DNA of 64,000 nucleotides from Streptomyces spinoverrucosus (GTDB lineage Bacteria; Actinomycetota; Actinomycetes; Streptomycetales; Streptomycetaceae). Shown here piece after piece: positions 1 to 64,000 of this stretch. Where the stretch lies: contig NZ_JADPZX010000001.1 in the NCBI RefSeq assembly GCF_015712165.1, positions 7,018,001 through 7,082,000 on the forward strand, read 5' to 3'. Under the pieces are notes generated by a model. It ran no database searches. It saw nothing but the letters and a program-made list of their open reading frames with translations, and was not told where the DNA came from. Each line of letters starts with the position of its first letter. Position 1 is the first letter of the stretch. Made by a program: the position numbers and the translations under genes.

Positions 1-2902
<2,902 letters not shown>

Positions 2903-2906
<4 letters not shown>

Positions 2907-4411
2907 GCGGGCGCTCCCGGTGGAATGAAAGGCAGTCCTTGCGGCGCGCCGGACTCGATGAGCCGCCACAGCGCGTCCGTGTCCGCGTGCTGTTCGATCA
3001 GGTCGCCGAGCCGGTCGAGCTGCTGCTCGCGCAGCGCGGCGAAGGAAGTGTCGGGCGCCGGCACGAAGCGGCGCCCCGCGGCGGCGGCCACCTCGCGCAG
3101 GAAGGCCCGCCGGAAGGCGTCCGACTCCAGCGAGCCGTGCCAGTGCGTGCCCCAGGTCTGCCCGACCCGGCACCCGTCCAGGAAGGGCTCCCCGCCGGTG
3201 ACGTCGGCGACGCCGTGATGGATCTCGTACCCCTCGACCGGCTCGCCGAGGGCCTCGCCGACGGGACGGGCGAGGGTCTTCTCCCGGGCGAACCGCACGC
3301 GCAGGGGCAGGATCCCGAGCCCGTCGACCTGCCCGCGCCGGCTCTCGACGTCGTCCTCGATGTGCTCGCCGAGGATCTGGAAGCCGCCGCAGATGCCGAG
3401 CACGGGCCGTTGCTCGGCGACCCTGCGGGCGACGGCCGCCGCGAGCCCCCGCTCCCGCAGCCACTCCAGTGCCCGTACGGTCCCGCGCGTCCCCGGTATC
3501 ACCACGAGATCGGCGTCGGCCAGCTCCTCGGGCCGGTCCACGAACCGCACCACGACACCGGGTTCGGCGGCGAGGGCGTCCACGTCCGTGAAGTTGGACA
3601 TCAGCGGTACCGCACACACGGCGACGCGCAGCACGTCCGCGCCGACGGGCGGCGCGACGACGGACTCCCGCACGGCCCCGCGCATCGAGACGCGCAGTCC
3701 GTCCTCCTCGTCGATCCCCAGCCCGTGCCGGTACGGCAGCACACCGTACGTCCGCCGCCCGGTGAGCGTCCGGAGCATGTCCAGCCCCGGCTCCAGCAGG
3801 GAGACATCCCCGCGGAACTTGTTGACGAGGAACCCGGCGACGAACTCCTGGTCCTGCGGCGACAGCAGGGCGACGGTCCCGAAGAACGAGGCGAAGACCC
3901 CGCCACGGTCGATGTCGCCGACGACGAGCACGGGGAGCCGGGCGTTGCGCGCGATCCCCATGTTCACGATGTCCGTCCGCCGCAGATTGATCTCGGCCGG
4001 GCTGCCGGCCCCCTCACAGATCACCGCGTCATACGTGCCCCGCAACTCGGCGAGACAGTCGAGCACGGTACCGAGAAGCCGCTGCTGCCGTCCCCCGTGG
4101 TACCCGCGCGCGCTCATCTCCCCGACGGGCCTGCCCAGCAGCACCACCTGGCTGCTCCGCTCCCCGCCCGGCTTGAGCAGCACCGGGTTCATCAGCGCGG
4201 TCGGCTCCACACGGCACGCCTGCGCCTGCATGGCCTGCGCCCGCCCGATCTCGGCACCCTCGCGGGTGACGAACGAATTGAGCGACATGTTCTGCGCCTT
4301 GAAGGGCGCGACCTTGACGCCCTGCCGCACCAGCCAGCGGCAGATCCCGGCGGTGACGACACTCTTTCCGGCGTCGGAGGTGGTACCGGCGACCAGAAGT
4401 CCCCCGCTCAT
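2903..4411 (-). CDS. cobQ: Cobyric acid synthase CobQ
   Basis: Glutamine-dependent amidotransferase that amidates positions b, d, e and g of adenosylcobyrinate a,c-diamide to give adenosylcobyric acid. The 502-residue protein is family length. It opens with a deviant Walker A (GTTSDAGKS, residues 9-17) of the dethiobiotin-synthetase-like ATPase domain and ends in a class I glutaminase domain with the nucleophile Cys in [10 protein letters not shown] and a catalytic His in GYEIHHG. I chose the ATG at 4411 rather than an upstream in-frame codon because it overlaps the cobD stop by four bases and places the P-loop at the usual distance from the N-terminus. Cytosolic, translationally coupled to both neighbours. 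Confidence 0.96.
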
Positions 4412-5348
4412 GACGCACGCCCCTTCCTCAGCATCCGCGCGCCCGCGCACACGCCGAGCGCGAGCCAGCCGACGCGCCGGGAGAGCCGTACGGCCCGATC
4501 GATGTCGGCGACTTCGACCAGACGTCCCCGGCCGTTGAGCAGGGGCCGGTGCTCGACCCGCCCCCGTACGAGAGGGTGCCGCCGAGCCGCACCCCCAGCG
4601 CGCCCGCGAACGACGCCTCCACGGGCCCGGCGTTGGGGCTGGGATGCCGACCGGCGTCGTCGTGCCAGGCCCGCACGGCCGCGCGCGGATCCGGTCCGGC
4701 GAGAGCGGCGAGTACGGCGGTCAGCCGAGCCCCCGGCCACCCGGCGACGTCGTCGAGCCGAGCGGAGGCCCACCCGTACCGCCGGTACTTGGGCGACTTG
4801 TGCCCGACCATGGCGTCCAGGGTGTTCACGGCTCGGAACCCGACGAGGCCGGGCACTCCACCGACGGCCCCCCACACCAGCGCCCCCACCACCGCGTCGG
4901 AGGTGTTCTCGGCGACCGACTCGACCACGGCGCGGGCGATCCCGTCGGCGTCGAGGGCCTGCGGATCCCGCCCGCACAGATGCGGCAGCCGCGCCCGCGC
5001 CCCCTCGACGTCCCCGGCCTCCAGGGCATGCCCGATGGCCCGGGCTTCGCGGGCGAGTGAAGTCCCCCCGACGACGGCCCAGGTGGCGAGCCCGGTGACG
5101 GCGACGGAGGCGGCGGGGGAGGACCGTACGACCCTGCGGGCGAGGGCACCGAGCGCGACGGCGCCACCGGCGCACACGGCGGTGTGCGCCGCACCCCAAG
5201 CGCGGTGGTCGCGCCACAACACCCGTTCCACGGCGGCGGCGGCCCGCCCGAACGCGGCGACCGGATGCCCGCGGCGCGGATCGCCGAGGAGGAGGTCGCC
5301 GAGGAGGCCGGCGGCGGCGCCGTACGCGAAGACGCGATCGGCACGCAT
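4408..5348 (-). CDS. cobD: Adenosylcobinamide-phosphate synthase CobD/CbiB, apparent frameshift
   Basis: Membrane enzyme that attaches the aminopropanol arm to adenosylcobyric acid. Translation from the ATG at 5348 reads as CobD ([16 protein letters not shown], then [17 protein letters not shown], then [17 protein letters not shown]) up to GGTLSYGG. After a run of five C on the + strand (4561-4565) the frame goes wrong and would end at 4428. The -1 neighbouring frame carries the expected C-terminus ([13 protein letters not shown], then [14 protein letters not shown]), ending at 4408 with a four-base overlap to the cobQ start. One extra base in the homopolymer restores a 313-residue protein. 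This is either a sequencing error or a real one-base deletion. It is the first gene after the cobalamin riboswitch. Confidence 0.9.
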
Positions 5349-5439
5349 GGGGCTCAGCCGGCCGTGCGGTCGGGCAGAGACCTGGTGCGGGACCTCACTG
5401 GGCAGCCGAGCATCGCGTTATGTCCTCACTCAGGGTGTC

Positions 5440-5600
5440 CGCGCCCTGGTTCGACGAGACCGGCGGCGAGAGTTCCTGGCTCCCGGGGAGTTACCTCCCC
5501 GGTCACAGTGGCGGGACCGCGCCGGATTCACACCGACTTCCTCTCCTGCCGCCGTACATGGCTCCGGAAGTCCACCACGGGGCCGGAACGGCCGTCAACT
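5440..5600 (-). promoter_or_regulatory. Cobalamin riboswitch upstream of cobD
   Basis: On the minus strand at about 5505-5545 lie the conserved blocks GGAAGTCGGTGTGAATCCGG and CCCGCCACTGTGACC, followed by a B12-box-like AGCCAGGAACTCTC near 5470-5484. These are hallmarks of the AdoCbl riboswitch (GAAGxCGGTGxAAxTCCG, CCCGCCACTGT). It ends about 100 nt before the cobD start. In this family ligand binding represses expression, here presumably of cobD-cobQ-cobN. Outer boundaries are approximate; no obvious intrinsic terminator follows, so control may be at translation. Confidence 0.93.
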
Positions 5601-5908
5601 TGCCGTTGACCTGCGACGCTGCGGTGTGCGGAGTTCCACATCGCTGAAATATCGTCAGCCGTCGGAATCGGCGCCTTCTAGCCTCTTTCCAGGCCGGGAA
5701 GCTGGGCACACTCCAGGAGAACGGCAGTGCGAAGGCTGAGAGCGCCGGCGAGCGGCATTGGGTGATTCGTGGCGGGGAGACGAACCTGGTGTGGCCGAGC
5801 CTCCGTTGCCCTGGGGCGGACCCCGGGCGGTGGCGGGACACGGCGCTGGGGGACGTCGCGGTGAGGACGCCGTGTCGGTGCGCTGACTCTTGGGTGAAGG
5901 AGGTCGGT
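5601..5908. other. Intergenic stretch with a possible truncated gene start
   Basis: No convincing gene lies between the riboswitch and the DUF397 gene. On the + strand AGGAG at 5715-5719 precedes a GTG at 5727 that opens only 12 codons before a TGA at 5763-5765. TAGCCT at 5679-5684 could be a -10 element for it. Given the pseudogene nearby, this may be the stub of a deleted gene or a chance micro-ORF. The remainder shows nothing I can interpret. Confidence 0.35.
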
Positions 5909-6118
5909 GTGATCGGCGGTGAGTCGTGGCGGCGGGTGTGGATCAGGAGCAGCCATTCCGGCAATACGGGCGGTGAGTGTCTGGAACTGGCCCTGGGGGA
6001 GACCGAGGTGCTCGTGCGTGACTCGAAGGGGCGCCACGACGCTGTGCTCACCTTCCGCCACGCCGCGTGGTGTGGTTTTCTGTCGGGGCTGGCGGACCCG
6101 GGAGCGGATGGTTCTTGA
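5909..6118 (+). CDS. DUF397 domain protein
   Basis: Small 69-residue protein whose body (WIRSSHSGNTGGECLELAL, then VLVRDSKGRH, ending WCGFLSGL) matches the DUF397 family, usually encoded beside an XRE-type regulator with a DUF5753 C-terminus. Such pairs influence development and antibiotic production in Streptomyces, and DUF397 proteins are thought to act as partners of the regulator. The GTG at 5909 is chosen because AAGGAGG (5898-5904) sits just upstream; an in-frame upstream start at 5762 lacks this. The gene probably forms an operon with the membrane protein 29 bp downstream. Its likely partner at 6937-7341 is degraded, so it may be an orphan. Confidence 0.85.
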   Translation: MIGGESWRRVWIRSSHSGNTGGECLELALGETEVLVRDSKGRHDAVLTFRHAAWCGFLSGLADPGADGS

Positions 6119-6147
6119 CGATCCGTGCGGGGGCGGGAGGTAAGCGC

Positions 6148-6459
6148 ATGGGAGACCGGGCCAAGGGTTCTTCCTCGGAGCGGACGAGGAAGCCGCACAC
6201 AAGGGGGAGTTCGATCACGTCGGCCGCGCCGCTGGCGCTGTACGCCACGGTGATGGGTGGGCTCGCCGTCGGAGTCGGCGCCCTGGCCGCGCTGCTGGTG
6301 CCGGCCGGTGAGGCGCGTGCCGTGGTCTGGCTGGCGCTGACCGTGCTCATCGCCGGGGCCGCCGGTCTGTGGTGGGGGCTCACCCCGGTCAGCGACCGGC
6401 TCCGGGTTCTGCACCGGGCCCTGGCGTCGGCTCAGCCCCGGAGGTCCCCGCACCACTGA
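6148..6459 (+). CDS. Small two-helix membrane protein
   Basis: 103-residue protein with a charged N-terminus (MGDRAKGSSSERTRKPHTRG), then two hydrophobic helices (LALYATVMGGLAVGVGALAA and ARAVVWLALTVLIAGAAGLW), then a short basic tail. The ATG at 6148 has GGGAGG at 6135-6140 upstream. It lies 29 bp after the DUF397 gene, so the two are probably co-transcribed. The 3' end overlaps the convergent gene at 6389-6895 by 71 bp, which is unusual and could mean one of the two C-termini is mispredicted. I recognise no family and assign no function. Confidence 0.6.
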   Translation: MGDRAKGSSSERTRKPHTRGSSITSAAPLALYATVMGGLAVGVGALAALLVPAGEARAVVWLALTVLIAGAAGLWWGLTPVSDRLRVLHRALASAQPRRSPHH

Positions 6460-6895
6460 CGGGGCCGCTCTGCGTGCTGCCGGAGCGATGGCGCAGCGCC
6501 CTGCCCAGTCCGGCGCCGAGCACGGTGACCAGCGCTGCTCCGGTCGCGCCGATCACCGCCGTGGTGAGCGGGGTCGCGATCCCGAAGGGGAGTGCGGGGG
6601 CGACTCTGGCGGCCACGGCGATGCTGAACAGCAGCAGACTGGCGCACGCCGTTCCCAGGAGCAGCCGGACCGACAGCAGGCGTATCTCCCCGTCCACCCG
6701 GGCGTTCTCCACCCGGATCAGAGCGTCCACCCACTCCGGCCGCTGCATGGCGTAGGCCTTCAGGGTGCAGTCGTCGAGTGGCACGGGTCCTTCCTGCTGA
6801 GCGGACTCGGGAGGGACCCCGGGATCCTCACCCGGCGGAACGGTCCGGGCCGCGCGCAACCGGCGCCACCACTCTCGCAACCCGAAGACCGCCAT
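6389..6895 (-). CDS. Hypothetical membrane protein
   Basis: 168-residue protein with a soluble N-terminal segment (LDDCTLKAYAMQRPEWVDAL, residues about 40-60), a short amphipathic stretch, two transmembrane helices (LLLGTACASLLLFSIAVAAR and PLTTAVIGATGAALVTVLGA) and a proline/glycine-rich tail. The two-helix arrangement resembles DUF2335-type or SLATT-type small membrane proteins, but I cannot assign a family. Start ATG at 6895 with a G-rich Shine-Dalgarno-like segment upstream. It overlaps the convergent gene ending at 6459 by 71 bp. The pseudogenised XRE regulator lies directly upstream on the same strand. Confidence 0.6.
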   Translation of the reverse strand: MAVFGLREWWRRLRAARTVPPGEDPGVPPESAQQEGPVPLDDCTLKAYAMQRPEWVDALIRVENARVDGEIRLLSVRLLLGTACASLLLFSIAVAARVAPALPFGIATPLTTAVIGATGAALVTVLGAGLGRALRHRSGSTQSGPVSGAGTSGAEPTPGPGAEPGAGR

Positions 6896-6936
6896 CGGTC
6901 CACCCCCGAACTCGCCCGGGCCGTCCCGTCCCGGGG

Positions 6937-7341
6937 TCAGTTGTTGTCCAGACTCTCCTTGACCGCGTCGATCAGCTCGATCATTCGGTCACCGTGACAA
7001 GCGATGCTGCTGATTTCCTCGAAACACTCCTCACGATGAACGTGGCCACGCTGAAGTGTGCCCCTGCGGAGAAGGGCAGCACCTGCAGGTTCACCCGGGG
7101 CCGCTGCATCAGCGTCTTGAGGTGGTCCAACTGCTGACGGAACACCGAAGGGCCGCCCCTCGTCGCCGTCGAGGTAGCGCTCCTGACGTGTCGTACGGAG
7201 CTCCACGAGTCGGCGCAGGTTCGGCCCCGCGTCACCGGTGGCGATCAGCGCGCCCGAGGTGAACACGGCTTACTCGCGGGCTTTGCGCAGCTCGATGCGG
7301 AGCCTGCGCCGATTCAGGCTCGGATCGATGTCTCTGGCCAT
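6937..7341 (-). pseudogene. Degraded XRE-family regulator with DUF5753 remnants
   Basis: Remains of a helix-turn-helix/DUF5753 regulator of about 280 residues. From the ATG at 7341 the reading is MARDIDPSLNRRRLRIELRK, the usual N-terminus of this family, and it hits a stop after KARE. The HTH core is missing. Pieces of DUF5753 follow in two frames: LRRLVELRTTRQERYLDGDE, then (other frame) QQLDHLKTLMQRPRVNLQVL and LPFSAGAHFSVATF, then a shortened end (IELIDAVKESLDNN) stopping at 6937. So at least one large internal deletion, one frameshift and a C-terminal deletion are visible. Its cognate DUF397 gene at 5909 remains intact. Confidence 0.85.
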
Positions 7342-7435
7342 GGTGCTCCCTGCCACATGTCGTCGTTGACTCGTCAGGCGGCCACTGTCGGACAGCAACT
7401 TCCCGGCAAGGTCGCTGCGCTGCTCCGAATGCGGA

Positions 7436-7474
7436 TAAAACCCCCGCAAGCATTACAAAGCGCCTACGGGGGTT
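7436..7474 (-). terminator. Intrinsic terminator of the pitH operon
   Basis: AACCCCCG (7467-7474 on the minus strand) pairs perfectly with CGGGGGTT (7439-7446) around a 20-nt loop, followed on the minus strand by TTTTAT. The hairpin and U-tract lie about 60 bp after the stop of the small membrane gene at 7535, as expected for the end of the leftward phosphate transporter transcript. Confidence 0.75.
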
Positions 7475-7534
7475 GATTCTGAAGTTGTCAGGGCTGAGCA
7501 GAGGTGAACAGAGACGGCCGTGAGGCTTCCGGTC

Positions 7535-7756
7535 TCAGGCCATGATCAGGAAAATTCCGTACGCCACCGCAGCCGCGCACAGCGCAAAGCACACGTACGC
7601 ACCCGTGGTGGACAGCGCCGCTGAGCCGCCGCGGGTCGACGCCCTCTCCCGCCGGGAGAGGCCGACGATGCCGAGGGTGAACAGGCCCACCAGGGCCACC
7701 GTGACTACGAGGCTGACGCCGAAGACGGAGCCCAGGGCCGCCCAGTCGATCTTCAT
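7535..7756 (-). CDS. Small membrane protein downstream of pitH
   Basis: 73-residue protein with two predicted transmembrane helices (VFGVSLVVTVALVGLFTLGI and GAYVCFALCAAAVAYGIFLI) separated by a basic loop RRERASTRGG. ATG at 7756. It starts 31 bp after the phosphate transporter stop on the same strand, and an intrinsic terminator follows, so it is the second gene of the transporter operon. A small membrane partner after a Pit gene is seen in other actinobacteria, but its role is unknown. It could be an accessory subunit; nothing in the sequence proves this. Confidence 0.82.
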   Translation of the reverse strand: MKIDWAALGSVFGVSLVVTVALVGLFTLGIVGLSRRERASTRGGSAALSTTGAYVCFALCAAAVAYGIFLIMA

Positions 7757-7787
7757 GTTGCTGCTGCTTCCTTCAGTGACCGGGTGC

Positions 7788-9029
7788 TCAGACCGAGGTC
7801 TGAGAGGGCGTCGGCTCCGAGGCCGTCTTCTGTGCGGGGATCGTGACGGCGAGGCCGTCCACCGGCGTACCGGCCGGAGGCGGCGTCACCGCGGCCATCG
7901 CCGTCGTCACCACTCCGGCCGGTTCCTCGGTCGTGTCGTTGACGTTCGTGTGGTCCACGACCTCGCGGCGGGAGATCTTCCAGATCGCGGCGCTGGAGCC
8001 GACCAGGAAGACGGCGACGAGCGCGGTGCCCCAGGCGCCGAAGCCGGTCACCCACTCGGCGATCGCGCCGACCAGCGCGGCGGCCGGGAGCGTCAGACCC
8101 CAGGCGACGAACATCCGGGTCGCCGTCGACCAGCGGACCACCCCGCCCTTGCGGCCCAGGCCCGCGCCCATCACCGCGCCGGAGACCGAGTGCGTGGTGG
8201 ACAGGGAGAAGCCGAGGTGGGTGGAGGCCAGGATGACGGTCGCGGCGCTGGTCTGCGCGGCGAAGCCCTGCTGCGGCTGCAGGTCGGTCAGGCCCTTGCC
8301 CATGGTGCGGATGATGCGCCAGCCGCCGAGGTAGGTGCCGAGCGCGATGGCAACGCCCGCGGAGAGGATGACCCACATGGGCGGGTCGGAGTCGGGGGCG
8401 AGGGTGCCGCCGGCGACCAGGGCGAGGGTGATGATGCCCATGGTCTTCTGCGCGTCGTTCGTGCCGTGGGCCAGGGAGACCAGACCCGCCGAGGCGATCT
8501 GGCCGGCGCGGTAGCCCTTCGCGGCCGCCTTGCCGTCGGCCTTCCTGCCGAGGGTGTACGTCAGCCGGGTCGCGATCATCGCCGCGATGCCCGCGACCAG
8601 CGGGGCGGCGATCGCCGGGATCAGCACCTTGGTGACGAGCACGTCACCGTGGACCGCGCCGACACCGGCCGAGGCGACGGTGGCGCCGATCAGGCCGCCC
8701 ATCAGGGCGTGCGAGGAGGAGGACGGCAGGCCGACCAGCCAGGTCAGCAGGTTCCACAGGATCGCGCCGACCAGTGCGGCGAAGATGACCTCGGGACGGA
8801 TGCCGCTCTCGTCGACCAGACCTTTGGAGATCGTGTTCGCGACCTCCACGGACAGGAAGGCGCCGACCAGATTGAGGACGGCGGACATGGCCACCGCGAC
8901 CTTGGGTCGTAGGGCACCTGTCGAGATGGTGGTGGCCATCGCGTTCGCGGTGTCGTGGAAACCGTTCGTGAAATCGAACGCGAGTGCGGTTACCACCACA
9001 ATCGCGAGGATCAGCGAGATGCCTTCCAT
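7788..9029 (-). CDS. pitH: Low-affinity inorganic phosphate transporter (PiT family)
   Basis: Metal-phosphate/H+ symporter of the PiT family. The 413-residue protein carries the duplicated family signature: ALAFDFTNGFHDTANAMATT in the N-terminal half and SLAHGTNDAQKTMGIITLAL in the C-terminal half, with about ten hydrophobic segments. GLPSSSSHALMGGLIG and the second copy FSLSTTHSVSGAVMGAGLGR are the conserved SSSH/TTHS loops. Two 11-bp PHO-box repeats lie 48-69 bp upstream of the start, predicting PhoP control. It corresponds to a PitH-type transporter of Streptomyces. The only gene behind it is a small membrane protein. Confidence 0.95.
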   Translation of the reverse strand: MEGISLILAIVVVTALAFDFTNGFHDTANAMATTISTGALRPKVAVAMSAVLNLVGAFLSVEVANTISKGLVDESGIRPEVIFAALVGAILWNLLTWLVGLPSSSSHALMGGLIGATVASAGVGAVHGDVLVTKVLIPAIAAPLVAGIAAMIATRLTYTLGRKADGKAAAKGYRAGQIASAGLVSLAHGTNDAQKTMGIITLALVAGGTLAPDSDPPMWVILSAGVAIALGTYLGGWRIIRTMGKGLTDLQPQQGFAAQTSAATVILASTHLGFSLSTTHSVSGAVMGAGLGRKGGVVRWSTATRMFVAWGLTLPAAALVGAIAEWVTGFGAWGTALVAVFLVGSSAAIWKISRREVVDHTNVNDTTEEPAGVVTTAMAAVTPPPAGTPVDGLAVTIPAQKTASEPTPSQTSV

Positions 9030-9076
9030 TTACCCAGGCAATCGTTCGAGGTCATTGGCTGGACGAACGTAGGTAA

Positions 9077-9098
9077 CCCAGATGAACGAAAGGTGAAC
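9077..9098 (-). promoter_or_regulatory. PHO box (PhoP binding direct repeats)
   Basis: Two adjacent 11-bp direct repeat units on the minus strand, GTTCACCTTTC (9088-9098) and GTTCATCTGGG (9077-9087), match the Streptomyces PhoP consensus GKTCAYYYRSG in exact 11-bp phase. A third, weaker TTACCTACGTT unit continues toward the gene. They lie 48-69 bp before the pitH start codon. Confidence 0.8.
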
Positions 9099-9192
9099 TG
9101 AGGGGGGCTTCCGGGTGTCTGTAGGTGGGGGTCGCCATGCCCCAGGGAATCGACGGCCCCCGTGCCGTGCCGCGGAGCCCCGTGCCGTACGG

Positions 9193-9942
9193 CTAGAAGC
9201 CTCTCGCGAACCGCTTCAGCTGGGTCATCGACCCGTTGAAGAGATTCTGGTCACCCGGCAGGCTGCCGCTGTTGTCGTACTGCCAGAAGGTCCACAGCGA
9301 CCACCCCGCGGGCAGTGTGCCCGCCGTCGCCGAGTCGTACCGCGCGATCCACAGGGCGTGGTCGCCGCCGAAGGCGCGGCTGCCGCCTGTGCAGGTGTTC
9401 CACCAGTGGGTGGTGGTGTAGATCACCGGACGGCGGCTGGTGAGTCGCTGCACCTCGTTGCTGAAGGCCTTGATCCAGGCGACCATCGTCGCCTTGCTCA
9501 GGCCGTAGCACTTCTTCTTCTTGTCGTACGGGTTGTACTCGATGTCGAGCGCGGGCGGCAGCGTCCAGCCGTCCGGCTGCCAGCCGCCGCCGTTGCGGAC
9601 GAAGTATGCCGCCTGGGCCTTGCCCGACGACCTGTTCGGCAGGGCGAAGTGGTACGCCCCCCGGACCAGGCCCGCGTTCCGCGCGCCGTTGTACTGCTGG
9701 CCGAAATACGGGTTGCGGTACGTGGTGGACTCGGTCGCCTTGACGTAGACGAACCGCGCGCCCTTCGCGCTCGCGCGCTGCCAGTCGACGTTCTTCTGGT
9801 GCGACGAGACGTCGTGCCCCTTCGGCTTGCTCGCCGCGACGGCCGGAACCTCGGCCAGTGCGGTCCCCCCTATCGCGAGCGCTGCCACCGAGGCCGCCAG
9901 GATGCGGCCGCGGTGGTGGGACGGTTTGCGGTCACGGGCCAT
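9193..9942 (-). CDS. Secreted GH25 lysozyme (muramidase)
   Basis: 249-residue glycoside hydrolase family 25 N,O-acetylmuramidase that cleaves peptidoglycan outside the cell. A basic N-region and hydrophobic signal (HHRGRILAASVAALAIGG, cleavage likely after VPAVAAS) precede the catalytic domain, which starts KPKGHDVSSHQKNVDWQ. GH25 acidic residues are visible in GHDVSSHQ, FVYVKATEST and PPALDIEYNP, and the C-terminus has SLWTFWQYDNSG. There is no extra cell-wall-binding domain. The ATG at 9942 follows GGGGGGAAAC. The gene appears monocistronic. Three GATC sites lie at 9997-10018 upstream. Confidence 0.93.
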   Translation of the reverse strand: MARDRKPSHHRGRILAASVAALAIGGTALAEVPAVAASKPKGHDVSSHQKNVDWQRASAKGARFVYVKATESTTYRNPYFGQQYNGARNAGLVRGAYHFALPNRSSGKAQAAYFVRNGGGWQPDGWTLPPALDIEYNPYDKKKKCYGLSKATMVAWIKAFSNEVQRLTSRRPVIYTTTHWWNTCTGGSRAFGGDHALWIARYDSATAGTLPAGWSLWTFWQYDNSGSLPGDQNLFNGSMTQLKRFARGF

Positions 9943-10139
9943 GTTTCCCCCCGGAATGGCGACGTGCGTGACAAATCCACCGAGAGCGTAGTGGAAGATC
10001 GTTGAAAGCTGATCGATCTCCGGCCAAGCGGGAGCAGAAGGGGTCGAAAGGCGATATGCGCCCTGCCGGAGCTGCCGGTTCCCCCCTACAGTGCGCCCGC
10101 GCCGGGACGCGGCCGAGGTCCGCCTGGCAGGATCGCGGC

Positions 10140-10880
10140 ATGGCTGAACAGCGCCGGGAACAGCGGGATGTACGGGATGCGCGGGGCGTCCCGGGGGACG
10201 CTCAGGGTGCGCCGGAGTCGCCGGGGAACGGTGTGCCGGACGAGGAGGCCCGGGCCTGGGAGGAGCTCGTGGCCACGGCTCGCCGCACCGTGTCCGACGG
10301 ACTGGTCGTCGGCACGTCCGGCAATGTCTCCGTACGGGTCGGGGACACCATCCTGGTCACCCCGTCGGGTGTCCCCTACGACCGGCTCACACCGGACGAC
10401 ATGACCGGCGTCGACCTCGACGGCCGGCAGGTGCGCGGCACGCTCGTACCGACCAGCGAACTGCCCATGCATCTCGCCGTCTACCGCTCCACCGACGCCC
10501 GCGCCGTCGTCCACACCCACGCCGTGCACGCCACCGCCGTCTCCACGCTCGTCCCGGAGCTCCCGGTGATCCACTACATGGCCGGCGCGCTCGGCGGCCC
10601 CGTCCGGGTCGCCCCCTATGCGACGTACGGCACCGACGAGTTGGCCGAGAACATGCTGCGCGCCCTCGCCGACCGCTCCGGCTGCCTCCTCCAGAACCAC
10701 GGCACCATCACCTACGGCGCGACCCTCGCCCAGGCCTACGACCGCACGGCCCAGCTGGAGTGGATGTGCCACCTGTGGCTGACGGCGTCCGCCGTGCCGG
10801 GCCTGTCGCCGTCCCTGCTGTCGCAGGACCAGCTGAAGGAGGCGGGGGAGCGGCTGCGGGGGTACGGGCAGCGGAAGTAG
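10140..10880 (+). CDS. Class II aldolase/adducin family protein
   Basis: 246-residue zinc-dependent class II aldolase of the L-fuculose-phosphate aldolase group. Visible motifs are VVGTSGNVSVRVGD (phosphate-binding loop), LVTPSGVPYDRLTPDDM, PTSELPMHLAVYRST (catalytic Glu), VVHTHAVHATAVSTL (zinc His pair) and LLQNHGTITYG (third zinc His). The first 35 residues are a low-complexity extension. The ATG at 10140 has no clear Shine-Dalgarno, but CAGGAT at 10127-10132 lies 7 nt before it, so a leaderless transcript is possible. Substrate is unknown; no sugar kinase or isomerase lies nearby. Confidence 0.88.
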   Translation: MAEQRREQRDVRDARGVPGDAQGAPESPGNGVPDEEARAWEELVATARRTVSDGLVVGTSGNVSVRVGDTILVTPSGVPYDRLTPDDMTGVDLDGRQVRGTLVPTSELPMHLAVYRSTDARAVVHTHAVHATAVSTLVPELPVIHYMAGALGGPVRVAPYATYGTDELAENMLRALADRSGCLLQNHGTITYGATLAQAYDRTAQLEWMCHLWLTASAVPGLSPSLLSQDQLKEAGERLRGYGQRK

Positions 10881-10906
10881 GGCTCGGAGCCGGGCGGGGG
10901 GCGGCT

Positions 10907-11200
10907 CGGCCGTGGGTGCTGAGTCTTCCCGGTGTGGGTGTCGGCCCCGTCCTGGGTGCCGGGTCTTCCTGGCGTGGGTGTCGGCCCGGCCGTGGGTGTC
11001 GAGTCTTCCCGGCGTGGGTGTCGGCCCGGCCGTGGGTGCTGAGTCTTCCCGGCGCGGATGTCGACCCGGATCTGGGTGCTGAGTCTTCCCGGCGCGGGCG
11101 TCGACCCGGATCTGGGTGCCGAGTCTTCCCGGCGCGGGCGTCGACCCGGCCCTGGGTGCCGAACCCTCCCAGTGCCGGCGCCGTCCCCGCCCTGGTGCCG
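10907..11200. repeat. 40-bp tandem repeat array, about seven copies
   Basis: Units begin with GAGTCTTCCCGGCGYGGGYG at 10921, 10961, 11001, 11041, 11081 and 11121, with a decayed copy at 11161 and a partial copy before 10921. The period is exactly 40 bp, not a multiple of three. It fills most of the 425-bp gap between the aldolase stop and the hydrolase start. There are no spacers, so it is a minisatellite, not CRISPR. Confidence 0.9.
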
Positions 11201-11305
11201 AACCGTCCCGTACCACCCGGAACAACCCCCCTGTACGCGCCAGGTCGCATCACCCCGTCCGCTCTCCCGCTGGCCGAGGGGCGGGTCGGACAGGACACTG
11301 GACCC

Positions 11306-12433
11306 GTGCGCACTGTCAAAGCGACGGCCGCTGCCGTCACCGTCATGACGGTGGCCGGCGCCGCAGCCGTGGCCGCCGGCCGATTCGCCAGTGACGCCGC
11401 GTTGAAGGCGCCGCCCGGCCGGCCCCTGCCCACCGAACCCCGGCTCACCGTGCACGGCACGGCGGCGGGCCGCATCACCCTCACCCGCACCCTCGCCTCC
11501 CTGCGCCCCGGCAGCTACGGCCTCGCCGGCAACGGCTCCCACGCGGTCGTCGGCCCCGTCCTGGACTCGGCCCCGCACCCCGCCGACTCCGTCGTACGCC
11601 GCCTGGAACGCGTCACCCACGGCACCCTGGAGCCCGGCGACAAGGTCTGGCTCACCCCCACCCTGCACATCGGCGACCCCGGCGCCGCCCTCGGCCTGGA
11701 CCACACCGATGTCGACATACCCGGCGAACTGGGGCCCCTGCCCGCCTGGTTCGTGCCGGGCGCCCGGGACACCTGGGTCATCACCGTGCACGGCCTGGGC
11801 GCCACCAGGGAACACTCCATGAACGTCATGGAGTTCCTGCACGGCCTGCGCTTCCCCGTCCTCGACGTCTCCTACCGCGGCGACCTCGGCGCCCCCCGCT
11901 CTCCCGACGGCCTGAACCACCTCGGCGAGACCGAGTGGCGCGACCTGGACGCGGCGATCCGCCACGCCACGGGCCACGGCGCCCAACGCGTCATCCTCTA
12001 CGGCTGGTCCACCGGCGCCACCATGGCCCTGCGCGCCGCCGCGCACTCCTCGGTACGGGACCGCGTCCGCGGGCTCGTCCTCGACTCGCCGGTCCTCAAC
12101 TGGGAGGCGACCCTGCGCGCCCTCGCCGCCGCCCGGCACACCCCGGGCCCGCTGCTGCCGCTGGCCGTCCGCGCCGCCCAGGGCCGCACCGGCCTGTACG
12201 GCGACCGCATCGACGACGCCGCCCACCCCGAGCGGCTGACGGTCCCGACCCTGATCTTCCACGGCCCCGAGGACGCGGTGGCCCCCTGGGCCTTCTCCCG
12301 CCGCCTGGCCGACCACCGCCCCGACCTGGTCGCCCTCCACACCGTCCAGCAGGCTCCGCACAACGCCATGTGGAACGCCGACCCGGCCGGCTACGAGGAA
12401 GTCCTGCGCCGCTTCCTGACCCCCCTGATGTGA
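11306..12433 (+). CDS. Alpha/beta hydrolase with signal anchor
   Basis: 375-residue serine hydrolase. The N-terminus has a hydrophobic segment (AAAVTVMTVAGAAAVAAG) that could be a signal peptide or membrane anchor. The catalytic domain shows the nucleophile elbow ILYGWSTGATMALRAA (GxSxG), the oxyanion region VITVHGLGATREHSMN, an acid in PTLIFHGPEDAVAPW and a His in APHNAMWN. The fold resembles family S9-like or BAAT-like alpha/beta hydrolases, but the substrate is unknown. The GTG at 11306 is preferred because upstream in-frame sequence runs into the 40-bp repeats. Confidence 0.85.
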   Translation: MRTVKATAAAVTVMTVAGAAAVAAGRFASDAALKAPPGRPLPTEPRLTVHGTAAGRITLTRTLASLRPGSYGLAGNGSHAVVGPVLDSAPHPADSVVRRLERVTHGTLEPGDKVWLTPTLHIGDPGAALGLDHTDVDIPGELGPLPAWFVPGARDTWVITVHGLGATREHSMNVMEFLHGLRFPVLDVSYRGDLGAPRSPDGLNHLGETEWRDLDAAIRHATGHGAQRVILYGWSTGATMALRAAAHSSVRDRVRGLVLDSPVLNWEATLRALAAARHTPGPLLPLAVRAAQGRTGLYGDRIDDAAHPERLTVPTLIFHGPEDAVAPWAFSRRLADHRPDLVALHTVQQAPHNAMWNADPAGYEEVLRRFLTPLM

Positions 12434-12644
12434 CGGGACCTCCCCGGGCCGCCCCCTTCGTAACACCCTCGCCCTGCTCCCCACGCACACCCCCACCAGC
12501 TCCACCCCACGGTTCCGTTTAACGCCGTACCACTGTCCGGATTTCGGCCGGGACCCCCTCACAGGGCCCGGCCATTGGCCACTCCCGTCGCCCCACGTGA
12601 CATTCCGTTTGGGTTTTCGGACCGTCAACCGGAAGACTGCACCC
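12434..12644. other. Intergenic, no gene recognised
   Basis: About 210 bp separating the hydrolase from the next gene on the same strand. I see no strong hairpin or clear promoter. A GTG at 12597 opens the downstream frame earlier, but without a ribosome binding site. Confidence 0.4.
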
Positions 12645-14075
12645 GTGACGTCCCGTATCCCGCGCGACTCCAGGCTCCGACTCGTCCGCTCGCGACCCCT
12701 GGCCGCCGCTCCCCGAGCGATGAACCAGCGGCGCTCGCGCCGCCCCGCCCCCCGCCCCCCGGAGGGCACACCGGCCCCTGCGGAGCTGGCCGGAATGGCG
12801 CGCTCCAGGCTGGCCGGCGCGGCCCGCGTCGCCCGCTGGGCCGACGCCGCCCTGCGCCCCGGAAAGGGCAACGCGACCTCCGACGGCAAGGCCACGCTCG
12901 CCGACGCGACCGCCGAACGGGCAGCCCACGACCTGGACCTGACGCCGGCCCAGGTCCAGGCCGACTGGGACACCGCCCGCCTCGCCGGGCTCGTCGAGGT
13001 GCACGGCGACAGCGCCCGACCCGGCTGGCGGCTGCGCGCCTGGGACCGCGACCACACCGCCGTCCTGCGCGGCTGGGTCGCCCTCTTCGACGCCTGGTCG
13101 CTCGCCCACCCGGAACCCGCCGACCACGAGCCCGCCGCCGTCGCCGAGGTCGTCTCGGCGATGCCTCAGGTGCTCTCCTTCCTCCAGCTCTCGGCCGGCC
13201 CGGTTCCCGTCGACCAGCTCCTCGACCTCCTCCAACAGCGCGTCAGGGAACTGCGCACCGAACGCTGCGAAGTCCCCTACGGCCCCCAGCGCGAACCCGC
13301 CAGCCCCCCGGCCCCCGGCACCGCGTCCCCCGTCGACGCCGAGCCCGAGGACACCGAGCTCGCCCCGCTCCTGGACTGGGCCCTGCACGCCCTCGCCTCC
13401 GTCGGCGCCCTCACCTACGGCGCCGGACAGGCCACCCTCACCCCGCTGGGCAGCTGGGCGGTCTGGGTCAAGCTGGAGCAGATCTGCGTCGCCGCGCAGA
13501 GCCCCGCCGGGAACATCGAGGCCGCCGCCGAGGACATGCTGCGCGGCTGCGCCCAGCTACGGCCCAACGCCGCCCGCGCCGAGTACCGCGCCTGGCTCGC
13601 GGCCCGACCCGTCGGCAGCGCCGTCACCGAACTCCTCGACGCCGCCCGTGGCGAGGACGCCCTGCTGCGCGGCCTGGCCTTCGAGGCGCTGCGCGTCGTC
13701 GGCGCCCCCGCCGAGCCCGACGTACGCGCCGTGCTCGACGAGCCGACCCTGCGGCCGTACGCCCTGCTGTGGCTCGCGGAGCACGACGGTGCCGACCCCG
13801 AGGACGCCCACGAGGTGCTCACCCGGGAGGAGGCCACCTGGCTGTGGGTCGACACGGCTGCCGCCGTCGCCGACCACGGCGAGGCCCCTCTCCTCGTGCG
13901 GCACCTGGAGTCGGCCGTGCAGCCGACCGTGCCCGCACTGCTCGACGAGGTGCGTGCCGTCGGCCACCCGCGCACCGTGCAGGTCCTGGTCGCGCTGGCC
14001 GCGGCGCACCCCGACCCCGCCCTGGCCAAGGCCGTGCGCCGCGCCGCCTTCCAGGTGCACACCGGGGGCAGCTGA
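12645..14075 (+). CDS. Conserved hypothetical protein, unknown function
   Basis: Protein of about 476 residues. A basic, Pro/Arg-rich N-terminus of about 60 residues (RRSRRPAPRPPEGTPAPAEL) is followed by an alanine/leucine-rich soluble helical body without transmembrane segments (for example DLTPAQVQADWDTARLAGLV and PLLDWALHALASVGALTYG). The C-terminal third, with repeated short helices such as DALLRGLAFEALRVVGAPAE and RTVQVLVALAAAHPDPALAK, looks like an alpha-solenoid. No catalytic motif is visible. The GTG at 12645 has GGAAG 9 nt upstream; starts at 12597 or the ATG at 12720 are alternatives. I recognise no family name. Confidence 0.72.
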   Translation: MTSRIPRDSRLRLVRSRPLAAAPRAMNQRRSRRPAPRPPEGTPAPAELAGMARSRLAGAARVARWADAALRPGKGNATSDGKATLADATAERAAHDLDLTPAQVQADWDTARLAGLVEVHGDSARPGWRLRAWDRDHTAVLRGWVALFDAWSLAHPEPADHEPAAVAEVVSAMPQVLSFLQLSAGPVPVDQLLDLLQQRVRELRTERCEVPYGPQREPASPPAPGTASPVDAEPEDTELAPLLDWALHALASVGALTYGAGQATLTPLGSWAVWVKLEQICVAAQSPAGNIEAAAEDMLRGCAQLRPNAARAEYRAWLAARPVGSAVTELLDAARGEDALLRGLAFEALRVVGAPAEPDVRAVLDEPTLRPYALLWLAEHDGADPEDAHEVLTREEATWLWVDTAAAVADHGEAPLLVRHLESAVQPTVPALLDEVRAVGHPRTVQVLVALAAAHPDPALAKAVRRAAFQVHTGGS

Positions 14076-14100
14076 GGCCGTTCGGTCGCCGGTCCGTGGG

Positions 14101-14514
14101 TCAGTCGGCTATCCGGGGCGCGTACGTACCGAAGCTCCAGACATTGCCCTCGGCGTCCCGGGCCATGTAGTCCCGCGAGCCGTAGTCCTGGTCCGTCGGG
14201 GGCATCAGGATCTCCACGCCGTGGTCCACGGCCTGCTGGTGGTGTGCGTCTACGTCGTCCACGACGACGTACACCCCGACGGGCCCCGCGTCCTTCATCA
14301 CCGTGTCGTAGAGCCCGCCGCGGCCCTTCGAGCCGATCATCACCGCGCCGTTGCCCTGCACCAGCTCGGCGTGCGTCACCGTGCCGCCCTCGCCCTCGTA
14401 CACGGCCAGTTCCGTGAAGCCCAGGGCCTCTGTGAGCTGCTTGATCGCCGCCTTCGCGTCCGCGTACATCAACGTCGGGTAGATGCTCGGACCGCGACCG
14501 CTCGTGCCTGCCAT
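14101..14514 (-). CDS. VOC (glyoxalase/bleomycin-resistance fold) protein
   Basis: 137-residue single-domain protein of the vicinal oxygen chelate superfamily. It shows the beta-alpha-beta-beta-beta pattern: IYPTLMYADAKAAIKQLTEA, then LAVYEGEGGTVTHAELVQGN, then VGVYVVVDDVDAHHQQAVDH, ending with ARDAEGNVWSFGTYAPR. This resembles the PhnB/YdeR subgroup with a degenerate metal site, so it may bind a small ligand instead of catalysing. ATG at 14514 with AAGGAG eight bases upstream, preferred over an ATG at 14523. Convergent with the preceding hypothetical gene. Confidence 0.88.
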   Translation of the reverse strand: MAGTSGRGPSIYPTLMYADAKAAIKQLTEALGFTELAVYEGEGGTVTHAELVQGNGAVMIGSKGRGGLYDTVMKDAGPVGVYVVVDDVDAHHQQAVDHGVEILMPPTDQDYGSRDYMARDAEGNVWSFGTYAPRIAD

Positions 14515-14698
14515 ACCGATCACTCCTTTGTGCGTCGGGGCCGGAAAATCAGTCGGATGTGGTTGGTGGATTCAGTGGATTATTCAGTGGATTCATGGGG
14601 TGGACAGCGGATCACGGGTGGATCCGTCTGCCGGACCCGCCCGGTGCATTCATCCTTGCACCCGCCACTGACAACGCCACCTGACCTGCGAAAAAGCC

Positions 14699-15589
14699 TC
14701 AACTGAAGGTGTCGCAGCGGGCCATGTCCCCGGTCCGGTATCCCTGCCGGAACCACGCCTGCCGCTGCGCCGCCGACCCGTGCGTCCACGTCTCGGGCGT
14801 CACCCGGCCCTGGAACCGCTCCTGGATCCGGTCGTCGCCCACGGCCGCCGCCGCGTCCAGGCCGTCGCTGATGTCGGCCGCGGTGAGGCTGGTGATCAAC
14901 GGCCGCCCGGTCGACTCGTCCGGCGTCGTCGTCGCGTGGTGCGCCCACACCCCGGCGTAGCAGTCGGCCTGCAGTTCCACTCGCACCGACTGGCTGTCCG
15001 CGCCGGTTCCCCCGTCCTGCGACCGGCTGAGGGTGCCCATCAGGTCCTGCACGTGATGCCCGTACTCGTGCGCCACCACGTACGCCTGCGCGAACGGGCC
15101 CCCGCTGGAGCCGAACTGCGTCCGCAGTACCTCGAAGAACCCCAGGTCCAGATAGACCTTCCGGTCACCGGGGCAGTAGAACGGTCCGACCGCCGAGGTC
15201 GCCGCGCCGCACGCCGTGCCGACCCGCTGACTGAAGAAGACGGTGGGGGAGCGCGAGTAGGTGCCGCCGCGCCGCTCGAGCTCCGCGTCCCAGAAGTCCT
15301 GCACGCTGTTGACCACCGCCACCATCCGGCAGTCGTCCCTCGTGTTCGCGTCCTCCCCGGTACGGCAGCTCTGCTGCATCTGTGCGAGCGACGACGCCGT
15401 CGGCGCGGGCTCGTCGTTGCCGTCGGACAAGCCGAGCTGGTCCGGCCCGACGCCGAAGAAGAGTCCGAGGAGCAGCGCCAGCAGGCCGGCGAGGCCGCCG
15501 CCGACGGTCGCCCTGCCGCCGGGGATGCGGCGGCCGCGCACGTCCTGCACCTCGGACGTGTCCAGCCTGGCGTCGTCGTCGAACTGCAT
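14699..15589 (-). CDS. Membrane-anchored neutral zinc metallopeptidase (YpfJ family)
   Basis: 296-residue protein of the putative neutral zinc metallopeptidase family (YpfJ/KPN_02809). A cytosolic N-terminus with DARLDTSEVQDVRGRRIPGG, one transmembrane helix (GLAGLLALLLGLFFGVGP) and an extracellular domain are visible. The zinc motif HEYGHH lies within AYVVAHEYGHHVQDLMG, followed by a downstream Glu in RVELQADCYAGVWAH; Cys pairs suggest disulfides. I chose the ATG at 15589, preceded by GAGGGTGG, which gives the usual MQFDDDARLD start. The physiological substrate is unknown. Confidence 0.92.
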   Translation of the reverse strand: MQFDDDARLDTSEVQDVRGRRIPGGRATVGGGLAGLLALLLGLFFGVGPDQLGLSDGNDEPAPTASSLAQMQQSCRTGEDANTRDDCRMVAVVNSVQDFWDAELERRGGTYSRSPTVFFSQRVGTACGAATSAVGPFYCPGDRKVYLDLGFFEVLRTQFGSSGGPFAQAYVVAHEYGHHVQDLMGTLSRSQDGGTGADSQSVRVELQADCYAGVWAHHATTTPDESTGRPLITSLTAADISDGLDAAAAVGDDRIQERFQGRVTPETWTHGSAAQRQAWFRQGYRTGDMARCDTFS

Positions 15590-15773
15590 GGAGGCACCAC
15601 CCTCTGCCGCACCGTCCCCTGTCGCCATCCTCACCGGGCCCCGGCCCCTCGGCGCCGGACAAGCGTCCGAACGGGCGACGCGCCCACCGCGGGCCCGCCA
15701 CCTCCCGACGGCACCCCCCACCCCTGGCTACGCTCTGCGCCTATCCGCGAGCACGGTTGTCGAAGGGAGCCCG

Positions 15774-16553
15774 GTGGTCGTACTGCCGGCCGAGGCGATG
15801 CCGACCGATCCCCTCTCCCCGGACACGGAACCCGCCGTCGCCCCGACCCCGCCCCGCGCACCAAGCCGCCTCCTGACAGCGCTGGCCGCCCTCCTTCTCA
15901 CGACCCCTCTCCTTGCCGCCGCCCACCAGGCCCGCCCGGCCCCCTATGGAGACCGCCTCACCGTGCACGCGCCCGTGCAGCACCCCACCCCGCAGCTCCG
16001 CATCCACCGGGCGGCCGTGGAGGCGTACGACCACGCCACCGGAGGACTCCGCTGGCGCTACACCCGCGAAGGCCGCCGCCCCCTGACCGTGCTCCCCGCG
16101 CGCGGGGAGGCGATCACGCTCTGGGACGACGGGCTCGTCACCGACACCGACGGCAGCTCCGTCCGCTGGCACCGCGGCCTACCGGCGGCCGCCGACTGGC
16201 TCCCGGCGCACGGCGGCACGGGCGTACTGCGCCACCTGGGCCGCGGCATCCTCGCCGTCGTCACGCCGCGCCGCATCGCCGCGTACCGCACCGCCGACGG
16301 CGACCTGCGCTGGGTGCTGCCGGCTCGCAAGGGGTGCGCGTTCCGGCCCGAACGCGCGCTGCACCGGGGCCGAGCCCTGCTCGTCGCCCAGCCCTGCGTC
16401 CGCGCTGCCTGGACGGGCCAGCTGGTCGCCGTCGACGACCTCGGCCGCATCACGCCACACCGCACCCCCCTCGGCAACGACACCCCGACCCGACACCCAG
16501 AGCCCCGCGACCGCACCACCGGCCCCCGCGCACGCCCCGAAGGCCCGCCCTAA
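15774..16553 (+). CDS. Putative membrane-anchored beta-propeller (PQQ-like) protein
   Basis: 259-residue protein. After a short N-terminus there is a hydrophobic segment (LLTALAALLLTTPLLAAAH), either signal peptide or anchor. The rest has repeat strands typical of PQQ/quinoprotein-like propellers: VEAYDHATGGLRWRYTREGR, RIAAYRTADGDLRWVLPARK and GQLVAVDDLGRITPHRTPL. Only about three blades are present, so it is short for a closed propeller. GTG at 15774 has AAGGGAG just upstream; ATG at 15798 is the alternative. Divergent from the metallopeptidase. Function unknown. Confidence 0.7.
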   Translation: MVVLPAEAMPTDPLSPDTEPAVAPTPPRAPSRLLTALAALLLTTPLLAAAHQARPAPYGDRLTVHAPVQHPTPQLRIHRAAVEAYDHATGGLRWRYTREGRRPLTVLPARGEAITLWDDGLVTDTDGSSVRWHRGLPAAADWLPAHGGTGVLRHLGRGILAVVTPRRIAAYRTADGDLRWVLPARKGCAFRPERALHRGRALLVAQPCVRAAWTGQLVAVDDLGRITPHRTPLGNDTPTRHPEPRDRTTGPRARPEGPP

Positions 16554-16555
16554 CG

Positions 16556-16725
16556 ATCGCAGGCCCGACACTCGCGGTGGCTCGCCCCAGTAGTCGCAGG
16601 CCCGACACTCGCGGTGGCTCGCCGCAGCGGTCACAAGCCCGACACTCGCGGTGGCTCGCCCCAGCAGTCGCAGGCCTGGCGCTCGCGGTGGCTCGCCCTA
16701 GTGGTCACAAGCCCGGTGCTCGTGC
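16556..16725. repeat. 37-bp tandem repeat array, about 4.5 copies
   Basis: The core CCCGACACTCGCGGTGGCTC recurs with an exact 37-bp period; units begin with (C)AGG/AAG at 16561, 16598, 16635, 16672 and 16709. It starts immediately after the stop codon at 16553. The period is not a multiple of three, and no spacer sequences separate units. Confidence 0.88.
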
Positions 16726-16737
16726 CCGAAGACCCGC

Positions 16738-16940
16738 GCACCCGCACCCAGCCCCGCACCCACGCTCCCAAGCCGTACACCCGCACCCCAGCCCCGCACC
16801 CGCGCGCGGACCGCACATCCACGCTTCCAAGCCGCACACCCGCACCCCAGCCCCGCACCCGCGCGCGGACCGCGCGCCCGCGCTCCCAAGCCGTACACCC
16901 GCACCCCAGCCCCACACCCACACCCGCGCCCGACCACCGG
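16738..16940. repeat. 59-bp GC-rich tandem repeat array
   Basis: ACACCCGCACCCCAGCCCC recurs at 16777, 16836 and 16895 (59-bp period), each followed by GCGCGCGGACCGC-type sequence, with a shorter partial unit at 16738. Strand composition is strongly C-skewed. Together with the 37-bp array this fills most of the 590 bp before the ABC-F gene. Confidence 0.85.
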
Positions 16941-17050
16941 CCTCCACACCCCGCCCACCTGCGCCCGCGACCCACCCCCCACCGACCCGCGACCCCCCAC
17001 CCCACCCTCCCGAACACACGATCCCGCAAAAACTGCTTGCACCGCCCCGT

Positions 17051-17056
17051 TAGACT
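17051..17056 (+). promoter_or_regulatory. Probable -10 element for the ABC-F transcript
   Basis: TAGACT ends 6 nt before the ATG at 17063, the spacing seen for leaderless transcripts in Streptomyces. A canonical -35 at correct spacing is not obvious; TTGCAC at 17037-17042 is too close. Confidence 0.5.
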
Positions 17057-17062
17057 GGCCCC

Positions 17063-17086
17063 ATGGCCATTCTCCTCGCGCATTAG
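17063..17086 (+). CDS. Putative leaderless leader peptide (7 codons)
   Basis: The reading frame MAILLAH-stop starts at the first nucleotides expected in the transcript, because TAGACT at 17051-17056 is positioned for a +1 at about 17063. It ends 57 bp before the ABC-F start. Between them, GGCGGGA (17089-17095) pairs with TCCCGCC (17113-17119), a perfect 7-bp stem. A short translated leader plus a hairpin before an ABC-F gene is the arrangement of ribosome-mediated attenuators for antibiotic-resistance ABC-F genes. That role is inference here. Confidence 0.45.
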   Translation: MAILLAH

Positions 17087-17143
17087 ACGGCGGGAACGTC
17101 CTCAGCCGCCTGTCCCGCCACCAACCCGCCCTGGAGTCTGTCC

Positions 17144-18740
<1,597 letters not shown>

Positions 18741-18742
<2 letters not shown>

Positions 18743-18821
18743 TCACTCGCACACCTGACCGCCGCCTGATCACTCGCACACCTGACCGCCGCCTGATCAC
18801 TCGCACACCTGACTGCCGATT
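18741..18821. repeat. 27-bp tandem repeat, three copies, each with GATC
   Basis: Three units of 27 bp beginning GATCACTCGCACACCTGACC at 18741, 18768 and 18795; the first two are identical and the third has three changes at its end. The first unit overlaps the TGA stop of the ABC-F gene. Each unit contributes one GATC to the cluster upstream of gbn. Confidence 0.92.
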
Positions 18822-19149
18822 GATCGCTTGATCAATCGGTCAGCTCGGCTTGATCGAATGGTTGATCCACTGCGTATGGATCATTCGGCCTAGCCGTGAT
18901 CCATCATCTGTGTGAGATCTCCTCGTACCCGGGTGTGTCCTACACCGATTTCCCGGCGAATCCCTTTGTCGACAAGGGCTCGGCCGTGTCGCCTGCCTGA
19001 CCTGGCTCTTCACGGAACAACCCGTTCGGCCGTATGCACACCACTCGCTGGAACCACGGATTCCACTTGTGGGGATGTGCTCCGGTCGTCACAACCCTGT
19101 CGCACGGACCTTGCCGAATGGGTGGCCATGAAGCCCCGGAGGGGTGATC
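18741..19149 (+). promoter_or_regulatory. GATC-rich region upstream of gbn
   Basis: This roughly 450-bp gap has no gene. GATC occurs at 18741, 18768, 18795, 18822, 18830, 18852, 18864, 18879 and 18898 (nine in 161 bp, where about 0.6 is expected by chance), plus 19146. The site at 18879 (GATCATT) and the one at 19146 (GATCATG) fit the reported Gbn consensus GATC followed by (A/T)T. Since the next gene encodes Gbn itself, autoregulation or a nucleation site is plausible. Confidence 0.7.
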
Positions 19150-19188
19150 ATGAGGGGACCAGAGCGCACTTCCCATGAGGAGGCACGG

Positions 19189-19410
19189 GTGGCCGAGACT
19201 CTGAAGAAGGGCAGCCGGGTGACCGGCGCCGCGCGCGACAAGCTCGCGGCAGACCTGAAGAAGAAGTACGACGCCGGTGCGAGCATCCGGGCGTTGGCCG
19301 AGGAGACCGGCCGCTCGTATGGCTTCGTGCACCGCATGCTCAGCGAGTCGGGCGTCACGCTCCGTGGGCGTGGCGGGGCGACGCGGGGCAAGAAGGCCGC
19401 TTCGGCCTGA
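19189..19410 (+). CDS. gbn: Small nucleoid-associated HTH protein Gbn
   Basis: 73-residue basic protein: VAETLKKGSRVTGAARDKLA, then a helix-turn-helix (AGASIRALAEETGRSYGFVH), then a Gly/Arg/Lys-rich tail. It matches, from memory, the actinobacterial nucleoid protein SCO1839/Gbn, which binds GATC followed by (A/T)T, bends DNA and affects sporulation and antibiotic production. The GTG at 19189 is chosen because GAGGAGG ends five bases before it; upstream in-frame codons at 19144 and 19150 lack this. The gene stands alone, with a GATC-dense region upstream. Confidence 0.85.
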   Translation: MAETLKKGSRVTGAARDKLAADLKKKYDAGASIRALAEETGRSYGFVHRMLSESGVTLRGRGGATRGKKAASA

Positions 19411-19543
19411 CCCCCGGGCGCGCCCCTCGACTTCGATGGTGGCCACCCGGTCGGTCCGGTGATCGACTGGGTGGTTACTGTGCAGTCACTTATGAGTGCC
19501 TCGGTACGGCACTCACGATGACCGCACCCATCGGAGGCGCCCC

Positions 19544-20335
19544 ATGGCTTCGCTCGACCCGGTACTCGACAAGGACGGCGTACGGCTCACCGTCGACGAC
19601 GCGATCGCCACGGTGACGCTGACCAACCCGGCCAAGCGCAACGCGCAGAGCCCCGCTCTGTGGCGGGCGTTGGCCGAGGCCGGTCGGCTGCTGCCGGGCA
19701 CCGTCCGGGTGGTCGTGCTGCGCGCCGAGGGCAAGTCCTTCTCGGCGGGCCTCGACCGGCAGGCCTTCACTCCCGAGGGCTTCGACGGCGAACCGTCCTT
19801 CATCGACCTCGCGCGTGGCAGCGACGAGGAGTTGGACGCGACCATCGCCGAGTACCAGGACGGGTTCACCTGGTGGCGGCGCAGTGACATCGTCTCCATC
19901 GCCGCCGTGCAGGGGCACGCCATTGGTGCGGGTTTCCAGCTCGCGCTCGCCTGTGACCTGCGCGTCGTCGCCGACGACGTGCAGTTCGCCATGCGCGAGA
20001 CCAGCCTGGGCCTGGTCCCGGACCTGACCGGCACCCATCCGCTGGTCGGGCTCGTCGGCTATGCCCGCGCGCTCGAGATCTGCGCCACGGGACGCCTCGT
20101 GCACGCGGACGAGGCCGTGCACACCGGGCTGGCGAATGTCGCCGTACCGGCGGCCGAGCTCGACGGCGCCGTCCGCGACCTGGCGGCGGCGCTGCTTACC
20201 GCGCCGCGCGACGCGGTCATCGAGACCAAGGCGTTGCTGCGCGGCGCGGGGGAGCGGACGTACGAGGAACAGCGCGTGGCCGAACGCGCGGCTCAGGCAC
20301 GGAGGTTGCGGGACCTCGCGGGCCTGGGCGAGTGA
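19544..20335 (+). CDS. Enoyl-CoA hydratase/isomerase family protein
   Basis: 263-residue crotonase-fold protein. The oxyanion-hole segments are LRAEGKSFSAGLDRQAF (residues about 63-79) and VQGHAIGAGFQLALACDLRV (about 122-141), and the usual MRETSLGLVPDLTGTHPL follows. The position that carries the second catalytic Glu in hydratases reads SLGLVPDLTG, with Asp rather than the classical pattern, so the exact reaction may be isomerase or another crotonase activity. ATG at 19544 with GGAGG at 19533-19537. No other beta-oxidation gene is adjacent. Confidence 0.9.
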   Translation: MASLDPVLDKDGVRLTVDDAIATVTLTNPAKRNAQSPALWRALAEAGRLLPGTVRVVVLRAEGKSFSAGLDRQAFTPEGFDGEPSFIDLARGSDEELDATIAEYQDGFTWWRRSDIVSIAAVQGHAIGAGFQLALACDLRVVADDVQFAMRETSLGLVPDLTGTHPLVGLVGYARALEICATGRLVHADEAVHTGLANVAVPAAELDGAVRDLAAALLTAPRDAVIETKALLRGAGERTYEEQRVAERAAQARRLRDLAGLGE

Positions 20336-20340
20336 CGCCG

Positions 20341-21051
20341 TCAACTCACCGCGGTGATCAGTACGGCCACTGACGGTTGATCCTTCAGTGCCGTTCCCAC
20401 CGTCGCGCGGACGTGCCGGGCCACCTCAACGGCCCGGTGGTCCGCGCCGACGGCGAGCTCCACCCGGACATGCCGGCGCGGCAGCATGGCCTGACCCGGG
20501 CTCTCCTCGATGTGCACCGCCCGGCCGAGCGTTTCCGTCAGATGCGTCACGCCCGGGACCGCGAGGGCCGCGGCGGCCACGAGCTTCGCGTCCTCGCCCG
20601 TGGACTGCCGCGCCTCCGGCGGCTCCGGCGCTCGTACGACCTCGGGTTCCGTCTCCTCGTCCAGCAGGGCCGTCACCCGGAGGTCGATCTCCGCCACCGT
20701 CAGCCCGAGCCGTGCCGCCGCGGCCACCGACAGGGCTGTCCGCAGCCGGGCGGCGGTCGTCGTCAGCGGCTCGGTCGCCGTGGCCGCGAAGTCGGCGGTC
20801 AGACGAAGGGGGCCGGGAGGCAGGGCGGTCGGTGGGGGCGGTACGGCGGGGGCCTGGGCGCCCTCCGGGTCGGCGAGGCCGATACGGAGTGCGCCCAGGC
20901 GAACCCCCGGCATCGCGTTCCCCGCGCGCCGCAGGACCGGGTCGGCCGCTGCCTCGGCGATCCACGCGCCGTCGCGCGGGCCGCCCAGCGGGAGCAGTCT
21001 GCCGAGGCCCAATTGCTGTCGTACTGCCTGCGTCCATCGGTCCGCCGTCAT
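20341..21051 (-). CDS. Hypothetical protein of the Streptomyces 'P10-like' type
   Basis: 236-residue protein of no known function, annotated in other Streptomyces as nucleopolyhedrovirus P10 family, a name I consider uninformative. It begins MTADRWTQAVRQQLGLGRLL. An alpha/beta C-terminal half contains two Asp23-like stretches (ARLGLTVAEIDLRVTALLDE and HVRVELAVGADHRAVEVARH), suggesting a distant Asp23/Gls24 relative. The gene is divergent from the Asp23 operon beginning at 21135, with only 83 bp between, so both probably share a regulatory region. The ATG at 21051 is preferred over 21096. Confidence 0.78.
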   Translation of the reverse strand: MTADRWTQAVRQQLGLGRLLPLGGPRDGAWIAEAAADPVLRRAGNAMPGVRLGALRIGLADPEGAQAPAVPPPPTALPPGPLRLTADFAATATEPLTTTAARLRTALSVAAAARLGLTVAEIDLRVTALLDEETEPEVVRAPEPPEARQSTGEDAKLVAAAALAVPGVTHLTETLGRAVHIEESPGQAMLPRRHVRVELAVGADHRAVEVARHVRATVGTALKDQPSVAVLITAVS

Positions 21052-21134
21052 TGCTCCAGCCTGCCGCATTCCGGGCGCGGGTCCGTGCAGCCTCACTTAC
21101 CGTGGTCGCAGGACGACGGAAGGACGCACGGGCG

Positions 21135-21617
21135 ATGACCGAGATGGACCGGAACCGGACGCAGACCTCCGAAGGCGAGACCGAGCCGCCGGTGCAGACC
21201 CGCAAGCCCGTCAGGCGGGGCGGCGGGGACCCCGGAACCCGGGGCAGGACCACCATCGCCGACGGGGTCGTGGAGAAGATCGCCGGACTCGCCGCCCGTG
21301 ACGTCGTGGGCGTCCACGCGATGGGCAGCGGACTGAGCCGCACCTTCGGGGCCGTACGGGACCGGGTGCCCGGCGGGGCGAAGTCCGTGACGCGGGGCGT
21401 GAAGGCCGAGGTCGGCGAGGTGCAGACCGCGCTCGACCTGGAGATCGTCGTCGACTACGGCGTGTCGATCGCGGACGTCGCGCGGGCCGTGCGGGAGAAC
21501 GTGATCGCGGCCGTGGAGCGGATGACCGGCCTGGAGGTCGTCGAGGTCAACATCGCGGTGAGCGACGTCAAGCTTCCGGAGGAGGAAGAAGAGGAGCAGG
21601 AGCCCCGGATCCAGTGA
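21135..21617 (+). CDS. Asp23/Gls24 family envelope stress protein
   Basis: 160-residue member of the Asp23/Gls24 family. The conserved core is GRTTIADGVVEKIAGLAARD followed by VVGVHAMGSG, then VQTALDLEIVVDYGVSIADV, ending with VERMTGLEVVEVNIAVSDVK; the tail is acidic (EEEEEEQEPR). In Staphylococcus, Asp23 is membrane-tethered by AmaP; here an AmaP-type protein is encoded four genes downstream. ATG at 21135. The preceding gene is divergent, so this is the first gene of a five-gene cluster on this strand. Confidence 0.92.
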   Translation: MTEMDRNRTQTSEGETEPPVQTRKPVRRGGGDPGTRGRTTIADGVVEKIAGLAARDVVGVHAMGSGLSRTFGAVRDRVPGGAKSVTRGVKAEVGEVQTALDLEIVVDYGVSIADVARAVRENVIAAVERMTGLEVVEVNIAVSDVKLPEEEEEEQEPRIQ

Positions 21618-21715
21618 CGTACCGTCACCCGAAGACCGTAATGCATCAGAATGGCATCGAATGCACCCCAATGGTCCCGAAATGACCCGCACGGCTACGA
21701 GCTGAGGAGCGCACG

Positions 21716-21898
21716 ATGAGCAGGGCCGTGGTCGGCATGATCGCCGGAATGGCGCTGGGCTTCGCCGGGTACTTCGGCGGGTTCGGCGCGTTCGTGCTGG
21801 TGGCGGCGCTGGGCGCCGTCGGGTTCGTCGTCGGCCGGTTCCTGGAAGGGGATCTGGAAGTCGGCGACTTCTTCCGCACCCGCGACCGGCGGCGGTGA
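21716..21898 (+). CDS. Small DUF2273-like membrane protein
   Basis: 60-residue protein with two hydrophobic segments (VVGMIAGMALGFAGYFGGFG and AFVLVAALGAVGFVVGRFLE) and a charged tail. Small integral membrane proteins of the DUF2273 type often accompany Asp23 genes. ATG at 21716 with GAGGAG upstream. Its stop overlaps the next start as GTGA. Confidence 0.85.
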   Translation: MSRAVVGMIAGMALGFAGYFGGFGAFVLVAALGAVGFVVGRFLEGDLEVGDFFRTRDRRR

Positions 21899-22275
21899 CG
21901 TCAGTGAGCAGTGGGGCCGACGAAACCCGCACAGCGGGGGCCGTCATCCCGGCGGGTGAGCGCGGGCAGACCACGATCGCCGACCGGGTGGTCGCGAAGA
22001 TCGCCGCGCAGGCCGCCCGGGAGGCGCTCGGCAGGCTCCCGCAGGACGCGGCGCGCCCGCACGCCACCGTCGTCGTCCACCATGACGCCGCCCGGGTCCG
22101 TGTCCATCTCGAACTCGACTACCCCAGCGACATCGGCTCCCGGTGCGGCCAGGTGCGTCGCCGTGTCGTCGAGCGGGTAGGCGCGTTGGTGGGAATGGAG
22201 GTTCCGGAGGTCGCCGTCCAGGTGGAGCGACTGCATCTGGTGGCGGCCCACGCGGCACAGGGGAGGACGCTATGA
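21895..22275 (+). CDS. Second Asp23/Gls24-like protein
   Basis: 126-residue, shortened Asp23 homologue: GERGQTTIADRVVAKIAAQA, then HATVVVHHDAARVRVHLELD, then VERVGALVGMEVPEVAVQVE. It lacks the acidic tail of its paralogue at 21135. GTG at 21895 overlaps the previous stop (GTGA), and its own stop overlaps the next start (ATGA), implying translational coupling. Probably forms a mixed assembly with the first Asp23 protein, though that is inference. Confidence 0.88.
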   Translation: MTSVSSGADETRTAGAVIPAGERGQTTIADRVVAKIAAQAAREALGRLPQDAARPHATVVVHHDAARVRVHLELDYPSDIGSRCGQVRRRVVERVGALVGMEVPEVAVQVERLHLVAAHAAQGRTL

Positions 22276-22946
22276 GCGAGCCCCAGGGCTCCGAGGGCAC
22301 CACACAGAGACTGCCGGTGATCGAGAAGGCCGAACCGGAGCTGGGCCAGTCCGCGTCGGCGGCCGCCTTCGAGCCCCGGCCCGCACTCGACGGCGAGGAC
22401 GGCAAGACGCACCGCTTCTGGTCGGCCCGCCGCGTCCCCGCGGCCGTCGTCGCCACACTGCTCCTGGTCGTCGCCGGCGCCTTCCTCTACGACATCGCAG
22501 CCGTACGCGCCAACCAGTCGGCCATGTTCTGGCGCCGCGAACTGGCCCGGCAACTCGCCGAACGCCCCCTCGACGACACCTGGGTCCTGGTCGGCGCGGG
22601 CGTCGCCGCCGCACTCGGCCTCTGGCTGATCCTGCTCGCCGCCACGCCCGGCCTGCGCGACGTCCTGCCGATGCGGCGCACGCACTCCGACGTACGCGCC
22701 GGACTGCACCGGGGCGCTGCCGCGACGGTCCTGCGCGACCGGGCCATGGAGGTGTCCGGGGTGCAGTCGGTACGGGTGCGGATGCGCCGCCGGCGGGCCG
22801 ATGTGCGGGCGGTGTCGCACTTCCGTGGACTGGACGACGTACGCGCCGACCTGGACGACGTGCTCGCCGACGCGATCCGGGCCCTGGGCTTGTCCCGGCG
22901 CCCCGCGCTGTCGGTACACGTCCGGCGGCCCGGCCGGAAGGGGTGA
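22272..22946 (+). CDS. Membrane protein of the Asp23 cluster (DUF6286-like)
   Basis: 224-residue protein. A cytosolic N-terminal part of about 50 residues precedes one helix (VPAAVVATLLLVVAGAFLYD), a loop containing NQSAMFWRRELARQLAERPL, a second helix (VLVGAGVAAALGLWLILLAA) and a C-terminal domain (MRRTHSDVRAGLHRGAAATV, ending in SRRPALSVHVRRPGRK) that resembles an Asp23 fold. This two-helix plus domain plan matches the DUF6286 family seen in Streptomyces Asp23 clusters. ATG at 22272 overlaps the previous stop by four bases. Confidence 0.85.
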   Translation: MSEPQGSEGTTQRLPVIEKAEPELGQSASAAAFEPRPALDGEDGKTHRFWSARRVPAAVVATLLLVVAGAFLYDIAAVRANQSAMFWRRELARQLAERPLDDTWVLVGAGVAAALGLWLILLAATPGLRDVLPMRRTHSDVRAGLHRGAAATVLRDRAMEVSGVQSVRVRMRRRRADVRAVSHFRGLDDVRADLDDVLADAIRALGLSRRPALSVHVRRPGRKG

Positions 22947-23530
22947 GTACGGTGCTCAGAACCGTCAACCGGGTACTGCTCGGCGTCGCGGGCCTCGTGC
23001 TGGTCGTGCTCGGCGGTGCGGTGCTGGCCGTCGGGCTGGGGGTCGAGGCGCCGTCCTGGTGGATCCACGACAGCCGGAGCGACGTACTGCTCAGCGACGC
23101 CGAGCGGACCCGGTGGCGGGACGCCGGCTGGTGGTGGCCGGCCGTCCTCGCCGCCCTCGCGGTTCTCGTCCTGCTCGCCCTGTGGTGGCTGGTCGCGGTA
23201 CTGCGCCGGCGCCGGCTGGCCGAGGTGCTGGTCGACACCGGCGACGGCGAGGGCGCGTTGCTGCGGGGCCGCGCCCTGGAGGGCGTACTCGCCACCGAGG
23301 CGAGCGCTCTCGACGGCGTCGCCCGCGCCCACGTCCATCTCACGGGCCGCCGCAGCGCTCCCGCGGCCCGCGCGCGGCTCCTGCTGGAACCCCACGTGGA
23401 TCCGGGGGAGGCGCTGGACCACCTGACGAACCAGGCACTCGCCCACGCGCGCAACTCGGCGGGGCTGGCGTCGCTGCCGGCCGAGGTGCGGCTGAAGGGC
23501 GTCAGGCACCGTGCGGAAAGGGTCAGTTGA
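22943..23530 (+). CDS. amaP: AmaP-type alkaline-shock membrane anchor
   Basis: 195-residue protein with two N-terminal helices (RVLLGVAGLVLVVLGGAVLA and WWWPAVLAALAVLVLLALWW) and a soluble C-terminal domain (GEGALLRGRALEGVLATEAS, ARAHVHLTGRRSAPAARARL). This matches Asp23 membrane-anchor (AmaP) proteins, which tether Asp23 to the membrane in Staphylococcus. GTG at 22943 overlaps the preceding stop (GTGA). It closes the cluster of three Asp23-fold and two membrane genes. The symbol is by family analogy only. Confidence 0.82.
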   Translation: MSTVLRTVNRVLLGVAGLVLVVLGGAVLAVGLGVEAPSWWIHDSRSDVLLSDAERTRWRDAGWWWPAVLAALAVLVLLALWWLVAVLRRRRLAEVLVDTGDGEGALLRGRALEGVLATEASALDGVARAHVHLTGRRSAPAARARLLLEPHVDPGEALDHLTNQALAHARNSAGLASLPAEVRLKGVRHRAERVS

Positions 23531-23572
23531 CGCCCCCAGAACCCGTCCCGGCGCCGGAAAGGGTCAAGCTCC

Positions 23573-24328
23573 TCAGAACCCGTGCCGGGCCCCACCGTCC
23601 ACCGGCACCATGACCCCGGTCAGGTAGGACGCGGCCGGAGACAGCAGGAAGGCCGCCGTACGCCCGAACTCCTGGGGTGTCCCGTACCGCCGCAGCGGAA
23701 TCCGCGACTCGGCGGCCGCGCGCGTGGCCTCCGGATCCGCCGACAGGGCGTCCAGCTCCCGCACCCGGTCCGTGTCGATCCGCCCCGGCAGCACGCCCAC
23801 CACACGGATGCCCCGCGGGCCCAGTTCGTCCGAGAGCGACTTGGCGAACCCGGCCAGGCCTGGCCGCAACCCGTTCGAAATCGTCAGCCCGGGAATCGGC
23901 TCGTACACCGACCCCGACAGCACGAACCCGATGACACCCCCGGTCTCCAGCTCCGCGGCCGCCGCACGAGCCAGTCGCACCGCCCCCAGGAACACCGACT
24001 CGAACGCGGCCTGCCACTGCTCGTCGGTGTTGTCGGCGACGAACCCCGCGGGCGGACCGCCGACGCTCACCAGAATCCCGTCGAACCCGCCGAACCGTTC
24101 CCGCGCCGCCCCGATCAGCCGCGCCGCCGCCTCCGGGTCGGCGTTGTCCATGGCCAGCCCGTGCGCGTTCGGCCCCAGCTCCGCGGCCGCGTCGGCGACC
24201 CGCTTCTCGTCCCGTCCCGTGACGACGACTTTCGCACCGTCGGCCACCAACTCGCGCGCGGAGGCGTTGCCCAGTCCACGCGTGGCCCCGGTGACGACGT
24301 ACACCCGATCCTTCAGCCCAAGATCCAT
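23573..24328 (-). CDS. Short-chain dehydrogenase/reductase
   Basis: 251-residue SDR. The nucleotide-binding motif is VVTGATRGLGNASARELVAD (TGxxxGxG at about residues 12-19). The Ser and adjacent residues sit in VIGFVLSGSVYEPIPGLTIS. The usual catalytic YxxxK is replaced: the matching region reads ISNGLRPGLAGF, without a clear Tyr/Lys pair. This may be a divergent or non-classical SDR. The C-terminus DGGARHGF is family-typical. ATG at 24328; an upstream in-frame start would overlap the GH15 gene. Convergent with the Asp23 cluster. Confidence 0.88.
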   Translation of the reverse strand: MDLGLKDRVYVVTGATRGLGNASARELVADGAKVVVTGRDEKRVADAAAELGPNAHGLAMDNADPEAAARLIGAARERFGGFDGILVSVGGPPAGFVADNTDEQWQAAFESVFLGAVRLARAAAAELETGGVIGFVLSGSVYEPIPGLTISNGLRPGLAGFAKSLSDELGPRGIRVVGVLPGRIDTDRVRELDALSADPEATRAAAESRIPLRRYGTPQEFGRTAAFLLSPAASYLTGVMVPVDGGARHGF

Positions 24329-24333
24329 GGGCC

Positions 24334-26187
24334 CTATCCTGCCCTCTCGTCCCCGAACAGGGCGAGGGCGGTGTTCACCAGGCCGATGTGGCTGAACGCC
24401 TGCGGGAAGTTGCCGAGCTGGCGGCCGGTCACGGGGTCGTACTCCTCGGACAGCAGCCCCACGTCGTTCGTCAGCCGCACCAGCCGTTCGAACAGCTCGC
24501 GGGCCTCCTTCGTACGACCCGTCATGTGCAGCGCGTCCGCGAGCCAGAACGAGCACACCAGGAACGTGCCCTCACCGCCGGGCAGCCCGTCGACGAGCGT
24601 GTGATCCGTGCTGTAGCGGCGCAGGTAGCCCCGGTGCCCGAGCTCCGCGCGGACCGCCTCGACGGTGCCCAGCACGCGCGGGTCGTCGGGCGGCAGAAAG
24701 CCCACGCGCGGGATGAGCAGGAGGGCGGCGTCGAGTTCGCGGGAGCCGTAGTACTGCGTGAACGTGTTCCGCTCGGGGTCGTAGCCACGCTCGCACACCT
24801 CGCGGTGCACCTCCTCGCGCATCTCCCGCCAGGCGTCCAGATCGCCCTCCAGCTCCGGATGCCGTTCCATGGTGCGCACCGCGCGGTCGGCGGCCACCCA
24901 CACCATCACCTTGGAGTGCACGAACTGACGGCGGCCGCCGCGCACCTCCCACAGTCCTTCGTCCGGCTGCCGCCATGCCGACCGCAGGAACTCCATCAGG
25001 GCGCACTGCAGTCGCCACATGTGCGGCTTGACGGTCATCCCCGAAGTCCGCGCCAACGACAGCGAGTCCATCACCTGGCCGTACACGTCCAGCTGCCGCT
25101 GCCGTACGGCGTCATTGCCGATCCGGACCGGAGCAGAACCGGCGAATCCGGTCAGCCAGGACACCACGGACTCGGGCAGCCGCCGCTCGCCGGCCAGCCC
25201 GTACATGATCTGCATGTCCGCCGGAGCGCCCGCGACCGCGCGCACCAGCCAGTCACGCCAGGCCTCCGCCTCCTCGTGGTAGCCGGCCGCCAGCAGCGCG
25301 CCCAGGGTGAGGGTGGAGTCGCGCAGCCAGCAGTAGCGGTAGTCCCAGTTGCGCACGCCGCCGAGCTCCTCCGGCAGGGAGGTGGTGGGGGCGGCCACGA
25401 TGCCGCCGGTCGGGGCGTAGGTGAGGGCCTTCAGGGTGATCAGCGAGCGGACCACGCTGTCCCTGTGGGGGCCGTCGTAACGGCAGCGGGCCGACCAGGC
25501 CTGCCAGTCCGCCACGCTGTGGCGCAGGGACTCGTACGGGTCGACGAGGGGTGGGCGCGGCTCGTGTGAGGGGTGCCAGGTGAGCACGAACGCGACCTTC
25601 TCGCCCTCGCCGAGCGTGAACTCCGAGTGCGTGCCGAAGTTCTCGCCCCAGGTGCGCACGGGCGGCTCACTGCGCAGCCAGGCCGAGTCCGGGCCCGCGA
25701 CGGCCACCCGGTGACCGTCGGACCTGCGCATCCACGGCACGATCGAGCCGTAGTCGAAGCGCAGGCGGAGGGTGCTGCGGACGGTCACGCGGCCACTGAG
25801 GCCCTCCACGATGCGTACGAGGTCGGGTGCACGGTCGCGCTGCGGCATCAGGTCGGTGACCCGGACCGAACCCTGGAGGGTGTCCCACTCGGTGTCCAGC
25901 ACCAGCGTGCCGGAACGGTAGGCACGCCGCGTGCAGGTGTGTGGGGTGAGGGTGCCACCGTCGGTGTCCGCGGCGTCCTCCTTGGGGGCGATCCGCCAGT
26001 GGCCGTTCTCCTCGCCGCCGAGCAACTTGGCGAAGCAGGCGGCCGAGTCGAAGCGGGGCAGGCACAGCCAGTCGACGGAGCCGTCCCTGCCGACGAGTGC
26101 GGCGGTCTGTTCGTCGCCGATGAGGGCGTAGTCCTCGATACGGCTCCGGGCGATGTCCTCGGCGGAGATCCTGGTGGGCGGGTGCAC
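24334..26187 (-). CDS. GH15 glycoside hydrolase (glucoamylase/trehalase type)
   Basis: 617-residue member of glycoside hydrolase family 15. An N-terminal beta-sandwich domain starts with SRIEDYALIGDEQTAALVGR and continues with DGSVDWLCLPRFDSAACFAK, then LVRIVEGLSGRVTVRSTLRL; the (alpha/alpha)6 barrel follows. Motifs include NWDYRYCWLRDSTLTLGALL, the catalytic Glu in QPDEGLWEVRGGRRQFVHSK, and the end NFPQAFSHIGLVNTALALF. Bacterial proteins of this layout are trehalases or glucoamylases; no secretion signal is visible, so a cytosolic alpha-glucosidic substrate such as trehalose is likely. Start uncertain: GTG at 26187 chosen, TTG at 26220 possible. Confidence 0.9.
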   Translation of the reverse strand: MHPPTRISAEDIARSRIEDYALIGDEQTAALVGRDGSVDWLCLPRFDSAACFAKLLGGEENGHWRIAPKEDAADTDGGTLTPHTCTRRAYRSGTLVLDTEWDTLQGSVRVTDLMPQRDRAPDLVRIVEGLSGRVTVRSTLRLRFDYGSIVPWMRRSDGHRVAVAGPDSAWLRSEPPVRTWGENFGTHSEFTLGEGEKVAFVLTWHPSHEPRPPLVDPYESLRHSVADWQAWSARCRYDGPHRDSVVRSLITLKALTYAPTGGIVAAPTTSLPEELGGVRNWDYRYCWLRDSTLTLGALLAAGYHEEAEAWRDWLVRAVAGAPADMQIMYGLAGERRLPESVVSWLTGFAGSAPVRIGNDAVRQRQLDVYGQVMDSLSLARTSGMTVKPHMWRLQCALMEFLRSAWRQPDEGLWEVRGGRRQFVHSKVMVWVAADRAVRTMERHPELEGDLDAWREMREEVHREVCERGYDPERNTFTQYYGSRELDAALLLIPRVGFLPPDDPRVLGTVEAVRAELGHRGYLRRYSTDHTLVDGLPGGEGTFLVCSFWLADALHMTGRTKEARELFERLVRLTNDVGLLSEEYDPVTGRQLGNFPQAFSHIGLVNTALALFGDERAG

Positions 26188-26259
26188 GGGGTGCGGGTTC
26201 CCGGGGGACCGGCAGGGCAATCCGGGGAGGACCGGGCGGGTGACCGTGGGCGACGTCGG

Positions 26260-27069
26260 CTACACCGGTGCCGGTGCGGTCTCCTCCTGCCGCTCCTCGG
26301 CCGCCGCCTGCGCCCGGTCCCGGGCCTCGCGGCGGGCCAGGATCACCCAGCCGACGGGGACGCCCGCGGCGAACAGCCACCATTGGATGGCGTACGCCAT
26401 GTGGTTGCCGATGCTGTCGTGGTCCGGGGCGGGGATCAGCTCGGGCGTGTCGCCCGTCGGCTCGGGCGCGGTCAGTTCGATGTACCCGCCGAGGACCTGC
26501 TCACCGAGGCGCTTGGCCTCCTGATCGCTGTTGATCAGCATGATCTGGCGGTCCGGCAGGCCCTGGACGTTCTTGATGCCGCTCTCGGCGGTCGTCTGGT
26601 CGGGCATCAGCCGCCCGGTGACGGTGGTCTCACCCTGCGGGGGCGCCGGGATCTTGGGGAACGCCGTCTGGCTGAGCCCGTCGGAGGGCACCCAGCCCCG
26701 GTTGACCAGCAGAACCTTGCCGTCGTCGAGGACGAAGGGGGTCAGCACGTGGTAGCCGACCTCGTCGTCCGCGTTGGTTCGGCGGCGTACGACGACCTCG
26801 TCCGCGGTGTCGAAGCGTCCCTGCGCGGTCACGCGCCGGTACAGGTCGGCGTCCTTGACCTCGGCCCCGGGCGCGGTCAGCGACTCGACCGGGACCGGCT
26901 CGGCGGCCAGCGACTCGGCGATCACGTTGTTCAGCGCGACCCTGCGCTCGTGCCGGTGCAGCTGCCAGAAGCCCAGCTCGATCATCGTCGGGATGAGCGC
27001 GAGGACGACAAGGGTGAGGATCACCCACTGCCGGGACAACAGGAAGCGGTACACCCCACGACCGTACAT
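26260..27069 (-). CDS. SURF1 family protein (cytochrome c oxidase assembly)
   Basis: 269-residue SURF1 homologue. It has an N-terminal helix (WVILTLVVLALIPTMIELGF) with the family WQLHRHERR motif, a central soluble domain (VRRRTNADDEVGYHVLTPFV, VLLVNRGWVPSDG) and a C-terminal helix (YAIQWWLFAAGVPVGWVILA). SURF1 helps haem a insertion into cytochrome aa3 oxidase subunit I, acting in the membrane. ATG at 27069. It sits alone, without oxidase genes in view. Confidence 0.93.
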   Translation of the reverse strand: MYGRGVYRFLLSRQWVILTLVVLALIPTMIELGFWQLHRHERRVALNNVIAESLAAEPVPVESLTAPGAEVKDADLYRRVTAQGRFDTADEVVVRRRTNADDEVGYHVLTPFVLDDGKVLLVNRGWVPSDGLSQTAFPKIPAPPQGETTVTGRLMPDQTTAESGIKNVQGLPDRQIMLINSDQEAKRLGEQVLGGYIELTAPEPTGDTPELIPAPDHDSIGNHMAYAIQWWLFAAGVPVGWVILARREARDRAQAAAEERQEETAPAPV

Positions 27070-27165
27070 CTCGGGCCGTGGGGTGCGGTGGGTGGGGGTG
27101 CGGGACGTGCGGGACGGTGCCCCGGTGCTGGACGGCCGCCACGGCCGTAACGGTTCTCCGGGGGC

Positions 27166-27399
27166 TCAGACTCGGTCGACGATGCCCACCCTCCCCTCCG
27201 CGCGGGCGCAGTGGGCACCGCAGTACCAGTGGCCCTCGACCTCGACGCCCTGTCCGATGATCTGGACCCGGCAGTGCTCGCAGATGGGTGCCATGCGGTG
27301 GATCGCACAGGCGAAGCAGTCGAAGACATGCACCGCGCCCTGCGCGTGGACCTCGAAGGTCATTCCGTAGTTGTTGCCGCAAACTTCGCAAGTCGCCAT
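27166..27399 (-). CDS. Small zinc-binding protein
   Basis: 77-residue protein with several Cys/His pairs: MATCEVCGNNYGMTFEVHAQ, FDCFACAIHRMAPICEHCRV and HWYCGAHCARAEG. The three paired CxxC/CxxH motifs suggest two treble-clef or rubredoxin-like zinc sites. It is similar to widely conserved actinobacterial 'metal-binding' proteins of unknown function. The ATG at 27399 is chosen because the sequence upstream of it is non-conserved low complexity. Not recognised further. Confidence 0.82.
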   Translation of the reverse strand: MATCEVCGNNYGMTFEVHAQGAVHVFDCFACAIHRMAPICEHCRVQIIGQGVEVEGHWYCGAHCARAEGRVGIVDRV

Positions 27400-27478
27400 G
27401 CGCCACAGGGTGAGCGGTCCCCGAGGTCCGGGCGAGCGGGCGCCGGGCGAGTCGCGCACCAATCACCCGTCCGTACGG

Positions 27479-28477
27479 TCACGCCTCCGACGCCGGTTCC
27501 ACATCCCTCAGGAGCTGCCCGAACGCCGCCTCGTCGACCACCGGAGTGCCGTACTGCCGGGCCTTGACGACCTTCGACGTGCCCGAGTCCGGGTCGTTGG
27601 TGACGAGGAGACTGGTCAGCCGGGACAGGCTCGTGGCGACATGCAGCCCCGCCTCGACGGCGCGGTCCTCCAGCAGCTCGCGTTCGACGGAGGTGTCCCC
27701 GGAGAACGCGATCCGCATGCCCTGCTTGAGTCGTTTGCCCTCTTCGTACCGGCCCGGGTTGGGATACGGGCACGCGGGTCGCTTACGGGACGGACGCCAA
27801 CTGCCCGGCCGGTAGCCGCCGTACCCGCCCGCCTGTTGCCCGATCCGCGCGGTGGGCCGCTCCACCCACTCGGTCAGCGGCCGGCACTCGTGCAGCGGTA
27901 GCCGCACATCCCCCTCGGCCGCGGCCCTGAGGCTCGGCCGGAACGCCTCCGCGAGCACGCGCGCGTCGTCCAGCGCGTGGTGCGCCCGTCGCTGTACGAC
28001 GCCGAAGTGCGCGGCGAGCGACTCCAGCTTGTGGTTGGGCAGCGGCAGCTCCAGCGCCTTGGACAGGGCGATGGTGCACAGCCGCTGACGCACCGGCGCC
28101 TCCCGCTTCACGCGCGCGTACTCGCGGGCGATCATCTGCCAGTCGAACACCGCGTTGTGCGCGACGAGCACCCGGCCCTCCAGCCGGGTCGCGAACTCCT
28201 CGGCGATGTCCTGGAAGAGCGGCGCCCCTTCGAGCGCCTCGCTCGTCAGCCCGTGGATCCACACCGGGCCCGGGTCGCGCTCCGGGTTCACCAGCGTGTA
28301 CCAGTGGTCCTCGACCTCGCCGCGCCCGTCCAGCCGGTAGACCGCCGCGGAGATTATCCGGTCGTCCCGGGCCAGCCCGGTGGTCTCCACGTCAACGACC
28401 GCGTATCCGTGGGGATACGCGGCCGGCCAGGCTGTCGGGGAGGACGCTGCGGTCGTACGGTCTTCGAGCATGGTCAT
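27479..28477 (-). CDS. DEDDh 3'-5' exonuclease with C-terminal BRCT domain
   Basis: 332-residue protein. Residues about 25-190 form a DnaQ-like exonuclease: GYAVVDVETTGLARDDRIIS (Exo I D-E), then VLVAHNAVFDWQMIAREY (Exo II) and AHHALDDARVLAEAF (Exo III, HxxxxD). After a Pro/Gly-rich linker, residues about 250-325 form a BRCT domain (GMRIAFSGDTSVERELLEDR, ASLSRLTSLLVTNDPD-like segment, PVVDEAAFGQLL). This domain order is known for actinobacterial exonucleases linked to repair or proofreading. The ATG at 28477 was chosen; 28471 is two codons later. Cytosolic. Confidence 0.92.
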   Translation of the reverse strand: MTMLEDRTTAASSPTAWPAAYPHGYAVVDVETTGLARDDRIISAAVYRLDGRGEVEDHWYTLVNPERDPGPVWIHGLTSEALEGAPLFQDIAEEFATRLEGRVLVAHNAVFDWQMIAREYARVKREAPVRQRLCTIALSKALELPLPNHKLESLAAHFGVVQRRAHHALDDARVLAEAFRPSLRAAAEGDVRLPLHECRPLTEWVERPTARIGQQAGGYGGYRPGSWRPSRKRPACPYPNPGRYEEGKRLKQGMRIAFSGDTSVERELLEDRAVEAGLHVATSLSRLTSLLVTNDPDSGTSKVVKARQYGTPVVDEAAFGQLLRDVEPASEA

Positions 28478-28612
28478 TGAGGATACGGGCCGGGACTGAC
28501 ACCGCTGTCCGTCAGGTCTCCTGCCCCGTCTGCCCGTTCGAGAGGCGTACGTCTGCCGGGACAAGGGCGGGTCGACACGCCCCCGCGACCGCCCCTGGTG
28601 CATCCTCCGAGC

Positions 28613-29323
28613 GTGACGGAACCCACGCACGACGAGGCCCACGGCGGAGCGCTCGGCGAACGCCTGAACTGGCTGCGGGCGGCGGTCCTCGGTGCCAACG
28701 ACGGCATCGTGTCCACCGCCGGACTGGTCGTGGGCGTGGCCGGTGCGACCGACGACCGCTCCGCCCTCCTCACGGCAGGACTCGCGGGCCTGCTCGCCGG
28801 CTCCATGTCCATGGCTGCCGGGGAGTACGTCTCCGTCTCCACCCAGCGCGACTCCGAGATGGCCGCCCTGGCCCTGGAGAAACGGGAACTGAGGGATCGG
28901 CCGGATGCGGAGCTGGAGGAGCTGACGGACCTTCTGGAGGAACGGGGACTCTCCCGGGACGTGGCCCGTGAAGCGGCGGTCCAGCTGACGGACCGTGACG
29001 CCCTGCGCGCGCACGCGCGCGTGGAACTCGGCATCGACCCCGACGAGCTGACGAACCCTTGGCACGCGGCGTGGGCGAGCTTCCTCGCGTTCACGGCGGG
29101 TGCGTTGCTGCCGTTGCTGGCGATCCTGCTGCCACCCGCGGACTGGCGGCTGCCCGTGACGGTCGGGTCGGTGTTGGTGGCGCTGGCCCTCACGGGATGG
29201 AGCAGTGCGCGCCTGGGCGCGGCGGAGCCGGGGCGGGCCGTGGTACGGAACGTGGGGGGTGGGGCGGTGGCCATGGGGGTTACGTACGCGGCGGGGAGTT
29301 TGCTGGGGGCGGCGGGAGTCTAG
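28613..29323 (+). CDS. VIT1/CCC1 family iron/manganese transporter
   Basis: 236-residue membrane protein of the VIT family. Motifs are LRAAVLGANDGIVSTAGLVV, GLLAGSMSMAAGEYVSVSTQ (both family signatures), then a charged cytosolic segment (ALEKRELRDRPDAELEELTD) and three C-terminal helices (SFLAFTAGALLPLLAILLPP and following). VIT proteins move Fe2+/Mn2+ across membranes. GTG at 28613 chosen; GTG at 28598 is in frame. Divergent from the exonuclease gene. Confidence 0.93.
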   Translation: MTEPTHDEAHGGALGERLNWLRAAVLGANDGIVSTAGLVVGVAGATDDRSALLTAGLAGLLAGSMSMAAGEYVSVSTQRDSEMAALALEKRELRDRPDAELEELTDLLEERGLSRDVAREAAVQLTDRDALRAHARVELGIDPDELTNPWHAAWASFLAFTAGALLPLLAILLPPADWRLPVTVGSVLVALALTGWSSARLGAAEPGRAVVRNVGGGAVAMGVTYAAGSLLGAAGV

Positions 29324-29452
29324 GCCCGTGCTCGGCTGGGCCGAAGGCGCCGACCATTGGCGGAGATCACCAACAAGCAAGCGCGTACCGCCGGTAATAC
29401 TTGTCGGTAACAACCTCTAGCCGTGGCCGACGCGCGGTCCTACGGTGCACGC

Positions 29453-30337
29453 ATGCCGAACCTCCCCAATGTCGTGGTCTGGTCCATACCGGCCTTCGTG
29501 CTGCTCACCGTCATCGAGATGATCAGCGTCCGTCTCCATCCGGACGAGGACGCGGCCGGTTACGAGACCAAGGACGCCGCCACGAGCGTCACCATGGGAC
29601 TCGGCAGCCTCTTCTTCGACCTGCTGTGGAAGATCCCGATCGTTGCCATCTACACGGCCGTCTACGAGCTGACGCCCCTGCGTGTGCCCGTGCTGTGGTG
29701 GACGGTTCTGCTGATGCTGCTGGCGCAGGACTTCTTCTACTACTGGTCGCACCGCGGACACCACGTCATCCGCATTCTGTGGGCCTGCCACGTGGTCCAC
29801 CATTCGAGCAAGAAGTTCAATCTGACGACCGCGCTGCGCCAGCCGTGGACGTCTTTGACCGTTTGGCCGTTCTATGTTCCTTTGATCGCTCTCGGGGTGC
29901 ATCCGGCGGCGCTGGCGTTCTGCTCGTCCGCGAACCTCGTCTACCAGTTCTGGATCCACACCGAGCGGATCGACAAGATGCCCCGCTGGTTCGAGTTCGT
30001 GTTCAACACGCCGTCCCACCACCGGGTGCACCACGCCTCCCAGGGCGGCTATCTCGACCGCAACTTCGGCGGGATCCTCATCGTCTGGGACCGCCTCTTC
30101 GGCTCCTTCGTCGCCGAGACGGAACGGCCGGTGTACGGACTGACCAAGAACATCGACACGTACAACCCGCTGAAGGTCGCCACCCACGAGTACGCCGCCA
30201 TCGCCAAGGACCTGCGGACCGCTCGCAGTTGGCGCGAGCGTGCGGGGCGCCTGTTCCGCGGGCCGGGCTGGCAGCCGGCCCCGGCGCCCTCGCCCGTGCC
30301 GTCGCCGGAACCGGCCGGAGAGAGCGCGGCGGCGTGA
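29453..30337 (+). CDS. Sterol desaturase/fatty acid hydroxylase family protein
   Basis: 294-residue integral membrane di-iron protein. The eight-histidine pattern is visible: YYWSHRGHHVIRILWACHVV followed by HHSS, then FWIHTERIDK, then NTPSHHRVHHASQGGY. Four to five hydrophobic segments surround them. Substrate unknown; candidates are hopanoids, carotenoids or fatty acyl chains. ATG at 29453 lies 7 nt after TACGGT (29441-29446), compatible with a leaderless transcript; GTG at 29423 is an alternative. Its stop overlaps the lysoplasmalogenase start (GTGA), so the two are one operon. Confidence 0.92.
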   Translation: MPNLPNVVVWSIPAFVLLTVIEMISVRLHPDEDAAGYETKDAATSVTMGLGSLFFDLLWKIPIVAIYTAVYELTPLRVPVLWWTVLLMLLAQDFFYYWSHRGHHVIRILWACHVVHHSSKKFNLTTALRQPWTSLTVWPFYVPLIALGVHPAALAFCSSANLVYQFWIHTERIDKMPRWFEFVFNTPSHHRVHHASQGGYLDRNFGGILIVWDRLFGSFVAETERPVYGLTKNIDTYNPLKVATHEYAAIAKDLRTARSWRERAGRLFRGPGWQPAPAPSPVPSPEPAGESAAA

Positions 30338-31044
30338 GGATCCCTCGCACACTCCTCGCCGCCTTCGGCCTCGCCGTCGTCGTCGACCTCGCCTCGCTCG
30401 CCGTCGGCTTCGAGCCCGGGCACACCGTCGCCAAGCCGCTCCTGATGCCCCTCCTCGCCGCCTGGGCCGCCCTGAGCGGCGCACCCCGGCTGCTCGTCGT
30501 CGCCCTGCTGTTCGGCTGGGGCGGGGACGCGCTGCTGCTGTCGGACGCCGAGCCCGCCTTCCTGGCCGGGATGGCCTCCTTCGCCGTGGGACATGTGTGC
30601 TACCTCGCCCTCTTCAGGGCGCACGGTCGGCGAAACCCCGCTCCACGCGCGCGTGCGGGCCTTGTCGCCCTCGGCTACGCCGCCGCCCTCACCGGCACCG
30701 TAGCCCTGCTCTGGCCCGACCTGCCCGCCGACCTGCGCGTCCCCGTGGCCGCCTACAGCGCGTTGCTCACCGCCATGGCTTACGGCGCTTTCACCCGGCT
30801 CGGCATGGTCGCCGGGCTCGGCGGTGCGCTCTTCATGCTCTCCGACACGCTCATCGCCACCGGCGTCGCCGACTGGCCACAGCTGCCCAGGCCGGACTTC
30901 TGGATCATGCTCACGTACATCGCCGCGCAGGTCCTGCTGACCCGGGGCACGCTCGACCGGCGGCACACGCCGTCGGGGGCGACGGCAAAAGGCGCGGTCC
31001 GGTCCGGGCCGAACGGCTCACCCGTCCGGCCCGGCCGGCTGTGA
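30334..31044 (+). CDS. Lysoplasmalogenase (YhhN/TMEM86 family)
   Basis: 236-residue membrane protein with about eight helices. The family motifs are the Asp-bearing LLFGWGGDALLLSDAEPAFL, FAVGHVCYLALF and ALFMLSDTLIA. TMEM86/YhhN enzymes hydrolyse the vinyl-ether bond of lysoplasmalogens; the bacterial substrate is not always known. GTG at 30334 overlaps the stop of the hydroxylase gene, implying coupled synthesis and perhaps a shared lipid-modifying role. The tail after about residue 205 is disordered. Confidence 0.9.
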   Translation: MRIPRTLLAAFGLAVVVDLASLAVGFEPGHTVAKPLLMPLLAAWAALSGAPRLLVVALLFGWGGDALLLSDAEPAFLAGMASFAVGHVCYLALFRAHGRRNPAPRARAGLVALGYAAALTGTVALLWPDLPADLRVPVAAYSALLTAMAYGAFTRLGMVAGLGGALFMLSDTLIATGVADWPQLPRPDFWIMLTYIAAQVLLTRGTLDRRHTPSGATAKGAVRSGPNGSPVRPGRL

Positions 31045-31069
31045 CAAACGCCCCCCGGGCGCCCCAGCC

Positions 31070-32587
31070 CTATTTGGTCACCGCGTCCAGCGCGTCCACC
31101 GTGCCCCAGCCGTAGAAGCCGTTGTAGTTCTTCGGCCCCTCGCACACCGCGTCGACCTTGCCGTCGCCGTTGATGTCGTACGGGTCCGTGCACGGCGTGG
31201 CGTCCGCCTCGGCGTACAGCAGCGCCTTCACCAGGGCGGGCGGGGCGTACGGGTGCGTCGACTTGATCAGGGCGGCGACGCCCGCCACGTGCGGCGACGC
31301 CATCGACGTACCGGCCATGTAGCCCCACTTGCCGCCGGGCAGCGTGCCCAGGATCAGGCCGCTCGTCGCGGGCGGCTCGGGCTTCTGGTACGCCGTCGAG
31401 TCGCCACCGGGGGCGGCGATGTCGATGACGCCCAGACCGTGGTTGGAGAAGGACGACTTCAGGCCCTTCGCGCCGGTCGCCGCCACCGTCACGATGCCCG
31501 GCAACTGCGTCGGTATGTCGTAGCACTCGGACGGGTCGATCACCCGTTCGGTGGGCGTGGAGTCGTTGGGGGAGACCGGGTCGGTGATCTCGTCGGCCGC
31601 GAGGTCGTAGTTCTCGTTGCCGGCCGCGGCGACGTTGACCGCGCCCTTCCTCTCCGCGTACTTCGAGGCCCGGGTGATGGCCTCCAGGAGCGCCTTCTGG
31701 TCCGGGTCGTTCTTGCAGTTGAAGTACCAGGGGTCGGTGTAATAGCTGTTGTTCGTCACGTCCACGCCGTGTTCGGCGGCCCAGACGAAGCCGCAGACCA
31801 CGGCCTCCGTGTAGAAGTAGCCGGCGGTGGTCGACACCTTGATGCCGGACACCTTCACGCCCGGCGCCACGCCCGTCATGCCGACGCCGTTCTTCGCGGC
31901 CGCGATCTCCCCGGCCACGTGCGTGCCATGCGGGCTCTCCGCCGCGCTGGGCCGCCAGGCACCGTCGGTGGTGTCCGGCTTGCCCGTGACGCAGTTGACG
32001 GACGCCTCGCGATCGAAGTTCGGAGCGATGTCCGGGTGAGTGTCGTCCACGCCGGTGTCGATCACGGCGACGGTCACCCGATCGCTTCCGAGCGACTTCT
32101 CATGCGCCTTGTCCGCCTTGATCGCCGGCAGGTCCCACTGCAGCGACTGGAGCGGGTCCTGCCCCTCGGCGGCCTCCACATCGGCCAGGTCCTCGGCCGT
32201 GAGCACCTTCGGCGTCCCCACGTCGGTCGTCGACTGCGCGGGCAGCGGCGCCGTCCGGGTGGCGCCGGCCGACTGCACCCCCCGTACGTTCCTGATCGTC
32301 CGAGCGAACTCGGCGTTCGCCGAGTGCACAACGATCACACCGATCTGGTCGTACGACATCACGATCGTTCCGCCGGCCTCGGCGATCGCCTTCTTCAGAT
32401 GCCCTGAGACACCCTGCCCGGGGCGGACGTTGACGACATAGCTCAGCGAGGTCGCGTCGGCGGCCACCGGGGCGGCGGGCTGCGCCGCGGACGCCGTGGC
32501 GTTCGGCAGGAACGCCAGAGCCGTCGCCATGGCCATACCGACCGGGATCACCAGGGCGCGGCGGTGGCGGGGGTGAGGCACTGTCAT
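31070..32587 (-). CDS. Secreted subtilisin-like serine protease (S8), copy 2
   Basis: 505-residue S8 protease with a signal peptide (LVIPVGMAMATALAFLPNAT, cleavage about TASAA), an N-terminal inhibitor-like prodomain (LSYVVNVRPGQGVSGHLKKA, ending near residue 125), then a catalytic domain with the triad: Asp in VAVIDTGVDDTHPDIAPNF, His in SPHGTHVAGEIAAAKNG, and Ser in GYMAGTSMASPHVAGVAAL. Oxyanion Asn lies in NVAAAGNENYDL. Extracellular. The C-terminus carries DINGDGKVDAVCEGPKNYNG, a possible calcium-binding turn. About half identical by eye to the neighbouring copy. ATG at 32587 with GGAG upstream. Confidence 0.94.
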   Translation of the reverse strand: MTVPHPRHRRALVIPVGMAMATALAFLPNATASAAQPAAPVAADATSLSYVVNVRPGQGVSGHLKKAIAEAGGTIVMSYDQIGVIVVHSANAEFARTIRNVRGVQSAGATRTAPLPAQSTTDVGTPKVLTAEDLADVEAAEGQDPLQSLQWDLPAIKADKAHEKSLGSDRVTVAVIDTGVDDTHPDIAPNFDREASVNCVTGKPDTTDGAWRPSAAESPHGTHVAGEIAAAKNGVGMTGVAPGVKVSGIKVSTTAGYFYTEAVVCGFVWAAEHGVDVTNNSYYTDPWYFNCKNDPDQKALLEAITRASKYAERKGAVNVAAAGNENYDLAADEITDPVSPNDSTPTERVIDPSECYDIPTQLPGIVTVAATGAKGLKSSFSNHGLGVIDIAAPGGDSTAYQKPEPPATSGLILGTLPGGKWGYMAGTSMASPHVAGVAALIKSTHPYAPPALVKALLYAEADATPCTDPYDINGDGKVDAVCEGPKNYNGFYGWGTVDALDAVTK

Positions 32588-32660
32588 GGTTTGCGGGTCT
32601 CCAGTTCGTTCGTGGATGCGGGCGGTACGAGCGGACCGTGCGGGAGGTTCCGGGTGCGGG

Positions 32661-32688
32661 CGGCGCGGCCGGTGGTCCGGCCGCGCCG
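32661..32688 (-). terminator. Hairpin terminator between the two protease genes
   Basis: CGGCGCGGCCGG (32661-32672) pairs perfectly with CCGGCCGCGCCG (32677-32688) around a TGGT loop, beginning 13 bp after the stop of the upstream protease gene. There is no U-tract, as is common in Streptomyces. It suggests the two proteases are largely separate transcripts. Confidence 0.65.
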
Positions 32689-32700
32689 CGGCCTGAGCGG

Positions 32701-34224
32701 CTACTTGACCGCGCGCAGCGCGTTGACGATGCCGTGTCCGTAGAAACCGTTGACGCGTGTGCCGCCCTCGCACACCGCGTCCTGCGTACCGTCACCGTCC
32801 TGGTCGTACGACTCGGGGCAGGCCGTCTTGTCCGCCTGTGCCTTGAGCAGCCACTGGAGCTGCGCCGGGCTCGCCCACGGGTGCTCGGACTTCAGCAGCG
32901 CCGCGACCCCCGCGGCGTGCGGCGAGGCCATCGAGGTGCCCTGGAGGAAGGCGTACTGGTTGTTCGGCATGGTCGACAGGATGCGGCCGTTCTTCGACGG
33001 CGTGTCAGGGATCTGGTAGAGCCGGTCGCCGCCCGGCGCCGCGACGTCGACGACGCCCTTGCCGTACGTGGAGTAGTACGACTTGAGGTTCTGCACGCCC
33101 GTGGCGCTGACCGTGACGATCCCCGGGAGCTGCGTCGGCACGTCGAAGCACTCGTGCGGGTCGATGGTGCGCTCGACCGGGGTGGAGTCGTCGGGGCTGC
33201 TGTCGTCGACGATGGCGTCCGAGTCCAGGTCGTGGTTGGAGTTGCCCGCCGACGCCAGGTGCAGGGTGCCCTTCTTCTGGGCGTACAGCTGCGCCCGGTT
33301 GACCGCGTCGACGATCGCCCGCTGGTCCGGGTCGTCCATGCAGTTGTACAGCCACGGGTCGACGTAGTAGCTGTTGTTCGTTATCTCGACGCCGTGATCG
33401 GCCGCGAACACGAACGCGCACACGACGCTCTCCGGGTAGAAGAGCCCGTTGTGCGGGTCGCTCACCTTGATGCTCGACACCTTCACACCGGGCGCCACAC
33501 CGGCCACGCCGATGTCGTTGCGGGCCGCCGCGATCTCACCGGCGACGTGCGTGCCGTGGTAGTCCTCCGCGGTGTACGGCCGCCAGGCGCCCTCGCTGGT
33601 GTCCGCGACGCCGCCGACACAGTTGGCGGACTGGCTCGCGGAGAAGTTCGGGGCGAGGTCGGGGTGGGTGTCGTCGACGCCGGTGTCGATCACGGCGACG
33701 GTGACCTTGCGGCTGCCCGGGTTGATCTGCGCGGCCTTGTCGGCGCCGATCGCCCGCAGGTCCCACTGGTCGGCTTCGAGGGGCTCGCTCCCGGCCGTGG
33801 CGGCCGCCTCGACCTTCGCGGCCTCCGCGGCGGTCAGGTAGTCGGCCGCGCCCTGGTCCGTCGTACCCGCGGCGACCAGCGGAGCGGTGCGCGTGGCACC
33901 GGCCGACTGCACGCCGCGGGCCTTGCGTATCTGCGCGCCGAAGTCCGGGTTCGCCGAGTGCACGACGATCACGCCGATCTTCTCGTACGTGGTCACGACC
34001 GTGCCGCCGGCCGCGGCGATCGCCTTGTGCACCGACGCGATCGTGTGACGGTCCGTCTTGGTGTTGACGACGTACGCCAGTTTGGGCGCGTCCGCGGACT
34101 GGGCGGCGGACTCCGCTTGCGGGGCGGCCGTGGCGGCCGCGGGCAGGAAGCCGAGCGAGGCGGTCAGCGACAGCACGACGGGCACGGCGAGGGCGAGCCG
34201 GCGTCTGGAACGCAGATGAGCCAT
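32701..34224 (-). CDS. Secreted subtilisin-like serine protease (S8), copy 1
   Basis: 507-residue paralogue of the protease at 31070. Signal peptide LALAVPVVLSLTASLGFLPA with cleavage around TAAPQ, prodomain (KLAYVVNTKTDRHTIASVHK) and catalytic motifs: Asp in VAVIDTGVDDTHPDLAPNFS, His in DYHGTHVAGEIAAARND, Asn in LASAGNSNHDLD, Ser in FLQGTSMASPHAAGVAALL. The C-terminus has the same short Asp-rich turn DQDGDGTQDAVCEG. The ATG at 34224 has GGAG upstream. Located first in direction of transcription; a phased direct repeat lies 118-154 bp upstream. Confidence 0.94.
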   Translation of the reverse strand: MAHLRSRRRLALAVPVVLSLTASLGFLPAAATAAPQAESAAQSADAPKLAYVVNTKTDRHTIASVHKAIAAAGGTVVTTYEKIGVIVVHSANPDFGAQIRKARGVQSAGATRTAPLVAAGTTDQGAADYLTAAEAAKVEAAATAGSEPLEADQWDLRAIGADKAAQINPGSRKVTVAVIDTGVDDTHPDLAPNFSASQSANCVGGVADTSEGAWRPYTAEDYHGTHVAGEIAAARNDIGVAGVAPGVKVSSIKVSDPHNGLFYPESVVCAFVFAADHGVEITNNSYYVDPWLYNCMDDPDQRAIVDAVNRAQLYAQKKGTLHLASAGNSNHDLDSDAIVDDSSPDDSTPVERTIDPHECFDVPTQLPGIVTVSATGVQNLKSYYSTYGKGVVDVAAPGGDRLYQIPDTPSKNGRILSTMPNNQYAFLQGTSMASPHAAGVAALLKSEHPWASPAQLQWLLKAQADKTACPESYDQDGDGTQDAVCEGGTRVNGFYGHGIVNALRAVK

Positions 34225-34341
34225 GGGGTCTCCACTTCATCCGGAAACGAAACCGGCCCGAGACACAGGTGGTGCTCGGGCAGGTACATGACGGGTGGTG
34301 CAGGGTGAAGCTATCCCCCGACCTCACTGGCCAGCAATCAC

Positions 34342-34378
34342 TTCCGGCGATGACTTCGGAGTTTTCCGGCGATGACTT
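34342..34378. promoter_or_regulatory. Phased 15-bp direct repeat (candidate operator)
   Basis: TTCCGGCGATGACTT occurs at 34342-34356 and again at 34364-34378. The offset is 22 bp, two helical turns, so both copies face the same side of DNA. It lies about 120-155 bp upstream of the first protease start. The regulator is unknown. Confidence 0.6.
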
Positions 34379-34505
34379 TCGAAAGAACTCAGGGAGGTTG
34401 AACCGGTTCTCGCGTGGCGCCGTGACGTTGAACAGGGAGCCCGAGCACCATCGAGGCCCTCTGTCGGATCACGCACCCGGCCACTAACATCGCCGCCCGG
34501 TTCCC

Positions 34506-34519
34506 GTGATCCACATCAC
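34506..34519. promoter_or_regulatory. CRP-like palindrome upstream of DUF485/actP
   Basis: GTGATCCACATCAC, an inverted repeat with perfect GTGAT/ATCAC arms. It nearly fits the Streptomyces Crp motif GTG-N6-GNCAC (A in place of G). It lies 37-50 bp before the DUF485 start codon, compatible with overlap of a promoter. Confidence 0.45.
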
Positions 34520-34556
34520 AACTATCAGCACAGCACCCGCAACGCGAGGAGACTCC

Positions 34557-34913
34557 GTGGCCACCGACGCACCGCCCCCCTCGAAGACAGAACATCGACT
34601 CCCCTCGACCGAGGAGTTCGTCGAGGTGCAGAACAGCGCGGAGTTCGGTGAACTGCGCCGCTCCTACCGCTCCTTCGCCTTTCCGCTGACCGTCGGCTTC
34701 ATCGCCTGGTACCTGCTGTACGTCCTGCTGTCCAACTACGCGGGCGGCTTCATGGGCACCAAGCTCTTCGGCAACATCAACGTCGCCTTCGTCCTCGGCG
34801 TCGCCCAGTTCGTCACCACGTTCCTCATCGCCTGGTGGTACTCGCGGCACGCCGCCGCGAAGCTCGACCCCAAGGCGGAGGCCATCAAGTCCGGGATGGA
34901 GAGCCGCGCATGA
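34557..34913 (+). CDS. DUF485 membrane protein (ActP partner)
   Basis: 118-residue protein with a hydrophilic N-terminus, then NSAEFGELRRSYRSFAFPLT and two helices (VGFIAWYLLYVLLSNYAGGF and VAFVLGVAQFVTTFLIAWWY), the DUF485 pattern. DUF485 genes nearly always precede actP-type symporters and are probably accessory subunits. GTG at 34557 with GAGGAGA upstream. The stop overlaps the actP start (ATGA), so expression is coupled. Confidence 0.93.
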   Translation: MATDAPPPSKTEHRLPSTEEFVEVQNSAEFGELRRSYRSFAFPLTVGFIAWYLLYVLLSNYAGGFMGTKLFGNINVAFVLGVAQFVTTFLIAWWYSRHAAAKLDPKAEAIKSGMESRA

Positions 34914-36535
34914 GCCCCGTACAGCAGACCGTTCTCGCGGCCAACGAGGCCAGCGAGCACCGCCCGCTCATCATCACGCTGTTCGCGGTGTTCGTCGTGG
35001 CGACCCTGTTCATCACGGTCTGGGCGGGCCGCCAGACCAAGGACGCGGCCGACTTCTACGCGGGTGGCCGCCAGTTCAGCGCCTTCCAGAACGGACTCGC
35101 GGTCTCCGGCGACTACATGTCGGCCGCGTCGTTCCTCGGCATCGCCGGCGCGATCGCCCTCTTCGGATACGACGGCTTCCTGTACTCCATCGGCTTCCTG
35201 GTCGCCTGGCTGGTCGCCCTGCTGCTGGTGGCCGAGCCACTGCGGAACTCCGGCCGGTACACCATGGGTGACGTCCTCGCCTACCGCATGCGCCAGCGCC
35301 CGGTCCGCACCGCGGCCGGTACCTCCACGATCGTCGTGTCGATCTTCTACCTGCTGGCCCAGATGGCCGGCGCCGGCGTCCTTGTCTCGCTGCTCCTCGG
35401 CATCACCTCGGACGCGGGCAAGGTCGCGATCGTCGCGCTCGTCGGCGTTCTGATGATCGTTTATGTCTCCATTGGCGGTATGAAGGGCACCACCTGGGTT
35501 CAGATGATCAAAGCCGTGCTGCTGATCGGCGGCACGATCCTGATCACCTTCCTGGTGATGCTCAAGTTCAACTTCAACATCTCCGACCTGCTCGGCAGCG
35601 CCGCCGAGAACAGCGGCAAGGGTGCCGCCTTCCTGGAGCCCGGCCTGCAGTACGGCGCCAGCGGCACCTCCAAGCTGGACTTCATCTCCCTCGGCATCGC
35701 CCTGGTGCTCGGCACCGCCGGTCTGCCGCACATCCTGATCCGCTTCTACACGGTGCCCAACGCCAAGGCCGCCCGGAAGTCCGTGAACTGGGCGATCGGC
35801 ATCATCGGCGCCTTCTACCTGATGACCATCGCCCTCGGCTTCGGCGCGGCCGCGCTGATCTCCCAGGACGAGATCATCGCGTCCAACCCGTCCGGCAACA
35901 CGGCCGCCCCGCTGCTCGCCCTGCACCTCGGCGGCGTCGACTCGGCCTGGGGCGCGATCCTGCTGGCCACGATCTCGGCGGTGGCCTTCGCGACGATCCT
36001 CGCCGTGGTCGCCGGCCTCACCCTCGCCTCGTCGTCCTCCTTCGCGCACGACATCTACGCCAACGTCATCCGCAAGGGGAAGGCCACCGAGGGGGAGGAG
36101 ATGAAGGCGGCCCGCTGGGCGACCGTCTTCATCGGCATCGTCTCCATCGCCCTGGGCGCCCTCGCCCGCGACCTCAACGTGGCCGGCCTGGTCGCCCTGG
36201 CGTTCGCGGTCGCCGCGTCCGCCAACCTGCCGACCATCCTGTACAGCCTGTTCTGGAAGCGGTTCACCACCCAGGGCGCGCTGTGGTCGATCTACGGCGG
36301 TCTGATCGTCGCCGTCGGCCTGGTGCTGTTCTCGCCCGTCGTCTCCGGCGACCCCAAGGCGATGTTCCCCAGCGTCGACTTCGCCTGGTTCCCGCTGAAG
36401 AACCCGGGCATCATCTCCATCCCGTTCGGTTTCCTGATGGGCTGGCTCGGCACGGTCCTGTCGAAGGAGGAGCCGGACACCGGCAAGTACGCCGAGCTGG
36501 AGGTCCGGTCCCTGACCGGCACCGGCGCCCACTGA
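34910..36535 (+). CDS. actP: Sodium/solute symporter ActP (acetate permease)
   Basis: 541-residue member of the sodium:solute symporter (SSF) family with about 13 hydrophobic helices. Signatures: TKDAADFYAGGRQFSAFQNG, the SSS motif GDYMSAASFLGIAGAIALFG (Na+ site), VSIGGMKGTTWVQMIKAVLL, TAGLPHILIRFYTVPNAKAA and TLASSSSFAHDIYANV. It imports acetate or related monocarboxylates such as pyruvate or glycolate; acetate is inferred from family similarity and the DUF485 partner. ATG at 34910. A strong terminator follows at 36549. Confidence 0.93.
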   Translation: MSPVQQTVLAANEASEHRPLIITLFAVFVVATLFITVWAGRQTKDAADFYAGGRQFSAFQNGLAVSGDYMSAASFLGIAGAIALFGYDGFLYSIGFLVAWLVALLLVAEPLRNSGRYTMGDVLAYRMRQRPVRTAAGTSTIVVSIFYLLAQMAGAGVLVSLLLGITSDAGKVAIVALVGVLMIVYVSIGGMKGTTWVQMIKAVLLIGGTILITFLVMLKFNFNISDLLGSAAENSGKGAAFLEPGLQYGASGTSKLDFISLGIALVLGTAGLPHILIRFYTVPNAKAARKSVNWAIGIIGAFYLMTIALGFGAAALISQDEIIASNPSGNTAAPLLALHLGGVDSAWGAILLATISAVAFATILAVVAGLTLASSSSFAHDIYANVIRKGKATEGEEMKAARWATVFIGIVSIALGALARDLNVAGLVALAFAVAASANLPTILYSLFWKRFTTQGALWSIYGGLIVAVGLVLFSPVVSGDPKAMFPSVDFAWFPLKNPGIISIPFGFLMGWLGTVLSKEEPDTGKYAELEVRSLTGTGAH

Positions 36536-36548
36536 GCACACCTGAGAA

Positions 36549-36593
36549 GCGGCCGCGTCGTGGGACTTCTGTGGGTCCCTACGACGCGGCCGC
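36549..36593 (+). terminator. Strong hairpin terminator after actP
   Basis: GCGGCCGCGTCGTGGGAC pairs with GTCCCTACGACGCGGCCGC, an 18-bp stem with one bulged base and an eight-nt loop, beginning 13 bp after the actP stop. The tract following is CGTCTTACC with a short U-poor tail. Confidence 0.85.
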
Positions 36594-36651
36594 GTCTTAC
36601 CTCGTGGGATCGGGCCTTAGGCGATGTCAGTGGGGTCACGTAGGCTCGCAG

Positions 36652-36684
36652 ATGTCGGAGAAAGATGTGCTCCGTCGCGTGTGA
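36652..36684 (+). CDS. Possible leaderless 10-codon ORF upstream of moaA
   Basis: ATG at 36652 lies 5 nt after TAGGCT (36641-36646), a possible -10. The frame MSEKDVLRRV ends with TGA at 36682-36684, 23 bp before the moaA start. It may be a regulatory upstream ORF, or chance. No conserved feature supports coding. Confidence 0.25.
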   Translation: MSEKDVLRRV

Positions 36685-36707
36685 TCCACCATGAGGGAGG
36701 GGGCCAC

Positions 36708-37697
36708 GTGCTCATCGACACTTACGGCCGGGTGGCCACCGACCTGAGGGTCTCGCTGACCGACCGCTGCAATCTGCGCTGTACGTACTGCATGCCCGAG
36801 GAGGGCCTGCAGTGGCTGGCCAAGCCGGACCTGCTCACGGACGACGAGATCGTCCGCCTGATCGACATCGCCGTCACCTCCCTGGGGATCAAGGAGGTCC
36901 GCTTCACCGGCGGCGAGCCCCTGCTGCGCCCCGGCCTGGTCGGCATCGTCGAGCGTGTCGCGGCCCTCGACCCGCGCCCCCAGATGTCGCTGACCACCAA
37001 CGGCATCGGCCTCAAGCGCACCGCGACCGCCCTGAAGGCGGCCGGCCTGGACCGGGTCAACGTCTCCCTGGACACCCTCCGCCCCGACGTCTTCAAGGCC
37101 CTCACTCGCCGCGACCGCCACAAGGACGTCATCGAGGGCCTGCACGCCGCCCGTGCGGCGGGCCTGACCCCGGTCAAGGTCAACACGGTCCTGATGCCGG
37201 GGCTGAACGGCGACGAGGCCCCCGACCTGCTGGCCTGGGCCGTGGAGCACGACTACGAGCTGCGCTTCATCGAGCAGATGCCCCTGGACGCCCAGCACGG
37301 CTGGAAGCGCGAGGGCATGATCACGGCCGGCGACATCCTGACCTCCCTGCGCACCCGCTTCGACCTGACCCCCGAGGGCGACGAGGCCCGCGGCACGGCC
37401 CCCGCCGAGCGCTGGATCGTGAACGGCGGCCCGCACCGCGTCGGTGTCATCGCCTCCGTCACCCGTCCGTTCTGCGCGGCCTGCGACCGTACCCGCCTGA
37501 CGGCCGACGGCCAGATACGTACGTGCCTGTTCGCCCGCGAGGAGACGGACCTGCGCGCGGCCCTCCGCTCGGGCGCCCCCGACGAGGAGATCGCCCGTAT
37601 CTGGCGCCTGGCGATGTGGGGCAAGAAGGCGGGCGCGGGCCTGGACGACCCGAGCTTCGTGCAGCCGGACAGGCCTATGTCTGCGATAGGGGGCTGA
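36708..37697 (+). CDS. moaA: GTP 3',8-cyclase MoaA
   Basis: 329-residue radical SAM enzyme that starts molybdenum cofactor synthesis by rearranging GTP. N-terminal Cx3Cx2C cluster is in SLTDRCNLRCTYCMPEEGLQ, with TGGEPLLRPGL (SAM binding) and MSLTTNGIGLKR. The C-terminal second 4Fe-4S cluster cysteines are in TRPFCAACDRTRLTADGQIR followed by TCLFAREE. The final Gly-Gly (SAIGG) essential in MoaA is intact. GTG at 36708 with GGAGG seven bases upstream. Cytosolic. Confidence 0.97.
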   Translation: MLIDTYGRVATDLRVSLTDRCNLRCTYCMPEEGLQWLAKPDLLTDDEIVRLIDIAVTSLGIKEVRFTGGEPLLRPGLVGIVERVAALDPRPQMSLTTNGIGLKRTATALKAAGLDRVNVSLDTLRPDVFKALTRRDRHKDVIEGLHAARAAGLTPVKVNTVLMPGLNGDEAPDLLAWAVEHDYELRFIEQMPLDAQHGWKREGMITAGDILTSLRTRFDLTPEGDEARGTAPAERWIVNGGPHRVGVIASVTRPFCAACDRTRLTADGQIRTCLFAREETDLRAALRSGAPDEEIARIWRLAMWGKKAGAGLDDPSFVQPDRPMSAIGG

Positions 37698-37738
37698 CTG
37701 CAACGCCCCAAAGGGGGGCGGGGCTGTATCGATGCCCC

Positions 37739-37957
37739 TCAGCCCCCCTGCTGCTCCTCCCACTCGTTGAGCAGCACAACGTCCTTCAAGAACCCCCGCA
37801 CCCCGAGAAACTGCGAAAGATGCTCGCGATGCTCCCCGCACGCGAGCCACGCCTTGCGCCGTTCCGGCGTGTGAATCTTCGGGTTGTTCCAGGCCAGCAC
37901 CCACACGGCGTCGGCACGACAGCCCTTCGCGGAACAGATCGGGGTCTCGTCACTCAC
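37739..37957 (-). CDS. Small Cys/His-containing conserved protein
   Basis: 72-residue protein: MSDETPICSAKGCRADAVWV, then AWNNPKIHTPERRKAWLACG, then EHREHLSQFLGVRGFLKDVV. Two Cys near residues 8 and 13, Cys about 40 and His about 43 could form a zinc site. Homologues are widespread in actinobacteria, where the label 'acetone carboxylase' is a doubtful transfer. The GTG at 37957 is the start. Convergent with moaA. Function unknown. Confidence 0.8.
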   Translation of the reverse strand: MSDETPICSAKGCRADAVWVLAWNNPKIHTPERRKAWLACGEHREHLSQFLGVRGFLKDVVLLNEWEEQQGG

Positions 37958-37981
37958 AGGTTCGTCTCACCACTGCACAGA

Positions 37982-38024
37982 AAAGGCGACGCCGAGCAGC
38001 CACGGGGGGAGCTGCCCGGCGTCG
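37982..38024 (-). terminator. Intrinsic terminator for the DUF3099 gene
   Basis: On the minus strand CGACGCCGGGCAGC pairs with GCTGCTCGGCGTCG around a 10-nt loop, followed by CCTTTTCTG. It lies about 140 bp after the stop of the DUF3099 gene and upstream of the 37739 gene, separating their transcripts. Confidence 0.75.
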
Positions 38025-38164
38025 GTCCGTCGCTCCGACGGGGGATGCGGAGCGCCTACGAAGTATGTCACGGGTAACCGGTTGCCGGGCACCTGAACAA
38101 CATGATTGATCCGAGCTTTTCCATAGCTCTGAACGAAGGCTTGACGCGAAGACCCTCCGCAGCC

Positions 38165-38557
38165 TTACGTCCTCTGTTCGGGCCGCTCTTTCACCGGATC
38201 GCCCACTTTGTCCTCCGGTACGGATTCCGTGGAGCCGCCGTCGTCCGCCCTCGGGGGCATCAGCATCGGCGGGGGCGGCACGCTCACGAACGTCGACGGC
38301 AGCGACGGCGCGTTCTCCCGCCCGGCGTTGGCGATCACCACCGCGATATAGGGGAGCACCGCGCCCAGTACCAGCGCCACGATCGCGACATGCCGTTCGA
38401 CGTTCCACAGGGTCGCCGCGAGGATCACCGAGATCGTTCGGACCGACATCGAGATGACGTACCGCCGCTGCCGGCCGCGGACGTCCTCCTGGAGGCCCTG
38501 CCGGGCTCCGGTGATCCGGAACACCTGGCCGTTGCCGTCGCCATGCCTATCCCGCAT
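38165..38557 (-). CDS. DUF3099 membrane protein
   Basis: 130-residue protein. The conserved part VFRITGARQGLQEDVRGRQR followed by RYVISMSVRTISVILAATLW and VAIVALVLGAVLPYIAVVIA matches DUF3099, with two helices and a Pro-rich tail (VPPPPMLMPPRADDGG). The ATG at 38557 gives the usual N-terminus; an upstream ATG at 38734 would add low-complexity sequence. Function unknown. It is divergent from the GlsB-like gene with a 243-bp gap. Confidence 0.82.
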   Translation of the reverse strand: MRDRHGDGNGQVFRITGARQGLQEDVRGRQRRYVISMSVRTISVILAATLWNVERHVAIVALVLGAVLPYIAVVIANAGRENAPSLPSTFVSVPPPPMLMPPRADDGGSTESVPEDKVGDPVKERPEQRT

Positions 38558-38800
38558 CACATTCCACCATCCGCCCGCCTCGGACTCTCCCCGGCCCGTC
38601 CCAGCTCGCACCCGGCCGGAACCGGGGCCGGACAGCCTCCACGTTACGCCGCCGCCGCGTCGCCCACGAGAGCGGGTCCCACTCCCGCCTGGGCGAACGC
38701 CGTCGGGCGTAGCGCGCACGGCCGTATCCGACATGCGCCGTACGGCCTACGGGCCGACACTGGGCGTAATGCTCACGTCGAGCCGTACGAGGAGGCAGCC

Positions 38801-39076
38801 ATGGGCTGGTTGTGGGCGATCATCGTGGGATTCGTGCTTGGTCTGATCGCCAAGGCGATCATCCCGGGCAAGCAGCACATCCCACTCTGGCTGACCACCA
38901 TCCTGGGCATGCTGGGAGCCATCGCAGGCAACGCCATCGCCAGGGGCTTCGGTGTCGACGAGACGCCCGGCATCGACTGGAGCCGTCACATCTTCCAGCT
39001 CGTGGCCGCGATCATCATCGTCTTCCTGGGCGACATGGCGTACATGCAGCTCAGGGGCGGCAAACGACGCGCCTGA
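38801..39076 (+). CDS. GlsB/YeaQ/YmgE family stress membrane protein
   Basis: 91-residue, three-helix protein: GWLWAIIVGFVLGLIAKAII, PLWLTTILGMLGAIAGNAIA, then IFQLVAAIIIVFLGDMAYMQ. The PGK motif after helix one and the Gly-rich second helix match the transglycosylase-associated GlsB/YeaQ family, often stress-induced. ATG at 38801 with GAGGAGG upstream. Convergent with tyrS; a hairpin lies between them. Confidence 0.92.
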   Translation: MGWLWAIIVGFVLGLIAKAIIPGKQHIPLWLTTILGMLGAIAGNAIARGFGVDETPGIDWSRHIFQLVAAIIIVFLGDMAYMQLRGGKRRA

Positions 39077-39092
39077 GACGGCGTACGGCGAA

Positions 39093-39125
39093 CGGGGCGG
39101 CCTCCCCGACAGAAGGGCCACCCCG
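39093..39125. terminator. Bidirectional hairpin between glsB-like gene and tyrS
   Basis: CGGGGCGGCC pairs with GGGCCACCCCG around about 12 nt, between convergent stops at 39076 and 39148. A single mismatch interrupts the stem. It could serve both strands. Confidence 0.6.
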
Positions 39126-39147
39126 CTCGCACACGGTCACGTCCGTG

Positions 39148-40416
39148 TCAGGCGCCCGTGACCTCGACCGCCGCCAGGTTCTTCTTGCCCCGGCGCAGCA
39201 CCAGCCAGCGCCCGTGCAGCAGGTCCTCCTTGGCCGGAACCGCGTCCTCGGAGTCGACCTTCGCGTTGTTCACGTACGCGCCGCCCTCCTTCACCGTGCG
39301 GCGCGCGGCCGACTTGCTGGGCACCAGGCCGACCTCGGCGAACAGGTCCACCACCGGCGCCGGCCCGGCGACCTGGATGTTCGGCACCTCGGACAGGGCC
39401 GCCGCCAGCGTCCGCTCGTCCAGCTCGGCCAGCTCACCCTGCCCGAAGAGGGCCTTCGACGCGGCGATCACGGCGGCCGTCTGGTCGGCGCCGTGCACCA
39501 GCGTCGTCAGCTCCTCGGCCAGTGCACGCTGCGCCGCCCGCGCCTGCGGACGCTCCTCCGTCTGCCTCTCCAGCTCCTCCAGCTCCTCGCGGGACTTGAA
39601 GGACAGGATCCGCATGTACGTCGAGATGTCCCGGTCGTCCACGTTCAGCCAGAACTGGTAGAACGCGTACGGCGTCGTCATCTCCGGGTCGAGCCAGACG
39701 GCGCCGCCCTCGGTCTTGCCGAACTTGGTGCCGTCCGCCTTGGTCATCAGCGGCGTCGCCAGCGCGTGCACACTGGCGTGCGGCTCCAGCTTGTGGATCA
39801 GGTCCAGCCCTGCCGTGAGGTTGCCCCACTGGTCGCTGCCGCCCTGCTGGAGCGTGCAGCCGTACCGCCGGTAGAGCTGCAGGAAGTCCATGCCCTGCAG
39901 GATCTGGTAGCTGAACTCGGTGTAGCTGATGCCCTCGGAGGACTCCAGGCGCCGGGCGACGGAGTCCTTCGTCAGCATCTTGTTGACACGGAAGTGCTTG
40001 CCGATGTCCCGCAGGAACTCGATCGCGGAGAGGCCCTGCGTCCAGTCGAGGTTGTTGACCATCACGGCCGCGTTCTCACCCTCGAAGGACAGGAACGGCT
40101 CGATCTGGTGGCGCAGCTTCTGCACCCAGCCGGCGACCGTCTCCGGGTCGTTCAGCGTGCGCTCCGCCGTGGGGCGCGGGTCGCCGATCAGGCCCGTCGC
40201 GCCGCCCACCAGCGCCAGCGGCCGGTGACCGGCCTGCTGGAGCCGGCGAACGGTGAGCACCTGCACCAGATGCCCCACATGCAACGACGGCGCGGTCGGG
40301 TCGAAGCCGCAATAGAACGTGACGGGACCGTCCGCGAGCGCCTTGCGCAGTGCTTCCTCGTCGGTGGAGAGGGCGAACAGCCCACGCCACTTGAGCTCGT
40401 CGACGATGTCCGTCAC
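39148..40416 (-). CDS. tyrS: Tyrosyl-tRNA synthetase
   Basis: 422-residue class Ic synthetase that charges tRNA-Tyr. Signatures are [20 protein letters not shown] (HIGH-type HVGH), the Tyr pocket motif [20 protein letters not shown], the [10 protein letters not shown] segment, and the KFGKT version of the KMSKS loop ([20 protein letters not shown]). The C-terminus holds an S4 RNA-binding domain ([20 protein letters not shown]). Length fits TyrS1. ATG at 40416 with GGAG upstream. No T-box leader is evident. Confidence 0.97.
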
Positions 40417-40473
40417 GGTTCTCGTGTCTCCTTGGATGATCTTCGGGCAGTCGGGTGACCGCCGCCTACGAGG

Positions 40474-41871
40474 TTATACGCCCCGACTGACAGAGCTCAT
40501 GTTGAAATCCGGGATCCGCAGCGGCGGCATCGCGGCCCGGGTGAACCAGTCGTTCCACTCCCGGGGCAACGTCCTCTCCGTGCGCCCCGCCTCCACGGCC
40601 CGGCCCAGCAGCCCGACCGGCGACTCGTTGAACCGGAAGTTGTTCACCTCGCCGGTCACCTCGCCGTTCTCGACGAGGTAGACGCCGTCCCTGGTCAGGC
40701 CGGTCAGCAGCAGGGTCGCCGGGTCGACCTCGCGGATGTACCACAGGCAGGTCAGCAGCAGTCCGCGCTCGGTGCTCGCGACCATCTCGTCCAGGGAGCG
40801 GCCCTCGCCCCCGTTCTCCAGAATCAGGTTGTCGATGCCCGGCGCCAGCGGCAGCCCCGTCATCCCCGCGCTGTGCCGGCTCGTGAGCAGATGCTTCAGC
40901 TCGCCCTCGGCCACCCACTCCGTGGGCGTCAGCGGCAGACCGTTGTCGAACACCGACGAGTCGTCCCCGGAGGAGTGCGCGAGAACGAAGGGCGCCGCCT
41001 CCAGGCCCGGCTCGTTCGGGTCGCTGCGCAGGGTCAGCGGCAGCTCGGTGAGCCGCTCACCCACGCGCGTGCCGCCGCCGGGCTTGGAGAACACCGTCCG
41101 GCCCTCCGCCGCGTCCCGCCCCGACGCCGACCACATCTGGTAGATCAGCAGGTCCGCCACCGCGGTCGGCGGCAGCAGCGTCTCGTACCGCCCGGCGGGC
41201 AGCTCCACGCGCCGCTCGGCCCAGCCGAGGCGTACGGCCAGGTCGGCGTCCAGCGCCGCCGGGTCGACGTCCTTGAAGTCCCGCGTCGACCGGCCGGTCC
41301 ACGCCGAGCGGGTACGGTCGGGCGACTTGGCGTTCAGCTCCAGCGTCCCGTTCGGCTGGTCGTGCCGCAGCCGCAGCCCCGCCGACGTCCCCAGATAGCT
41401 GGACGTCACCTCGTGGTTGGCGAAGCCGTACAGCTCGCGACCGCCCGCACGCGCGCGTGCGAAGGCCTCGCCCAGCGCCGGTGCGAAGTCGGCGAACACG
41501 GCCGACGACGTCTCGGCGGGCGCGTCGGAGAAGTCGGGCGACTGCGGTACGCCCGTCACCAGCGGCTGCGCGTCCTCGGCGGGCCCGGCGCCCCGAGCGG
41601 CGGCCTCCGCGGCCCGCACCAGCGGCTCCAACTCCTCCACGGTCACCGCGGATCGCGACACGACACCCGAGGCCGTGCCCTCCTTGCCGTCGACGGTCGC
41701 GACGACGGTGAGCGTGCGCCCGCGCGTGACGCCGTTCGTGGTCAGCGCGTTGCCCGCCCAGCGCAGGTTGGCGGTCGAGTGCTCGTCGGCGATCACGACA
41801 CAGCCGTCGGCCCGGGACAGCTCCAGGGCACGCTCGACGATCTCGTGCGGCTTGTTCGTCGGGGCGCTCAT
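40474..41871 (-). CDS. pmbA: TldE/PmbA-type metalloprotease subunit
   Basis: 465-residue PmbA/TldE homologue, the non-catalytic partner of TldD. Motifs: STANLRWAGNALTTNGVTRG, GVVSRSAVTVEELEPLVRAA, and the end RTVFSKPGGGTRVGERLTEL followed later by LPREWNDWFTRAAMPPLRIP. It lacks the HExxxH zinc motif, as expected. TldD/PmbA heterodimers degrade peptides or trim precursor peptides such as microcins. ATG at 41871 overlaps the tldD stop (ATGA). Confidence 0.92.
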   Translation of the reverse strand: MSAPTNKPHEIVERALELSRADGCVVIADEHSTANLRWAGNALTTNGVTRGRTLTVVATVDGKEGTASGVVSRSAVTVEELEPLVRAAEAAARGAGPAEDAQPLVTGVPQSPDFSDAPAETSSAVFADFAPALGEAFARARAGGRELYGFANHEVTSSYLGTSAGLRLRHDQPNGTLELNAKSPDRTRSAWTGRSTRDFKDVDPAALDADLAVRLGWAERRVELPAGRYETLLPPTAVADLLIYQMWSASGRDAAEGRTVFSKPGGGTRVGERLTELPLTLRSDPNEPGLEAAPFVLAHSSGDDSSVFDNGLPLTPTEWVAEGELKHLLTSRHSAGMTGLPLAPGIDNLILENGGEGRSLDEMVASTERGLLLTCLWYIREVDPATLLLTGLTRDGVYLVENGEVTGEVNNFRFNESPVGLLGRAVEAGRTERTLPREWNDWFTRAAMPPLRIPDFNMSSVSRGV

Positions 41872-43391
41872 CGACCGGCCTCCTGGGTGGTGTTCAGAAT
41901 GTTGACGCCCCTGAAGAGGGCCGAAGGGCAGCCGTGCGACACGGCCGCGACCTGGCCCGGCTGGGCCTTGCCGCAGTTGAAGGCACCGCCCAGGACGTAC
42001 GTCTGGGGGCCGCCGACGGCCGACATGGAGCCCCAGAAGTCGGTCGTCGTCGCCTGGTAGGCGACGTCCCGCAGCTGACCCGCGAGCCGACCGTTCTCGA
42101 TCCGGAAGAAACGCTGACCGGTGAACTGGAAGTTGTAGCGCTGCATGTCGATCGACCAGGACCGGTCCCCGACGACGTAGATGCCCCGCTCCACGCCCCC
42201 GATGAGATCCTCGGTCGACATCCCGGCCGGGTCCGGCCGCAACGACACGTTGGCCATCCGCTGCACCGGCACATGAGAGGGCGAGTCGGCGTAGGCGCAC
42301 CCGTTGGACCGCTCGAACCCGGTCAGCCGGGCGATCCTGCGGTCGAGCTGGTAGCCGACGAGGGTGCCGTCCTTGACCAGGTCCCAGGACTGCGCCTCGA
42401 CGCCCTCGTCGTCGTACCCGATGGTGGCGAGGCCGTGCTCGGCGGTGCGGTCACCGGTGACGTTCATCAGCTCCGAGCCGTACCTCAGCTTGCCGAGTTG
42501 GTCGAACGTGGCGAAGGAGGTGCCGGCGTAGGCGGCCTCGTAGCCGAGCGCGCGGTCCAGTTCCGTGGCGTGTCCGATGGACTCGTGGATGGTCAGCCAC
42601 AGGTTGGACGGGTCGACGACGAGGTCGTACAGGCCCGGCTCCACGCTCGGCGCGCGCATCTTCTCGGCGAGCAGCTCGGGCAGCCGGTCGAGTTCGGCGT
42701 CCCAGTCCCAGCCGGTGCCCGTGAGGTACTCCCAGCCGCGTCCGACGGGCGGTGCGATGGTGCGCATGGAGTCGAACTCGCCGGTCGACTCGTCGACCGA
42801 CACCGCGGTCAGCTGCGGGTGCAGCCGTACGCGCTGCTGTGTGGTCACGGTCCCGGCCGTGTCGGCGTAGAACTTGTTCTCGTGCACGGTGAGCAGCGAG
42901 GCGTCGACATGGTCCACCCCGTCGGCGCCGAGCAGCCGCTCGCTCCACTCGGTCAGCAGGCCTGACTTCTCCTCGTCGGGCACGGTGAACGGATCGATCT
43001 CGTACGACGAGATCCACGTCCGGTCCGCGTGCACCGGCTCGGCCGCGAGCTCCACCCGCTCCTTTGACCCGGCCGCCCTGATCACCTGCGCGGACAGCTT
43101 CGCCATCGCCACGGCCTGACTCGCCACCCGGGCGGCGGCATCCATGGTCAGGTCCACACCGGACGCGAAGCCCCACGTCCCGCCGTGCACGACCCGTACC
43201 GCGTACCCCAGGTCGGTGGTGTCCGACGACCCGGACGGCTTGCCGTCCCTGAGCCGCCAGGACGCGCTGCGCACCCGCTCCAACCGGAAGTCGGCATGCT
43301 CCGCCCCCAGCGCACGCGCGCGTGCGAGCGCGGCGTCGGCCAGAGCGCGGAGCGGAAGCGCCGTGAAGGCTTCGTCGATGGTATGAGGCAC
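41868..43391 (-). CDS. tldD: TldD-type metalloprotease, catalytic subunit
   Basis: 507-residue TldD with the zinc motif HESIGHATELDRALGYEAAY (HExxxH) at about residue 270 and the downstream GCPSALFRGVNILNTTQEAG end. The N-terminal part has LRDGKPSGSSDTTDLGYAVR. The HExxxH motif marks the active subunit of the heterodimer; the third zinc ligand is a Cys in the family, here probably in FNCGKAQPG. Coupled to pmbA by ATGA. ATG at 43391. Confidence 0.93.
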   Translation of the reverse strand: MPHTIDEAFTALPLRALADAALARARALGAEHADFRLERVRSASWRLRDGKPSGSSDTTDLGYAVRVVHGGTWGFASGVDLTMDAAARVASQAVAMAKLSAQVIRAAGSKERVELAAEPVHADRTWISSYEIDPFTVPDEEKSGLLTEWSERLLGADGVDHVDASLLTVHENKFYADTAGTVTTQQRVRLHPQLTAVSVDESTGEFDSMRTIAPPVGRGWEYLTGTGWDWDAELDRLPELLAEKMRAPSVEPGLYDLVVDPSNLWLTIHESIGHATELDRALGYEAAYAGTSFATFDQLGKLRYGSELMNVTGDRTAEHGLATIGYDDEGVEAQSWDLVKDGTLVGYQLDRRIARLTGFERSNGCAYADSPSHVPVQRMANVSLRPDPAGMSTEDLIGGVERGIYVVGDRSWSIDMQRYNFQFTGQRFFRIENGRLAGQLRDVAYQATTTDFWGSMSAVGGPQTYVLGGAFNCGKAQPGQVAAVSHGCPSALFRGVNILNTTQEAGR

Positions 43392-43642
43392 CGAGGTCTC
43401 CCTGCTGTCGTCGCCTGTCGGGTCCGATCATGTCGCGCGAGCGGTCCCGCGGACCACACGTTTCCGCCGGGAGAACGCGACTTTCTGTAGGGATTCGACA
43501 GTGCCGCCCCTGTGCCACTGTCGGTGCCCGAATGTCCCACGTCGCGGCCGGACCGATAGGTTTTCGGTGAAGCCGCCTGTCATCGCTGCCTGTCCACGGG
43601 TGCTCGGGCGGGGTACCAGACCGCTATCGAAAGGGTGATCCG
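43392..43642. other. Divergent intergenic between tldD and fabG
   Basis: About 250 bp, with promoters for both directions expected. I see no clear operator or small ORF. AAAGGG at 43630-43635 serves as ribosome binding site for the downstream TTG start. Confidence 0.4.
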
Positions 43643-44347
43643 TTGAGCCGATCGGTTCTCGTCACCGGAGGCAACCGGGGCATCGGCCTCGCCATCGCCC
43701 GCGCTTTCGCCGACGCCGGCGACAAGGTCGCGATCACATACCGCTCGGGTGAGCCGCCGGCCGGTTTCCTCGCCGTCAAGTGCGACATCACCGACCCCGA
43801 ACAGGTGGAGCAGGCCTACAAGGAGATCGAGGCCGAGCACGGCTCCGTCGAGGTCCTGGTCGCCAACGCCGGCGTCACCAAGGACCAGCTCCTGATGCGG
43901 ATGTCCGAGGAGGACTTCACCTCGGTCATCGACACCAACCTCACCGGCACCTTCCGGGTCGTCAAGCGGGCCAACCGCGGCATGCTGCGCGCCAAGAAGG
44001 GCCGGGTCGTCCTGATCTCGTCGGTGGTCGGGCTGCTCGGCTCGGCGGGCCAGGCGAACTACGCCGCCTCCAAGGCCGCGCTGGTCGGCTTCGCGCGCTC
44101 CCTCGCCCGTGAGCTGGGCTCGCGCAACATCACCTTCAACGTCGTCGCGCCGGGCTTCGTCGACACCGACATGACCCAGGCGCTGACCGACGAGCAGCGC
44201 TCGAACATCGTGTCGCAGGTGCCGCTCGGCCGTTACGCGCAGCCCGAGGAGATCGCCGCGACGGTGCGGTTCCTCGCCTCGGACGACGCCTCGTACATCA
44301 CTGGAGCCGTCATCCCCGTAGACGGCGGACTGGGAATGGGTCACTGA
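43643..44347 (+). CDS. fabG: 3-oxoacyl-[ACP] reductase FabG
   Basis: 234-residue SDR that reduces beta-ketoacyl-ACP in fatty acid synthesis. TGxxxGxG in LVTGGNRGIGLAIARAFADA, catalytic Ser in VVLISSVVGLLGSAGQ, and YxxxK in NYAASKAALVGFARSLAREL. The C-terminus VIPVDGGLGMGH matches the family. The TTG at 43643 is an unusual start; the rest of the N-terminus fits the family. Followed after 5 bp by fabI, so co-transcribed. Confidence 0.95.
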   Translation: MSRSVLVTGGNRGIGLAIARAFADAGDKVAITYRSGEPPAGFLAVKCDITDPEQVEQAYKEIEAEHGSVEVLVANAGVTKDQLLMRMSEEDFTSVIDTNLTGTFRVVKRANRGMLRAKKGRVVLISSVVGLLGSAGQANYAASKAALVGFARSLARELGSRNITFNVVAPGFVDTDMTQALTDEQRSNIVSQVPLGRYAQPEEIAATVRFLASDDASYITGAVIPVDGGLGMGH

Positions 44348-44352
44348 TCACC

Positions 44353-45120
44353 ATGAGCGGAATTCTCGAGGGCAAGCGCGTCCTGATCACCGGTGTGCTG
44401 ACGGAGGCCTCCATCGCCTTCCACGCCGCGAAGCTGGCCCAGGAGCAGGGCGCCGAGGTCATCCTGACCGCGTTCCCGCGGCCCACGCTGACCGAGCGCA
44501 TCGCCAAGAAGCTCCCCAAGCCCACCAAGGTCATCGAGCTCGACGTGACCAACGACGAGCACCTCGGCCGCCTCGCGGACGTCGTCGGCGAGGAGCTGGG
44601 CGGCCTGGACGGCGTCGTGCACTCCATCGGCTTCGCGCCGCAGGACGCGCTCGGCGGCAACTTCCTCAACACGCCGTTCGAGTCGGTCGCCACGGCCATG
44701 CACGTCTCGGCGTACTCCCTGAAGTCGCTGACCATGGCCTGTCTGCCGCTGATGCAGAACGGCGGCTCGGTCGTGGGTCTCACCTTCGACGCGCAGTTCG
44801 CCTGGCCGCAGTACGACTGGATGGGCCCGGCCAAGGCCGCCCTGGAGGCCACCAACCGCTACATGGCGCGTGACCTGGGCAAGCAGAACATCCGCTGCAA
44901 CCTCATCTCGGCGGGCCCGCTCGGCTCCATGGCCGCCAAGTCCATCCCGGGCTTCAGCGAACTGGCGTCCGTGTGGGACAACCGCTCCCCGCTGGAGTGG
45001 GACCTGAAGGACCCGGAGCCGGCCGGCCGCGGTGTCGTCGCCCTGCTGAGCGACTGGTTCCCGAAGACGACGGGCGAGATCATCCACGTGGACGGCGGTC
45101 TGCACGCCATCGGCGCCTGA
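44353..45120 (+). CDS. fabI: Enoyl-[ACP] reductase FabI/InhA
   Basis: 255-residue NADH-dependent enoyl-ACP reductase, the last reductive step of type II fatty acid synthesis. N-terminus GILEGKRVLITGVLTEASIA has the InhA-like nucleotide fold. The family's Y-x6-K pair lies in QYDWMGPAKAALEATNRYMA, and SAGPLGSMAAKSIPGF and DGGLHAIGA follow. Sequence resembles mycobacterial InhA, the target of isoniazid, diazaborines and triclosan. Starts 5 bp after fabG; a hairpin follows at 45176. Confidence 0.96.
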   Translation: MSGILEGKRVLITGVLTEASIAFHAAKLAQEQGAEVILTAFPRPTLTERIAKKLPKPTKVIELDVTNDEHLGRLADVVGEELGGLDGVVHSIGFAPQDALGGNFLNTPFESVATAMHVSAYSLKSLTMACLPLMQNGGSVVGLTFDAQFAWPQYDWMGPAKAALEATNRYMARDLGKQNIRCNLISAGPLGSMAAKSIPGFSELASVWDNRSPLEWDLKDPEPAGRGVVALLSDWFPKTTGEIIHVDGGLHAIGA

Positions 45121-45175
45121 TCGATCGTTCACCGGGTGATCACCTGATCACCTGATCACCTGAACACTGCTGATC
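45119..45175. repeat. GATC cluster with 8-bp direct repeats after fabI
   Basis: Six GATC sites in 57 bp (45119, 45123, 45138, 45146, 45154, 45172), with GATCACCT repeated in tandem three times at 45138-45161. It starts in the fabI stop codon and ends at the terminator. This is a second candidate Gbn-rich site, although none has the full (A/T)T extension. Confidence 0.6.
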
Positions 45176-45207
45176 AAGGGCTCGCATCCAGCCGGGTGCG
45201 GGCCCTT
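45176..45207 (+). terminator. Terminator after fabG-fabI
   Basis: AAGGGCTCGCATCC pairs with GGGTGCGGGCCCTT, a 14-bp stem with two mismatched positions around a four-nt loop, about 55 bp after the fabI stop. Confidence 0.75.
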
Positions 45208-45317
45208 GGCGTGTCCCCCGTTCGGCCTATCCGGCCGGGCGGGAGCGGCGGGCGGCCGGGCACCCTGGAATCGCGTCACCACGCGTCCCTCCCCAGCACG
45301 GCCGAGGAGGTCCCCTT

Positions 45318-45674
45318 GTGCGCCTGTACCGCTGCCTGGCCTCAGTGACCGTCGCCGTGACTCTCGTGCTGTCCGCGCCGTACGACGCGCTGTCGCACGT
45401 GCGCGTGGTGGCCGGGGAACCGGAGGAGGATCCGCCACCGTTCGGCGCCGCGTGCCGCACCAGAATCGAGGGCTCCCATGTGGTCGCCCACTGCCACAAC
45501 CCCTATGTGGACATCGATCGGGTCCGCCTGCACATCGAGTGCGACCGGTGGTGGGACCTGGACACCGACAGTGCCCCCGTGGACGCCGAGCCCGCGATGA
45601 CCGTGCGCCTGACCGGCCGCTGCTGGAAGGAAGTCCGCTCGGCGTGGATCAGCCACCAGAACCGGGGGAGCTGA
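45318..45674 (+). CDS. Small secreted protein, unknown function
   Basis: 118-residue protein with a signal peptide (CLASVTVAVTLVLSAPYDAL, cleavage about ALS) and an exported domain of about 85 residues with four cysteines (AACRTRIEGSHVVAHC, HIECDRWWDLDTDSAPVDAE, GRCWKEVRSAWISHQ), likely two disulfides. No family recognised. GTG at 45318 with GAGGAGG at 45304-45310. The 3' end overlaps the convergent GntR gene by 26 bp. Confidence 0.75.
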   Translation: MRLYRCLASVTVAVTLVLSAPYDALSHVRVVAGEPEEDPPPFGAACRTRIEGSHVVAHCHNPYVDIDRVRLHIECDRWWDLDTDSAPVDAEPAMTVRLTGRCWKEVRSAWISHQNRGS

Positions 45675-46344
45675 ACCGCCCGGGGCGGCACTGGAACGGA
45701 TAGCTCGCCGCCTCCGTCGCCGCCGTCCCGGCGTCGCCCGCGTGGATGGCGTCGAGGAGCCGGCCATGATCCATGTACGTCTCCGGGGTCAGCTCCTCGC
45801 CGACGTCCTCGCGCAGCCAGTCCCGCAGCACCTCGCCCAGATCGGCGTACATCGCGGTCATCACGTCGTTGTGGGAGGCGGCCACGACGGCCAGGTGGAA
45901 GGTGGTGTCCGCCGCGACGAACGCCTCCGCGTCACCCGACTCCCACGCCTCCTCACGCCGCACCAGCAGCGCGTCGAGCTGCTTGAGATCCTTCTCCGTG
46001 CGCCGCTCGGCGGCCAGCTTCGCGGCGGCCGACTCCAGCGTGGAGCGCAGCTCGGCGATGTGCCGGGGGTCGGCGCCGGCGAAACGGCGGTGCATCACGC
46101 CGGCCAGCTCACTGGTGGCCACGACGTACGTGCCGGAGCCCTGGCGGATGTCCAGCAGGCCGTTGTGCGCCAGCGCCCGGACGGCCTCGCGGACCGTGTT
46201 GCGGGCCACCCCGAGCTGTTCGACCAGCTCGGGCTCCGTCGGGATGCGCGAGCCGACCGGCCACTCACCCGACGCGATCTGGTTGCGCAGCTCGGCGATG
46301 ACCTGCTCGGACAGCGCCGAACGGCGGGGATGGCTCAGGGGCAT
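45649..46344 (-). CDS. FadR-type GntR transcriptional regulator
   Basis: 231-residue regulator. An N-terminal winged helix (ALSEQVIAELRNQIASGEWP, then GVARNTVREAVRALAHNGLL and RQGSGTYV) and an all-helical FCD ligand domain (HIAELRSTLESAAAKLAAER, then DTTFHLAVVAASHNDVMTAM). The FCD histidines needed for metal binding are present at FHLAV and later. Divergent from the MFS transporter at 46427; a near-palindrome at 46404-46422 lies between them, so it probably controls that gene. Ligand unknown. ATG at 46344. Confidence 0.92.
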   Translation of the reverse strand: MPLSHPRRSALSEQVIAELRNQIASGEWPVGSRIPTEPELVEQLGVARNTVREAVRALAHNGLLDIRQGSGTYVVATSELAGVMHRRFAGADPRHIAELRSTLESAAAKLAAERRTEKDLKQLDALLVRREEAWESGDAEAFVAADTTFHLAVVAASHNDVMTAMYADLGEVLRDWLREDVGEELTPETYMDHGRLLDAIHAGDAGTAATEAASYPFQCRPGRFSSPGSGG

Positions 46345-46403
46345 GGCACACCTTCGCACGGGAACGGCGGCCGCGGACCGCACCGGGATGGACAGCCAAT
46401 CAT

Positions 46404-46422
46404 CCCATGATTCTATGATGGG
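46404..46422. promoter_or_regulatory. Palindromic candidate operator for the GntR regulator
   Basis: CCCATGATTCTATGATGGG has 5-bp CCCAT/ATGGG arms plus internal AT symmetry, in the 82-bp divergent gap between the regulator and the MFS gene. It overlaps where the transporter promoter should be. Confidence 0.5.
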
Positions 46423-46426
46423 CGGC

Positions 46427-47788
46427 ATGGCCAGCGAGGAGACCCGGACGCAGCACCACCCCCTCATACGCGGTTCGGCCGCGGCCGAACCCCGGCAGGC
46501 GACGGCAGTCCCGCCCACGCGCGCGGGGCGCCGCACGGCGCCCGGGACGTCGCCCGCGCGCGCGTGGACCACGCGACTGGTCGTGGTCGGCATCGTGCTG
46601 TCCGCCCTGAACCTCCGCCCCGCCATCACCAGCCTCGGCGCGCTCCTGGAGGAGGTCCGTGACGGGCTCGGCATGAGCGGCAGCGTGGCCGGCGTGCTCA
46701 CCTCGGTGCCGCCGCTCTGCTTCGCCGTCTTCGGCGTCATGGCACCGCGACTGGCCCGCCGCTTCGGGCCGGGCGCGGTGGTGTGCGCCGGCATGGTGGC
46801 CATCGCCGCGGGCCTGCTCGTCCGGCCGTACGCGGGCGGCACGGCCGGGTTCCTGGCCGCCAGCGCCCTCGCCCTGATGGGCATCGCGGTCAGCAACGTG
46901 CTGATGCCGGTCATCGTCAAGCGCTGGTTCCCGGACCGGGTCGGCTCCATGACCGGCCTGTACTCCATGGCACTCGCCCTCGGCACCTCCCTCGCGGCCG
47001 CGGTGACCGTGCCCATCACCGAGGCGCTGGGCGGCAGTTGGCAGTCGGGGCTGGCCCTGTGGGCGGCACTCGCGGCCGCGGCCGTGGTGCCGTGGATTCC
47101 GTTCGTACGAGACCGAGGGGGCGTACGGGACAGAGGGTCGGCGTCCGCCGAGACGCCCGGACGTGAGCCGCACGCGCGCGAGGAGGCCACCGCGGCTCCC
47201 GCGCTGCGGATCACCCGGAGCCGTACCGCCTGGGCGCTCGCCGTCTTCTTCGGGCTCCAGGCCACCGCCGCGTACATCACGATGGGCTGGATGGCGCAGA
47301 TCTTCCGCGACGCGGGCGTCCCCGCGGGCAGGGCCGGACTGCTCCTCGCCGTCACGATGGTGATGGGCGTGCCGCTGGCCCTCGTCATCCCGCGCCTCGC
47401 CACCCGACTGCCCCAGCAGGGCCCGATCGTGTTCGCGCTGGGCGTCTGCGGACTCGCCGGATACGCAGGGCTGTACGTGGCGCCGGCCGGGGGCGCCTGG
47501 GCCTGGGCGCTGCTGCTCGGTGTCTCCAACTGCGCCTTCCCGCTGGCCCTCACGATGGTCGGGATGCGCGCGCGTACGGGCGCGGGCGTCGCGCAACTGT
47601 CGGCGTTCGCGCAGAGCACCGGCTATCTGATCTCCATCCCCGGGCCGCTGCTGGTGGGCGTTCTCTACCAGCACAGCGGCGGCTGGGGCCTGCCGCTCGC
47701 GCTGATGGCCGCGCTGATGGTGCCCCAGATGGCGGTGGGCTTCCTGGCGGGCCGCGACCGCACGGTGGAGGACGAGGCGGCTCGCTGA
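46427..47788 (+). CDS. MFS transporter, CynX/NimT family
   Basis: 453-residue protein with 12 hydrophobic segments. Signature SALNLRPAITSLGALLEEVR in the first helix is typical of the CynX/NimT branch, which includes cyanate and 2-nitroimidazole transporters. Others: VLMPVIVKRWFPDRVGSMTG and LATRLPQQGPIVFALGVCGL. Substrate cannot be inferred; regulation by the divergent FadR-type protein is likely. The ATG at 46427 was chosen; 46415 and 46418 are also in frame. Confidence 0.9.
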   Translation: MASEETRTQHHPLIRGSAAAEPRQATAVPPTRAGRRTAPGTSPARAWTTRLVVVGIVLSALNLRPAITSLGALLEEVRDGLGMSGSVAGVLTSVPPLCFAVFGVMAPRLARRFGPGAVVCAGMVAIAAGLLVRPYAGGTAGFLAASALALMGIAVSNVLMPVIVKRWFPDRVGSMTGLYSMALALGTSLAAAVTVPITEALGGSWQSGLALWAALAAAAVVPWIPFVRDRGGVRDRGSASAETPGREPHAREEATAAPALRITRSRTAWALAVFFGLQATAAYITMGWMAQIFRDAGVPAGRAGLLLAVTMVMGVPLALVIPRLATRLPQQGPIVFALGVCGLAGYAGLYVAPAGGAWAWALLLGVSNCAFPLALTMVGMRARTGAGVAQLSAFAQSTGYLISIPGPLLVGVLYQHSGGWGLPLALMAALMVPQMAVGFLAGRDRTVEDEAAR

Positions 47789-47831
47789 CCCCCACCGGTC
47801 CGGCTCGATCGCGGGGTGCGAGACTTGCCGT

Positions 47832-47948
47832 ATGCCAGTGCTCGACCCGAACCCCCGCAACGGCCAGAAGAAGATGCTGCTCGTCTTCGGCTCGTTCCTC
47901 GCCATCTTCGTGATCATCGCCGTCATCGCGTCGATCGCCTCGCCGTGA
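47832..47948 (+). CDS. SGM_5486-type small membrane protein (38 aa)
   Basis: The peptide MPVLDPNPRNGQKKMLLVFG continues as a single hydrophobic helix ending ASIASP. It matches the small family annotated SGM_5486 transporter-associated in Streptomyces, which follows CynX-type transporters. ATG at 47832, 43 bp after the transporter stop. It is too short for automatic gene finders, but the family context and helix support it. Confidence 0.8.
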   Translation: MPVLDPNPRNGQKKMLLVFGSFLAIFVIIAVIASIASP

Positions 47949-48115
47949 CGCCCTCGGCCGTCCATGGTGGGGCTGGCCCCACCATCCCCTAGGGGGTGAG
48001 GGTCAGGGGCAAGTGGGTGGATCACCGGATGGGTTGGCGGCTCTTGATTCCGTAGTTTCGAAATGTGGCCACGGGAGCGGGCCACCACCATCGAGGACGG
48101 ACCCACGGAGGCAGC

Positions 48116-48322
48116 ATGTCGGCCAGCACGCACACCCGGCCCCGCTCGGCGACCACGGGCCGCGTCGACATCCGGCTGCCCTGGTGGGCCCTCGCCCTGC
48201 CGACGCTCGCCTTCATCACGCTGCTGGCGCTGATTCTGAACCCCTCCGACGCCCACGCGGCGAGCGGAGAGCCGGCGATCGCCCACCTCGTCGAGCGCGC
48301 TCATCAGCTCATATCGCGCTGA
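48116..48322 (+). CDS. Small secreted or membrane protein, unknown
   Basis: 68-residue protein with one hydrophobic segment (LPWWALALPTLAFITLLALI) after a basic N-terminus; HAASGEPAIAHLVERAHQLI follows. ATG at 48116 with GGAGG upstream. It could be a signal-anchored protein. No family recognised. Confidence 0.7.
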   Translation: MSASTHTRPRSATTGRVDIRLPWWALALPTLAFITLLALILNPSDAHAASGEPAIAHLVERAHQLISR

Positions 48323-48387
48323 GCACGCCCCAAGCCGCCCGTCAACTCCCTGCGCCCCATGGCCTGTTTCATGCGAAGCTGGATCTC

Positions 48388-48906
48388 ATGAGCGTCGCTG
48401 AACCCCGCAGGATTGTCCTCTTCCGGCATGCGAAAGCCGACTGGCCACAGGTGAACGATCACGAGCGGCCGCTCGCCGAGCGGGGCCGCAAGGACGCCGC
48501 TGTCGCCGGACGTAAGCTGGCCGACTCCGGCATCCTCTTCGATCTGGCCCTCTGCTCCACCGCGATCCGGACCCGGGAGACCTGGAAGCTCGCCGTCCAT
48601 GAGTTCCCGCACCGGCCGAAGACCGTCTACGAGGAGCGGGTCTACGAGGCCTCGCCCGGCGAGCTGATCGCTGTGCTCAACGAAACCCCCGACGACGCGC
48701 AGAACGTCCTCCTGATCGGACACAACCCGGGCGTGCAGGGCCTCGCCGAGGTGCTGTCCGGCTCGGCCGACGACGACGCCCGCGAGCGGATGAGCCGCCG
48801 CGGCTTCCCGGCCGCCGCCTTCGCCGTGCTGTCCTTCACCGGCTCCTGGAAGTCCCTGGAACCGGGCGTGGCCACCCTGCTGGACTACTGGGCCCCGTCC
48901 GAGTGA
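48388..48906 (+). CDS. Histidine phosphatase family protein (SixA-like)
   Basis: 172-residue branch-2-like phosphohistidine phosphatase. The RHG motif reads IVLFRHAKADWPQVNDHERP (catalytic His), with a second His in VLLIGHNPGVQGLAEVLSG. SixA removes phosphate from phospho-His on ArcB in enterics; the target here is unknown. ATG at 48388. Followed by a strong hairpin. Confidence 0.92.
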   Translation: MSVAEPRRIVLFRHAKADWPQVNDHERPLAERGRKDAAVAGRKLADSGILFDLALCSTAIRTRETWKLAVHEFPHRPKTVYEERVYEASPGELIAVLNETPDDAQNVLLIGHNPGVQGLAEVLSGSADDDARERMSRRGFPAAAFAVLSFTGSWKSLEPGVATLLDYWAPSE

Positions 48907-48923
48907 CCCACCGCGCACACCAG

Positions 48924-48951
48924 GGGCCCGGCACCACATGGCGCCGGGCCC
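48924..48951. terminator. Hairpin between sixA-like gene and serB
   Basis: GGGCCCGGC (48924-48932) pairs with GCCGGGCCC (48943-48951) around a 10-nt loop. It lies between convergent stops at 48906 and 49026 and could serve both strands. Confidence 0.7.
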
Positions 48952-49025
48952 TTCGGGTTCGTGCGTAGGGAAGTCAGGGCAGGGGAGCGCAGGGAGGACA
49001 GCCCGGGAAGGGCTCAGTCGCCGGT

Positions 49026-50234
49026 TCAGTCGTCCTCGTGCGCGTCCGCCGCCTCGACCTCCTCGCGAGTGACGCCGAGCAGATAGAGGACCGTGTCCAG
49101 GAACGGCACGTTCACCGCGGTGTGCGCCGCCTCGCGCACCACCGGCTTGGCGTTGAAGGCGACCCCGAGGCCCGCCGAGTTCAGCATGTCGAGGTCGTTG
49201 GCGCCGTCGCCGATCGCCACCGTCTGCGACAGCGGTACGCCCGCCTCCGCGGCGAACCGGCGCAGCAGCCGCGCCTTGCCCGCCCGGTCCACGATCTCGC
49301 CGGTCACCCGGCCGGTCAGCCTGCCGTCGACGATCTCCAGCGTGTTGGCCTGCGCGAAGTCGAGGCCGAGCCGTTCCTTGAGGTCGTCGGTGACCTGGGT
49401 GAACCCACCCGAGACGACGCCCACTTGGTAGCCGAGTCGTTTCAGCGTGCGGATCAGCGTGCGCGCACCCGGCGTCAGCCGCACCTCGCTGCGCACCTTG
49501 TCCACCACCGACGCGTCCAACCCCTTGAGCAGCGCCACGCGCGCGTGCAGCGACTGCTCGAAGTCCAGCTCCCCGCGCATCGCGGCCGCCGTCACCTCGG
49601 CGACCTCCGCCTCGCAGCCGGCGTGCGCGGCGAAGAGCTCGATCACCTCGTCCTGGATGAGGGTCGAGTCCACGTCCATCACGACCAGACGCTGAGCGCG
49701 CCGGTGCAGTCCCGCCGCCACGACCGCCACGTCCACGCCGAGTGCCGCGGCGTCGGTCACCAGGGCGGTGCGCAGCGGCTCGGTCTCCACGCCGGACACC
49801 GCGAACTCGACCGCGGTCACCGGGTACTTGGCGAGCCGGAAGATACGGTCGATGTTGCCGCCGGCCTTGGTGATCCGCGCCGCGATCGCGGCCGTCGCCT
49901 CGGCGGTGAGCGGATGCCCGAGCACCGTCACCAGGGACCGGCCGTGGCCGCGCGGCCGGTTGTCGCCGTGGCCGGAGATGATCTCGGCCTGCATCTTCAT
50001 CGACTCCGCCCAGCTGTGGACGGTCGCCCGCAGCTCGCCTTCCAGGCCCTGGGGCGGCTCGGTCACGAGCGCGCACAGCACGATCCGGCCTCGCGTCACG
50101 ACCTGCTCGATGTCGACCACGTCGACCGAGTAGGCGGCGAGGGTGTCGAAGAGTCCGGCCGTGATGCCCGGCCTGTCCCTGCCGAAGATCTTGACAAGCA
50201 GAGTGGGGATGTCAGAGGTCTGCGAAGCGCTCAT
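49026..50234 (-). CDS. serB: Phosphoserine phosphatase SerB
   Basis: 402-residue protein. N-terminal ACT domain (LLVKIFGRDRPGITAGLFDT) and a second ACT-like region (RSLVTVLGHPLTAEATAAIA) precede the HAD phosphatase: motif I VVMDVDSTLIQDEVIELFAA (DxDST), motif II YQVGVVSGGFTQV and motif III IGDGANDLDMLNSAGLGVAF. This tandem-ACT plus HAD layout matches mycobacterial SerB2. Last step of serine synthesis; ACT domains suggest serine feedback. ATG at 50234. Apparently monocistronic. Confidence 0.95.
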   Translation of the reverse strand: MSASQTSDIPTLLVKIFGRDRPGITAGLFDTLAAYSVDVVDIEQVVTRGRIVLCALVTEPPQGLEGELRATVHSWAESMKMQAEIISGHGDNRPRGHGRSLVTVLGHPLTAEATAAIAARITKAGGNIDRIFRLAKYPVTAVEFAVSGVETEPLRTALVTDAAALGVDVAVVAAGLHRRAQRLVVMDVDSTLIQDEVIELFAAHAGCEAEVAEVTAAAMRGELDFEQSLHARVALLKGLDASVVDKVRSEVRLTPGARTLIRTLKRLGYQVGVVSGGFTQVTDDLKERLGLDFAQANTLEIVDGRLTGRVTGEIVDRAGKARLLRRFAAEAGVPLSQTVAIGDGANDLDMLNSAGLGVAFNAKPVVREAAHTAVNVPFLDTVLYLLGVTREEVEAADAHEDD

Positions 50235-50374
50235 GGTGTTCCCACGGTAACCGGCACGCAGTGCCGATCGCCTGCCAGGTCCGCCCAGCGGACACGGAAC
50301 ACTCAATAACCCTGGATGTCGCTCCGGTGGCGGGCGCCTGACCGATCGACCACGACTTCGCCCCCCGACCCGCC

Positions 50375-52489
50375 TCACCGGCCACGCTTCGGCCGCCCCG
50401 GGGGTGGAGGACCCGGAGGTGGGGGACCGGGCGGCGGCGAGCCGTCCTCCGGGGAAGAGGAACCCCGAGGCCGCCTTCCGGACGACGAGGCCCCTGGCGT
50501 CCCCCGAGGCGTCGGAGGAGGCGGCGGCTCGAACGGCCGGGCGACGGTCGGAGCGCCGTAGACATCGTCGCCGTCTCCCCCCGGCGGCCGTACCCCGTCG
50601 CCTGCCGGCGGCCACAGGTCTTCGCGGTTGGGCGCGCGCACGGTCTCGCCCTCAGCCGTCCCACCGGGTGGCCGTAGGTTCTCGCCCGCAGCGATCCCAC
50701 CGGGTGGCCGTAGGTTCTCGCCCGCAGCGATCCCACCGGGTGGCCGTAGGTTCTCGCCCGCAGCGATCCCACCGGGTGGCCGTACGCTCTCGCCCGCAGC
50801 GATCCCACCGGGTGGCCGTACGCTCTCGCCCCCGGCCATCCCGCCGGGCGGCCGTACCCCCTCGCCCCCACCGGGCGGCCGTGCCCCCTCGCCCCCAGCC
50901 ACCCCACCGGGCGCCCCCGCACCCCCGCCCCCAGCCACCCCACCCGGTGGCCGCGCGTCCTGCGGCTTCCGGAGTCCGGTCGGGAGCCGCAGATACGGAT
51001 TGGTGTCGGGGTTCGGCGGCCGGTACGGCGTACTCGGCACGTACGGCCCCGAGGTCCCCGCATACCCCCGCACCCCCGCCGCCCCGTCACTGAGTGCCAG
51101 CGGTGCAACCTGCCGCCCCGCAGCCCCACTCGCGTACGCGAGCAGTGCCCCCACAGCCCCCGCACCGGCCCCCCACAGCGCGCCGAGCAGCAGCGCCATG
51201 CCGAGGTGCCCGCGCAGTTCGACCCCCGCCCCGAACGCGTCGAACCCCAGCACGGACAGCGAGGCGTCCACGGACACCTCCGTCAGCCACCCGAGCAAGG
51301 GCAACGCCAACGCGGTCACGACCCCCAGCCGCAGCGCACACCGCCCGGCGAAGCCAAGAGCACCTGAACCGCGTACGCCCCCCTGGGCAGCCGCCCCCAC
51401 CGGCGTGCGCACCGCCACCAGCACCCCCGCCAGCAGCATCATGACCGCCGCTGCCACCCCCAGCAGCCACACCCGACCGTCCAGCTCCGCCAGCCGCCCG
51501 AGCGTCACCGGCTGGTCCGAGTCGACCAGCAGGTCGTCCAGCGGATCCGGCAGAAAGCGGGTCAGCGCCCCCGACGCCTCCCCGTGCCACGGCACGAACA
51601 GGCCGATGGGAATGCCCAGCCACACCCCGTTCGGCGCCCCCAGCAGCGCCGCCCCCGCGATCCGCCGGGGATGGTCGTCGCCGATCGCCGCGTACGCCGC
51701 CGCCGCGAGCCCCGCCGCCACCGCCATCAGGAGCACCGTGACCAGCGCGGACACGGCCGGCCGTACGACCCGGTGCACCGCCTGCCAGCCGCGTGGCAGG
51801 GGAGTGCGGCGGGAGGCCAGCAGCGCGACCAGCAGCACGCCGGTGGCCCAGCCCAGCCCGCCGAGCAGCGTGGGTGCGGTGTCGACGCCGAACCCCACCG
51901 CCGCCTCCGCGTCGATCAGGTCGCCGACCCGGTCGGGCAGCAGCCCCCCGATGTCCCCCACGTCACCGAGCCCGGGAATCTCGATGCCTCCGGAACCCGA
52001 GCCGCCGGGCAGGTCGTCGAGGCCGAGTGCGCCCCCGTCGATCGTGATGACGTCGTGCCCGGCCCACGCCAGGCCGCCCAGCGTCGCCACGAACAGCGCG
52101 ACCACCGCCCCCGCGCGCGCGAGGAGTTCGGACGGCGAGATCACAACTCCCGCCGCCCGCAGGGATCGTAGAAAGAACCAGGACAAAAGGAGCGCGCCGA
52201 CGAGGCTCACGCCCAATGGCGTGATCTCGATGGCCGTGGTGGCCTCCGCGCCGGTCAGTCCGAAGGCGGACACGTCACCGGACGGCGTGACCGAACCACC
52301 GGCCCCAAGGGCCACCACCGCCGCGGTCATCGGCCCCAGCGAACCGGCCGAGTCCGCCTCCAGCAGACGCAGTCCGAGCGCCGCCGTACCCGCCATTCCG
52401 ATCAACGCCCAGCTCACGGAGGCGATCGCGGACAGCAGGATGTCGACCCATGGCAGCCTCGTGCCGTATCCGGATGACTCGACACTCAT
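50375..52489 (-). CDS. Streptophobe family membrane protein with repeat tail
   Basis: 704-residue protein. The N-terminal ~470 residues contain about ten hydrophobic helices (for example WVDILLSAIASVSWALIGMA and AVVALFVATLGGLAWAGHDV), typical of the Streptomyces 'streptophobe' family, function unknown. The C-terminal ~230 residues are disordered, rich in Pro/Gly, with a 12-residue repeat RPPGGIAAGENL present in several near-identical copies, ending with a Pro-rich tail (PPPGPPPPGPPPPGRPKRGR). ATG at 52489 chosen, with GGGGGG upstream; in-frame ATGs at 52531 and further up exist. Confidence 0.85.
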   Translation of the reverse strand: MSVESSGYGTRLPWVDILLSAIASVSWALIGMAGTAALGLRLLEADSAGSLGPMTAAVVALGAGGSVTPSGDVSAFGLTGAEATTAIEITPLGVSLVGALLLSWFFLRSLRAAGVVISPSELLARAGAVVALFVATLGGLAWAGHDVITIDGGALGLDDLPGGSGSGGIEIPGLGDVGDIGGLLPDRVGDLIDAEAAVGFGVDTAPTLLGGLGWATGVLLVALLASRRTPLPRGWQAVHRVVRPAVSALVTVLLMAVAAGLAAAAYAAIGDDHPRRIAGAALLGAPNGVWLGIPIGLFVPWHGEASGALTRFLPDPLDDLLVDSDQPVTLGRLAELDGRVWLLGVAAAVMMLLAGVLVAVRTPVGAAAQGGVRGSGALGFAGRCALRLGVVTALALPLLGWLTEVSVDASLSVLGFDAFGAGVELRGHLGMALLLGALWGAGAGAVGALLAYASGAAGRQVAPLALSDGAAGVRGYAGTSGPYVPSTPYRPPNPDTNPYLRLPTGLRKPQDARPPGGVAGGGGAGAPGGVAGGEGARPPGGGEGVRPPGGMAGGESVRPPGGIAAGESVRPPGGIAAGENLRPPGGIAAGENLRPPGGIAAGENLRPPGGTAEGETVRAPNREDLWPPAGDGVRPPGGDGDDVYGAPTVARPFEPPPPPTPRGTPGASSSGRRPRGSSSPEDGSPPPGPPPPGPPPPGRPKRGR
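50640..50960 (-). repeat. 36-bp coding repeats in the streptophobe tail
   Basis: A 36-bp unit recurs at 50684, 50720, 50756 and 50792 with few changes, and decays toward both sides. Because 36 is divisible by three, the protein repeats in frame (RPPGGIAAGENL). Such arrays expand and contract by slippage. Confidence 0.9.
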
Positions 52490-52730
52490 GGCAGACCCCC
52501 CGATCCGCGGCACGGCGTCGCCGCCGCGCATGTCCCCCTCGCGTGGGATTACCACTCTCCGGGCCGGTTTCAACCCCGTCAACGGCGCACGGGGATGCGC
52601 CCGTAAGCGGTCTTCACAAGGCCCGACTTTCGGTCAGGGGGCCGCTACTGAAATAGTTCCCCCCGATGTTCGACATCCCTAGACTCCCTGCGACGGGGGT
52701 AACTCGGGGGACAACTCAGTGGGGCATGGA
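52490..52730. other. Divergent intergenic, streptophobe/FHA-ABC
   Basis: About 240 bp carrying promoters for both genes. CTAGACT at 52678-52684 could be a -10 for the FHA-ABC gene. A G-rich stretch before the start acts as ribosome binding site. No ORF is convincing. Confidence 0.4.
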
Positions 52731-55298
52731 GTGCCGGAACTCGTACTGCAAACCAATGGACGGACCTGGACGCTCGACCCGTCCAGGGCTTACACACTCG
52801 GACGCGATCCGCAAGGCGACATCGTGTTCGACGACGCCAGAGTCTCCTGGCGGCACGCCACGGTCAGTTTCAACGGCCGTAGTTGGGTCATCGAGGACCA
52901 TGGCAGCACCAACGGCACATTCGTGCAGGGCCAGCGGATCCACCAGTTGGAGATCGGCCCCGGCTCGGCCGTCCACCTCGGCAACGCGACCGACGGACCG
53001 CAACTGAGCCTGTCCGGCGCCGCGACCGCCGTCGCGCCCCAGGCCCAGCCCCAGCAGCAGCCGTTCGCCGCGCAGGGCGCGAACCCGGGCTGGTCGCAGC
53101 AGGCGCCGCCGCAGCAGGCGCCGCAGGCGGGCCGGCAGCAGCCCGCCCAGCCGTTCCCTCAGCAGGAGGGTCCGGCGGAGCAGTACGCGCAGCCGTTCCC
53201 TCAGCAGCAGGGCCCGGCGGAGCAGTACGCGCAGAAGGTGCCCGGCGGTGCGGCGGGGGCGCCGCCGGTCTACGGCGACCGCAGTCCGACGACGTTCCAC
53301 CAGTTCGCGCTCGGCCGCGTGATGCGCATCGGTCGTGCCCTGGAGAACGACCTGGTCGTCTCCGACCTGCAGGTCTCGCGCCACCACGCCGAGTTCCACT
53401 CCACGCCCGACGGGCGCATGGAGATCCGCGACCTCGGCTCGCACAACGGCACGTACGTCAACGGTCAGCCGATCGCCAAGGGCGGCTCCCAACTGCTCGG
53501 CCCGACCGACATCGTGGGCGTCGGCCACTCGACGTTCCGTATCGTCGGCGACCGGCTGGAGGAGTTCGTCGACACCGGTGAGGTGTCCTTCTCCGCCCGC
53601 CACCTGACCGTCACGGTCGACGGCGGCAAGCAGATCCTCAAGGACGTCTCCTTCGGCGTCCCGGAGAAGTCGCTGATCGCGGTCATCGGCCCGTCCGGCT
53701 CTGGCAAGTCGACCCTGCTGAAGGCGCTCACCGGTTACCGGCCCGCCAACCAGGGCGAGGTCCTGTACGACAACCGGAACCTCTACAAGCAGTTCGCCGA
53801 GCTGCGCCAGCGCATCGGCCTGGTTCCGCAGGACGACATCCTGCACAAGGAGCTGACCGTCAAGAAGGCCCTCAAGTACGCGGCCAAGCTGCGCTTCCCG
53901 GCCGACACCACGGCCGCCGAGCGCGAGGCCCGCATCGACGAGGTGCTGCGCGAGCTCAAGCTCGACATCCACAAGGACAAGAAGGTCACCTCCCTGTCCG
54001 GCGGCCAGCGCAAGCGCGTCTCCGTCGCCCTGGAGCTGCTGACCAAGCCGTCGCTGATCTTCCTCGACGAGCCGACCTCCGGTCTCGACCCGGGCATGGA
54101 CCGCGACGTCATGCAGCTGCTGCGCGGCCTCGCCGACGACGGCCGCACCGTCCTCGTGGTCACCCACTCCGTGGCCGAGCTGGCACTGTGTGACAAGCTC
54201 CTGGTGATGGCCCCGGGCGGCTCGGTCGCCTACTTCGGCCCGCCCGAGGAGGCGCTGAACTTCTTCGGCTACGACACCTGGGCCGACGTCTTCTCCGCCT
54301 TCGAGAACTACCGCGACTACGACTGGGCGGGCCGCTGGAAGGGCTCGCAGCACTACCAGATGTACGCCGCGGACATCGACGCCGTCGCCCCGCAGGCCGT
54401 AGCGATGCCGGCCATGCAGGCGATGAAGCCGCCCAAGCCGCAGGGCTGGATGTCCCAGTGGGTCACGCTGGTTCGCCGCTATGTGTCGGTGATCGCCTCC
54501 GACAAGGGCTTCCTCGCCCTGATGGTGATCCTGCCGGCCGTGCTCGGCGCGGTGAGCCTGCTCATCGAGCCGGACAACGGCCTGCTGCCCAACGACCCCA
54601 ACCCGCAGACCGGCCGGATCATCCCCAACGGCACGGCCACCACCGTCCTGCTGATCCTCGCGGTCGGCGCCTGCTTCGCCGGTGCCGCCAACTCGGTCCG
54701 TGAGCTGATCAAGGAACGGGTCATCTACGAGCGGGAGCGCGCGACCGGCCTGTCCCGCTCCGCGTACCTGATGTCCAAGGTGTTCGTGCTGGGCATGATC
54801 ACCGTGTTCCAGGGCCTGCTGGTCGGTGTGATCGGCTTCTCCAGCCGTGAGCTGCCTCAGGAGGGCCTGGTCCTGGGCAGCGCCACGATGATCGAGCTGT
54901 CCCTGCCGATCATGGCGCTCGGTTTCACCTCGATGATGTTCGGCCTGATCATCTCGTCGCTGGTGAAGACGGCCGAGAAGACCATGCCGCTGCTGGTCAT
55001 GTTCGCGATCATCCAGGTCGTCTTCACGGGCTGTCTGTTCGCCCTGAACGGCGCGGTCGGCGTCAACCAGTTCTCGTATCTGATGCCGTCCCGCTGGGCG
55101 GTCGCCGCCGCGGGCGCCACGCTGGACTTCAACAAGATCAGCCCGCCCGAGGAGGGCGTCGACAACGATCCGCTGTGGGAGCACACGGTCGGCGCGTGGA
55201 CCCTGGACATGGTCGCCCTGATCGTGCTCGGTGTGATCTGCGGCTTCTTCGTGTCCCGCTTCCTGCGCCGCCACGAGCCCGAGGTCATGCGGAAGTAG
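52731..55298 (+). CDS. FHA-FHA ABC transporter (ATPase and permease fused)
   Basis: 855-residue ABCG-type half transporter with two N-terminal forkhead-associated domains. FHA1 (about 1-95): SRAYTLGRDPQGDIVFDDAR, VSWRHATVSF and EDHGSTNGTFVQGQRI. A Gln/Pro-rich linker follows, then FHA2 (about 190-275): ALGRVMRIGRALENDLVVSD, VSRHHAEFH and LGSHNGTYVNG. The ATPase has Walker A GPSGSGKST, LSGGQRKRVSVALELL and IFLDEPTSGLDPG. The permease has about six helices (LALMVILPAVLGAVSLLIEP onward). This is the plan of M. tuberculosis Rv1747, regulated by Ser/Thr kinase phosphorylation. GTG at 52731; GTG at 52719 possible. Confidence 0.94.
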   Translation: MPELVLQTNGRTWTLDPSRAYTLGRDPQGDIVFDDARVSWRHATVSFNGRSWVIEDHGSTNGTFVQGQRIHQLEIGPGSAVHLGNATDGPQLSLSGAATAVAPQAQPQQQPFAAQGANPGWSQQAPPQQAPQAGRQQPAQPFPQQEGPAEQYAQPFPQQQGPAEQYAQKVPGGAAGAPPVYGDRSPTTFHQFALGRVMRIGRALENDLVVSDLQVSRHHAEFHSTPDGRMEIRDLGSHNGTYVNGQPIAKGGSQLLGPTDIVGVGHSTFRIVGDRLEEFVDTGEVSFSARHLTVTVDGGKQILKDVSFGVPEKSLIAVIGPSGSGKSTLLKALTGYRPANQGEVLYDNRNLYKQFAELRQRIGLVPQDDILHKELTVKKALKYAAKLRFPADTTAAEREARIDEVLRELKLDIHKDKKVTSLSGGQRKRVSVALELLTKPSLIFLDEPTSGLDPGMDRDVMQLLRGLADDGRTVLVVTHSVAELALCDKLLVMAPGGSVAYFGPPEEALNFFGYDTWADVFSAFENYRDYDWAGRWKGSQHYQMYAADIDAVAPQAVAMPAMQAMKPPKPQGWMSQWVTLVRRYVSVIASDKGFLALMVILPAVLGAVSLLIEPDNGLLPNDPNPQTGRIIPNGTATTVLLILAVGACFAGAANSVRELIKERVIYERERATGLSRSAYLMSKVFVLGMITVFQGLLVGVIGFSSRELPQEGLVLGSATMIELSLPIMALGFTSMMFGLIISSLVKTAEKTMPLLVMFAIIQVVFTGCLFALNGAVGVNQFSYLMPSRWAVAAAGATLDFNKISPPEEGVDNDPLWEHTVGAWTLDMVALIVLGVICGFFVSRFLRRHEPEVMRK

Positions 55299-55312
55299 TC
55301 ACGGTCGTACGA

Positions 55313-55356
55313 CGCCGAAGGGCGGCACCCCGTCAGGAGGGTGCCGCCCTTCGGCG
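55313..55356. terminator. Perfect 18-bp hairpin terminator
   Basis: CGCCGAAGGGCGGCACCC (55313-55330) pairs perfectly with GGGTGCCGCCCTTCGGCG (55339-55356) around CGTCAGGA. It lies between the convergent stops at 55298 and 55397. Confidence 0.9.
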
Positions 55357-55396
55357 TTCGTCGACCGCGTCGTGCGGGAAGAGGTCCGCGCTGACC

Positions 55397-56140
55397 TCAG
55401 TACGCGCTGTTGACGTTGTCGATCGAGCCGTAGCGGTCGGCCGCGTAGTTGGCGGCGGCGGTGATGTTGGCGACCGGGTCGTAGATGTTCCAGGAGGTGC
55501 CCGGCACGTGGTACGCCTTGAAGGTCGGCGGGATCACCTGGAGCAGGCCCTTGGACGGGATGCCGTTCTGGGCGTTGATGTCCCAGTTGTTGATGGCGTT
55601 CGGGTTGCCCGAGGACTCCCGCATGATGTTCTTGTGCAGGCCGTGGTAGGAGCCGGGGATGCCCTTGGCCTTCATGATGGACAGCGCCTCGCGGATCCAG
55701 CCGTCGAGGTTGTTGCCGTAGGCCTTCGTCGGGAGGGCCTTCTTCGCGGCGAGCGGCTGGAACGCGATGCGCTCGACGGACCGGCTCGCGGCGGCCTTCG
55801 CCTCACGCCGCTGCTCCGACTTCTTCGCGGCGGCGGCCTCGGCGGCGGCCTTCTGCTTGGCGGCGGCCTCGGCGGCGGCCTTCTTCTTCGCCGCGATGGC
55901 CTCGACCTTCACGCTGGCACCGGCGAGCTGGTCGGTGACGCTGGCCTTGACGTCCTTGACCGGCTCGGCGCTGTACGCGACCTTCGCCGGGGCGGCGGCC
56001 TCGGCGGTGGTGGTCTGCCCGTGCGAGGGCACCGCGGAGATCGCGACGGCGGCGGCGCCGAGCGTGGCGACACCGACGAGGGCGACCTTGCGGTTCTTGG
56101 TCAGGGCGGGACTACGGTCACGAAGGATGTTGTTGAGCAT
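55397..56140 (-). CDS. Secreted lytic transglycosylase (SLT domain)
   Basis: 247-residue exported protein. After a signal sequence (VALVGVATLGAAAVAISAVP) there is an Ala/Lys-rich helical stalk (residues about 75-115, many AAAEAAAK blocks, likely coiled coil) and an SLT domain of about 100 residues. The catalytic Glu is in NIMRESSGNPNAINNWDINA; SKGLLQVIPPTFKAYH and NYAADRYGSIDNVNSAY complete the domain. It should cleave peptidoglycan glycan strands. ATG at 56140 with GAGG upstream. A hairpin (56212-56236) lies in the leader. Confidence 0.92.
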   Translation of the reverse strand: MLNNILRDRSPALTKNRKVALVGVATLGAAAVAISAVPSHGQTTTAEAAAPAKVAYSAEPVKDVKASVTDQLAGASVKVEAIAAKKKAAAEAAAKQKAAAEAAAAKKSEQRREAKAAASRSVERIAFQPLAAKKALPTKAYGNNLDGWIREALSIMKAKGIPGSYHGLHKNIMRESSGNPNAINNWDINAQNGIPSKGLLQVIPPTFKAYHVPGTSWNIYDPVANITAAANYAADRYGSIDNVNSAY

Positions 56141-56438
56141 TTCTGATGGACCTCTTCGAATAGCGCGGAGGTCGCTCACGTCCGGCGGGCGTCAGGTACT
56201 TCCCGCACGAACGCCGCGGGCGGAGGACCCGCGGCGCTGAGCGACGGCAGCCATTCTTAGCGGCCGCAAAAAGCAGGGGCAAAGGTGTGACCTACGATCC
56301 CGGGTAGTGGATCAGCCAGGGGCAAATCAGGACAGATCAGAACGTCCTTCCCGTTCGGTACGGGTGTATTTATCTCCTATTGACCTTCGTACGTGACTTG
56401 CGCCCTATGCGCCGCCTCACATCGGTGGCGTAACAGTC
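56141..56438. other. Leader and intergenic region of the SLT gene
   Basis: About 300 bp. CGCCGCGGG (56212-56220) pairs with CCCGCGGCG (56228-56236), a 9-bp stem that would form in the SLT mRNA leader about 70-95 nt before the start. I see none of the conserved blocks of the c-di-AMP (ydaO) riboswitch that precede some Streptomyces cell-wall hydrolase genes. The rest shows nothing clear. Confidence 0.5.
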
Positions 56439-57557
56439 TCACCGACAGTTGCTTGAGCAATGCCCTACGTGACCGGCTGTCGGGAGGAGGAGATGCACGT
56501 CCCCGAACTCGTGCCACAGGTAGCGGTGGCGCAGCGCCTCCTCGTATCCGCGGTTGATCGCCGCCGAGCCGGCCACCGCCTCCAGCATCAGCAGATGCGA
56601 GGCCTCCGGCTCGTGCAGCCCGGTCAGCAGCCCGTCCACCACCCGCACCCCGCGCTCGGGCGTGACCACGAGGTCCGTCCACCCCTCGGCCGCCCGCACC
56701 ACCCCGTCGGGGCCCACGGCCGACTCCACGGCCCGTACAGCGGTGGTCCCCACCGCGATCACCCTCCCGTCCCCGGCCCGCACCGCGTTGATCAGCCGCG
56801 CCGACGACTCCGGCACCGCGAAGCGCTCCGGATACGGCGGCTCGTGCGCCTCCGCCGAGGCCACCCCGGTGTGCAGAGTGATCGGCGCGAACTGCACACC
56901 CCGGCTCACCAGCTCCGCCACCATCCGATGCGTGAAGGGCCGCGCCGCACTCGGCATCTCCGCGCTGCCCGCACCGTCGGCCGACGGCAGGGCGAACACC
57001 GTCTGGTACACGGAGAGCGGCTGGTCCCGTTCCGTGTAGGAGTAGCGAATGGGCCGCCCGTACTCACCGAGCAGCTCGCGCACCTCCGCCCCGGCCGCCT
57101 GGGCCCACCACAACCGGTCGCCCCTCGTACTCAGCGGTTCCTCCAGCACCAGCCGCCCGTCCCCGGGCAACCGCACCTCGGTCCCCGCCGGACCGCCCGC
57201 ACGCGCGCGCGTGGTGCCCCTCTCGGCCGGCTCCCGCAACTCGACGGCCCACCGCCCGTCGTCGCCGCACGTCGAGAAATGCACCACCACGCGCGCGTAC
57301 CCGATCCACCCGTCCACCGCCGCGGCCAGCGTCGGAGAGGTGTTCACGACCAGCAGATCGCCCGCCCGCAGCAACCGCGGCAGCTCCGCGAACGCATGGT
57401 GCGACACCTCAGTCCCCTGCGACACCAGCAGCCGTACGGCATCCCGGTCCAGCCCCGGCCCGCGCTGCTCGGCCGGCACGCGCGCGGACAGATCCTCCGG
57501 GACCTTCCCCCACTCCCGGACGGGCTCGGCCGGCGTCACCCCGACAGCCGCCGTCAT
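56439..57557 (-). CDS. QueA-like S-adenosylmethionine:tRNA ribosyltransferase-isomerase
   Basis: 372-residue homologue of QueA, which transfers the ribosyl of SAM to 7-aminomethyl-7-deazaguanine in tRNA during queuosine synthesis. Motifs: VSHHAFAELPRLLRAGDLLV followed by VNTS, then TLHTGVASAEAHEPPYPERF, then VIAVGTTAVRAVES, and the end HLLMLEAVAGSAAINRGYEE plus RYLWHEFGDVHLLLP. Queuosine synthesis genes are not seen here and the genus is often considered to lack the pathway, so the substrate may differ. ATG at 57557 overlaps the SDR stop by four bases. Confidence 0.88.
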   Translation of the reverse strand: MTAAVGVTPAEPVREWGKVPEDLSARVPAEQRGPGLDRDAVRLLVSQGTEVSHHAFAELPRLLRAGDLLVVNTSPTLAAAVDGWIGYARVVVHFSTCGDDGRWAVELREPAERGTTRARAGGPAGTEVRLPGDGRLVLEEPLSTRGDRLWWAQAAGAEVRELLGEYGRPIRYSYTERDQPLSVYQTVFALPSADGAGSAEMPSAARPFTHRMVAELVSRGVQFAPITLHTGVASAEAHEPPYPERFAVPESSARLINAVRAGDGRVIAVGTTAVRAVESAVGPDGVVRAAEGWTDLVVTPERGVRVVDGLLTGLHEPEASHLLMLEAVAGSAAINRGYEEALRHRYLWHEFGDVHLLLPTAGHVGHCSSNCR

Positions 57558-58252
57558 CGCGCCCCCTCCAGCAGGGCCGGCGCCCCATAGCGGCCGCTCG
57601 CCGGCCACTCGTCCAGCAGCCGCAGGAACGCCGGCACCACACTCGCCGGCTCCGGCCGCGGATCGTCGTCCTCCGGTACGGCCGCCGCATACAGGTCCGT
57701 CGCCATGTCCCCGGGGTCGACCGCCCAGACCCGCAGCTCGGGCTCCTCCGTGGCGAGCACAGCCGCGAGCTGGTCCAGGGCCGCCTTGGACGCCCCGTAG
57801 CCGCCCCACGTCTCGTACGCCTCGGCGGCCGCGTCGGAGCTGACCGTGATCACCGCGGCCCGCCGGGAGGTCCGCAGCAGCGGCATCGCCTCCTGGACCA
57901 GGCCCAGCGCGGCCACCACGTTCACCTCCAGGGCCCGCCGCAGCCCGTCCAGGGGCAGCCGGCCCAGCGGTAGGAGCGGTTCGGCGCCCAGCGCGCTGGC
58001 GTTGCTCACCAGCAGATCGACGCCGCCCAGCTTCCAGGCCGCCGCCACCAGCTGGGCCCGGTGCCCGGCGTCCGTGACGTCCCCGGAGAGGGCTTCCACC
58101 TGGGTGCCGTGCCCCGCGAGCGCGGCCGCCGTCTCCTTCAGCGTCCGCTCGCCCCTGGCGTCCAGCACCAGGTCCCACCCGCGCGCGGCCAGGGCCTCGG
58201 CGAGCGCCCGCCCCAGCCCCTTCGACGCTCCCGTGATGATCGCTACCGGCAT
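57554..58252 (-). CDS. Short-chain dehydrogenase/reductase
   Basis: 232-residue SDR. TGxxxGxG in AIITGASKGLGRALAEALAA, catalytic Ser in AVITVSSDAAAEAYETWGGY, YxxxK in GYGASKAALDQLAAVLATEE, and NAG-like LLVSNASALGAEPLLPLGRL. The ATG at 58252 has GAGGGGAACG upstream. It is the first gene of a coupled pair with the QueA-like gene; substrate unknown. Confidence 0.92.
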   Translation of the reverse strand: MPVAIITGASKGLGRALAEALAARGWDLVLDARGERTLKETAAALAGHGTQVEALSGDVTDAGHRAQLVAAAWKLGGVDLLVSNASALGAEPLLPLGRLPLDGLRRALEVNVVAALGLVQEAMPLLRTSRRAAVITVSSDAAAEAYETWGGYGASKAALDQLAAVLATEEPELRVWAVDPGDMATDLYAAAVPEDDDPRPEPASVVPAFLRLLDEWPASGRYGAPALLEGAR

Positions 58253-58465
58253 GACACGTTCCCCTCGTCCTCGACGCCGCTCGGTCGGCGTGCCCTCAAC
58301 GTAGGAACCGGGGACCCCGCCCCGCCTCGGACGCGGGCCGCAAAGCGGCGGGGCCCTTCGACCTAAGCCAGCGAGCCACGACCTCAGCCCTAGGCCCAGC
58401 GGCCTAGGCGGCTGCCGTCACCGGTCCGATCCGCGCTGTCACACCCCGCCGGTAGCGTTGACGTC

Positions 58466-59635
58466 ATGAGTCAAGGTCCCCGGTCCGGCCTCGCCGCGGT
58501 GAGTTCCGCGCTGCTGGCCATGAGCAGGCATCTCGAGGTGCGTGACGTCCTCAAGACGATCGTCGCCTCGGCCCGCGAGCTGCTCGACGCGCAGTACGCC
58601 GCGCTGGGCGTTCCGGACGACCACGGCGGCTTCGCGCAGTTCGTGGTCGACGGGGTCAGCGACGAACAGTGGAAGAAGATCGGCCCGCTGCCCCGCCAGC
58701 ACGGCATCCTCGCCGCGATGCTCCAGGACGCGAAGCCCCAGCGCCTGGCCGACGTGCGCACGGACCCACGCTTCGAGGGCTGGCCCTCCGCCCACCCCGA
58801 CCTCGCCGACTTCCTGGGCCTGCCCATCCGCGACGGCGACGAGGTGATAGGCGCCCTGTTCCTCGCCAACAAGCTGCGTTCCGTGGAGGGACACCCCCCG
58901 TGCCCCGAGCCGGAAGGCGCCTGCGGCTTCACCGCCGACGACGAGGAACTGCTGTCCATCCTCGCCCAGCACGCCGCGATCGCCCTCACCAACGCCCGCC
59001 TGTACGAACGCAGCCGCGAGCTCACCATCGCCGAGGAGCGCTCCCGCCTGGCCCACGAGCTGCACGACGCGGTCAGCCAGAAGCTCTTCTCCCTGCGCCT
59101 GACCGCCCAGGCCGCCACCGCCCTCATCGACCGCGACCCGGCCCGCGCCAAGGGCGAACTGCAGCAGGTGGCCACGCTCGCCGCCGAGGCCGTCGACGAA
59201 CTGCGCGCCGCCGTCGTCGAGTTGCGCCCCGCGGCCCTCGACGAGGACGGCCTCGTGGCCACCCTGCGCACCCAGGCGCAGGTCCTCGACCGCGCCCACA
59301 CCGCGCGCGTGACATTCGCCGCCCACGGCGTGCGCGCGCTGCCCGCCGCCCAGGAGGAGGCCCTGCTGCGTGTCGCCCAGGAGGCCCTGCACAACGCCCT
59401 GCGGCACTCCGGCGCCGACCGGGTCGACGTGACCCTGGCCAGGCACGGCAGCGGCGCCGTCCTGCGCGTCACGGACGACGGCGGCGGCTTCGACCCGCGC
59501 GCGATACGCCGTGCCGGACGCCACCTCGGCCTGGTCTCCATGCGGGACCGGGCGGGCGGCGTGGGTGGCACGCTCACCGTGGAGTCGGCGCCCGGCAAGG
59601 GCACCACGATCGAGATGGAGGTCCCCGGTGGCTGA
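58466..59635 (+). CDS. GAF-domain sensor histidine kinase
   Basis: 389-residue soluble kinase. Residues about 25-175 form a GAF domain (ILAAMLQDAKPQRLADVRTD, LGLPIRDGDEVIGALFLANK). The HisKA_3 domain carries the phospho-acceptor in RSRLAHELHDAVSQKLFSLR, and HATPase_c has N box EALHNALRHSGADRVDV and G boxes TDDGGGFDPRAIRRAGR and GLVSMRDRAGGVGG. No transmembrane helix, so a cytosolic signal is sensed. ATG at 58466. Its stop overlaps the regulator start by 8 bp. Confidence 0.94.
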   Translation: MSQGPRSGLAAVSSALLAMSRHLEVRDVLKTIVASARELLDAQYAALGVPDDHGGFAQFVVDGVSDEQWKKIGPLPRQHGILAAMLQDAKPQRLADVRTDPRFEGWPSAHPDLADFLGLPIRDGDEVIGALFLANKLRSVEGHPPCPEPEGACGFTADDEELLSILAQHAAIALTNARLYERSRELTIAEERSRLAHELHDAVSQKLFSLRLTAQAATALIDRDPARAKGELQQVATLAAEAVDELRAAVVELRPAALDEDGLVATLRTQAQVLDRAHTARVTFAAHGVRALPAAQEEALLRVAQEALHNALRHSGADRVDVTLARHGSGAVLRVTDDGGGFDPRAIRRAGRHLGLVSMRDRAGGVGGTLTVESAPGKGTTIEMEVPGG

Positions 59636-60269
59636 CGCAATCAGGGTGCTGCTCGTCGACGACCACCAGGTGGTCCGCCGCGGCCTGCGCACCTTCCTCG
59701 AAGTACAGGACGACATCGAGGTCGTGGGCGAGGCCGCCGACGGCGCCGAGGGCGTCGCCCGCGCCGAGGAACTGAGGCCCGACATCGTCCTGATGGACGT
59801 CAAGATGCCCGGCATGGACGGCGTCGAGGCACTGCGCAGACTCCGCGAGCTGGGCAACCCCGCGCGCGTGCTGATCGTGACCAGCTTCACCGAGCAGCGC
59901 ACGGTCGTCCCGGCCCTGCGCGCCGGCGCCGCCGGGTACGTCTACAAGGACGTCGACCCCGACGCGCTTGCCGGCGCCATCCGCTCGGTGCACGCCGGGC
60001 ACATCCTGCTCCAACCCGAGGTGGCGGGCGCCCTGTTGTCGCAGGAGGAGGCCAACTCCGGCCAGGGAAGGGCCGGTTCGCTCACCGAGCGGGAACGCGA
60101 GGTGCTCGGTCTGATAGCGGACGGCCGCTCCAACCGCGAGATCGCCCGCGCACTGGTCCTCTCCGAGAAGACCGTCAAGACCCACGTCTCGAACATCCTG
60201 ATGAAACTCGACCTGGCGGACCGCACGCAGGCCGCCCTGTGGGCCGTACGCCATGGCGTGACTGGTTGA
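59628..60269 (+). CDS. NarL/FixJ-type response regulator
   Basis: 213-residue regulator. Receiver domain with acidic pocket LLVDDHQVVRRGLRTFLEVQ, phospho-acceptor Asp in PDIVLMDVKMPGMDGVEALR, Thr in VLIVTSFTEQRTVV and Lys in AAGYVYKDVDPD. The C-terminal LuxR-type HTH is TEREREVLGLIADGRSNREI followed by ARALVLSEKTVKTHVSNILM. GTG at 59628 with GGAGG upstream, overlapping the kinase. The pair is one operon; chpE follows 170 bp later but is probably separately transcribed. Confidence 0.95.
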   Translation: MADAIRVLLVDDHQVVRRGLRTFLEVQDDIEVVGEAADGAEGVARAEELRPDIVLMDVKMPGMDGVEALRRLRELGNPARVLIVTSFTEQRTVVPALRAGAAGYVYKDVDPDALAGAIRSVHAGHILLQPEVAGALLSQEEANSGQGRAGSLTEREREVLGLIADGRSNREIARALVLSEKTVKTHVSNILMKLDLADRTQAALWAVRHGVTG

Positions 60270-60439
60270 AACAGGCCGAAAAGCACTCCGTACGGCAATA
60301 CGGAAGGTTCCGCTCCGAGCTGAGATTCATACCGTCGTGGGAATGTCCCCCGGATGGCGCATCCTCCGCGTGGCTCCAGCGTTCTTCAGTGCGTGCTACG
60401 GCGAGTGGCCGTGGCAATCGCATCAGAAGGGCTTACGAA

Positions 60440-60685
60440 GTGAAGAACCTGAAGAAGGCAGCGGCCGTGACGATGGTGGCCGGTGGTCTGGTGGCCGCCG
60501 GTGCCGGTATGGCCTCCGCCACCGACGGATCGCACGCCACCGGCAAGGCCGAGCACTCGCCGGGTGTCATCTCGGGCAACCTCGTCCAGGCCCCGGTGCA
60601 CGTTCCGGTGAACGCCGTCGGCAACAGCGTGAACGTCGTCGGTGTGCTGAACCCGGCCTTCGGCAACCTCGGCATCAACCACTGA
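60440..60685 (+). CDS. chpE: Short chaplin ChpE
   Basis: 81-residue secreted chaplin, a surface-active protein that assembles into amyloid rodlets on aerial hyphae and spores. Signal peptide KKAAAVTMVAGGLVAAGAGM with cleavage about ASA; the mature chaplin domain is HSPGVISGNLVQAPVHVPVN followed by AVGNSVNVVGVLNPAFGN. The two cysteines of other chaplins are absent, as reported for ChpE. No sortase signal, so it is a short chaplin. The GTG at 60440 has AAGGG upstream. A hairpin follows at 60774. Confidence 0.95.
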   Translation: MKNLKKAAAVTMVAGGLVAAGAGMASATDGSHATGKAEHSPGVISGNLVQAPVHVPVNAVGNSVNVVGVLNPAFGNLGINH

Positions 60686-60773
60686 GCTCCGCTGTGTCGG
60701 CCGTCGGCCCGGACCGCGTGGGCAAGCTCCCGACCCACGTCCCCCACGACTGACGCCGACCGGCCGCCGCAGG

Positions 60774-60803
60774 GGCCCCGCGAGTGAGGACGACTCGCGG
60801 GCC
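60774..60803 (+). terminator. Hairpin terminator downstream of chpE
   Basis: CCCGCGAGT (60777-60785) pairs with ACTCGCGGG (60793-60801) around a 7-nt loop, extended by two further base pairs with a bulge. The tail reads CCTCTTCA. It lies about 90 bp after the chpE stop. Confidence 0.6.
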
Positions 60804-60885
60804 TCTTCACTGGGGAGGCCGCGGTCTGGGGCGGAGCCCCCGGCCCACGCCCACACCAACGCCGCTCACCGAGGCGACGGACGCC

Positions 60886-61668
60886 TCACCGCCGCTCCCG
60901 CTCCTCCACCATTGAGTTGTACGCCGCGACCTGCGCCCGCCGAGCCGTCCGCTCCACCGGCCGCAGCACCTCCGCCCGGGCCGCCATCTCCGAGGCGCTC
61001 ACCGCACCCCCGTGACCGTTCTCGTACGCCACCGAGATCAGCAACCCGACCCGCTGTGCCAGCTCCAGCACTCGCACCGCCCGCCCCGGATACCCCGGCG
61101 CCAGCACCTCCCGCCCCCGCTCGGCCCGCCCCCGGTACGCGTCGATCGCCGCCTCGGCCACCGGCCCCGACCCGGCCACGTCCAGCCGGGTCAGCACCTG
61201 GGTCGCCTCCCTGAGCGCCTCCGCCAGCTCCCGCTCCGCCTCCCCGAGCGAGGGCACATCGGCCGGCGGCGCCTCCCGCACCGGCAGACAGTGCCACACG
61301 ACCTCGACATGTACATCGCCGTCCGGCCCGGCCTCGTACACCTCGGGAACCAGCCCCAGCGCACCCCCGTGGCAGATCACCGCCTCCTCGGCCTCCAGCG
61401 CCCGCGCATTGAACTCCGGCGGCCCGCTCAGCCCCAGCGGATGCCCCGGCGCCGGCAGCGCGACCCGCAGTCCGCTCACCCCGAGCGCCCGCAGCCGCCC
61501 GAGCGCGAGCGTGAGTCCGACGGCCGCCGGCTCACCCGGCAGCCCCTCCACCCGGTGCACGGCGTCCTCACCGACGATGGCGAGCACGGCGTCGTCCGGC
61601 GAGACAAGTCCGGCAAGAAGGGCATTTCCCCAAGCGGCAAGGCGTCCTGAGCGTGGTTCCGAGAGCAT
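60886..61668 (-). CDS. Conserved hypothetical protein
   Basis: 260-residue soluble protein without membrane segments: GNALLAGLVSPDDAVLAIVG, then GLRVALPAPGHPLGLSGPPE (conserved-looking Pro/Gly loop), then VHVEVVWHCLPVREAPPADV, then RAVRVLELAQRVGLLISVAY and a helical C-terminus (SASEMAARAEVLRPVERTAR). I recognise no family and see no catalytic motif. ATG at 61668. Divergent from the ABC ATPase at 61820. Confidence 0.78.
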   Translation of the reverse strand: MLSEPRSGRLAAWGNALLAGLVSPDDAVLAIVGEDAVHRVEGLPGEPAAVGLTLALGRLRALGVSGLRVALPAPGHPLGLSGPPEFNARALEAEEAVICHGGALGLVPEVYEAGPDGDVHVEVVWHCLPVREAPPADVPSLGEAERELAEALREATQVLTRLDVAGSGPVAEAAIDAYRGRAERGREVLAPGYPGRAVRVLELAQRVGLLISVAYENGHGGAVSASEMAARAEVLRPVERTARRAQVAAYNSMVEERERR

Positions 61669-61819
61669 GCTCCCACCCTAAGTACCGGGCCGAGGGAATG
61701 GACCGGCCGACCGGTGGCGTAGATTTCGTTGAGGGCTGCGCCCACCGGCGCGGCGGACCGAGCCACAGGCGTACGCGACAGCCGAGACCGGCCACACTGC
61801 AAGGGGAGACAACGCGCTC

Positions 61820-62611
<792 letters not shown>

Positions 62612-62705
62612 GCCGGTGAAGTCCCCGCGAAGACACGGGTAAGAAGCCCCTCCCAAACCAGATCGCGCCCTGTCCGCGCACCTTCCGCGGTCCTACCATG
62701 ACCGT

Positions 62706-63137
62706 GTGGAAATCGACGCGTGGGTATGGTGGTTGATCGCGGCGGCCGGGCTCGGCATCGGACTCGTCATCACCGCGATGCCCGAACTCGGCATGCTCGC
62801 GGTGGGCGCCGTCGCGGCCTCGGCGACCGCCGGCCTCTTCGGCGGTGACGCCGTCTTCCAGGTCGTGGTCTTCGCCGTCGTCTCCACCGCCCTGATCGCG
62901 GTGGTACGCCCCATCGCCAACCGGCACCGCGCCCAACGACCCCAACTCGCCACCGGCGTCGAGGCGCTGAAGGGCAGACAAGCCGTCGTACTGGAACGCG
63001 TCGACAACTCGGGCGGACGCATCAAACTCGCCGGCGAGGTCTGGTCGGCCCGCGCCCTCGACACCGACAGCGTCTACGAAGCGGGTCAGGAAGTCGATGT
63101 CGTGGACATCGAAGGAGCCACGGCGATCGTCATGTGA
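62706..63137 (+). CDS. NfeD-like membrane protein
   Basis: 143-residue protein: three to four helices (WWLIAAAGLGIGLVITAMPE, VAASATAGLFGGDAVFQVVV) and a C-terminal OB-fold (GRQAVVLERVDNSGGRIKLA, then VYEAGQEVDVVDIEGATAIV), the NfeD plan. NfeD proteins cooperate with SPFH/stomatin partners; the next gene encodes one. The GTG at 62706 lies 7 nt after TACCAT (62694-62699), suggesting a leaderless transcript. Confidence 0.92.
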   Translation: MEIDAWVWWLIAAAGLGIGLVITAMPELGMLAVGAVAASATAGLFGGDAVFQVVVFAVVSTALIAVVRPIANRHRAQRPQLATGVEALKGRQAVVLERVDNSGGRIKLAGEVWSARALDTDSVYEAGQEVDVVDIEGATAIVM

Positions 63138-63299
63138 CCCCGCACCCACGCAAGGTGGCCGAACACCGCACCTGCCGAGCGACGGTCTGTCAGACTCGAC
63201 CAGCAAGATCTTCAACAACCATAAGATCTGCATCAACAGGACCCGCCGAGAGCGGATCCACCGAACGCGCCGAGGCGGAGAAGGGTACGGGGAACGACC
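63138..63299. other. Intergenic between NfeD and SPFH genes
   Basis: 162 bp. The hexamer AGATCT occurs at 63206-63211 and 63224-63229, 18 bp apart. The first is inside the palindrome AAGATCTT, which fits the full Gbn consensus on both strands. AAGGG at 63281 is a possible ribosome binding site of the downstream gene. No ORF seen. Confidence 0.5.
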
Positions 63300-64000
63300 A
63301 TGGAACCGGTCATCATCGTCCTGATCATTCTGGTGGTGTTGGTCTTCATCGCCCTGATCAAGACGATCCAGGTCATCCCACAGGCCAGCGCCGCCATCGT
63401 GGAGCGCTTCGGCCGCTACACGCGGACACTGAACGCGGGCCTCAACATCGTAGTCCCGTTCATCGACACCATCCGCAACCGCATCGACCTGCGCGAACAG
63501 GTCGTCCCGTTCCCGCCCCAGCCGGTGATCACCCAGGACAACCTGGTCGTCAACATCGACACGGTCATCTACTACCAGGTCACCGACGCGCGGGCCGCGA
63601 CCTACGAAGTCGCCAGCTACATCCAGGCCATCGAGCAGCTGACGGTCACCACCCTGCGCAACATCATCGGCGGCATGGACCTGGAGCGCACCCTCACCTC
63701 CCGCGAGGAGATCAACGCGGCCCTGCGCGGCGTACTCGACGAGGCCACCGGCAAGTGGGGCATCCGCGTCAACCGCGTCGAACTCAAGGCGATCGAACCG
63801 CCCACCTCCATCCAGGACTCGATGGAGAAGCAGATGCGCGCCGACCGCGACAAGCGCGCCGCGATCCTCCAGGCCGAAGGTGTCCGGCAGTCCGAGATCC
63901 TGCGCGCCGAAGGTGAGAAGCAGTCCCAGATCCTGCGCGCCGAAGGTGAGGCCAAGGCCGCCGCGCTGCGCGCCGAGGGCGAGGCCCAGGCCGTCCGTAC
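63300..64000 (+). CDS. SPFH/band-7 (stomatin-like) protein, 5' part
   Basis: Partial, 233 codons to the window edge. N-terminal helix VIIVLIILVVLVFIALIKTI, then the SPFH domain (QASAAIVERFGRYTRTLNAG, VVPFIDTIRNRIDLREQVVP, QDNLVVNIDTVIYYQVTDAR) and the start of a coiled-coil with EGEKQSQILRAEGEAKAAAL repeats. Band-7 proteins scaffold membrane domains, paired with NfeD as here. ATG at 63300. Confidence 0.94.
   Translation, partial: MEPVIIVLIILVVLVFIALIKTIQVIPQASAAIVERFGRYTRTLNAGLNIVVPFIDTIRNRIDLREQVVPFPPQPVITQDNLVVNIDTVIYYQVTDARAATYEVASYIQAIEQLTVTTLRNIIGGMDLERTLTSREEINAALRGVLDEATGKWGIRVNRVELKAIEPPTSIQDSMEKQMRADRDKRAAILQAEGVRQSEILRAEGEKQSQILRAEGEAKAAALRAEGEAQAVR

Follow-up and report, generated by a model that had tools for sequence, protein, structure and literature searches.

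A Gbn site at a promoter-like position upstream of gbn suggests that this nucleoid-associated protein limits its own production in actinomycetes

Introduction

In E. coli, the genes of the nucleoid-associated proteins fis and hns are negatively autoregulated, and GATC clusters are known from oriC and in connection with SeqA.

The closest described system to the locus discussed here is gbn (SCO1839) of S. coelicolor, which encodes the 73-aa protein Gbn (Du et al. 2022, PMC9239103). The ChIP peak of Gbn at the gbn promoter has its summit at -326/-324 (67.75- and 58.18-fold), the top enrichment of a table that covers the discussed genes only (Table 1), and a gbn fragment from -561 to -239 with eight GATC was among the DNAs tested by EMSA (PMC9239103). 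At GATC without a following AT or TT, ChIP coverage was not raised and EMSA binding occurred at lower affinity; methylated GATC is bound less well by Gbn, and S. coelicolor is without Dam methylation (PMC9239103). Expression of gbn goes up during development, its loss makes sporulation start 2-5 h sooner, an excess of Gbn causes a delay of ~17 h, and the effect of the protein overall is a mild suppressive trend (PMC9239103).

Binding of Gbn at the gbn promoter is already known for S. coelicolor. The Results and Discussion of PMC9239103 report neither a dependence of gbn on Gbn nor the -43 site described below, its register, its conservation or a 27-bp triplicate, and the gbn row of its Table 1 gives no expression value. 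A test of gbn autoregulation was not found in searches of an open-access library, and the word 'autoregulation' is absent from the Streptomyces Gbn papers among the matches listed. The level of Gbn bears on the timing of Streptomyces development, and how this level is set is unreported in PMC9239103.

The gbn locus

The window is the whole stretch of 64,000 nucleotides that was analysed; coordinates refer to it, and negative numbers are counted from the gbn start codon. The features needed in what follows are:

17144..18742, + strand, two-domain ABC protein gene (open reading frame; Pfam ABC_tran, two stretches)
18736..18825, no strand, 27-bp tandem repeat of 3.3 copies with one GATCAC per copy (repeat search)
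18816..18839, no strand, perfect 10-bp inverted repeat CCGATTGATC-N4-GATCAATCGG with GATC at 18822 and 18830 (sequence)
18852..18919, + strand, distal array of Gbn sites, with GATC at -337, -325, -310 (GATCAT), -291 and -273 (alignment)
19050..19064, no strand, palindrome GGAACCACGGATTCC, candidate AtrA site (GGAA-N6/7-TTCC at -200..-90 in 135/150 Streptomyces loci)
19122..19127, + strand, -35-like element GTGGCC (at this register GTGGCC in 147/150, CTGGCC in 3/150)
19146..19151, + strand, GATCAT, full Gbn motif at the -10 hexamer position of a predicted core promoter, 18-bp spacer
19178..19183, + strand, ribosome-binding site AGGAGG (read from the sequence; near-invariant in the Streptomyces alignment)
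19189..19410, + strand, gbn, 73 codons, GTG start, GATC-binding nucleoid-associated protein (HTH_58; start-codon alignment and profile match)

The HTH_58 domain of Gbn was found with an E value of 3.1e-33 in a profile search on an 88-aa reading, and a Gbn match was obtained in 198 of 199 Streptomyces genomes. The start is most likely the GTG at 19189, which gives a protein of the same size as the published SCO1839; this GTG is present in all 171 rows of the Streptomyces comparison (window included), and PMC9239103 states that the gbn start codon needed a change to ATG. Given this start, the cluster extends from -448 to -273 and the last GATC (19146) lies at -43. The gene upstream of gbn, assigned to the ABC-F type from its two ABC_tran matches, occupies the same place in 171/171 rows, and the cluster's first GATC (18741) shares bases with its stop codon (18740-18742).

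The GATC cluster and the 27-bp repeat

The GATC sites of the cluster begin at 18741, 18768, 18795, 18822, 18830, 18852, 18864, 18879 and 18898, and a recount gave the nine per 161 bp (18741-18901) upstream of gbn that the first-pass annotation had described; a tenth at 18916 makes ten per 179 bp, and there is one further at 19146. The statement that the full GATCWT occurs solely at 18879 and 19146 was also borne out, on both strands of 18741..19149; a further GATCAT at 18670, outside this range, lies inside the ABC-F coding sequence. The cluster is the densest GATC spot of the window, the runner-up being a separate spot with 7 per 161 bp at 45078. The highest count per 161 bp across 300 first-order Markov windows was 7, random placement of the window's 397 GATC sites gave at least nine per 161 bp in 7 of 2000 trials, and, with the Markov model taken from the intergenic region alone, at least ten sites have p = 0.008. 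The window as a whole is GATC-rich (397 sites vs 279 in shuffles), and triples of GATC within ~60 bp are frequent genome-wide, at 1561 places.

Eight GATC per 250 bp are found at 35329-35590 of the window. The spot at 45078-45180, in which TGATCACC is repeated 3.9 times, lies just past the stop of the open reading frame 44353-45120, which looks like an enoyl-ACP reductase gene by its sequence, and it resembles the gbn spot in that a tandem repeat with GATC comes after a stop codon that itself reads TGATC. Other tandem-repeat arrays are located at 10907-11201 (40-bp unit), 16542-16715 (37/74 bp) and 50640-50953 (36 bp).

The 27-bp triplicate is indeed present, as a tandem repeat of 3.3 copies. 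A 24-base core of its unit occurs at three places genome-wide with up to three mismatches, all of them upstream of gbn. Across the 171 Streptomyces rows, three copies of the core are found solely in the window (row L002 is the same place), one in L001 and otherwise none; over the last 603 nt of the ABC-F gene L001 is 96% identical to the window, and so, at 97%, is L003, which has zero copies. The triplicate seems to have arisen recently in this lineage, through a local tandem duplication by which weak sites were gained. The inverted repeat at 18816..18839 is also found in L001, with one base pair altered on both sides. Another route to a dense cluster is seen in L124, whose 406-bp intergenic region contains twelve GATC, several of them at 12-bp steps.

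Conservation of Gbn sites within Streptomyces

The comparison covered 170 Streptomyces loci and the window (171 rows), reduced to 150 nonredundant regions when L002, near-identical upstream sequences and regions longer than 480 nt were dropped. Eleven of the 150 lack an exact GGATCATTC anchor and were excluded from the variable-region counts; counts beyond -340 leave out 77 of the 150, these 11 and another 66 that are too short.

Two or three gene-strand GATCWT are found in the intergenic region of 169/171 rows, and one in L061 and L144; the motif reaches 6.1 per kb there, as against 0.64 per kb in the flanks. Conservation is concentrated in two blocks, block A (18863-18929) and block B (19109-19188), the latter nearly invariant. 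The core of the distal array is formed by the sites at -325 (GATC in 133/150), -310 (147/150, all GATCWT) and -291 (146/150), all in block A; the flanking sites are less well kept (-337, immediately ahead of the block, in 67/150; -273, inside it, in 88/150). GATCAT near -43 (-41 to -44), within block B, is present in 150/150. The sites at 18741, 18768, 18795, 18822 and 18830 align to GATC in 11, 1, 2, 3 and 2 of the 150 regions, respectively.

Comparison of published positions places the sites at -325, -310 and -291 at the same distance as the S. coelicolor summit, which the first two adjoin. Exactly eight GATC at -561..-239, the number described for S. coelicolor, are found in 37/150 loci, and in 36 of these one of the sites falls between -324 and -326, where the published summit lies. 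An AtrA site has been predicted in the gbn promoter (PMC9239103), and the palindrome GGAACCACGGATTCC (19050-19064) is possibly that site.

The inverted repeat of the array, ATGGATCA/TGATCCAT, was considered as an RNA hairpin and rejected: its outermost two pairs are non-Watson-Crick in 62 and 38 of the 150 sequences, and at most one sequence among the 150 has another Watson-Crick type. Judged by this pairing, the distal array is not an RNA hairpin. An Rfam search of the gbn upstream region gave no match up to E 1, and a terminator scan of the same region found no terminator-like site.

The proximal site beyond Streptomyces

Two further sets were examined: 40 loci fetched of 51 other-genus genomes of Streptomycetaceae (16 genera), and a distant set of loci from 93 of 94 matching genomes in 29 other actinomycete families, one match that starts at a contig end being omitted. 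All 40 loci of the former have GATCWT between -40 and -43, corresponding to the GATCAT near -43. In the distant set, GATCWT on either strand is present at -110..-10 in 74/93 loci and 27/29 families, compared with 0 to 21 of 93 loci in each of the remaining 100-bp bins from -700 to +400. The control region upstream of the neighbouring ABC-F gene (readable in 53/93, 40/40 and 123/150 loci of the distant, other-genus and Streptomyces sets) has the motif in 2/53 loci of the distant set; loci within one family are related, so that a Fisher comparison of gbn with ABC-F upstream regions does not consist of independent tests, and binomial values, which depend on a chosen rate, were given no weight. 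A de novo, family-weighted hexamer test of -110..-10 ranked GATCAT first, followed by overlapping hexamers, with GATCTT tenth.

The site is missing at -110..-10 in 19/93 distant loci, which include 6/6 of family f4 and 2/2 of family f29, with Gbn proteins 54-76% identical to that of the window. Distant Gbn paralogues (L319, L320 and L321; 64-65% identity) have GATCWT at -41 or -43, in 3/6 loci. In families f13 and f17, GATC pairs with a distance of 19 bp were considered as counterparts of the distal array and rejected, being the last codons and stop of ABC-F; therefore, the array looks like a feature of the Streptomycetaceae on present alignments. Within this family, the exact 19-bp pair beginning with GATCWT occurs in 13/40 other-genus loci.

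A promoter-like register

The -43 site stands in a fixed register with the -35-like element. T[AG]GC lies exactly 23 nt before the GATCWT hexamer in 150/150 Streptomyces loci, in 39/40 of the other genera and in 47 of the 74 site-bearing distant loci (17/27 families), and in 0/817 of the other GATCWT of the same loci, counted on the gene strand only. The next-best offset of T[AG]GC in the distant set is shared by 10 loci of one family, and the register is absent in 27/74. In loci whose Gbn motif faces the other way, CATGAT or GAAGAT occupies the register and the next base is a C, which completes GATC. In two loci of family f24, a CATGAT/CATCAT box remains at the register and GATC is lost; therefore, the box can persist without the Gbn site, and most loci retain the two together.

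From their spacing and position, GTGGCC and GATCAT would be the -35 and -10 elements of the gbn promoter. A scan of the gbn upstream region with the sigma-70 consensus called no promoter. The -35-like element could reflect input from an activator or from a sigma factor so far unrecognised. The composite pattern KTRGCS-N18-GATCWT, considered as the mark of a wider regulon, has 17 matches genome-wide, a number that weighs against the autoregulatory reading given below.

Autoregulation and the alternatives

Taken together, these observations make it reasonably probable that the region upstream of gbn is an autoregulatory control region in which Gbn occludes its own core promoter, and to which a distal array was added in Streptomyces. 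Gbn would bind the GATCAT at the -10 position of the core promoter (19122-19127 / 19146-19151), from which transcription is predicted to start near 19158, ~31 nt before the GTG; in Streptomyces it would also bind the distal GATC array, from -337 to -273. A Gbn molecule on the -10 site would exclude RNA polymerase, and Gbn would limit its own synthesis by negative feedback, while the distal array would either raise the local occupancy of Gbn or supply a second layer. That the effect is repression, and that the array has a role, is what we infer, the former because of the position of the site and the mild suppressive trend described in PMC9239103. The place of the -43 site, at an apparent start signal in most of the related families examined, suggests likewise that Gbn limits its own production. 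On the other side, the published summit lies at the distal array rather than at -43, which counts against this reading, as do the negative sigma-70 scan, the distant loci that lack the site (19/93) or the register (27/74), and the two f24 loci with a box and no GATC. Self-control of gbn appears likely.

The first-pass annotation had derived autoregulation from GATC density. This is supported in part, because binding of Gbn has been published and Gbn sites are conserved in relatives, but density does not carry the signal. The ChIP peak that it envisaged exists in S. coelicolor, as described above; the count of sites in relatives did reveal conserved Gbn sites upstream of gbn, but what is conserved is the core array and the GATCAT at -43, not the density. 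Its other suggestion, a strong nucleation site, is not supported by tethered-particle motion, in which 685-bp gbn promoter DNA with ten sites showed only slight stiffening (PMC9239103).

That density is decisive, and that the 27-bp repeats were retained for the Gbn sites added by each copy, is a very doubtful proposal. It can draw on the excess of GATC beyond -340 (32 in 73 loci vs 13.4 in shuffles; 27 vs 11.9 without the window) and on L124, L084 and L007, where extra GATC are spaced by 12-bp steps, so additional sites may be favoured when they arise, a suggestion based on few events. However, the unit is specific to one lineage, with three copies here, one in one relative and zero in the rest, and these copies hold GATCAC rather than GATCWT. 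As a conserved trait, density was rejected: GATC exceeds first-order Markov expectation 1.5-fold in the 150 Streptomyces intergenic regions, where GTAC (4.5), GGCC (1.8) and GCGC (1.6) surpass it among palindromic tetramers, and among 121 loci of at least 9 kb the 180-bp stretch richest in GATC falls in the gbn region in only 72, with ties in 26 and a denser place elsewhere in 23. By these comparisons, density and triplicate are secondary and neither carries the signal; attention moves from them to the single GATCAT near -43. A cluster that senses methylation in the manner of Dam/SeqA can be given almost no weight, as only the density of GATC favours it, against 0 matches to MethyltransfD12 (PF02086) in this genome (the E. 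coli control matches) and the lack of Dam methylation in S. coelicolor.

The proposals that concern the -43 site itself require closer consideration. Binding could be passive, with Gbn sitting on the array and on -43 as on thousands of other GATCWT and the array acting as a reservoir with no effect on gbn. Most strongly bound promoters are indeed unresponsive to gbn deletion (9.5% respond vs 6.9% overall; PMC9239103), but a mere reservoir needs neither the fixed T[AG]GC register nor a full motif retained near the start codon in 27/29 families, and such titration is unlikely. The hexamer could also be conserved solely as the -10 box of a particular type of promoter, with the Gbn motif secondary, as the two f24 loci with a box and no GATC would have it; this is quite improbable in view of the motif that appears on either strand at one register (GATCAT, CATGATC, GAAGATC), including the outside base that completes GATC, and of the known binding of S. 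coelicolor Gbn to the gbn promoter region (PMC9239103). Finally, a longer Gbn of 88 or 86 aa could begin at GATCATG (ATG 19150, preceded by GGAGGGG), whose conservation would then be that of coding sequence. Read in the gbn frame, the 45-nt leader of Streptomyces does show its greatest variation at third codon positions (0.076 vs 0.017 and 0.009), and the frame is open in 125/150 loci; yet it is interrupted between GATCATG and the GTG in 25/150 Streptomyces and 32/40 other-genus loci, in which the GATCAT site persists, and in other families the site shifts in distance and orientation relative to the gbn start. The longer protein was rejected despite the third-position bias and is highly improbable; the leader upstream of the GTG is, on this pattern of interruptions, not generally coding.

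Occlusion of its own core promoter by Gbn is the preferred reading, and it may have a broader form. A dedicated, non-consensus gbn promoter, [GC]T[AG]GC[GC]-N18-GATCAT or its flipped forms, with a -10 box that doubles as a Gbn site, could be common to the actinomycetes, the array of the Streptomycetaceae having come later; we regard this form as evenly balanced between right and wrong. As part of it, feedback would be built into the gbn promoter and would have been retained while the flanks, the distance to the start and the strand of the site changed. Being conserved and promoter-like in its position, the site would constitute a precise, testable switch, and a self-limiting design is indicated in most of the actinomycete families examined.

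Comparison with known systems

The region upstream of gbn shares with E. coli oriC and the SeqA clusters a high local density of GATC; it differs from them in that no Dam-type methylase was found in this genome and in that Gbn has less affinity for methylated GATC (PMC9239103). The gene is the same as gbn (SCO1839) of S. coelicolor, where a GATC-rich region from -561 to -239 is described; the 27-bp triplicate of this strain is not mentioned in PMC9239103. The likeness to fis and hns of E. coli is one of arrangement: a nucleoid protein binds at multiple sites near its own promoter, including sites at the core promoter, which for gbn is a predicted one. Gbn is, however, an unrelated small HTH_58 protein that recognises a short sequence motif, and its repression of gbn is deduced.
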